Positions 1 to 32,041 of a stretch of DNA of 32,041 bases are shown piece after piece. The stretch comes from Clostridiaceae bacterium. GTDB lineage: Bacteria; Bacillota; Clostridia; DSM-8532. The notes beneath the pieces are model-generated. The model was given only the letters and a program-made list of their open reading frames with translations, had not been told where the DNA came from and ran no database searches. Both the position numbers and the translations under genes were made by a program. The stretch is taken from the NCBI GenBank assembly GCA_012516065.1, contig JAAYXD010000008.1:1-32041 (forward strand), given 5' to 3'. The first letter of the stretch is position 1. Each line of letters starts with the position of its first letter.

Positions 1-77
1 GGATCCGTTCCCGCGGAAACAATAACCTAAGTTTAAAATCAGATTTTATGGGTATATAGTAAATGAATACACAATTT

Positions 78-106
78 TCGACACCCTGGGAATAATCAAA
101 TATAAT
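78..106 (+). promoter_or_regulatory. sigma-A promoter of the HD-GYP gene
   Basis: The -35 hexamer TCGACA (78-83) and a perfect -10 TATAAT (101-106) are separated by 17 nt. Transcription would start near 113, which lies past the TTG at 111 and so favours the ATG at 132 as the start of the downstream gene. Confidence 0.7.
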
Positions 107-131
107 ATATTTGAATGGTTCTGAGGTTGTC

Positions 132-1184
132 ATGAAAAAAGTAACACTTGATGAACTTGCTCCCGGCATGAAATTGGCCAGGGACGTTATATTGGACGAC
201 GGAAGGTTCCTTCTGCTTAAAGGGTTTACAATTAAGAACAGGTACCTGGATAAAATCCGGATGTACAATATTCCATATGTTTATGTTGAAGATGAAATAG
301 GAAAAGTGGAATATTTCAGCGAAGAAGCGGTATATACCGAAACCTTCCAGACGATAAAGTCGGTTATGGATACCGTCCGCACCGGCGGGGATGCCAATCT
401 TCCGGCAATAAAGAAAACGGTTGATACGATCGTCCAGAAAATACTGAATGATGATAATATCTTTATGAAGCTGACCGGGATACGCGATATTGATAACTAT
501 ACATATCTCCATTCTGTTGACGTATGCATATATTCGGTAATCGCAGGAAAAAGTCTTAACATGTCCATAGATGAAATAAACGAATTGGCTCTCGGAGCGA
601 TACTTCACGATATCGGAAAATGCAAAATCCCTCTTAACATCCTCAATAAACCGGGAAGACTCACGGCCGATGAGTTTAATATAATTAAAAACCATACGCG
701 TTACGGTTATGATATTGCTGTAAAAACACCAGGTGTTACCGAAAAAGTTGCGCGGATTGCGCTCCTGCGCCATGAACACTGGGACGGAAGCGGATATCCG
801 ATGGGAATATCGGGAGAGGATATAGATTATATGGCGCGCATTGTGGCGGTTGCCGATGTATATGACGCCCTCACGGCAAACAGGGTTTACCGCAAAAGAT
901 ATATGCCGCATGAAGCCGCAGAGTATATCATGGCAAATTCGGCAAGCTATTTCGATTATGAAATACTTAAAGTATTCCTGGATAATATCGCTATATATCC
1001 TGCGGACATAATTGTAATGCTGAACACAGGCGAAATTGCCAGGGTTGTGGAAGCAAGAGGAAAAGCGTCGCTTCGTCCGAAGGTTGTGGTTATAACGCGC
1101 AAAGAGGGCCCGCCGGTTCTTGAGCCATATGAAATTGACCTGATGGAAAACCCCACCGTATTTATTGTCGATATTTTAAGCTGA
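132..1184 (+). CDS. HD-GYP domain protein, probable cyclic-di-GMP phosphodiesterase
   Basis: The product has 350 aa from the ATG at 132. GAGG at 123-126 sits 5 nt upstream of this ATG, and the predicted transcript begins after the alternative TTG at 111. Residues 1-60 resemble the small domain that often precedes HD-GYP domains (DELAPGM, then a GRFLLLKG stretch). The HD-GYP core follows, with the metal-binding LHDIGK near residues 158-163 (HD 159-160), the HEHWDGSGYP block ending near 223, and a DVYDALTANRVYRK segment. Proteins with this core hydrolyse cyclic-di-GMP; that activity is inferred from the motifs. There is no membrane segment or receiver domain, so it is probably cytosolic with an unknown input. 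The gene has its own promoter and converges on metK, 50 bp away. Confidence 0.9.
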   Translation: MKKVTLDELAPGMKLARDVILDDGRFLLLKGFTIKNRYLDKIRMYNIPYVYVEDEIGKVEYFSEEAVYTETFQTIKSVMDTVRTGGDANLPAIKKTVDTIVQKILNDDNIFMKLTGIRDIDNYTYLHSVDVCIYSVIAGKSLNMSIDEINELALGAILHDIGKCKIPLNILNKPGRLTADEFNIIKNHTRYGYDIAVKTPGVTEKVARIALLRHEHWDGSGYPMGISGEDIDYMARIVAVADVYDALTANRVYRKRYMPHEAAEYIMANSASYFDYEILKVFLDNIAIYPADIIVMLNTGEIARVVEARGKASLRPKVVVITRKEGPPVLEPYEIDLMENPTVFIVDILS

Positions 1185-1234
1185 CGTTCCGCGCTGTGCC
1201 GGAAAACCGGCGGGGCGCCCGGCAGACATACGGT

Positions 1235-2425
1235 TTAAATCCCCGCCTCATTTCTTAATATTTTAACCTTATCTGTTTTTTCCCACGTAAAATCATCGTC
1301 ATCCCTGCCGAAGTGCCCGTATGCGGCGGTTTTGCTGTAAATAGGCCTGCGAAGTTTCAAATCGCGTATAATGGCCGCGGGACGCAGATCAAAAACTTTC
1401 CGGACAATCTGCGCTATTTTTTCATCACTTATCTTACCGGTTCCAAAGGTATCAACCATAACCGATACGGGCTTTGCAACACCGATCGCGTATGCCAGTT
1501 GAATTTCGCAGCGGTTTGCAAGACCCGACGCGACTATATTTTTTGCAACGTAACGGGCGGCGTATGAAGCCGAGCGATCGACCTTTGTCGGATCCTTCCC
1601 GGAAAACGCTCCTCCTCCATGCCTCCCCATTCCGCCGTAAGTATCGACTATTATCTTCCTTCCCGTAAGCCCTGAATCACCCTGCGGGCCCCCAATAACA
1701 AACCTGCCCGTAGGGTTTATGAAATACCGGGTTTTTTCGTCCAGCAGGTTCCCGGGTATTACTGCCCTGATTACCTTTTGGATTATGTCGTTTTCTATTG
1801 TCGCCTGATCCACATCCGGCATATGCTGGGCGGAAACAACAACTGTGTCCACACGCACGGGCCTTTTGTTCACATATTCCACCGTAACCTGTGATTTACC
1901 GTCAGGAAGAAGATATTCAAGTATGCCCTTTTTACGTACTTCCGCGAGCCTTGCCGTAAGTTTATGCGCAAGGGAAATAGGCATCGGCATTAGCTCCGGT
2001 GTTTCATCGCAGGCATAACCGAACATAATGCCCTGATCTCCAGCTCCTATTGCTTCCAGTTCGCTGTCATCCATTTCATTCCTTCTGGCTTCATAAGCCC
2101 TGTCAACACCCATCGCAATATCCGGGGACTGCTCATCAATTGATGTCAGGACCGCGCACGTATCGCAATCAAATCCGTATTTTGCCCTGACATATCCGAT
2201 GTCGCGGATAGTTTCCCTTACAACCTTCGGGATATCAACGTAACAGTCCGTTGTAATCTCTCCCATAACAAGAACCATTCCCGTCGTAACGGCTGTTTCA
2301 CAGGCAACACGCGCCATCGGATCCTCCGTAAGTATCGCATCAAGAACTGCATCGGATATTTTGTCGCAGATCTTGTCGGGATGACCCTCCGTAACCGATT
2401 CGGATGTGAATAACACTTTAGACAT
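1235..2425 (-). CDS. metK: S-adenosylmethionine synthetase
   Basis: MetK makes S-adenosylmethionine from methionine and ATP in the cytosol. The 396-aa protein is full length for the family. Visible landmarks are the N-terminal [14 protein letters not shown]-binding segment, the [16 protein letters not shown] hexapeptide region and the [13 protein letters not shown] loop. The start is the ATG at 2423-2425 ([11 protein letters not shown]), because AAGGAG lies 9 nt upstream; an in-frame ATG 27 nt further out has no such site. Expression is almost certainly controlled by the SAM-I riboswitch and terminator in its leader, so the product shuts off its own synthesis. The gene is monocistronic by context and converges with the HD-GYP gene. 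Confidence 0.97.
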
Positions 2426-2570
2426 ATTTTTCGACTCCTTCCTTAGCTTCATGATAAAAGCCGTATTTCTCCCTGATAATGCTTTGAGGGTTGACTTTTA
2501 ATATGCTCGGACAGCCGCTCTTAACATTTCCGATATGCCTGCCAGGTTTAACGAATGCCCGGATTTAAAA

Positions 2571-2596
2571 TAAAAAATCTCTTCAATGAAGAGATT
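2571..2596 (-). terminator. riboswitch-controlled intrinsic terminator of metK
   Basis: On the minus strand a perfect 9-bp stem (AATCTCTTC / GAAGAGATT, 2576-2596) with a 3-nt loop is followed by a T-rich run (TTTTTTATTTT). The ATCTCT of its 5' arm (2590-2595) can instead pair with AGAGAT at the 3' edge of the aptamer (2611-2616), giving the expected antiterminator. Confidence 0.9.
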
Positions 2597-2607
2597 CCAT
2601 AACCCTC

Positions 2608-2704
2608 CTCATCTCTCAGGATTTCTCCTGCAGGAATTGGCACCGTGGCATTACGCCGGTTGCCGGGTTTCATAGGGCACAGTCCCTCCACCTCTCTTGA
2701 TAAG
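2608..2704 (-). ncRNA. SAM-I (S-box) riboswitch upstream of metK
   Basis: Read on the minus strand, this stretch carries the S-box signature: CTTATCAAGAGAGGTGGAGG at the 5' side, then GAAACCCGGCAACC, GGTGCCAATTCC and GAGAGATGAG in canonical order. P1 forms between CTTATC (2699-2704) and GATGAG (2608-2613). SAM binding stabilises P1, frees the downstream terminator and turns metK off. Its position before the SAM synthetase gene matches the known regulon of this riboswitch class. Confidence 0.97.
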
Positions 2705-2734
2705 GAAAAAAACAGTATTTATATTTCCTTGTAA

Positions 2735-2763
2735 AGCATATCATGGGCTGCTATAAAAATCAA
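2735..2763 (-). promoter_or_regulatory. probable sigma-A promoter of the metK leader
   Basis: Minus-strand TTGATT (2758-2763) and TATGCT (2735-2740) are separated by 17 nt. This places the transcript start near 2728, about 25 nt ahead of the aptamer. Each box matches consensus at four of six positions. Confidence 0.5.
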
Positions 2764-2828
2764 GGACCAGGATACATTTTTCTATGTATATTTACAAATG
2801 TTGTAATAATTTTCGCAGCATCAATTCA

Positions 2829-2910
2829 GAACTATTGTACAATAATGGAAACCAGAGCCTCCTTTGCAGGAACATTCCGTTATGGTTTCCTTTTATTGTA
2901 CAATAGTTCC
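2829..2910. repeat. 82-bp inverted-repeat element with TATTGTACAATA ends
   Basis: Two inverted copies of a unit of about 25 bp face each other. The left copy (2829-2853) is GAAC-TATTGTACAATA followed by a GGAAACC end; the right copy (2884-2910) is its reverse complement with two extra bases. Both contain the exact palindrome TATTGTACAATA (2833-2844 and 2894-2905). The element sits between the rubredoxin stop and the metK promoter. No target-site duplication or T-tract is visible, so a simple terminator role is not supported. Confidence 0.75.
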
Positions 2911-2949
2911 TATAAATTTTTGAGTCTGAACATAAAATTGTTTTACCAT

Positions 2950-3108
2950 TTACTCCTGCTCAAACATGTCTTTGCCGACACCGCAATCGGGACATACCCA
3001 ATCGTCGGGAATATCTTCAAAAGCTGTTCCGGGCTCGATCCCATTATCCGGATCGCCCACCTCCGGATCATAAATATAACCACATACCGTACATACCCAC
3101 TTTTCCAA
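2950..3108 (-). CDS. rubredoxin
   Basis: Rubredoxin is a small cytosolic electron carrier with one iron held by four cysteines, common in anaerobes and often feeding oxygen or superoxide detoxification. The 52-aa product has the two ligand pairs CTVCG (C6, C9) and CPDCG (C39, C42), the aromatic WVC and YIYDP segments and the [14 protein letters not shown] loop typical of the family. The start is TTG at 3106-3108, preceded by AAAGGGGTG with 6 nt spacing; there is no ATG start for this reading frame. The gene lies 89 bp downstream of yyaC on the same strand and has its own likely promoter. The 82-bp repeat lies past its stop. Confidence 0.93.
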
Positions 3109-3134
3109 TTCAAACACCCCTTTCAATTATTTCT

Positions 3135-3164
3135 AATATACCACATACATGCCTGCATAAACAA
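3135..3164 (-). promoter_or_regulatory. probable promoter of the rubredoxin gene
   Basis: Minus-strand TTGTTT (3159-3164) is followed after 18 nt by TATATT (3135-3140), which is preceded by TGG and so forms an extended -10. It lies about 25 nt ahead of the TTG start. Confidence 0.45.
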
Positions 3165-3197
3165 TATTTGAATAAATCTAATATTTTTATTATGCTT

Positions 3198-3788
3198 TTA
3201 TCGGATACTGCGGCTCATATATTCCATCCTGCTGCGGTTATACTTCCACAGCGCGTGATGCAGCCCGTCCGCAATTGTTTCGGCCATTTTCATGACAAGG
3301 CTCAGCCGTGTATTCTGCAGGACCATAAATTCCATCCATCCGCCGTGGTTGACAATACCGGTAACATGCATATCACCGGTTTCAGGCAAATCCTTTTTAA
3401 GCCCGGCTCCCGGTCTTATCGGCCCGTTTCCTACCGTGATCCGCCCTACATGGCCCGGCATGCCTAAGCAGGCATCAATTGCAATAATAAAATGATGGGG
3501 TGTTTCGCTTTTTATCCTTTTCAGTGTCTGATCCAGATTCGCAGCGTGAACCGGCCATTCAAGGTTTCCGATAACCTTGATGTAAGGAAGCCTGTATTTG
3601 CCCAGGCGGTATCCGACCAAAGGTCCCAGCGAGTCACCGGTAGAACGGTCCGTACCAATGCACAGGACAATTATTGTTTTATCAAACGGAATCGATGATA
3701 TACGTTTGTTGACAGCCCGTGACAGATCATAGGCGGCGCCTCTTTTGTGGACATCAATATAATCTTTCAATATATATTTTCCTTTCAT
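3198..3788 (-). CDS. yyaC: sporulation protein YyaC (spore protease-like, DUF1256)
   Basis: The product is recognised by the family core CIGTDRSTGDSLGPLVG near residues 43-60, followed by AIDACLGMPGHVG and the VTGIVNHGGWMEFMVLQNTR block. The YyaC family is found in spore formers and is related to the germination protease and hydrogenase-maturation protease fold; its exact role is not settled. The ATG at 3786-3788 gives 196 aa but has no clear ribosome site. A TTG at 3768-3770, 9 nt after AAAGGA, gives 190 aa and may be the true start. The gene supports a spore-forming host. It stands upstream of rubredoxin on the same strand, with no evident functional link. Confidence 0.88.
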   Translation of the reverse strand: MKGKYILKDYIDVHKRGAAYDLSRAVNKRISSIPFDKTIIVLCIGTDRSTGDSLGPLVGYRLGKYRLPYIKVIGNLEWPVHAANLDQTLKRIKSETPHHFIIAIDACLGMPGHVGRITVGNGPIRPGAGLKKDLPETGDMHVTGIVNHGGWMEFMVLQNTRLSLVMKMAETIADGLHHALWKYNRSRMEYMSRSIR

Positions 3789-4107
3789 CAGCAAAAATAC
3801 GCTTTTTACGCCTGATAAAATTTCTTATCAAGCTAATTAATGATTATTCCCATTGCCTGTCTGCTTATGCATTGCAAAAACGGAATCTCTGGCAGAAATT
3901 CAAAAAAATAACCTTTATACGGTACCCTTTATTCACGATATTTATAACAGGAGTTTATTCTGTTGCGGTCAAAACGACTTTATGTTAATATGAGAAAAAA
4001 AGGTTAATTTTGCTATTAGTCGTTCGAAAGCAACCGGATGGACGAAACTTGTATCGCGTTTTTCCGGTTTTATTATAAAAAATTGTAACCAGGCAGGATT
4101 AAAAACA
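3789..4107 (+). other. intergenic region between yyaC and the PAS/SpoIIE gene
   Basis: This is a divergent, AT-rich stretch of about 320 bp. A possible plus-strand promoter is TTGCGG (3963-3968), 17 nt, TAATAT (3986-3991), about 117 nt ahead of the ATG at 4108. I see no RNA gene, repeat copy or convincing small ORF in it. Confidence 0.4.
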
Positions 4108-5256
4108 ATGTTTTCTCCTTATTTTTCTTCAGAAAATTCGAGTTTTAAGTTTATTTTGGACATACTGGACGGAATGCATGACTGGGTACGGGTTGTTGAC
4201 AGGGATAATTCCGTTATATTTATAAACCGCTCAATGGAAGAAGGGCTCTCCGTTGAGGACTTGTCCGGGAAAAAATGCTATGAACTCCTGGGCAAGAATT
4301 TCCCATGCGAAAACTGCATAACCCGCAAAGCGGTATTTGAAGGGAAAACCCAGAAGAAAGAAGAGATTTATAACAACAGAATTTTTTCGGTTATGAGCTC
4401 CCCGATAGTTGCAGATGACGGCAATATCTACTATGCTGTTGAGGTTTTAAGGGATATCACAAAGGAGAAGGAGCTGGAAAACCGCCTTTTAAACCAGAAC
4501 ATAAAGCTGCAGCATGATTTGAATATGGCCCGGCAGCTTCAGATGCAGCTTCTTCCCCGGAACATTCAATTCCCGCAGCTTGATTTTGCGTACCTTTACC
4601 ACCCGTGCGCCGAATTAAGCGGCGATATGTTTAACATTTTTCAAATTGACAGCGAGCATATCGGGATATATATAGCAGATGTATCGGGACACGGTGTTTC
4701 GGCTTCAATGCTGACTGTTTTCCTGATATCGGTATTGAACAAAAAAATTCTTTCACCTTCGCGCGCACTGCACCGGCTGTTCAAGCAATTCAACACCAGC
4801 GGCTTCGACAAAAATTCATATATCACGGTGTTCTACGCCATATACAATACGAAAACGCATATGCTCAGGTATTCAAATGCGGGGCACAACTGCATACCTA
4901 TTATCTGCAGCAAGAACGGTATAAAAAAGCTTTTCATGCCGGGCACTCCCGTAAGCAACTGGATGGATAACCCGCGCTACTATGACGAATCCGTGCGGCT
5001 GCTTCCGGGTGAGAGGTTTTTCCTGTACACCGACGGTCTGGCCGATCAATGGATGGAAGAACCAGGGGATATTATCGAAGATACAAATATTATCAATATT
5101 ATTAAGGATAACAGCATTGATCTGAACATTGCACTGAACCTGATTGCCAGGTATGTCTATAAACAACTCGACACAATCGGCGCAAAACAAAGGGATGACG
5201 TCACTATGGCTTTGATACAGCCGCTTCAAAACGAAGAATCCACATCGAAAAAATAA
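4108..5256 (+). CDS. PAS-domain PP2C-type serine phosphatase (SpoIIE/RsbU-like)
   Basis: The 382-aa protein has a PAS domain at about residues 12-125, ending in the usual LRDITKEKELE linker. A coiled helix (about 120-150) follows, then a SpoIIE-type PP2C phosphatase domain. Metal-binding aspartates are visible in SGDMF (172-173), DVSGHG (191-196), YTDGL (307-311) and RDDVTM (362-367). Such enzymes dephosphorylate anti-sigma-factor antagonists and switch partner-swapping cascades; the substrate here is unknown and no antagonist or kinase gene is adjacent. The PAS domain carries CYELL and PCENC (C57, C67, C70), a cysteine cluster seen in some redox- or metal-sensing PAS domains. There is no transmembrane segment. 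The ribosome site is weak (AGGA about 10 nt before the ATG). Confidence 0.88.
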   Translation: MFSPYFSSENSSFKFILDILDGMHDWVRVVDRDNSVIFINRSMEEGLSVEDLSGKKCYELLGKNFPCENCITRKAVFEGKTQKKEEIYNNRIFSVMSSPIVADDGNIYYAVEVLRDITKEKELENRLLNQNIKLQHDLNMARQLQMQLLPRNIQFPQLDFAYLYHPCAELSGDMFNIFQIDSEHIGIYIADVSGHGVSASMLTVFLISVLNKKILSPSRALHRLFKQFNTSGFDKNSYITVFYAIYNTKTHMLRYSNAGHNCIPIICSKNGIKKLFMPGTPVSNWMDNPRYYDESVRLLPGERFFLYTDGLADQWMEEPGDIIEDTNIINIIKDNSIDLNIALNLIARYVYKQLDTIGAKQRDDVTMALIQPLQNEESTSKK

Positions 5257-5319
5257 TATCTGCGCTTTGTCGCCTGTTGAAACGAAATACCCGAACCAAT
5301 TCCCGCGGGAGTACCTTTT

Positions 5320-5521
5320 GAACTATTGTACAATAACGTCAACAAGGAGCTTCATTTGCTGGAACTATACAGTTCAGCCCGGCAAGTCGAAACTCGCAAA
5401 AATGCTTTGAAAGATTTTTTGCAGGAAGCATTTTTGCTCAGACAGTCGACTTGCTTATCCTCGCTGACTGTATATTTCTACGCTTCATTTCGCTATAGTT
5501 TCCGTTATTGTGCAGCAGTTC
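5320..5521. repeat. 202-bp MITE-like hairpin element with TATTGTACAATA end
   Basis: The outer ends are inverted repeats: GAACTATTGTACAATAACG (5320-5338) against CGTTATTGTGCAGCAGTTC (5503-5521), 19 bp with three mismatches. Inside are nested inverted repeats: TATACAGTTCAGC (5366-5378) with GCTGACTGTATA (5463-5474), GCAAGTCGA (5382-5390) with TCGACTTGC (5446-5454), and GCAAAAATGCTT (5396-5407) with AAGCATTTTTGC (5426-5437). The whole can fold into one long arm. It codes for nothing recognisable and shows no clear target duplication. Confidence 0.75.
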
Positions 5522-5583
5522 ATTTACCTACTGAATCGCGCAATTTATTCCGTAAAACAGGTGGTTAATACAAATTTTTCCTC

Positions 5584-5613
5584 TTTACAAACGAACATAT
5601 GTTCGTTTATAAT
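5584..5613 (+). promoter_or_regulatory. SOS promoter with LexA operator in the spacer
   Basis: TTTACA (5584-5589) and TATAAT (5608-5613) are spaced 18 nt apart. The interval is filled by the perfect palindrome AAACGAACATATGTTCGTTT (5589-5608), whose core matches the Gram-positive LexA consensus CGAACnnnnGTTCG exactly. Bound LexA would block RNA polymerase, so the downstream polymerase gene should be induced by DNA damage. Confidence 0.93.
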
Positions 5614-5647
5614 ATGGTTAGAACATTTGCTCTGCTGCGGAGGAATT

Positions 5648-6889
5648 ATGGAACGAATAATTCTTCATGTGGATGTCAATTCCGCATATTTAAGCTGGGA
5701 AGCGGTTTACCGCCTGCAGCACGGCGCCAGGATAGACCTGAGAACAATCCCAAGCGTGATAGGAGGGGATGAGAAAAGCCGCCGCGGTATCGTGCTGGCC
5801 AAATCAATCCCTGCAAAAAAATATGATATACAAACCGGGGAAACTTTGTGGTCCGCAAGAAGCAAGTGCCCGAACCTGGTAGTGCTTCCGCCTTCTTACC
5901 CGCTTTATCTGAGCTGTTCCGACGCCCTGGTCAGGCTCTTGAAGAAATACAGCCCGAAAGTCGAAAGGTATTCGGGCGACGAGTGCTTTGTTGATTTAAC
6001 CGGATGCACGCAAAAAAAAACCGCAGAAGAAACAGCCTGGGAAATAAAAGAGCGGTGCCGCACCGAACTGGGCTTTACCGTGAATGTCGGGCTTTCAACC
6101 AACAAGCTCCTGGCAAAAATGGCCTCGGAGCTTGAAAAGCCGGATAAAATGCACACGATGTACCCTCATGAAATTCCCGAAAAACTTTGGCCCATGCCGG
6201 TAAGAAAATTATTTCTCTCCGGCCCCAAAACACTTCCGAAGCTTTACAAGCTTAATATTTTTACAATCGGCCAGTTAGCTCATGCTTCCCCCGACCTTTT
6301 GCAGCATCATTTAAAAAGCCACGGGCTGACTATTTGGAAATATGCCAATGGTATTGACGACTCGCCGGTCGTTCCGGACGGGCGCGCAGTAAAAGGGATA
6401 GGCAACTCGACCACGACCCCTTTTGACGTTGACAGTGAAAAGGAAGCCCTTTTATATTTACTCTCCCTGACGGAAACCGCGGCAATGCGCCTGAGAAGCA
6501 ATAAAATGCTGGCCCGGGTTGTAACGGTGTCTTTAAGGGATACGAATCTGTCCTTTTATTCACACCAGCGCCGCCTTGTATCTCCCACGGACAGTACGCT
6601 GCTGTTGTACCGGCAGGCCAAAAGCCTTTTTAAGGAAATGTGGCGCAGAGAACCTCTCCGTCACCTCGGGGTCCATCTGTCCGATCTGGTCGAAAATAAA
6701 TTTTATCAGACATCGTTTTTTGACGATACCGCTGTCTCCAGGCAGCAGGCTATTGACAAAACCATCGACGAAATCCGGGCTTCATACGGCGCCGATGCGG
6801 TGGTAAGGGGTTTATTTCCTCATTCGGGAATCCCTCCTCTCTGCGGGGGAGTATATGAAGCGTTTCCAACGATGAGAAGCTTGCTGTAG
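5648..6889 (+). CDS. dinB: Y-family translesion DNA polymerase (DinB/UmuC type), SOS-regulated
   Basis: The enzyme copies damaged DNA at low fidelity. The 413-aa product starts at the ATG at 5648, after GGAGG at 5639-5643. Catalytic acidic residues are D9 in HVDVNSAY and D111-E112 in YSGDECFVDLT, the Y-family signature; Y14 is the likely steric gate. The GLSTNKLLAKMASELEKP stretch (about 148-165) and a helix-hairpin-helix region follow, then a little-finger domain. QTSFF (354-358) resembles a sliding-clamp binding motif. It may belong to a Gram-positive UmuC-like branch rather than strict Pol IV, so the symbol is approximate. LexA control is clear from the promoter. A small gene follows 11 bp later in the same transcript. 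Confidence 0.9.
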   Translation: MERIILHVDVNSAYLSWEAVYRLQHGARIDLRTIPSVIGGDEKSRRGIVLAKSIPAKKYDIQTGETLWSARSKCPNLVVLPPSYPLYLSCSDALVRLLKKYSPKVERYSGDECFVDLTGCTQKKTAEETAWEIKERCRTELGFTVNVGLSTNKLLAKMASELEKPDKMHTMYPHEIPEKLWPMPVRKLFLSGPKTLPKLYKLNIFTIGQLAHASPDLLQHHLKSHGLTIWKYANGIDDSPVVPDGRAVKGIGNSTTTPFDVDSEKEALLYLLSLTETAAMRLRSNKMLARVVTVSLRDTNLSFYSHQRRLVSPTDSTLLLYRQAKSLFKEMWRREPLRHLGVHLSDLVENKFYQTSFFDDTAVSRQQAIDKTIDEIRASYGADAVVRGLFPHSGIPPLCGGVYEAFPTMRSLL

Positions 6890-6900
6890 GAGGGAAAGAC

Positions 6901-7164
6901 ATGAAAGTTTTAATGCAATCGGTGGATATGATCTGCTGTACCAACAGGGACGGGGTAATTACCCCTATAAAATTCAGGATTTCGGATGAAAAAGAGGAAA
7001 ACAGGATTGTAAAAATAGACAGGATATTGGACAGAAAAGAAGAAAAGCTGGCCGGAAACCGTATGCTGGTTTTTACCGTGCAAAGCATTATCCGCGGGCG
7101 TGAGTGCAGGTTTGAAATGAAATACGAATTCAGCACGTGCAAATGGTTCCTTTACAAAATCTGA
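6901..7164 (+). CDS. small protein co-transcribed with the SOS polymerase
   Basis: The 87-aa product matches no domain I can name with certainty. The GGAGGG site overlaps the stop of the polymerase gene, and the ATG follows 11 nt after that stop, so the two are translated from one SOS message. The predicted protein is charged and soluble, with vicinal cysteines in DMICCTN (C12-C13 region), a central KIDRILDRKEEKLAGNR helix and a closing YEFSTCKWFLYKI strand. It looks like a compact beta-rich domain and is not obviously YolD, the small partner known from Bacillus Y-polymerase operons. A strong terminator follows directly. A role with the polymerase is inferred from position only. Confidence 0.8.
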   Translation: MKVLMQSVDMICCTNRDGVITPIKFRISDEKEENRIVKIDRILDRKEEKLAGNRMLVFTVQSIIRGRECRFEMKYEFSTCKWFLYKI

Positions 7165-7165
7165 A

Positions 7166-7199
7166 AAACGAGCCGGCGGAAAACCGGCTCGTTTGTTTT
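7166..7199. terminator. bidirectional intrinsic terminator
   Basis: A perfect 11-bp stem (AAACGAGCCGG at 7166-7176 with CCGGCTCGTTT at 7184-7194) is followed on the plus strand by TTTGTTTT. On the minus strand the run TTTTTCAG follows. It can therefore end both the SOS cassette and the convergent permease gene. Confidence 0.93.
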
Positions 7200-7203
7200 C
7201 GGT

Positions 7204-8373
7204 TCACGCATATCTTTTTTTCTTTACGATCACTAACGCCGCTGTAAAGAACGCCAATCCGAAACCCATTACGATCAGCAGATCCGAAAGCACCGGCTTG
7301 ACATTTTGAAAACCGAATTCCGTAAGCTTCGCTATTGTATTGTTTGCCCTGACATACCAATAGGTGGGCGTAAATGCGGCAATTTTCAGGACCGTGCTTC
7401 CCAAAAACTCCTGCGGCACAAAAACCCCGCCTATAAAACAGAAGCCGAGAGTTACAATATTGCAGGCGGCACTAATCGCCCCTTTGCTTTTAATAAGGTT
7501 ACCGATAAAATAACTTAATCCGCAGCAGCAGAAAACAAACACAAAAGAGTTCAACAAAAAATAAACGGTGTTCATACTGAGGCTGTTTTTGAAATTAATC
7601 AAAAAACACAATAAAACCATTACGAACCAGGCACTGACCGTAAACAACAGGTTCGCAAGAATGAACTGCATATTGATGCTGCCCGATTTAACCGGTGAAC
7701 ATTCATTTCTCATTTTAAGATCCCGGTCGTTAAATACGAAAATTATCGAACTCATTCCCAAAATAATAACCGAAAGCAGTGAATACGCCAAAAAGTTGTA
7801 AAAGTAGGTTGCATACGTGTGATCATTGTTTTCCTTGCCGTTTGTTATCATTTCAACAGACGCGGCCGGCGCAAGATCCGATTCCAGGTGCCGGACCAGG
7901 GCTTCCTGGCTTATATCCTTAAGATTCCGTACATACAGTCTTGCAGTGTTAAAATATTTGTCAATGAACAAATCAATATAAATATTATCTACCGAGTTTG
8001 GTACGGCCGTTTTTTCGAGCCGGACATTCTCCCCTCTCATAAACCCTTCGCTGAAACCTTCCGGGACACGGACAATATATGATACCGTTCTGAAGTAAAG
8101 CGCATCCTGCAGCGCCTCGGTCTCGTCGGGAATATCGACAAAATCGGCGATTTTTGCAAGCTCCTTCTTAAATCCGTCAACAAGAGCACTTTCTTCTTCA
8201 CTTATAAAAGCTACATCAACTTTTTTTCCGGTAAACGAAATATCCCCCGCTTTACCCATTCCGGTCATCGAAGAAGACATTATTAAAGAAACCGCCAGAA
8301 AAACAATGACATAGACCAGCATTATATGGAGGTTCTTTTTTATTAAATTAAGACAAAGCTTAAATACTTGCAT
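7204..8373 (-). CDS. ABC-2 type transporter permease
   Basis: The 389-aa membrane protein has the ABC-2 plan: one N-terminal helix (about residues 15-33), a large external domain (about 40-190), then a group of five or six helices (about 190-385) with the family-like GGVFVPQEFLG segment before the penultimate helix, and a positively charged end (KKKRYA). AAGGAGG precedes the ATG by 9 nt. Proteins of this class export drugs, peptides or lipid-like substrates together with an ATPase. No ATPase gene is present here, and the gene directly upstream is reduced to a tail, so this permease may be an orphan. It faces the polymerase cassette across a shared terminator. Confidence 0.88.
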   Translation of the reverse strand: MQVFKLCLNLIKKNLHIMLVYVIVFLAVSLIMSSSMTGMGKAGDISFTGKKVDVAFISEEESALVDGFKKELAKIADFVDIPDETEALQDALYFRTVSYIVRVPEGFSEGFMRGENVRLEKTAVPNSVDNIYIDLFIDKYFNTARLYVRNLKDISQEALVRHLESDLAPAASVEMITNGKENNDHTYATYFYNFLAYSLLSVIILGMSSIIFVFNDRDLKMRNECSPVKSGSINMQFILANLLFTVSAWFVMVLLCFLINFKNSLSMNTVYFLLNSFVFVFCCCGLSYFIGNLIKSKGAISAACNIVTLGFCFIGGVFVPQEFLGSTVLKIAAFTPTYWYVRANNTIAKLTEFGFQNVKPVLSDLLIVMGFGLAFFTAALVIVKKKRYA

Positions 8374-8494
8374 ATTTCCGCCTCCTTATGATCAGATACG
8401 TGCCCGAGCAGAATACGGCTATAAATACCGTAAGGAGAATAATATTCTTAAAATACCTTGAAAACGTGTCATAATAATGTGGCAGTAATGTTAA
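8360..8494 (-). pseudogene. C-terminal remnant of a second ABC-2 permease
   Basis: In the minus-strand frame ending at the TAA at 8360-8362, an open stretch of 44 codons encodes a hydrophobic helix (about NIILLTVFIAVFCSGTYLII) followed by RRRKYASI. This is the same helix-plus-basic-end design as the intact permease next door (KKKRYA). The stop lies inside the first codons of the intact permease, the overlap expected for two adjacent permease genes in one operon. The frame closes at a TGA just upstream, and its 5' end overlaps the start of the kinase gene. I read this as the tail of a permease whose body, and probably the ATPase gene before it, were deleted. Confidence 0.65.
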
Positions 8495-9470
8495 TCAGCC
8501 TGATCTTCAGCGGGTTTTTAAGCTATTTCGACAATGCGGTATTAAGACTTGCGTTAACTGCGGGATTTTCCGTTTTGTCGTTTCTTGTTCCCGGGCTCGT
8601 TATCTTCCTTCCGTTAATCGCATACGACATGTTTTTTATCAGATACCAGTACATAAACCTTATCGCGGCGGTTCCGCTTATACATTCCTACGAATATTTC
8701 CCGGTACAAATATTTTCGGTCATAATCATAGTGACGTTTTTATCAATAATGTTGAAATATTGGGCGGAAGAACAGCATAAACTTATCACAAAACATAATC
8801 AGTTGATAGATTCGGCAAGAGAAATGTCGTTTCAATTAAAAAATCAAAACCGGGAACTAATCGAAAAGCAGGATTACGAGCTTAATCTCGCTACTGTAAA
8901 TGAACGCAATCGTATAGCCCGGGAAATTCATGACAATGTCGGGCATTTATTATCAAGCGCAATTCTGCAGTCCGGTGCGCTTCTTACTGTTGCCGGGGAT
9001 GAAAAGGTCAGGGAAGGCCTTAAACAGCTTAACAATACGTTGAACGAGGCAATGAACAGTATACACAGCAGCGTTCACATGCTGTATGACGATTCCGCGG
9101 ATCTTAACATGCAAATATGGAATATAATAAAAAATATATCATTCTGCAAGGTAATTTATAATTACAATATAACCGGTAATCCCGACAAAAAAATAAAGTA
9201 TGCGTTCATATCGATAGTAAAGGAAGCCTTTTCAAATATTATGAAGCATTCGGACGCCACGCACGCTTTCGTTACATTAAACGAACATCCCGGGTTCTAT
9301 CAGTTGATAATACGGGATAACGGCACTGTAAAAAGCGGCAGGAAAAATGAGGGCCTTGGATTAAGAAACATGGAAGAACGAGTAGCCTCTTTAAACGGAA
9401 TTATAACATAAAAGAGAAAAACGGGTTTGAAATATTTATTTCCATACCAAAAGACGGGCAGAACGTGTAA
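8458..9470 (+). pseudogene. sensor histidine kinase (DesK/LiaS class), 3' frameshift, probably 5' truncated
   Basis: The product has several N-terminal helices (about residues 10-100), a coiled segment, the HisKA_3 dimerisation box ERNRIAREIHDNVGHLLS with phosphorylated H158, and an ATPase domain with N260, D287 (RDNG) and GLGLRNMEERV. Frame one stops at 9409-9411, just after SLNGIIT. Shifting by one base from about 9401 restores the family ending (NIKEKNGFEIFISIPKDG) to a stop at 9468-9470, so one A is missing. The first possible start, TTG at 8458, has no ribosome site at proper distance and abuts the permease remnant, which suggests the 5' end was lost too. The regulator gene follows. A sequencing error at the frameshift cannot be excluded. 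Confidence 0.75.
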
Positions 9471-9538
9471 CCTGTTTTGCTGACCTGGCATATCGAAATG
9501 AAACGAGAATGAAAAAAACTGCCGCAGGGAGGTACGGC

Positions 9539-10174
9539 ATGAGAATATTAATAGTTGATGATGACAAACTTGTCACGGAGTCCCTGAAAACAATCCTTGA
9601 GAGCGACGCGGATATTGATGTCGCCGGAACATGCAACAGCGGCTGTGATGCTGTCGAACTATATTTTAAGCTGAAACCGGATGTTCTTCTGTTGGATATA
9701 AGAATGAACGGAATGACAGGGATAGATGCGGCGGAAAAAATACTGGAAAAGGACAGGGATGCTAAAATCCTTTTTCTTACTACGTTTTCCGATGATGAAT
9801 ACATAGTCAGGGCATTTCAAATCGGCGCAAAAGGGTATATTCTGAAACAGGATTTTGAGAGCATAATCCCGTCGGTAAAAGCCGTCTTTATGGGACAGAG
9901 GGTTTTCGGCGACGAAATAATTTCAAAATTGCCGGTGCTTTCAGGTGAAAAAAACAAAAAATCAATAAATGATTATAATTTAAGCAAAAGAGAAATTGAA
10001 ATAATAGAACACGTAGCAAACGGACTGTCTAACAGGGAAATTTCAAACAGACTGTTTTTAAGCGAAGGGACGGTGCGAAACTACATAAGCATCATACTTG
10101 AAAAGTTGAAACTGCGTGACAGGACTCAACTGGCCGTTTTTTATTATAAAACTAAAGACGACCTGTTCTCATAA
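9539..10174 (+). CDS. NarL/LuxR-family response regulator
   Basis: The 211-aa protein starts at the ATG at 9539, 5 nt after AGGGAGGT; an upstream in-frame ATG lacks such a site. The receiver domain (about residues 1-120) has the acidic DDD triplet at 7-9, the phospho-acceptor D53 in LLLDIRM and the conserved lysine in GYILKQD. A LuxR-type helix-turn-helix (about 147-205) follows, with LSKREIEIIEHVANGLSNRE and the EGTVRNYISIILEKL recognition helix. Its partner should be the upstream histidine kinase, which appears broken. The usual targets of such pairs are neighbouring ABC exporter operons, here represented by the minus-strand permease. The regulator itself looks intact. Confidence 0.9.
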   Translation: MRILIVDDDKLVTESLKTILESDADIDVAGTCNSGCDAVELYFKLKPDVLLLDIRMNGMTGIDAAEKILEKDRDAKILFLTTFSDDEYIVRAFQIGAKGYILKQDFESIIPSVKAVFMGQRVFGDEIISKLPVLSGEKNKKSINDYNLSKREIEIIEHVANGLSNREISNRLFLSEGTVRNYISIILEKLKLRDRTQLAVFYYKTKDDLFS

Positions 10175-10195
10175 CACCGGGAAGCGGTGCTGTTT
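10175..10195 (+). terminator. weak terminator after the response regulator
   Basis: CACCG (10175-10179) can pair with CGGTG (10185-10189) around a 5-nt loop, followed by CTGTTTT. The stem is only 5 bp, so termination here is plausible but not strong. Confidence 0.4.
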
Positions 10196-10221
10196 TGGAT
10201 TTGGATTTACCGTATGGAATA

Positions 10222-10818
10222 TCACATCAGCACGGACCTGTATAATCTTATACCGCCCTTTTTTACTACATCCTGAACATTATTGAAAACTTCCTCCATG
10301 ATTTTTTTATACGACGAGCCGCCTTTATTGTGATACGCCGCAAACCAAAGCGAGCCTCCCGGGCTTAAATGCTGTTTCGATTCGCGGATCAGGCGCTCGA
10401 CAACCTTTTTACCGGCGGCTATCGGCGGGTTTGTCACAATATCTGAAAATTTTCGCGATTCTATACCTGAATAGAGATCGCTTTTTATAACTTCAACATC
10501 AAGAAAGTTACGTTCCGCGTTAAGCTTTGAATACTTTACCGCTCGTTCGTTTATATCAATCATCGTAACCGAAAGTTCCGGATAAATGGATTTGATAAAC
10601 AGGCCTATTGCCCCGTAGCCGCAGCCGACATCAAGAACAGTATTTCCTGTAGGCTTAAAGTTTTCAATTAACAGGCGCGAAACTTTATCGATACGGTTTT
10701 CAAACGAAAACACCCCGCTTACCGAAATTAACCTGAGCGATTTGCCGGCGCATGTTTCGGTAAACTCTTTTTCCCTTATTTCGGAAGAGGGCTTTTCGCT
10801 GTAATAAAAATCATTCAT
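10222..10818 (-). CDS. class I SAM-dependent methyltransferase, RsmC-like
   Basis: The 198-aa protein resembles the single-domain RsmC/YbxB family, whose E. coli member methylates G1207 of 16S rRNA. Visible features are a FSFENRIDKVSRLL entry segment, SAM-binding motif I VLDVGCGYGAIG (61-72), the acidic D88 in IDINERAV, and the catalytic NPPI (130-133) used by enzymes that methylate exocyclic amino groups. The half-size length is normal for the Gram-positive version. Its ATG overlaps the end of the TPR gene by 8 nt (AATAATGAATGA), so the two are translationally coupled. The substrate is inferred from family resemblance. Confidence 0.85.
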   Translation of the reverse strand: MNDFYYSEKPSSEIREKEFTETCAGKSLRLISVSGVFSFENRIDKVSRLLIENFKPTGNTVLDVGCGYGAIGLFIKSIYPELSVTMIDINERAVKYSKLNAERNFLDVEVIKSDLYSGIESRKFSDIVTNPPIAAGKKVVERLIRESKQHLSPGGSLWFAAYHNKGGSSYKKIMEEVFNNVQDVVKKGGIRLYRSVLM

Positions 10819-11701
10819 TATTATCCATCTCGCTTGATATAAGCTTTTTCAGCGCCTTAAACCCGGGATGCACCCTGACATCGGCGAGCTCATCATCTTT
10901 TTCGGCATAACTGTAGTAAGAGGGATTAAGCTTCGCCGCTCTTGCGACATCCAGAAACGCTTCGTCGATGTATCCCGAAATAGCCAGCAAACAGGCCCTG
11001 TTGTAGTAAAGAAATGAAGCATGCGGGTTGCATCTGATTCCTTCGCTTATTACAACAATGGCCCTGTCCAGTTTATCTTCTTTCTTGTATGAAAGCGACA
11101 GGTTCAGAAAGCTGTACGGGTATTTATTGCAGCCGCGTATCGATTCCCAATAGTACTCCTGGGCCTTTTTTTCATAACCCATCTTTGAATACACCACACC
11201 CATATTAAACAGCGCTTTATGATGGCCGGGTATTATCTCAAGCGCTTTTCTGAAACATTCCAGAGCTTCGGTATTCATATCAAGCTCTTCATAAACCGAT
11301 CCCATGTTGTTATATGCCCAGAAATTATCGGGATCCAACCGTATCGCATTTTTATAGCACTCAATGGAAAGATTTTTTTCGCCCGTTTCATACAGCGCAT
11401 TTGCGAGGAAAAACCATGCAGGTACAAAACGCGGATCGGCTTTTATAGATTTGTTATACCAGTAAATAGCTTTATCGTACCTGTCTTTATTGTCGTACAG
11501 CATCGCGATACCGTAGTAACCTCTCGGATCTTCGGGAAATATTCTGATAACTTTGGAAAATATCCTGCCCGCCCGGAAGAAATTACCGAGCCTTTCATAG
11601 ATCAACGCATGCTCAAGAGAGCGTTTTATCCGCATTTTCGGCAAAACGCCGTTAAGTATCGATATTATGCCGAGCTTCGCGTACAAAAGCAGTTTTTTCA
11701 T
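10811..11701 (-). CDS. TPR-repeat protein
   Basis: The 296-aa protein is made largely of tetratricopeptide repeats. At least six units can be followed, with the spaced G/A/Y pattern in stretches such as GYYGIAMLYDNKDRYDKAI, AWFFLANALYETGEKNLSI, AYNNMGSVYEELDMNTEAL and ALFNMGVVYSKMGYEKKAQ. TPR arrays bind partner proteins; no catalytic domain or signal peptide is visible, though the N-terminus (KKLLLYAKLGIISILNGVLP) is somewhat hydrophobic. The ATG at 11701 is chosen because GGATGG lies upstream; a GTG at 11767 would add 22 residues without a ribosome site. It sits 90 bp after ecfT and overlaps the methyltransferase. Its partner is unknown. Confidence 0.83.
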   Translation of the reverse strand: MKKLLLYAKLGIISILNGVLPKMRIKRSLEHALIYERLGNFFRAGRIFSKVIRIFPEDPRGYYGIAMLYDNKDRYDKAIYWYNKSIKADPRFVPAWFFLANALYETGEKNLSIECYKNAIRLDPDNFWAYNNMGSVYEELDMNTEALECFRKALEIIPGHHKALFNMGVVYSKMGYEKKAQEYYWESIRGCNKYPYSFLNLSLSYKKEDKLDRAIVVISEGIRCNPHASFLYYNRACLLAISGYIDEAFLDVARAAKLNPSYYSYAEKDDELADVRVHPGFKALKKLISSEMDNNE

Positions 11702-11791
11702 ATTAAACCATCCCAAAAACACGCTTACATCCGGCAGCCTATATTTTATATATATTATGTTTACCACTTATGCTGCCGAATAACACATTCG

Positions 11792-12598
11792 CTATATAAG
11801 CACAAATGCCGAAACGATAAAAACGGCGGTAAACAAAACGATGAAAAGGCCTATATACATATCCACAGCGGTATATGCCAGTTTTTTCATCCTTGTGCGC
11901 CCAACATCTCCTCTGTAACATCTTGATTCCATAGCCGTCGCGAGTTCCTCCGCCCTTTTAAACGCGCTCACGAACAACGGGATAAGCACCGGGATGAAAC
12001 TTTTTGCCTTTTGCAGTATGTTTCCGGTATCAAAGTCGGCACCGCGCGAAGCCTGGGCTTTCATAATCTTATCGGTTTCTTCCATCAGCGTCGGGATAAA
12101 ACGCAGGGCAATGGACATCATCATAGCCATTTCATGAACCGGAACCTTTATTTTTTTCAATGGCGATAAAAGACTCTCAATACCGTCCGTCAGCGCAATG
12201 GGTGTTGTTGTAAGAGTCAGTATCGAACCCATAATGACTATTATTGAAAGCCTTATCATTATCATAACAGCCTGCAGAATCCCTTCAAGCGTAATTTTAA
12301 CCGCTCCTGCCGACCATAAAACCGTTTGTCCGGAATATGTGAATATATTGATCGCTGCAGTTATTATAAGGATAATCAAAAGCGGTTTTAAACCCCTGAG
12401 CGTATACTTAACCGGCACTTCCCCTATTAACAGGGCAATTGCCGTAAGCGCAATAAGCATTGCAAAGCTATAGGCATTGTTCGCTATGAAAACCAAAACC
12501 ATTATTATGATTGTCGATATCATTTTTGTTCTCGGGTCAGCCCGGTGGAGGATTGATTTCCCGGGAATATACTGCCCAAGGGTTATATTCTTCAGCAT
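11792..12598 (-). CDS. ecfT: energy-coupling factor transporter transmembrane protein EcfT
   Basis: EcfT is the membrane scaffold of the ECF importer; it links the two ATPases to interchangeable substrate-binding S subunits for vitamins and metals. The 268-aa protein has helices at about residues 28-60, 70-90 and 108-130 and one at the C-terminus. The two coupling signatures are ASRGAD (183-188) and SRCYRGD (225-231), corresponding to the Ala-Arg-Gly type motifs that contact the ATPases. GAGGG precedes the ATG by about 7 nt. It lies 69 bp downstream of the fused ATPase gene, the usual order. No S subunit is in the window, consistent with a group II shared module. Confidence 0.93.
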   Translation of the reverse strand: MLKNITLGQYIPGKSILHRADPRTKMISTIIIMVLVFIANNAYSFAMLIALTAIALLIGEVPVKYTLRGLKPLLIILIITAAINIFTYSGQTVLWSAGAVKITLEGILQAVMIMIRLSIIVIMGSILTLTTTPIALTDGIESLLSPLKKIKVPVHEMAMMMSIALRFIPTLMEETDKIMKAQASRGADFDTGNILQKAKSFIPVLIPLFVSAFKRAEELATAMESRCYRGDVGRTRMKKLAYTAVDMYIGLFIVLFTAVFIVSAFVLI

Positions 12599-12667
12599 AG
12601 AAAAACCCTCTTTTTGCTCTCCTGCTTCTTTGTTTGATTCCGCCGCAGCTAAATGATCGGGACGGGT

Positions 12668-14407
12668 TTAAATTCCCATTATCCTCTTCATTTCATCGAG
12701 ACCTTCCTGTACCGTAAGGATGTCTTTCCTTATGTTCCGGTTTTTACGGCTAAGACGGTAAAACAGTTCGGTAATCTGCGGTACATCAAGGCTTTTTTCT
12801 TCAAGATATTCTTTGTTTGAAAAAACGCTGCGCGTTTCATCAACCATAACAATTCTGCCTTCTTCCATAACCGCGATGCGATCGCAGAAACGCGCGACAT
12901 CTTCCATCGTGTGCGACACTATAATTATTGTTGTGTTCCTGCTTTCATTGAGCCTGGAAAGGAATTCATATATTCCGGCGCTGCCTTGAGGATCTAGGCC
13001 GGCGGTAGGCTCATCAAGTACGAGAATATCAGGCTCCATGACGATTACTCCCGCAATCGCGACCCTTCTTTTCTGCCCTCCTGACAGCTCAAACGGTGAT
13101 TTTTTCAATATATCGGCAGGCAAGCCGGTAATAAGGAGCGCTTCATCAATACGCCTTTTCATCTCGCTGTCCGAAAGCCCCATTTTTTTAAGGCCGAAAG
13201 CGATATCCTTTTCAACTGTCTCTTCAAACAACTGATCTTCGGGGTTTTGAAATATTAGACCGACTTTTCTTCTAAGTTCTTTCAGCGACTTGCCTTTAGG
13301 TATAATTCCTGAAACCTCGACTGTTCCCGCCGTAGGGGACAAAAGCCCGTTCAGGTGCTGTATAAGCGTTGATTTTCCCGAACCCGTATGGCCTATTATG
13401 CCAAGTTTCTCACCTTTATAAACGGTAAGCGAAACATCCTTAAGGGCATGGCGTTCATACGGAGTGCCGGCCATATATGTGTATGACAGGTTCTTTATTT
13501 CAATTATCTTTTCACCTGTCTTCCGTTCAGGACCGGCGCTGCTATAAGCATTCGCTTTCCGGCCTGATAGAACATTCATGAACACTTGCTCCGCTTCGTC
13601 AATAAGAACCGGTATCCTGCCGTTTTTTATAAGACCTTCGTCTTTCATGCGCACGTATAGATCGGAAACCTGCGGAATATCAAGGCCTATTTGCCTTAAA
13701 AGCTCGTATTCGCCGAATATTTCATCGGGTTTGCCCGACAATACCGCTTTCCCTTCATCCATGACTATTATCCTGTCGGCCTGCGCAGCTTCGTTCATAT
13801 GATGCGTTATAAGGACAATTGTTATGTTATCTTCACTGTTCAGCTTTTTTAGTACCGACATTACATCCTTCCGGCCTTCCGGATCAAGCATTGATGTCGC
13901 TTCATCAAGCACTATGCATTTCGGATGCATTGCGAGCACGCCCGCGATTGCGATCCTCTGCTTCTGCCCGCCCGAAAGCATATGCGGAGAATATTCGTCA
14001 AATCCTTCCATGCCGACTTTTTTCAAGGACTCTTTAACCCTGTTCCGGATTTCATCCGGTTCGATTCCAAGGTTTTCAGGACCAAACGCGACATCTTCCT
14101 CGACGGTTGTAGCAACAAGCTGGTTATCCGGATTCTGAAAAACCATTCCGAGAACACGCCTGATGTCCCAGATCAATTCCTGTGCATCCGTGTACCGTCC
14201 GAAAACGCAAACAGAGCCTCCGCCTGGCAGTAGAAGGCCATTCAGATGTTTAGCAAGCGTGGATTTGCCGGAACCGTTCTTCCCTACTACCGCAACAAAT
14301 TCACCTTCACCTACGGTAAAAGAAATCCCGTCAAGCGCAATTACAGGCTGCATGTTTCCACGCGCATAATATTCATATTTCAAGTCTTTTACGACAATAG
14401 CTTCCAT
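12668..14407 (-). CDS. ecfA: fused energy-coupling factor ATPase EcfA1-EcfA2
   Basis: One 579-aa frame encodes two ABC ATPases that are normally separate genes. Domain 1 (about residues 1-270) has Walker A GKNGSGKST (42-50), Q91, signature LSGGQKQR (144-151) and Walker B CIVLDEA with E169, and resembles EcfA1. Domain 2 (about 300-579) has Walker A GHTGSGKST (339-347), signature LSGGQKRR (441-448) and Walker B ILVLDEP with E466, and resembles EcfA2. The linker (about 282-300, around KANAYSSAGPERKTGE) is short and polar. The chain would form the asymmetric ATPase pair that drives EcfT. GGGAGTG precedes the ATG. It follows the supercluster terminator, so it may have its own promoter or depend on read-through. 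Confidence 0.93.
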   Translation of the reverse strand: MEAIVVKDLKYEYYARGNMQPVIALDGISFTVGEGEFVAVVGKNGSGKSTLAKHLNGLLLPGGGSVCVFGRYTDAQELIWDIRRVLGMVFQNPDNQLVATTVEEDVAFGPENLGIEPDEIRNRVKESLKKVGMEGFDEYSPHMLSGGQKQRIAIAGVLAMHPKCIVLDEATSMLDPEGRKDVMSVLKKLNSEDNITIVLITHHMNEAAQADRIIVMDEGKAVLSGKPDEIFGEYELLRQIGLDIPQVSDLYVRMKDEGLIKNGRIPVLIDEAEQVFMNVLSGRKANAYSSAGPERKTGEKIIEIKNLSYTYMAGTPYERHALKDVSLTVYKGEKLGIIGHTGSGKSTLIQHLNGLLSPTAGTVEVSGIIPKGKSLKELRRKVGLIFQNPEDQLFEETVEKDIAFGLKKMGLSDSEMKRRIDEALLITGLPADILKKSPFELSGGQKRRVAIAGVIVMEPDILVLDEPTAGLDPQGSAGIYEFLSRLNESRNTTIIIVSHTMEDVARFCDRIAVMEEGRIVMVDETRSVFSNKEYLEEKSLDVPQITELFYRLSRKNRNIRKDILTVQEGLDEMKRIMGI

Positions 14408-14475
14408 ATTACACTCCCAAAAAAATCATGGGTTAAGCACGTTGTTAGTCACAAGCAATACCCAAAGAGAGCCCT

Positions 14476-14511
14476 TAAAACAAAGGAGAACGAATTTCTC
14501 CGCTCTCCTTT
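14476..14511 (-). terminator. terminator at the end of the ribosomal supercluster
   Basis: On the minus strand AAAGGAGA pairs with TCTCCTTT (14482-14489 with 14504-14511) and is followed by TTTGTTTTA. An inner alternative hairpin, GGAGAA with TTCTCC, shares the same T-tract. It lies 20 bp past the rplQ stop and ahead of ecfA. Confidence 0.85.
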
Positions 14512-14530
14512 CCGGGGTTTTTTACTTTTA

Positions 14531-15067
14531 TTAATCCTTAATTAATTCAAGGACAACCATTTCTGCTGCGTCTCCCCTTCTGGGGCCGATCCTGTACATC
14601 CTCGTGAAGCCGCTTGTCCTGTTTTTCTCTTTATACCGCGGCCCTATTTCGTCCATTAACTTGTTTACCAGGTTAATATTTTTTCCGTTTTTGTCTTTCA
14701 CCTTATACAGCCAGGCAATCATCTGCCTTCTCGCATGAAGCCTGGACGGGCTGTCCACCGGTTTCATTTCGGTTTTTTCTTCACGCTCGACAACCTCATA
14801 ACTATTATCGTTTTTCGATTTCTTTGATTTCGTTATCTTTTTGCCCTTGCTGTCGAGTACGGCCGAACTGACCTTAGTCTGTTTCGTTGTGAAATTGTCA
14901 CACTCTTTCACCGCAAGGGATATAAGGCTGTCCGCTATGGCCTTTACTTCCTTTGCCCGGGTTTCGGTTGTTTCAATTCTTTCATGTTGTATAAGTGAAG
15001 TTACCAAACTTCTCAGTATAGCTTTCCTCTGATCCGTTGGCCTTCCTAATTTTCTTTGCCATGCCAT
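14531..15067 (-). CDS. rplQ: 50S ribosomal protein L17 (bL17) with internal insertion
   Basis: L17 binds 23S rRNA near the exit tunnel. Conserved ends are clear: RKLGRPTDQRKAILRSL and ERIETTETRAKEVKA at the N-terminus, and LHARRQ, YKEKNRTSGFTRMY and GPRRGDAAEMVVLELI at the C-terminus. The protein has 178 aa, against about 113-127 in typical bacteria. The extra 50 or so residues (about 56-108, very rich in K, S and E) lie between the first helices and LHARRQ, with the reading frame intact on both sides. AAGGAGG precedes the ATG by 9 nt. It is the last gene of the supercluster, 114 bp after rpoA. Confidence 0.95.
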   Translation of the reverse strand: MAWQRKLGRPTDQRKAILRSLVTSLIQHERIETTETRAKEVKAIADSLISLAVKECDNFTTKQTKVSSAVLDSKGKKITKSKKSKNDNSYEVVEREEKTEMKPVDSPSRLHARRQMIAWLYKVKDKNGKNINLVNKLMDEIGPRYKEKNRTSGFTRMYRIGPRRGDAAEMVVLELIKD

Positions 15068-15181
15068 GCCTGTTCGCCTCCTTTTGCAATACTTGTGGCC
15101 GCTTACTTAATTTTTTGCGTGAAATTATAATCTTACAAAAAGTAACCTTATAACTATTCGGAATAAACGGCTGCTGCCCAA

Positions 15182-16132
15182 TCACACATCTTCCGACGGG
15201 GCAAGAGACAGCCCGAGAGCTTCCAGTTTCTGTACGACTTCCTCAAGCGACTTTCGCCCTAAGTTCCGGACCTTCATCATGTCTTCTTCCGTTCTGCTGA
15301 TTAAGTCCTCTACCGTGTTTATCCCCGCGCGTTTTAAGCAGTTATACGAACGAACCGATAAATCCAGTTCTTCAATTGTCATTTCGAGAACCTTTTCTTT
15401 TTTCGTTTCTTCCTTCTCAACCATTATCTCGGTGTCTTTCGCGTGATCGGTAAGGTTGATGAAGAGGTTCAGATGCTCGCTTAATATTTTCGCGCCGAGA
15501 CTGATGGCTTCATCGGGTTTTATGCTTCCGTTAGTCCATACCTCTATTGTCAGTTTGTCATAGTCCGTTACCTGTCCCACACGCGTATTTTCCACGGTAT
15601 AATTTACTTTTTTGACAGGTGTGTAAATTGAATCAATAGGAATAATACCAATCGGCTGGTTGGGCTGTTTATTCTTTTCAGCGGGTACGTATCCTCTACC
15701 CCTGTCCACCATTAGCTCCATATATAAACGGTTGTTGCCGCTTACCGTCGCTATATGCAAATCGGGATTGAGAATTTCGACATCCGCATCGGTTTTTATG
15801 TCTCCCGCTTTTATTTCGCCTTCGCCCTCGTAGTCAATATAGATAACCTTCGGACCTTCCGAATGAATCTTAAGCGCCAGCTCCTTGATATTAAGGATTA
15901 TTTCGGTTACGTCCTCGACAACCCCCGGAATGGTAGAAAATTCATGCAATACCCCGTCAATTTTTATCGAAGTAACGGAAGCACCGGGAAGCGATGACAA
16001 GAGTACTCTCCTTAATGAATTTCCCAGGGTAATGCCATAACCCCTCTCAAGCGGTTCAATTACGAACTTGCCGTAGGTGTTGTCTTCTGCCATTTCAACA
16101 CATTCAATTTTCGGTTTTTCAATTTCTATCAT
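15182..16132 (-). CDS. rpoA: RNA polymerase alpha subunit
   Basis: Alpha dimerises to start assembly of core RNA polymerase, and its C-terminal domain binds UP elements and activators. The 316-aa length is normal. The N-terminal domain shows [24 protein letters not shown] split by the usual assembly motifs and a [10 protein letters not shown] loop; the C-terminal domain (about 245-310) has [19 protein letters not shown] and [11 protein letters not shown], the DNA- and regulator-contacting helices. GGAGGGTC lies about 7 nt before the ATG. It keeps the normal alpha-operon position between rpsD (159-bp spacer) and rplQ (114-bp spacer). Confidence 0.98.
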
Positions 16133-16291
16133 TCAAAGACCCTCCCCGCATTTTCCTTTATGAAGGTATGATATCGGATTTGCCGGTTAAAGCATATCCG
16201 TCATATCAGGGCAACTGACCTTTCTAACTACCCTGTGGAATTCCATGCCTGCAAACGTTATAAATCAGCCGCAAATGTCTATAAAAACCGG

Positions 16292-16918
16292 TTACTTGGA
16301 GTACAACTCTACAATCAGATGTTCCTGTATCGGCAAATCGATATCTTCTCTGTCAGGCAAGGTAAGAACTTTCCCCTTCAGATTCTCATGATCCGCTTCC
16401 AGCCATTTCGGTATAACCTTTCCCCCGGTAACTTCAAGAATTTCCTTGAAACGGGGAGACTTTTTGCTTTTTTCCGCAACTTCAATCACATCACCGGGTT
16501 TTACAAGGTATGACGGAATATTAACTCTCTTTCCGTTAACCAGGAAATGCCCGTGAGTAACTAATTGCCGGGATTCATCCCTTGATACGCCAAAACCTAA
16601 TCTGTGAACTACATTATCAAGGCGGCTTTCCAGTATCTGAAGCAGGTTTTCACCTGTTATTCCTTTCCTTCTAATCGCCATTTCATAATATTTTCTGAAC
16701 TGGCTTTCGAGCACTCCGTAGAAACGTTTCGCCTTCTGCTTTTCACGAAGCTGGATTCCGTATTCGGAAAGCTTTTTCCGCTGCTGGCCGTGCATTCCCG
16801 GAGCATATGATCTTCTGTCAACAGAACATTTATTCGTATAACACCTTTCGCCCTTAAGGAAAAGTTTCTGGCCTTCCCTTCGGCAGAGTTTACAAGATGC
16901 TCCTGTATATCTTGCCAT
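16292..16918 (-). CDS. rpsD: 30S ribosomal protein S4 (uS4)
   Basis: S4 binds 16S rRNA early and nucleates 30S assembly; in several bacteria it also represses its own mRNA. The 208-aa protein has a zinc-type N-terminus (C9, C12, C26, C31) and an S4 RNA-binding domain with [13 protein letters not shown] and [23 protein letters not shown] lies about 13 nt ahead of the ATG. Unlike Bacillus, where rpsD stands alone, it remains here between rpsK and rpoA. The 224-bp spacer upstream is unusually long and rich in inverted repeats, which may point to S4 autoregulation. Confidence 0.97.
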
Positions 16919-16995
16919 TTTGTATCTACACCTCCGATTAATTAGCTTAACAAAATCTCTTTTTCCGGTTGGAACCTTGTCCGTCCGGCTGAACC

Positions 16996-17104
16996 GGCAC
17001 AGTCCCGTGCCCGACGGTTAAAACAGGCCGGTATTCTCTAACGAGGCGTGATTCCGGATAAGTTCCTGCCGCCCGTGGATGAAGAGGACAGCATCTTCCT
17101 CGTT
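16996..17104 (-). other. structured spacer upstream of rpsD, candidate regulatory RNA
   Basis: AACGAGG and CCTCGTT (17040-17046 and 17098-17104) can close a domain of about 65 nt with further internal pairing. Next to it GGCAC and GTGCC (16996-17011) form a 5-bp hairpin, and several CCGG segments can pair. The stretch has no ORF and lies in the 224-bp gap between rpsK and rpsD. Function as an S4 binding site is only inferred. Confidence 0.35.
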
Positions 17105-17142
17105 ATATAAATAATTGACAATATTTGTGTTTCCCATTCCGG

Positions 17143-17538
17143 CTATACTCTTCTTCTTTTCGGCGGCCTGCATCCGTTATGAGGAATGGGCGTAACGTCT
17201 TTAATCAGGTTTACTTCGAGCCCGGCTGCCTGCAGTGCACGAATCGCCGCTTCACGTCCGGAACCCGGTCCTTTCACAAATACCGAGACCGTCTTCATGC
17301 CATGCTCCATAGCGGCTTTTGCCGCCGCTTCCGCGGCTTGCTGGGCAGCGTAAGGAGTGCTTTTTCTTGAGCCCCTGAAACCGAGACCACCGGCGCTTGC
17401 CCATGAAATAGCATTCCCCTGGACATCCGTAATCGTAACTATTGTATTATTAAAAGACGAACGAATATGTGCGCAGCCACGCTCAATATTCTTCTTTTCT
17501 CTTTTTTTCCTGGTCCTTCTTGCTGTTTTTGCTGCCAT
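17143..17538 (-). CDS. rpsK: 30S ribosomal protein S11 (uS11)
   Basis: S11 sits on the 30S platform near the mRNA exit and the E site. The 131-aa product has the family blocks [40 protein letters not shown] and the C-terminal [15 protein letters not shown], whose basic end is diagnostic. The N-terminal basic run [13 protein letters not shown] is also typical. GGGAGGTTG lies about 13 nt before the ATG, a longer spacing than in most neighbours. It follows rpsM by 19 bp and precedes rpsD by a long structured spacer. Confidence 0.98.
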
Positions 17539-17557
17539 TTAATCAACAACCTCCCGT

Positions 17558-17926
17558 TTACTTTCTCTTGTTAGCCACTGTCTTCTTCGGGCCTTTTCTT
17601 GTTCTCGCGTTCGTTTTGGTTCTTTGACCGCGCACAGGTAATCCGGCCCTATGGCGTCTTCCGCGATAGCAGCCGATCTCAATAAGCCGTTTGATGTTTA
17701 ACGCAATATCCCTTCTGAGATCTCCTTCTACGACATATTCCTTTTCAATCGTTTCCCTCAGTTTGCTGATCTCATCATCGGTAAGATCGCGGATCCGCGT
17801 ATCCGGATTAATCCCTGTCTTCTTAAGGATTTGCTCGGAACGGCTTCTTCCTATGCCGAATATATAGGTAAGTCCTATTTCAACTCTTTTATCTCTTGGC
17901 AGATCTACTCCTGCAATACGAGCCAA
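17558..17926 (-). CDS. rpsM: 30S ribosomal protein S13 (uS13)
   Basis: S13 forms the intersubunit bridge in the head of the 30S subunit and touches P-site tRNA with its tail. The 122-aa product starts [20 protein letters not shown], has the helix-two-turn-helix segment [17 protein letters not shown] and the RNA-binding [18 protein letters not shown], then a basic tail ending in [16 protein letters not shown] lies upstream of its ATG. The gene begins the rpsM-rpsK-rpsD-rpoA-rplQ block and is separated from rpmJ by about 265 bp, so a second promoter may feed this block. Confidence 0.98.
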
Positions 17927-18064
17927 TGTCTAACACCTCCGAATGTGTTCGCATTATTTTTCACTGGCCTGAACGGCCGGTAAACTATCTAATTTAAAAA
18001 TTTACACCGCATATTTTCAATATGCAGTTATTCAGGCTTGAGCCAATACAGTAGATATATGTTA

Positions 18065-18120
18065 AAGATTAACCGGCAACAAATTTATACAAATTTGTTC
18101 AGCCGCGCCGTATTAATCTT
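18065..18120 (-). other. hairpin in the rpmJ-rpsM spacer
   Basis: Within the 265-bp gap, AAGATTAA (18065-18072) pairs with TTAATCTT (18113-18120), enclosing a second inverted pair, AACAAATTT (18078-18086) with AAATTTGTT (18091-18099). A smaller hairpin, GCATATT with AATATGC, lies at 18009-18025. A minus-strand TTGTTG and a weak TATATC 17 nt later overlap the structure and may form an internal promoter. No small gene is visible in the gap. Confidence 0.4.
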
Positions 18121-18191
18121 AATTTTCAGATAGCCCGGATAATTCCCGAGCTGTTATTATCATTACAGGAAACGTAAACAGCACAAAAACG

Positions 18192-18305
18192 CTAGCCCTG
18201 ACGCTGCTTATGCTTCGGGTTTTGGCAAATAACCATTATCCTGCCGTTTCTGCGTATAATCTTGCATTTCTCGCATATTCTCTTCACTGAAGGCTTAACT
18301 TTCAT
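18192..18305 (-). CDS. rpmJ: 50S ribosomal protein L36 (bL36)
   Basis: L36 is the smallest large-subunit protein and binds a junction of 23S rRNA helices. The 37-aa product begins [15 protein letters not shown] and ends NPKHKQRQG; zinc ligands are C11, C14, C27 and H32, the zinc-binding form. The ATG is at 18303-18305 after a GGAGGGGCGG stretch, and the gene ends in TAG. It is 27 bp downstream of infA in the usual infA-rpmJ-rpsM order. Confidence 0.97.
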
Positions 18306-18332
18306 TTTTCCGCCCCTCCTATTCTGCAGTAA

Positions 18333-18551
18333 TTATTTTCCTCTCCAGGTAATCCGTCCGCGGGTAAGATCGTAGGGCGACATTTCAACCGTAACCTTAT
18401 CACCCGGCAATATGCGGATATAATGCATTCTCAGTTTACCGGAAATGTGTGCAAGAATCCTGTGGCCGTTCTCAAGTTCTACCCTGAACATTGCGTTCGG
18501 CATTGCTTCTACCACTTTTCCTTCAACTTCAATGACATCCTCTTTTGACAA
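18333..18551 (-). CDS. infA: translation initiation factor IF-1
   Basis: IF-1 occupies the A site of the 30S subunit during initiation and helps IF-2 and IF-3. The 72-aa OB-fold protein is full length and shows [48 protein letters not shown] and [16 protein letters not shown], all nearly invariant in bacteria. AAGGAGG precedes the ATG. It lies 21 bp downstream of the KOW protein gene and 27 bp upstream of rpmJ. Confidence 0.98.
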
Positions 18552-18572
18552 ACTGTAACCCTCCTTAATAAT

Positions 18573-18854
18573 TCAAGTAATCTGTTCGATGAGTTCCGCA
18601 ATGGTGTTTTTTAGTTCAGTATTAGTCGGTTTATCGCCTTTCTTAATCACTTCCGCTATATAATCCACGGTAATATCCGTAAACTTCAAATGTTTCATTC
18701 TTTTCTTTTTCGGCCTTTCAATCGGCCGCATACCACCGTCCGCTACCAACACAAAATTTTCATCAATAACTCCGACCACTATAAGCATTTTCCCCTTGTC
18801 TCTGCCTGCTTTAGAATATACAACTCTGCCTATAACAGGCTCCGAGCAATCCAT
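18573..18854 (-). CDS. KOW domain RNA-binding protein (L14e-like)
   Basis: The 93-aa product has an N-terminal KOW-like beta-barrel segment (PVIGRVVYSKAGRDKGK) followed by a basic RPKKKRMKHLKF stretch and a C-terminal helix. It resembles the archaeal/eukaryotic L14e type of KOW protein; in Clostridia and related Firmicutes a gene of this kind commonly lies between map and infA. The role is presumably RNA or ribosome binding but is not established. The ATG at 18852-18854 is preferred, because AAAAGG lies 9 nt upstream while the ATG three codons earlier directly abuts that site. The upstream gap to map is 158 bp, the downstream gap to infA 21 bp. Confidence 0.85.
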   Translation of the reverse strand: MDCSEPVIGRVVYSKAGRDKGKMLIVVGVIDENFVLVADGGMRPIERPKKKRMKHLKFTDITVDYIAEVIKKGDKPTNTELKNTIAELIEQIT

Positions 18855-19012
18855 CGCTACCATCCTTTTAACGCCATAATTCTGTTATTTAAACTCAAAT
18901 TCCTCAAACATCAGCGAAAAAAGCCAATTTACTCGCGTTGTTTTTTAAAACGCCTCGTTTTATTTTATAGGAAGTTACCCGATTTTTCAAGATTCCGTTT
19001 CAAAATGGCCAA

Positions 19013-19774
19013 TTATGTTGTTAGTATTTCCGGCTCATTTCCTGTTATTGCGATGGTATTTTCATAATGAGCGGATAATTTGCCGTCGATCGTGACAACC
19101 GTCCATTTATTCGCTAATACCTTCACATCCGGGCTTCCTTCGTTAACCATAGGCTCAATAGCGAGTGTCATGCCTTTTCTGAGCATTGGCCCTCTTCTTG
19201 ATGTAACAAAATTCGGTATCTGCGGGGGTTCATGCATTTGCGTGCCTATCCCGTGACCTACAAAATCCCTTACGACCGAATACCCGTTGGCTTCGACATG
19301 CCGCTGGATTGCCAGTGAGATATCACGTATATGCATGCCTTCCCTTGCCATTTCGATACCCTTGTAAAAACTCTCCCTTGTAACGTCAATGAGCCTTAGG
19401 GCTTCCGGAGAAATGCGCCCAACCCCGAAAGTTCTTGCGGCATCTCCGTGAAAACCCTCAAAGATTGCTCCGACATCAATGCTTACAATATCTCCTTCTT
19501 TCAACGGCACATCGTTAGGAATCCCATGTATAACCTCATGATTAACCGATGCGCATATCGCAGCCGGAAAATCAATGCCTCCGTATGGATTCGGCACACC
19601 TTTAAAAGAAGGAATCGCGTTCGCTTTTATTATAATTCTTTCGGCTTCCTTACTAAGTTCGTTTGTTGTTATACCGGGAGCAATCAATTGTTCTATTCTG
19701 TCAAGAGCCATCTTTACTATATGTCCGGCTCTCCTCATAATATCAAGCTCGCGCTCTGATTTTACCGTAATCAT
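19013..19774 (-). CDS. map: methionine aminopeptidase, type I
   Basis: The enzyme removes the initiator methionine from new proteins after deformylation. The 253-aa type Ia protein has the five metal ligands D100 (SIDVGA), D111 (HGDAARTF), H174 (GHGIGTQMHE), E207 (IEPMV) and E238 (YENTIAI), plus the substrate histidine in VNHEVIHGIP. There is no N-terminal zinc extension. AGAGGA lies 6 nt before the ATG. It follows adk by 9 bp in the standard secY-adk-map order. Confidence 0.98.
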   Translation of the reverse strand: MITVKSERELDIMRRAGHIVKMALDRIEQLIAPGITTNELSKEAERIIIKANAIPSFKGVPNPYGGIDFPAAICASVNHEVIHGIPNDVPLKEGDIVSIDVGAIFEGFHGDAARTFGVGRISPEALRLIDVTRESFYKGIEMAREGMHIRDISLAIQRHVEANGYSVVRDFVGHGIGTQMHEPPQIPNFVTSRRGPMLRKGMTLAIEPMVNEGSPDVKVLANKWTVVTIDGKLSAHYENTIAITGNEPEILTT

Positions 19775-19783
19775 TTAAATCCT

Positions 19784-20446
19784 CTATCCTGTCTTTCCGG
19801 TTATTTGTTCGAGTTTGCTCATGATCTCACCGGTAGTAACTTCCACATCCTTAGTGCCGTCAAAATTATAAAGAATCCCTTTGCTTTCGTAATAACCTAT
19901 CAGCGGTTCGGTGTTTTTATAATATACCCTCAGGCGTTCCCTGACTGTTTCTTCCTTGTCATCGTCACGGATAATCAGAGGACCGCCGCAGACATCACAA
20001 ATCCCTTCCTGCTTCGGTTTCAGCGTAATAACATGATACGGCTTTCCGCATCTTGCGCATACCCTGCGTCCTTTCATCCTGTTGACAATCACTTCGTCAG
20101 GGATCTCAAGGTTTATCACCGCGTCGAGTCTTAACCCAAGGCTGTTTAATTCACTGTCAAGGCTTTCGGCCTGGGGAATTGTCCTTGGAAACCCGTCCAG
20201 TATAAAACCTCTTTGGCAATCGTTTTCTAAAAGCCTGTCTTTTACAATGCTGACGGTCAAATCATCGGGTACAAGTTTTCCGCTGTCAATAAACTCTTTT
20301 GCTTTTAACCCCAATTCAGTGCCCTTCTGAATATTGGCACGGAATATATCCCCTGTGGAAATGTGCGGTATATCAAGTCTCTCGGACAAAATTCCTGCCT
20401 GTGTTCCTTTCCCGGCACCCGGAGCGCCAAGTAAAACAATTCTCAT
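19784..20446 (-). CDS. adk: adenylate kinase
   Basis: Adenylate kinase interconverts ATP plus AMP and two ADP. The 220-aa protein is the long form with a lid domain. It shows the P-loop GAPGAGKGTQ (7-16), STGDIFRANI, the DGFPRTIPQA block and a zinc-binding lid with C130, C133, C150 and C153 (VCARCG and ICDVCGG), the arrangement usual in Gram-positive species. The ribosome site is AAGGGG about 7 nt before the ATG. The gene lies 70 bp after secY and 9 bp before map. Confidence 0.98.
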   Translation of the reverse strand: MRIVLLGAPGAGKGTQAGILSERLDIPHISTGDIFRANIQKGTELGLKAKEFIDSGKLVPDDLTVSIVKDRLLENDCQRGFILDGFPRTIPQAESLDSELNSLGLRLDAVINLEIPDEVIVNRMKGRRVCARCGKPYHVITLKPKQEGICDVCGGPLIIRDDDKEETVRERLRVYYKNTEPLIGYYESKGILYNFDGTKDVEVTTGEIMSKLEQITGKTG

Positions 20447-20516
20447 TAAAAAACCCCTTGTTATCCGATTGCATATAATAGTTTTTTCATCCGGCGTAAA
20501 AACGCAATACCATCAA

Positions 20517-21812
20517 TCAATCCAAAAATCCCTTGTAATGCCTCATAAGCATCTGTGATTCTATTTGCTTAACGGTCTCAAGAGCAACATTGACCATAAT
20601 CAGCAGCGATGTAGAACCGAACCACACGTTTGCTATCTTGGTAAACATCTGAAGCAGGGACGGGAAAATCGTTATAAACGCGAGGAACAAAGCACCAAAC
20701 CATGTTACGCGGTTCAATACCTTCGCTATATAATCCGATGTCGGTTTTCCCGGGCGGATCCCCGGAACAAAGCCGCCGTTCTTCTTAATGTTATTGGCCA
20801 GTTCTACCGGGTTGAACGCAACCATTGTGTAGAAGAATGTAAAGAACATTATCAATAACGCATAAACCACGGTGAACCACGGCTTTTCGTTCATAGTCTT
20901 AAGGTATGTCAGGAACGGCCCTGTTTCGCTGTTTCCCCAAATCAGGTTTATGATTGTTGGCGGGAAAGTAGCAAAGGACATCGCGAATATTATCGGCATA
21001 ACCCCTGCCGAATTAACCTTTATCGGTATATGAGTGCTCTGTCCGCCGTACATTTTACGGCCTACTACCCTTTTCGCGTACTGCACGGGTACCCTTCGCT
21101 CGGCTTCCTGGACATAAACAACGAGTGCAACTGATGCGATAAACACAAGCACTATTATTACGATTACAATATATCCAAGGGCGCCTTCCCCGAGCATACC
21201 TGCTTCCAAATATCCGAGAAGCGTAACAAGTGTGTTCGGGCCGCGGCTTATTATTCCCGCGAATATCAGCAGCGATATCCCGTTTCCTATCCCGTATTCG
21301 TTAATCTGTTCACCAAGCCACATAAGGAATGCCGTACCCGCAGTAAATGTCAGCGTTATCGTGAAATACGACCATACACTCGGGTTTACTACGGCAGAGC
21401 GGATACCGCCGTAAAGCGCCGATGCCTGGATAAATCCCAATATGACCGTTCCATAACGCGTCCATTCCGCCAGTACTTTCCTGCCGTGTTCGCCTTCCTT
21501 CGAAAGCTGCTCAAGCTTAGGTATCGCAATTGTCAGAAGCTGGATGATAATCGAGGCGGTAATGTATGGGGAGATTGACATAGCAAAAATACTTGCGTTC
21601 TGAAACGCGCCTCCGGAAATTATATTGAAAAACCCGAAAAGCGATCCCCCTCCGGAAGCCAGATCCTTAAGCGCGGCGGCACTTAAACCCGGAACAGGTA
21701 TATGCGTGCCAAGCCGGAATATCAACAGCATTATAATTGTCATAAAAATTTTTTTTCTAAGATCCGGAATCTTCCATGCGTTTCTTATGGACGAAAACAC
21801 GCTGTTTTCCAT
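20517..21812 (-). CDS. secY: preprotein translocase subunit SecY
   Basis: SecY forms the protein-conducting channel of the plasma membrane with SecE and SecG. The 431-aa protein has ten predicted membrane helices, and family segments such as RLGTHIPVPGL, the plug region FGFFNIISGGAFQNASIFA, LGEQINEYGIGNGISLLIFAG split around helix 4-5, and the cytosolic loop EAERRVPVQYAKR that docks ribosomes and SecA. KPWFTVVYALLIMFF and FVPGIRPGKPT mark later loops. AGGTGG within the rplO stop region serves as the ribosome site; only 3 bp separate the genes, so translation is probably coupled. Confidence 0.98.
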   Translation of the reverse strand: MENSVFSSIRNAWKIPDLRKKIFMTIIMLLIFRLGTHIPVPGLSAAALKDLASGGGSLFGFFNIISGGAFQNASIFAMSISPYITASIIIQLLTIAIPKLEQLSKEGEHGRKVLAEWTRYGTVILGFIQASALYGGIRSAVVNPSVWSYFTITLTFTAGTAFLMWLGEQINEYGIGNGISLLIFAGIISRGPNTLVTLLGYLEAGMLGEGALGYIVIVIIVLVFIASVALVVYVQEAERRVPVQYAKRVVGRKMYGGQSTHIPIKVNSAGVMPIIFAMSFATFPPTIINLIWGNSETGPFLTYLKTMNEKPWFTVVYALLIMFFTFFYTMVAFNPVELANNIKKNGGFVPGIRPGKPTSDYIAKVLNRVTWFGALFLAFITIFPSLLQMFTKIANVWFGSTSLLIMVNVALETVKQIESQMLMRHYKGFLD

Positions 21813-21815
21813 AGC

Positions 21816-22253
21816 TTATACCACCTCTACCTTTCCTCCCGCAGCTTCAATTTTCTCGCGCGCCGATTTTGTAAATCTGGCGGCCTGAACGGTAAGACTC
21901 TTTGTAATTTCTCCCGTTCCAAGTACTACAATACCGTCATTTATCTTTTTAATTATGCCTTTCTCTTTAAGCAGTTCGGCATTTACAACGGTTCCTTTAT
22001 CGAATTTATCCAAATCGGATAATTTCACTTCAGTATATGTTTTGCCAAAAATATTAGTAAAACCTCTTTTGGGCACTCTCCTGTAAAAAGGCATCTGACC
22101 GCCTTCAAAGCCGATCCTTACACCGCCGCCCGAACGCGCTTTCTGGCCTTTATGCCCTCTGCCTGCGGTTTTACCTTTTCCGGAACTTTCTCCCCTGCCT
22201 TTTCTTGTCGGCAGTTTTTTCGGAACTTTAGGTCTCAACTCAGATAAATTCAT
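21816..22253 (-). CDS. rplO: 50S ribosomal protein L15 (uL15)
   Basis: L15 joins late in 50S assembly and spans several 23S domains. The 145-aa product has the glycine/arginine-rich N-terminal extension typical of the family ([20 protein letters not shown]), then [20 protein letters not shown] and a C-terminal globular domain ending [30 protein letters not shown] lies upstream of the ATG. It follows rpmD by 16 bp and precedes secY by 3 bp. Confidence 0.98.
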
Positions 22254-22269
22254 GGGTTTTTCACCTCCC

Positions 22270-22449
22270 CTAAACTTCTTCCACTTCTACGAGATGCTCT
22301 ATTTTTTTAATCATTCCGCGAATTTGTGGATTGTCCTTCTGGGTTACGGAACTGCCGATTTTTTTCAAACCAAGCGCTTCCACCGTAGCTTTCTGATCTT
22401 TTTTTGATTTTATCGTACTTCTCACAAGCGTTATTTTTAAATTGCCCAT
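22270..22449 (-). CDS. rpmD: 50S ribosomal protein L30 (uL30)
   Basis: L30 is a small ferredoxin-like protein of the large subunit. The 59-aa product begins [20 protein letters not shown], continues [13 protein letters not shown] and ends with a helix-strand rich in glutamate and valine ([12 protein letters not shown]), all as in the bacterial family. The ATG is at 22447-22449 after AGGAGG; the stop is TAG at 22270-22272. It sits between rpsE (12 bp) and rplO (16 bp). Confidence 0.97.
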
Positions 22450-22461
22450 CGAAAAAGCCTC

Positions 22462-22962
22462 CTATCCCAAAATCTCTTCCACTGACTTTCCTCTCAGTTT
22501 GGCATATTCCTCAACAGTATGCAGTTGTGCAAGGCCTTCAATGGTGGCACGAACCATGTTTATCGGATTATTCGAACCGAGTGATTTTGTCCGGATATCT
22601 CGAACACCGGCAAGCTCCAATACGGCACGCACAGGCCCTCCCGCAATAACGCCGGTTCCTTCGGGAGCCGGTTTTAACAGAACCTTACCCGCTCCATAAA
22701 CGCCCAGGGCTTCATGAGGGATTGTAGTTCCAACAAGCGGAACGCGCATCAGATTCTTCTTCGCGTCTTCTATCCCTTTGCGTATTGAATCGGGTATTTC
22801 GGCCGCTTTTCCCAAACCTACGCCGACATGGCCATTCTCGTCGCCAATAACAACAAGAGCACTGAAACGGAAATTGCGTCCACCTTTTACAACCTTTGCA
22901 ACACGCGTAATATTCACAACTTTTTCTTTAAGGTCCAATGTGCTGGCATCAATTTTCTGCAA
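22462..22962 (-). CDS. rpsE: 30S ribosomal protein S5 (uS5)
   Basis: S5 lies at the back of the 30S subunit by the mRNA entry site and affects decoding accuracy. The 166-aa product has the N-terminal S5 domain ([20 protein letters not shown], then [19 protein letters not shown]) and the C-terminal domain with [20 protein letters not shown] and [14 protein letters not shown]. The start codon is TTG (22960-22962), supported by AAAGGAGGGG about 8 nt upstream; no nearer ATG fits. It lies between rplR (26 bp) and rpmD (12 bp). Confidence 0.97.
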
Positions 22963-22988
22963 GTTATTCCCCTCCTTTATTCCATCGG

Positions 22989-23357
22989 TTAGAATTCCAG
23001 GCCGGCTTCTCTTGCTCCGTCCGCCAGCTCTTTCACTCTTCCGTGATAGAGATATCCGCCTCTGTCAAATACAACTTTCTTTATTCCTTTTTCAATGGCT
23101 TTTGCGCCTACTAATTTACCAACTTCACGCGCCGCGCTCTTGTTTCCGGTGTAGCCTATTTTCCCTTTCAGCGCTTCATCCAATGTAGACGCAGAAACAA
23201 GCGTTTTACCGGAAGTGTCGTCGATAATCTGCGCATAAATGTGTTTAAGGCTTCTGAAAACGCACAGTCTTGGACGTTCGGGCGTCCCTGTTATCTTTTT
23301 GCGTACGCGCACATGCTTCCTTAAACGTATTTTGTTTCTGTCCTGCATCTTTATCAT
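22989..23357 (-). CDS. rplR: 50S ribosomal protein L18 (uL18)
   Basis: L18 binds 5S rRNA with L5 and brings it to the central protuberance. The 122-aa product has the basic N-terminus [20 protein letters not shown], then [38 protein letters not shown] and the end [20 protein letters not shown], all canonical. GGAAGGAGTG lies about 10 nt before the ATG at 23355-23357; an ATG three codons downstream is a less likely start. It is 17 bp after rplF. Confidence 0.98.
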
Positions 23358-23374
23358 AAAACACTCACTCCTTC

Positions 23375-23917
23375 CTATTTCTTAACTCCCGCTTTCCCTT
23401 CTTTTCTGAGGATTACTTCATCAGCATACTTGATTCCCTTGCCTTTATATGGTTCAGGCGGTCTCGTCCGGCGGATTTTTGCCGCAACCTCGCCGACTAA
23501 CTGCTTATCTATTCCTCTTACAATAATCTGGTTCGGGTTCGGGACATCAATAGTGATTCCGTCAGGCTCCTCTATCTCAACAGGATGAGAATATCCTACG
23601 GTCAATATTAGCTTTTTTCCCTGCTTTTGAGCCCTGTACCCGACTCCGTTCACTTCGAGTGTTTTTGAGAAACCTTCGGTTACGCCTGTTACCATATTGC
23701 TGATTATTGAGCGGGTAAGTCCATGAAGCGCTTTGTGCTTCTTCAGATCACTCGGCCTTTTGACCAGTACCAGGTTTCCATCCTTTTCAACGGTCATATC
23801 CGGGTGAAAAACCTGAGTGAGTGTACCTTTCGGACCCTTTACGGTTATTTCTTTACCGCTAATCTTGATATCTACTCCGGATGGTATTACCACCGGCTTT
23901 TTTCCAACACGTGACAT
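23375..23917 (-). CDS. rplF: 50S ribosomal protein L6 (uL6)
   Basis: L6 lies near the factor-binding site of the 50S subunit beside the sarcin-ricin loop. The 180-aa product is made of two duplicated domains, beginning [20 protein letters not shown] with VKGPKGTLT, and ending with the signature [28 protein letters not shown] lies upstream of the ATG. It follows rpsH by 85 bp, one of the longer gaps in this block, and precedes rplR by 17 bp. Confidence 0.98.
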
Positions 23918-24002
23918 TATAAAAGCACCTCCGTTCTTATATTGAAGACGGACTTTATATATCCATCCTTTTCAGAACCGTTTCCACAAAACTGTTCCGC
24001 GG

Positions 24003-24401
24003 CTACCAGACGAATGCGAGGACTTCCCCGCCTACACCTGCTTTTCTTGCCGCCTTATCCGTCATAACGCCTTTCGACGTCGAAATAATAGCAATTCCCA
24101 ATCCGCCTAAAACCTTAGGAAGCTCGTCCTTCCCGGCATATACTCTCAGACCGGGCTTTGAAATCCTCTTTATTCCTGAAATAACGTTTCGCTTATTATC
24201 GGTGTATTTCAGCGTAATACGAATAACTCCCTGCTTATTGTCGTTAATTTCAGTAAAGCCTTTAATATATCCTTCTTCCTCAAGAATCTGCGCAATCCTT
24301 CTCTTCAGGTTCGACGCCGGAATATCAACCGTTTCGTGCCTTGAATTCGCAGCGTTCCTAATTCTTGTTAGCATATCCGCTATTACGTCAGTTGCGTGCA
24401 T
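24003..24401 (-). CDS. rpsH: 30S ribosomal protein S8 (uS8)
   Basis: S8 is a primary 16S rRNA binder; in E. coli it also represses the spc operon by binding within the rplE message. The 132-aa product begins [17 protein letters not shown], contains [20 protein letters not shown] and the C-terminal [20 protein letters not shown], ending GGEVLAFVW as expected. AAAGGAGG lies upstream of the ATG. It lies 24 bp after rpsZ. Confidence 0.98.
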
Positions 24402-24425
24402 CGTTACAACCTCCTTTCAGGACTG

Positions 24426-24611
24426 TTACCAACTGGCTTTTTTTACACCGGGTATCTGGCCTTTATAAGCCAAATCTCTGAAACACAAACGGCATATGCC
24501 GAATTTCCGCATATAAGCGTGGGGCCTTCCGCATATTTTACACCGGTTGTAGTAACGGGTTGAATATTTAGGCTGTAATTTTTGTTTGTGGATCAATGAT
24601 TTCTTGGCCAA
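24426..24611 (-). CDS. rpsZ: 30S ribosomal protein S14 type Z (uS14)
   Basis: S14 joins the 3' domain of the 30S head. This is the short zinc-ribbon form of 61 aa with C24, C27, C40 and C43 ([20 protein letters not shown]). The end [17 protein letters not shown] is canonical. Only this zinc form is seen in the window; a zinc-free paralog, if present, lies elsewhere. AGGGAGG precedes the ATG. It lies between rplE (14 bp) and rpsH (24 bp). Confidence 0.97.
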
Positions 24612-24625
24612 ACTAAATACCTCCC

Positions 24626-25165
24626 TTAATGGCTGAACGGCATCCCGAGAAGCTCAAGAAGTTCTTTCGCTTCCTCGTCGGTTTTTGCTGTGGTAACAAA
24701 TGTTATATCCATACCACGAACTTTTTCAACCTTATCAATATTTATTTCAGGGAAAATCAACTGTTCTTTAATACCCATCGTAAAGTTCCCGCGGCCGTCA
24801 AAAGAATTCGGGTTAATTCCCCTGAAATCCCTTACCCTCGGAAGCGCCACATTGAACAGCTTATCAACAAACTCATACATCCTGTCGCCCCTCAGTGTAA
24901 CCTTGCAGCCAATACTCATCCCCTGACGGACTTTAAAAGCCGCAACTGATTTTTTAGCCTTTGTCACTACAGGACTTTGTCCTGATATAGCCGCCAACTC
25001 ACTTCTAGCCGCCTCCAGCGCTTTGGGATTGTCCTTTACATCGCCCACGCCCATATTAAGCACGACCTTTTCAAGCTTCGGCGTCTGCATCGGGCTTTTA
25101 TATTTGAACTTATCCATTAATGCCGGAACAACTTCGTTTTTATACTTATCCACCAATCTTGGCAT
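24626..25165 (-). CDS. rplE: 50S ribosomal protein L5 (uL5)
   Basis: L5 binds 5S rRNA and contacts P-site tRNA and the 30S head. The 179-aa product shows [18 protein letters not shown] near the start, [20 protein letters not shown] in the middle, and [20 protein letters not shown] then [20 protein letters not shown] near the end, all conserved. GGAGGATG lies upstream of its ATG. It is 21 bp after rplX and 14 bp before rpsZ. Confidence 0.98.
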
Positions 25166-25186
25166 TTCCGGTCATCCTCCCTCCAA

Positions 25187-25531
25187 CTAATCCGTGGTGT
25201 CTTTCACTATGTCGATAATTTCTCCGCATTTCTTGCATACTCTCGCCTTAGAGCCGTTTTCCAGATATTTTTTGCCAACCTTTGTCGGTGCTCCGCATTT
25301 GTCGCAGACCAGCATGACTTTATCGACATAAATAGGTGCTTCCTGGTTTACAAGACCACCCTGCTGATATTGGTTTCTCGGTTTTACATGCCTTGTTACC
25401 ATATTTATTCCTTCAACGATAACCATACGCTTTGACGGTATTACATCAAGAACCTTGCCTTTCTTTCCTCTGTCCTTACCGCTCAATACGTACACGTTAT
25501 CGCCTTTTTTTACATGCAACTTGTTCTTCAT
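25187..25531 (-). CDS. rplX: 50S ribosomal protein L24 (uL24) with zinc ribbon
   Basis: L24 starts 50S assembly and sits at the tunnel exit. The 114-aa product has the N-terminal KOW motif ([20 protein letters not shown]) and the strand [16 protein letters not shown]. The C-terminal half carries C76, C79, C99 and C102 (CDKCG and CKKCG), a zinc-ribbon form; many bacteria keep only part of these cysteines. GGAGGCG lies upstream of the ATG. Gaps are 95 bp to rplN and 21 bp to rplE. Confidence 0.97.
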
Positions 25532-25626
25532 TAAGGCGCCTCCTCTCCTGACGGTTTAGCTTTTTTCACAGCCTTTTATCCCTCCGGCGCGAAAGCCGTA
25601 TCCCGTACTTTAGTATCATATCGGGC

Positions 25627-25995
25627 TTAAAGCACTTCCGGCGCAAGGGATATGATTTTCATATAGTTTTTTTCCCTCAGTTCTCTTGCGACAGGCCCAA
25701 AGATACGTGTACCCCTCGGAGTTCCGTCATCCCTGATTATGACGGCAGCATTTTCATCAAAGCGTATATATGAGCCGTCTGCTCGCCGCAAACCTTTTAC
25801 CGAACGGACTATAACCGCTCTTACAACTTCACCTTTCTTAACAACACCGCCGGGTGTCGCATTTTTTACCGAACATACAATAACATCGCCAATATTTGCA
25901 TATTTCCGTTTTGAGCCGCCAAGTACCTTTATACACATCAGTTCTTTGGCGCCAGTATTATCCGCGGATTTAAGCATTGTCTGCATCTGAATCAT
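25627..25995 (-). CDS. rplN: 50S ribosomal protein L14 (uL14)
   Basis: L14 forms intersubunit bridges and is the docking site of the silencing factor RsfS. The 122-aa product starts [20 protein letters not shown], the standard start and length, with AGGAGGTG 7 nt before this ATG; an in-frame start six codons upstream would overlap the ribosome site. Later blocks are [30 protein letters not shown] and [20 protein letters not shown]. It begins after a 124-bp gap from rpsQ. Confidence 0.98.
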
Positions 25996-26119
25996 TTCCG
26001 GCACCTCCTCCAATAATAATTAGTGCTGCTTGAAAATATTGTCGGGATTAAATTCCGCCGGTTCGAACAGGCATTCAAAACATTTGCTTCTTGCTCCGAT
26101 TAACCGGCCGTTAAGCCTG

Positions 26120-26377
26120 TTATTTCGCTTTCTCGATTATTTCTACCAAACGCCATCTTTTTTCTTTCGAAAGAGGCCTTGTTTCCATTACCCTAACCTT
26201 GTCTCCGACTTTGCATATATTTTCTTCGTCATGGGCTTTAAGCTTGTATGTTCTTTTTATAATCTTTTTATACAGCGGATGTTTCACGTTATCAACAACC
26301 GCCACAACGATCGTTTTATCCATTTTATCGCTTACAACCTTGCCCACACGAGTTTTTCTTAAATTCCTTTCCGACAT
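26120..26377 (-). CDS. rpsQ: 30S ribosomal protein S17 (uS17)
   Basis: S17 is a primary 16S rRNA binder with an OB fold. The 85-aa product starts [20 protein letters not shown] at the ATG at 26375-26377, 9 nt after AAGGAGG; an in-frame TTG three codons upstream directly follows that site and is not used here. [20 protein letters not shown] and [20 protein letters not shown] are conserved. It follows rpmC by 23 bp. Confidence 0.98.
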
Positions 26378-26400
26378 GTCAAACAACCTCCTTCCGGCGT

Positions 26401-26601
26401 CTACCGTTTAATCCCCAGTTCCATTTCCCTGATTACTGTTTTTACACGGGCGATATCCTTTTTAACGCTTTTCAGCTTCATAGGATTATCCAATTGATTA
26501 GTCGCATGCTGAAAGCGCAGTTTAAAAAGCTCATTTTTCAGTTCCTGCAATTCCTGGGTAAGCTCAGCTATGCTTTTTTCTCTCAGTTCATTCGCTTTCA
26601 T
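26401..26601 (-). CDS. rpmC: 50S ribosomal protein L29 (uL29)
   Basis: L29 is a helical hairpin at the tunnel exit, near the docking site of trigger factor and SRP. The 66-aa product begins [20 protein letters not shown] and has [20 protein letters not shown] in its second helix. The ATG at 26599-26601 is favoured, preceded by a GGTGG stretch; a GTG three codons further out is possible. The start overlaps the rplP end by 14 bp, so translation is coupled. Confidence 0.96.
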
Positions 26602-27022
26602 TTGCTCCACCTACCTCTTCCCGTGATATTATTTTGCACTTAATCGGCAATTTGTGAGAAGCCAGACGCAGTGCCTCCCTGGCCATATCTTCATCTATGC
26701 CGGCTATTTCGAACATTACACGGCCTGGTTTCACTACGGCTACCCAGTACTCCGGAGCACCTTTACCGCTTCCCATACGGGTTTCTGCAGGTTTTTTCGA
26801 AACCGGTTTATCCGGGAAAATCTTTATCCAGACCTTTCCGCCTCTTTTGATATATCTCGTCATCGCAATACGGGCTGCTTCTATCTGATTACTCGTAACC
26901 CAACCCGGCTCAACGGCCTGAAGACCAAAATCGCCGTCAGCTACAACGTTGCCGCGCGTCGCTTTGCCTTTCATTCTACCTCTCTGCACGCGTCTATATT
27001 TAACCTTCTTGGGCATTAACAT
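26588..27022 (-). CDS. rplP: 50S ribosomal protein L16 (uL16)
   Basis: L16 organises the A site and contacts tRNA elbows. The 144-aa product has [20 protein letters not shown], the ITSNQ-like [38 protein letters not shown] and a C-terminal [16 protein letters not shown]. The first ATG (27020-27022) overlaps the rpsC stop as TAATG, with GGGGGAG 7 nt upstream; the second ATG two codons later would be spaced less well. Confidence 0.98.
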
Positions 27023-27684
27023 TATTTGTCTCCCCCTTCCTTTTTGTCTTTCTTGACGGGAAGTACTTCACCCTTGTATATCCAAACCTTGACACCGATT
27101 TTTCCGTATGTCGTATCGGCTTCTGCAAAACCATAGTCTATATCGGCCCGCAGGGTCTGAAGAGGTATCGTTCCTTCGTGGTAATGCTCAGTTCTGGCAA
27201 TTTCAGCACCGCCAAGACGCCCTGAAACCGAAGTCTTTATCCCCTTCGCACCGAATTTCATAGCCCTTGACATCGCCTGCTTCATAGCGCGCCTGAAAGA
27301 TATTCTTCTCTCCAACTGCCCGGCTATGTTCTCGGCCACCAACTGCGCGTTTATCTCCGGCGTCTTGATTTCGGTAATGTTCACAAGAACATTTTTTCCT
27401 GTAAGCTTTTCCACTTCATGACGGAGCTGCTCAATTCCAGTACCGCCTTTTCCTATTACAAGACCGGGTTTTGCAGTATGGATGTTCAACTTGATTTTAT
27501 TTGCCGCACGCTCAATTTCTATCCTGGCAACGCCGGCAATAAACAGTTTCTGCTTGATATACTTCCTTATTTTGTAGTCTTCTACCAAAAGGTTTGCGAA
27601 GTCTTTGTTTCCGGCATACCATTTTGTATCCCAGTCTTTAATAATTCCAATTCTCAGCCCGTGCGGATTTACTTTCTGGCCCAT
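27022..27684 (-). CDS. rpsC: 30S ribosomal protein S3 (uS3)
   Basis: S3 lies at the mRNA entry of the 30S head and takes part in mRNA unwinding. The 220-aa product starts [20 protein letters not shown], has a type II KH domain with [20 protein letters not shown] and a C-terminal domain with [20 protein letters not shown] and [24 protein letters not shown] precedes the ATG. It is 16 bp after rplV and overlaps rplP by 1 bp. Confidence 0.98.
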
Positions 27685-27700
27685 AAAAAACCTCCTTAAC

Positions 27701-28177
27701 TTACGCCTTTTCCTTTAAAACCAGAGTTATGTGGCTGCTTCTTTTCCTGATGCGGAACGCACGCCCTCTCGCTCTCGGTCGGATTCGCTTAAGCGTAGGA
27801 CCTTGTGTTGCATAACACTCGGCTACATACAGATTATCCCTGTTCAATCCGTTATTGTTAACGGCATTCGCTTCTGCGGATTTAAGCAGCTTTTCAAGAA
27901 TAGCCGCTACATTTCTCGGCGTATGTCTCAATATCGCATAAGCCTCGTCAATACCTTTATTGCGTATTAGATCTATAACCAGCTTAGCTTTCCTGGATGA
28001 CACCCCAACATGTCTTAATACAGCTCTGCCCTCATCTTTGCCGATACCAAGTATCTTTTTTTCCTTCTTTGTGAGAATCGGCAGCTTTTTCGATTTTACG
28101 CGCATTTCCTGGTATTGGGCTAATATTTCGTCTTTCTTCTCCAGAAGTTCATCCCTGGACATAACTTTTCTGCCCAC
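27701..28177 (-). CDS. rplV: 50S ribosomal protein L22 (uL22) with N-terminal extension
   Basis: L22 lines the exit tunnel with a long beta hairpin and is a site of macrolide-resistance changes. The core starts near residue 50 ([20 protein letters not shown]) and runs through [20 protein letters not shown] and the hairpin [20 protein letters not shown]. The protein has 158 aa against about 110 usually; the extra 48 residues are a charged N-terminal helix ([20 protein letters not shown]). The GTG at 28175-28177 fits an AAGGAGG site 8 nt upstream, so the extension is translated. It follows rpsS by 52 bp. Confidence 0.96.
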
Positions 28178-28229
28178 GTCCGTTTCCTCCTTCCAGGCTT
28201 GATATGCAATAAGCCTTAAGCTTACCTAG

Positions 28230-28514
28230 CTATTTTTTAACTTTACTGCTTCTCTCGTCCTTACCATGACCTCTGTAAGTCCGGGTAGGTGCGAACTCGC
28301 CAAGCTTGTGACCGACCATATCTTCGGAGATATACACGGGCACATGCTTCCTGCCGTCATGAATGGCAATGGTGTGTCCGACCATTTGCGGAAATATCGT
28401 AGAAGCTCTTGACCAAGTCTTTATGACTTTCTTTTCTCCCTTTTCATTCATCTCATTTATTTTCTTTAAAAGGCTTTCACTGGCATATGGTCCTTTTTTT
28501 AATGATCTGCCCAT
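28230..28514 (-). CDS. rpsS: 30S ribosomal protein S19 (uS19)
   Basis: S19 sits in the 30S head beside S13 and forms an intersubunit bridge. The 94-aa product starts [20 protein letters not shown], with [40 protein letters not shown] and the tail [18 protein letters not shown]. The ATG at 28512-28514 has GGAGGAGG about 8 nt upstream; a longer frame beginning inside the rplB spacer is not favoured. It is 26 bp after rplB. Confidence 0.98.
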
Positions 28515-28540
28515 TGATAAACCTCCTCCTGGCAATTTTA

Positions 28541-29371
28541 CTAAGCGTTACGTTTCTTAACGATGAATTTGTTGCTCTGTTTGTTCTTCTTTCTTGTCTT
28601 ATATCCTAACGTTGGTTTGCCCCATGGAGTAACAGGACTGGGCATACCAATCGGAGATTTACCTTCCCCGCCGCCGTGAGGATGATCGCTCGGATTCATT
28701 ACCACGCCGCGGACATGAGGCCTGCGGCCCATCCAGCGTTTCCTTCCGGCTTTTCCTATTGATACATTCTCGTTATCAATATTTCCAACCTGGCCGATTG
28801 TAGCTCTGCAATTAACGCTTACCATCCGTACTTCCCCTGAAGGAAGCCTTATCTGGGCATATTTACCCTCGCGTGCCATTAACTGGGCCATATTTCCGGC
28901 AGATCGGACCAATTGTCCTCCCTTTCCGGGTTTCAGTTCAATATTATGAATTATCGAACCGACCGGAATCTTTGCAAGGGGGAGAGCATTGCCGGTACGA
29001 ATATCGGCATTTTCCCCGGACATAACGGTATCACCGACGTTTAACCCAAGCGGCGCAAGAATATATCTCTTTTCGCCGTCCTTGTAATGAAGCAGCGCAA
29101 TATTTGCCGACCGGTTAGGATCATATTCTATTGCCGCCACTGTTGCCGGTATATTGTCTTTATCACGCTTAAAATCAATAATTCTATATTTCTGCTTTGC
29201 ACCGCCCCCGCGGAAACGTACGGTTATTCTTCCATACGAATTTCTTCCGCCGGTCTTTCTGATCGGCGCCAGTAAAGATTTTTCCGGCTCTTTCTTTGTT
29301 ATTTCTTCAAAAGTTAATACAGTCATATGTCTTCTTGCAGGAGAAGTCGGTTTGTATTTTTTTATTGGCAT
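28541..29371 (-). CDS. rplB: 50S ribosomal protein L2 (uL2)
   Basis: L2 supports the peptidyl transferase centre and intersubunit bridging. The 276-aa product is full length, starting [20 protein letters not shown], with [20 protein letters not shown], the central [20 protein letters not shown] and the C-terminal [20 protein letters not shown] that reaches the catalytic centre. AAAGGAGTG lies about 8 nt before the ATG at 29369-29371. The gap from rplW is 194 bp, unusually long for this pair. Confidence 0.98.
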
Positions 29372-29565
29372 GACGTTCACTCCTTTACATAAATTGCGTC
29401 TATCCGTTAGCAGGCCGACTGTATAGCCTATTCAACCGGATATCGTACATTTCGCAGCCCTTTGCAATACAACGGAAGAAACCGTTAAACTTCAAATTCC
29501 GCTCCGGCGGCATCGCAGGAGAGTGTGACGGCCGGTTCCGTTTCAGCAAGGTCAGGCGGTCAATT

Positions 29566-29919
29566 TTACTGCATACCACCAAACTCAGGAATTTCGGTTT
29601 TGAATTTCTTACTGGTGGTTACCTGTTTTCCGTTCTTGTCAAGATAGACAACCGGCTGCGGATCGGTATCAATTTTGACGACTGCCTTCTTCCATTTGGA
29701 TGTCTTTCCGAGATGTACTCCCATCCTTTTTTTCTTGCCGTCATAATTAACCGTGTTTACTTCCAACACCTTTACACCGAACAATTTTTCTACCGCATTT
29801 TTAACCGCGGTTTTAGTCGCCCGGCGATCAACAATAAACGTGTATTTCCCATTGGCCATGTCTTCGTTGCTTTTTTCAGTAATATACGGGCGTAAGATAA
29901 TATCTTCTGCGAAATTCAT
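29566..29919 (-). CDS. rplW: 50S ribosomal protein L23 (uL23)
   Basis: L23 is the main docking site at the tunnel exit for trigger factor, SRP and the Sec channel. The 117-aa product begins with [20 protein letters not shown] and has [20 protein letters not shown] and [20 protein letters not shown]. It is about 20 residues longer than the shortest forms because of a C-terminal tail ([15 protein letters not shown]). Its ATG overlaps the rplD stop as TAATG, with GGAGGTG upstream. Confidence 0.97.
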
Positions 29920-30542
29920 TACGCGTACACCTCCTCGACCTTGGCCACGGCGTCCCTGGTAATAATAAACTTCTTATATTTAAGGATATCAAGCGTGTTA
30001 ATTGTATTCACGCAGGATGTTTTTACCTTCGGTATGTTTCTCGCCGATTTAACCACTTTTTCATCAACGGAACTAAGCACAACCAGTGCCGAATTGTCCA
30101 CATTCAGGTTTTTTAAAATCCTTTTAAATTCCTTTGTTTTAATTTCGGGCATTACGAGTTCATCCAGGACAATGATATCGCTGTCAATAACCTTGCTGGA
30201 CAGAGCGCTCTTTAATGCCAGTCGTTTCACTTTCTTGGGAACACTGTATCTGTAGCTCCTTGGCTTTGGCGCAAAAGCGACGCCGCCCCCGATCCACTGA
30301 ACGGAACGGATGCTCCCATGACGGGCACGGCCGGTTCCTTTCTGTCTCCAGGGCTTTTTGCCGCCGCCGCTGACTTCGCCGCGGGTCTTGGCGGATTGTG
30401 TACCCTGGCGCATATTGGCCAACTGATTGACAACTACCGTATGAATAGCCGACTCATTAACCTTTACGCCGAATATATCATCGCTGAGGTTAATCTCCCC
30501 AACGACTTTACCTTCAATATTATATACATCAACTTTTGGCAT
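29919..30542 (-). CDS. rplD: 50S ribosomal protein L4 (uL4)
   Basis: L4 reaches the exit tunnel with a long loop; in E. coli it also represses the S10 operon through the rpsJ leader. The 207-aa product starts [20 protein letters not shown], with the loop block [19 protein letters not shown] and [17 protein letters not shown], and the end [25 protein letters not shown] lies about 8 nt before the ATG at 30540-30542. It is 28 bp after rplC. Whether it acts on the leader here is unknown. Confidence 0.98.
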
Positions 30543-30570
30543 GTCAGGTCCTCCTTCCATAAGCAAGCGC

Positions 30571-31203
30571 TTAAGCCTTAACGGAATCTTTAATCGCGAC
30601 AACGCCGCCCCTTGGCCCGGGTACGGCACCCTTAACCAGCATCAGGCCCCTGTCGGCGTCAACACGTACCACTGTCAGGTTCTGTACCGTCACTTTATCA
30701 ACGCCCATATGCCCGGGCATTTTTTTGCCCTTAAAGACACGGCTCGGATCCGAGTTTGCGCCCATCGATCCAACGCCCCTGTGATACTGTGAACCATGCG
30801 ATTCACGTCCCCGCGAAGTCCCAAAGCGTTTAACCGTACCTTGGTAGCCCTTGCCTTTTGATATTCCCGATACATCAATCTTGTCGCCTTCACGGAACAT
30901 ATCTTCAACTTTTATCTCCTGGCCTACCTCATAAGCATCAATATTTTCAAGCCTGAATTCCCTGATAAATCTTTTCGGTTTGATTCCCGCTTTTTCGAAC
31001 TGGCCCTTCATGGGTTTGTTCACTTTTTTTTCGCTGATATCTTCAAATCCAACCTTTAAAGCACAGTATCCGTCGGTTTCCACCGTTTTCTTCTGAATAA
31101 CCGATACCGGCCCGGCCTGGATTACAGTAACCGGAATCAATTTTCCGTCATCCGTAAAAATCTGTGTCATACCTATTTTTTTGCCAAGCATGCATTTTTG
31201 CAT
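30571..31203 (-). CDS. rplC: 50S ribosomal protein L3 (uL3)
   Basis: L3 starts 50S assembly and sends a loop to the peptidyl transferase centre. The 210-aa product begins [20 protein letters not shown] and has [40 protein letters not shown] and [20 protein letters not shown], the loop containing the usual methylated glutamine position. GGAGGG lies about 9 nt before the ATG at 31201-31203. It is 57 bp after rpsJ. Confidence 0.98.
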
Positions 31204-31260
31204 ATATATTCCCTCCTGTCATTGGTTCGGTCATTAAACCGAACTTAACATTTTGCCTGT

Positions 31261-31572
31261 TTACAGTTTGATTTCGATGTCAACACCCGCAGGCAAATCC
31301 AGCCTCATAAGGGCATCTACCGTCTTCGGGGTAGGAACCAGGATATCTATAAGCCTCTTATGGGTTCTCATTTCAAATTGCTCACGCGAATCCTTATATT
31401 TGTGCGGTGCACGCAAGATTGTTATTACTTCTCTCTTTGTCGGCAGAGGTACTGGCCCTGAAACCTTTGCGCCTGTCCTTTTCGCGGTATCGACAATTCT
31501 CTCCGCGGATTGGTCCAAAATCTGATGATCAAAGGCTTTCAACCGAATACGAATTTTTTGTTTGTTCGCCAT
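31261..31572 (-). CDS. rpsJ: 30S ribosomal protein S10 (uS10, NusE)
   Basis: S10 is part of the 30S head and, as NusE, couples transcription antitermination and NusG to the ribosome. The 103-aa product begins [20 protein letters not shown], has [20 protein letters not shown], and ends [14 protein letters not shown]. The ATG at 31570-31572 has GGAGG about 7 nt upstream. It is the first gene of the supercluster and lies behind a leader of about 340 nt with its own terminator-like hairpin, so its entry into the operon is likely regulated. Confidence 0.98.
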
Positions 31573-31915
31573 ACATATGCCTCCTAACATGTGCCTTAAT
31601 CACAGCAATACGCCGGTCAAAACACTATACTGTTTTCTCCGGAACGTTTATCCGGTTGTGTAATGACGCAACAAGTTTGTTTCTGTACACCCAGCCGGGT
31701 GTTTCATGCCGGTTCATATTAAAAACCCAGGACAGACAAGCTAAAAGGCTCGCTAAACCTGGGCTCTGCAACAAACATACTCTACGTGCAAAAAACGCAT
31801 TCAAGCAGAATGTACAGTGACTTGTCGCCCGGTTTCTCTGAATCGGACATTCTCCGTTGAAGTTCCCCGTTCTAAGCCGGCCATCTTCAACTTCATCGTT
31901 AGCAATGTCACAACG
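31573..31915 (-). ncRNA. structured 5' leader of the S10 operon
   Basis: The predicted transcript starts near 31915 and runs about 340 nt before rpsJ. It contains ACACCC/GGGTGT (31687-31702, 4-nt loop), CCGGA/TCCGG (31639-31655), a terminator-like hairpin at 31719-31763, and near its 5' end two mutually exclusive pairings, GTTGAAG with CTTCAAC or TGAAGTT with AACTTCA. No ORF of convincing start is present. A ribosomal-protein or other attenuator is inferred; I cannot match it to a known leader family by eye. Confidence 0.5.
31719..31763 (-). terminator. leader terminator (attenuator) ahead of rpsJ
   Basis: On the minus strand CCCAGG (31758-31763) pairs with CCTGGG (31726-31731). Inside, GCGAGC can pair with GCTTGT using G-U pairs, and a TTTTT run (31721-31725) follows. 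It lies between the promoter and rpsJ, so it can only act within the leader. Confidence 0.65.
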
Positions 31916-31921
31916 GGCATA

Positions 31922-31950
31922 ATTATACTATAAATATTTTCACGTGGCAA
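31922..31950 (-). promoter_or_regulatory. sigma-A promoter of the S10-spc-alpha supercluster
   Basis: Minus-strand TTGCCA (31945-31950) and perfect TATAAT (31922-31927) are separated by 17 nt. Transcription would start near 31915. The upstream flank is A/T rich, as in strong ribosomal promoters. Confidence 0.88.
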
Positions 31951-31995
31951 GTGGTTTTACAAAAATTTTTCCGAATTTTCGCTGGTATTATTATT

Positions 31996-32021
31996 GTTTC
32001 CGTTATTGTACAATATGTTCC
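31996..32021. repeat. solo copy of the TATTGTACAATA repeat
   Basis: GTTTCCGTTATTGTACAATA (31996-32015) followed by TGTTCC is the reverse complement of the unit seen at 2829, 2884 and 5320. It contains the exact 12-bp palindrome at 32004-32015. It lies about 45 bp upstream of the -35 box of the S10 promoter; no inverted partner is seen within the window. Confidence 0.7.
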
Positions 32022-32041
32022 AAATACAATTGTTTTTTATA

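Follow-up and report, generated by a model that had tools for sequence, protein, structure and literature searches.

The Firmicutes S10 leader as a candidate transcription attenuator ahead of rpsJ in a Clostridiaceae bacterium

Why is a terminator-like hairpin placed between a strong promoter and the first gene of the S10-spc-alpha run? An earlier note on the DNA of a Clostridiaceae bacterium had described such a hairpin within an untranslated leader and had suggested that it attenuates the genes downstream. We examined this suggestion in the window (the whole analyzed stretch of 32,041 nucleotides) and by comparison with related leaders.

Leader layout and terminator

The promoter is of the sigma-A type (TTGCCA-17-TATAAT, positions 31922..31950, minus strand), agrees with 11 of the 12 consensus bases, and is kept in relatives. 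A scan of positions 31200-32041 found no second promoter-like site on the minus strand. Counted from a presumed start close to 31914 up to the ATG of rpsJ at 31572, the untranslated leader spans about 342 nt on the minus strand (about 340 nt in the note) and includes the Shine-Dalgarno sequence AGGAGG (31580..31585, minus strand). The rpsJ gene (encoding S10; 31261..31572, minus strand) is 93% identical to the Acetivibrio straminisolvens locus and heads the S10-spc-alpha run. The run comprises about 30 minus-strand genes, from rpsJ through a gene with an L17-like N-terminus, with gene names judged by eye from N-termini, and the gene number given earlier is thus about right. The leader as a whole folds better than its own shuffles (z = −2.4; 2 of 100 shuffles). 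An upstream open reading frame acting as a sensor was rejected by eye, as the 5′ AUGs have neither a Shine-Dalgarno sequence nor frame conservation.

The terminator-like hairpin with its T5 run is indeed present inside the leader. It consists of GCCCAGGTTTAGCGAGCCTTTTAGCTTGTCTGTCCTGGGT followed by TTTTT (31721..31764, minus strand; U5 at 31725-31721), has arms of the form GCCCAGG...CCTGGGT, and folds with −20.4 kcal/mol. A simple terminator scan missed it because loops were limited to at most 8. When the rpsJ upstream regions of 31 genomes of the order were compared, together with named genomes, every one of the 31 order loci (L116-L146) proved to have an intrinsic terminator at the same site, after the aptamer-like domain and before rpsJ, and promoter, core, terminator, and gene follow each other in the same order in 31 of 31. 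This shared placement says more than the above-chance fold. The hairpins in the order are of the GCCCAGG type and mostly carry U runs of 4 to 6, with two having weaker tails; genera differ in the distance from terminator to ATG, which is either about 150 nt or about 90 nt.

The leader extends far beyond the order. Model R1, a covariance model of the core with helix P1, matches 220 of the 391 genomes of the class and also most Firmicutes S10 loci, and the leader lies directly upstream of rpsJ wherever checked. Eighty leaders were taken from many families, and about 110 related leaders were compared overall. Under a strict rule, a terminator was found in 80 of 107 leaders, representing 27 families; some of the leaders counted as lacking one are near misses, and a few others were mis-parsed by the script. 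The inner sequence of the terminator arms is variable, and their start is nearly always (G)CCC(A)GG or (A)CCCGG. Some leaders, in Clostridium sensu stricto, the Bacilli, and families f20, f27, f31, and f49, have no terminator; the core function of the leader family must therefore be something other than attenuation. Terminators of six leaders (L193, L208, L222, L223, L225, and L226, from families f15, f68, and f72) occupy the usual position but have in common a different inner stem, GAAAUCC..GGAUAUUUC, a pattern that looks like replacement of the terminator body in one piece.

Core domain and its relation to the RF03136 family

Upstream of the terminator lies a 5′ aptamer-like domain (31810..31914, minus strand), which matches model R1 with 122 bits in its own genome and is almost invariant among the rpsJ loci of the order. 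It contains two hairpins for which there is covariation. Hairpin P2 (31856..31891, minus strand; strands 31891-31885 and 31862-31856 plus an upper stem) has changes on both sides in 4 of the 7 lower-stem pairs, with 99% of cells in the order alignment paired. Hairpin P3 (31827..31848, minus strand; GUCCGAUUC with GAAACCGGGC) has changes on both sides at 4 pairs across families, and its own strands beat swapped strands in 300 of 300 draws. In the terminated state, the domain would be closed by helix P1, which pairs GUGAC (31911-31907) with GUCAC (31821-31817; 31817..31911 overall, minus strand); P1 is paired in 100% of cells, yet its sequence is nearly invariant.

A scan of Rfam, which the earlier note had proposed, gave a divided answer. 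A default scan of the window did not report RF03136; its only match was a SAM riboswitch elsewhere (RF00162, 91.8 bits, 2606-2706, minus strand), an ordinary example located upstream of the minus-strand gene 1235-2452, whose N-terminus reads as S-adenosylmethionine synthetase. A permissive scan found the S10-Clostridia leader RF03136 at 31822..31904 (minus strand; 33.4 bits, E = 4.3e−5). This 81-nt match covers P2 and P3 only and is full length (model positions 1-81), and its score lies 1.7 bits short of the gathering cut-off of 35.1. Of the 32 genomes examined from the same taxonomic family, 24 match RF03136 at E = 0.01, and four of them (G011, G023, G025, and G026) score 37-48, above the cut-off, which the Bacillus subtilis control also exceeds. 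The best-scoring of these four leaders (L091, 48 bits) precedes a second, divergent rpsJ copy (G011:C35:1016-1503; 66% identical) that is apart from the main S10 operon and could be contamination or a duplicated S10.

The window leader has the P2 and P3 hairpins and the conserved GAUGAAG and GGAG..AUGUC segments that are hallmarks of RF03136, and it lies, like RF03136 leaders, in the 5′ untranslated region of the S10 operon. From synteny and alignment, we consider its homology to RF03136 clear, even with a formally sub-threshold score. An S10 leader, fundamentally the same in structure as an earlier motif, has been reported in Firmicutes, including many clostridial cases (PMC7247131); the note's remark that such control is not generally documented for Clostridia is therefore only partly right. 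The terminator/antiterminator and the long-range helix described below are absent from the RF03136 model and were not found in the open literature searched. RF03136 (PMC7247131) and the window leader agree in their site upstream of rpsJ, their two-hairpin core, and their conserved bases, whereas the 81-nt model lacks P1, the terminator, the antiterminator, P4, and the long-range helix.

Two other S10 leaders invite comparison. In E. coli, L4 together with NusA promotes premature Rho-independent termination in the leader of the same operon (PMC10931766), but we found no sequence or structural match between that leader and ours, and the window scan gave no E. coli-type Rfam match, which is consistent with the note's view that the two structures differ. 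Like our leader, the rpsJ motif RLC-47-1 of Peptostreptococcaceae is a candidate leader upstream of rpsJ in Clostridia; it was published from relatives of C. difficile (PMC11109978) and is set beside the window leader here by its description.

Mimicry of rRNA was also considered. Sixteen comparisons of core, P4, and helix pieces with E. coli 16S and 23S rRNA gave no significant match that could hint at a binding protein, and the LSU rRNA of the bacterium's own genome was not found. The sole match, to 16S positions 1018-1056 (4 of 100 shuffles), was treated as chance because it was one of 16 comparisons and falls in a region that varies between phyla.

Alternative pairings of the leader

The 5′ arm of the terminator, GCCCAGG, is complementary to CCGGGC in the 3′ strand of P3. 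The element AACCGGGC (31827..31834, minus strand), which is that P3 strand, can therefore pair either within P3 or with GCCCAGGUU (31756..31764, minus strand; duplex −12.2 kcal/mol), and the terminator requires the same arm. In consensus folds cut before the 3′ arm of the terminator, CCGGGC of the core pairs with GCCC(A)GG; when the 3′ arm is included, P1, P2, and P3 plus the terminator replace this antiterminator. The switch of fold with transcript length is seen in both main subgroups, folded separately, and 94% of cells retain the antiterminator pairing.

In the window, the antiterminator is favored over P3 plus P1 before the 3′ arm (−51.0 versus −44.3 kcal/mol, a difference of 6.7), and after the 3′ arm the terminator folds are favored over the antiterminator (−59.9 versus −52.7 kcal/mol). 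Given these energies, a ligand that stabilizes P3/P1 by about 7 kcal/mol would decide for termination. In free-energy folds of the nascent RNA of the 80 terminator-bearing leaders, the antiterminator forms in 41 and P3 in 22; the energy argument is therefore suggestive, not uniform.

As a null set, we used 73 strong generic terminators from 400 kb of one family member. None of the 73 has GCCC at the start of its arm, and their duplexes with AAACCGGGC average −4.9 kcal/mol (best, −10.6). The corresponding family means for S10 leaders (5′ arm versus P3 3′ strand) average −8.4 kcal/mol (P = 7e−7 versus generic terminators), and the window duplex is stronger than all 73. Covariation of the antiterminator between families is weak (own pairs −8.42, swapped −8.04 kcal/mol; P ~ 0.04) because GGGC:GCCC hardly varies. 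Predicted from sequence, the antiterminator and the terminator are mutually exclusive, with covariation that is only marginal. Another candidate, a local antiterminator that would pair GUUUGUUA with UAACAAAC around the terminator arm, is attractive on visual inspection of the subgroup with ~250-nt spacing (alignment A1) but fails in the ~160-nt subgroup, and was rejected as a general solution.

Downstream of the terminator, the leader has a further hairpin, P4 (ACACCCGGCUGGGUGU; 31687..31702, minus strand), which is conserved through the class. In the order, the conservation of the post-terminator block, ACACCCGGC..GUGUACAG....CUUGUUGCG, equals that of the core, although this block is transcribed only on read-through. 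Also beyond the terminator, UGUACAG....ACUUGUUGC (UGUACAG at 31689-31683, ACUUGUUGC at 31676-31668; 31668..31689 overall, minus strand) pairs with the tail of the core, GCGACAAGU-ca-CUGUACA (31811..31828, minus strand). We call this long-range pairing the lock helix. In 90 leaders from 32 families, the lock helix averages −17.3 kcal/mol with its own strands, −14.6 with strands swapped between families (0 of 300 draws as good as the own pairs), and −11.5 with shuffled strands. Compensated variants include GCGACAG/CUGUCGU, GCGGCAG/CUGUUGC, GCGACUGUGCC/GGCAUCAGUUGC, and GCGGCAAGU/ACUUGC..CGCC. Comparison of relatives, the check that the note had suggested, thus reveals covariation in P2, P3, and the long-range helix, so the outcome that the note had named as a refutation, no covariation support in relatives, does not occur.

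Because the lock helix crosses the antiterminator in alignment A1, the two exclude each other; in the same alignment, there is room inside the lock helix for P4 and for the terminator once formed. The helix lies 15-90 nt before the Shine-Dalgarno sequence (about 80 nt in the window) and is also kept in leaders without a terminator, such as L255 and L256. Some leaders (L189, L250, and similar ones) have another hairpin at their end, UCGUACGU..ACGUACGA, directly next to the Shine-Dalgarno sequence; it is possibly a translational expression platform.

The P4 motif GACACACCCGGC..GAGUGU recurs in the P2 loop of Bacilli (L051, L044, L067, L030, and others), and one clostridial leader (L118, family f1) has GACACACCCGGC-A-GAGUGU downstream of its terminator. 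The Bacillus S10 leader, which is also the RF03136 control match, thus shares the P2/P3 core and a P4-like element with the family of the window leader. It differs in carrying P4 in the P2 loop, in a core that abuts the Shine-Dalgarno sequence, and in having neither terminator nor long-range helix. The common string and the association with the same leader suggest that the two P4 copies are homologous, and convergence on one ligand is possible.

Proposed regulation and competing explanations

We propose, with a probability of about 0.62, that this version of the Firmicutes S10 leader works as a transcription attenuator, which mediates feedback by a ribosomal protein and terminates transcription when its 5′ domain is stabilized. 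The attenuation suggested earlier is supported by the comparison, in which the terminator is conserved and its 5′ arm is complementary to the upstream aptamer hairpin. By default, the nascent RNA would form the antiterminator, and transcription would proceed into rpsJ. A repressor, most likely one of the operon's own ribosomal proteins in excess, would bind and stabilize P1/P2/P3, freeing GCCCAGG for the terminator hairpin, which would end transcription at 31725-31721. In read-through RNA, the long-range helix would re-tether the core to P4 near the ribosome-binding site, probably for control of translation or stability. Default read-through, termination on 5′-domain stabilization, the ribosomal-protein ligand, and the second control by the completed fold are the parts of this scheme that we infer. 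L4 would be the likeliest single ligand, a guess by analogy from the E. coli precedent and the ligand-prediction rule in PMC7247131.

Would a terminator without any specific ligand account for the same leader? It could be a fixed partial terminator, or one tuned generally by NusA, NusG, or elongation rate, with the aptamer-like domain acting only on translation or stability of the read-through mRNA. The core, P4, and the long-range helix are retained in leaders lacking a terminator, and the core therefore serves some function even where nothing is terminated; in Bacilli the core abuts the Shine-Dalgarno sequence. However, the complementarity of the terminator's 5′ arm to P3 is under a constraint much tighter than termination alone would impose, and the consensus fold changes as the transcript lengthens, both of which make this reading unlikely. 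A better prospect, though still short of even odds, is control in two stages, in which the terminator is gated by the 5′ domain, while the site truly bound by the ribosomal protein would be the completed fold, made of the core and P4 held together by the long-range helix, and would affect how translation is initiated on the read-through mRNA. The P4 motif shared with the P2 loop of Bacilli and the covariation of a helix so near the Shine-Dalgarno sequence across 32 families point in this direction, but in the window about 80 nt separate helix and Shine-Dalgarno sequence, and the protein site on the completed fold is putative. Should binding require P4, the ligand would have no chance to act until the terminator had been passed, which would count against attenuation.

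The two remaining explanations concern what the hairpin terminates and what the leader senses. The upstream genes lie outside the window, which leaves room for the hairpin to end their transcripts while rpsJ is driven otherwise; the only near-consensus promoter, however, is located ahead of the hairpin, a position that it keeps in relatives, and with no other minus-strand promoter-like site between 31200 and 32041, we regard this as very improbable. A small-molecule signal would fit the high conservation of the core bases, but the position directly upstream of rpsJ, seen wherever checked, is that expected of a ribosomal-protein leader, and the curated Rfam class is a ribosomal leader; a riboswitch is, in our judgment, the least credible reading.

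Returning to the attenuator, we tentatively suggest a broader and rather doubtful model, in which the S10 leader is a bipartite aptamer whose P4 piece, located in the P2 loop in Bacilli, lies beyond the terminator in Clostridia and is re-tethered by the covarying long-range helix. Such a leader would first attenuate with only its 5′ half and later, in RNA that has been read through, control translation as a completed ribosomal-protein site. The core belongs to a known leader family; judged by the Rfam model and the open literature searched, the novelty lies in the attenuator found across the class, in the long-range helix, and in the relocation of P4; the supplementary alignments of the discovery papers may already hold parts of them.

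The S10-spc-alpha run encodes about half of the ribosomal proteins together with SecY, Adk, Map, and RpoA. One terminator placed ahead of the whole run would act as a master valve on the making of ribosomes across much of the class Clostridia, and a cell could switch off about 30 ribosome-related genes by one RNA. Our comparison supplies concrete, mutable base pairs for this switch and extends the catalogued 81-nt family to a full regulatory unit. It also depicts one leader family in which the expression platform was exchanged, and a conserved subdomain moved, between Bacilli and Clostridia.
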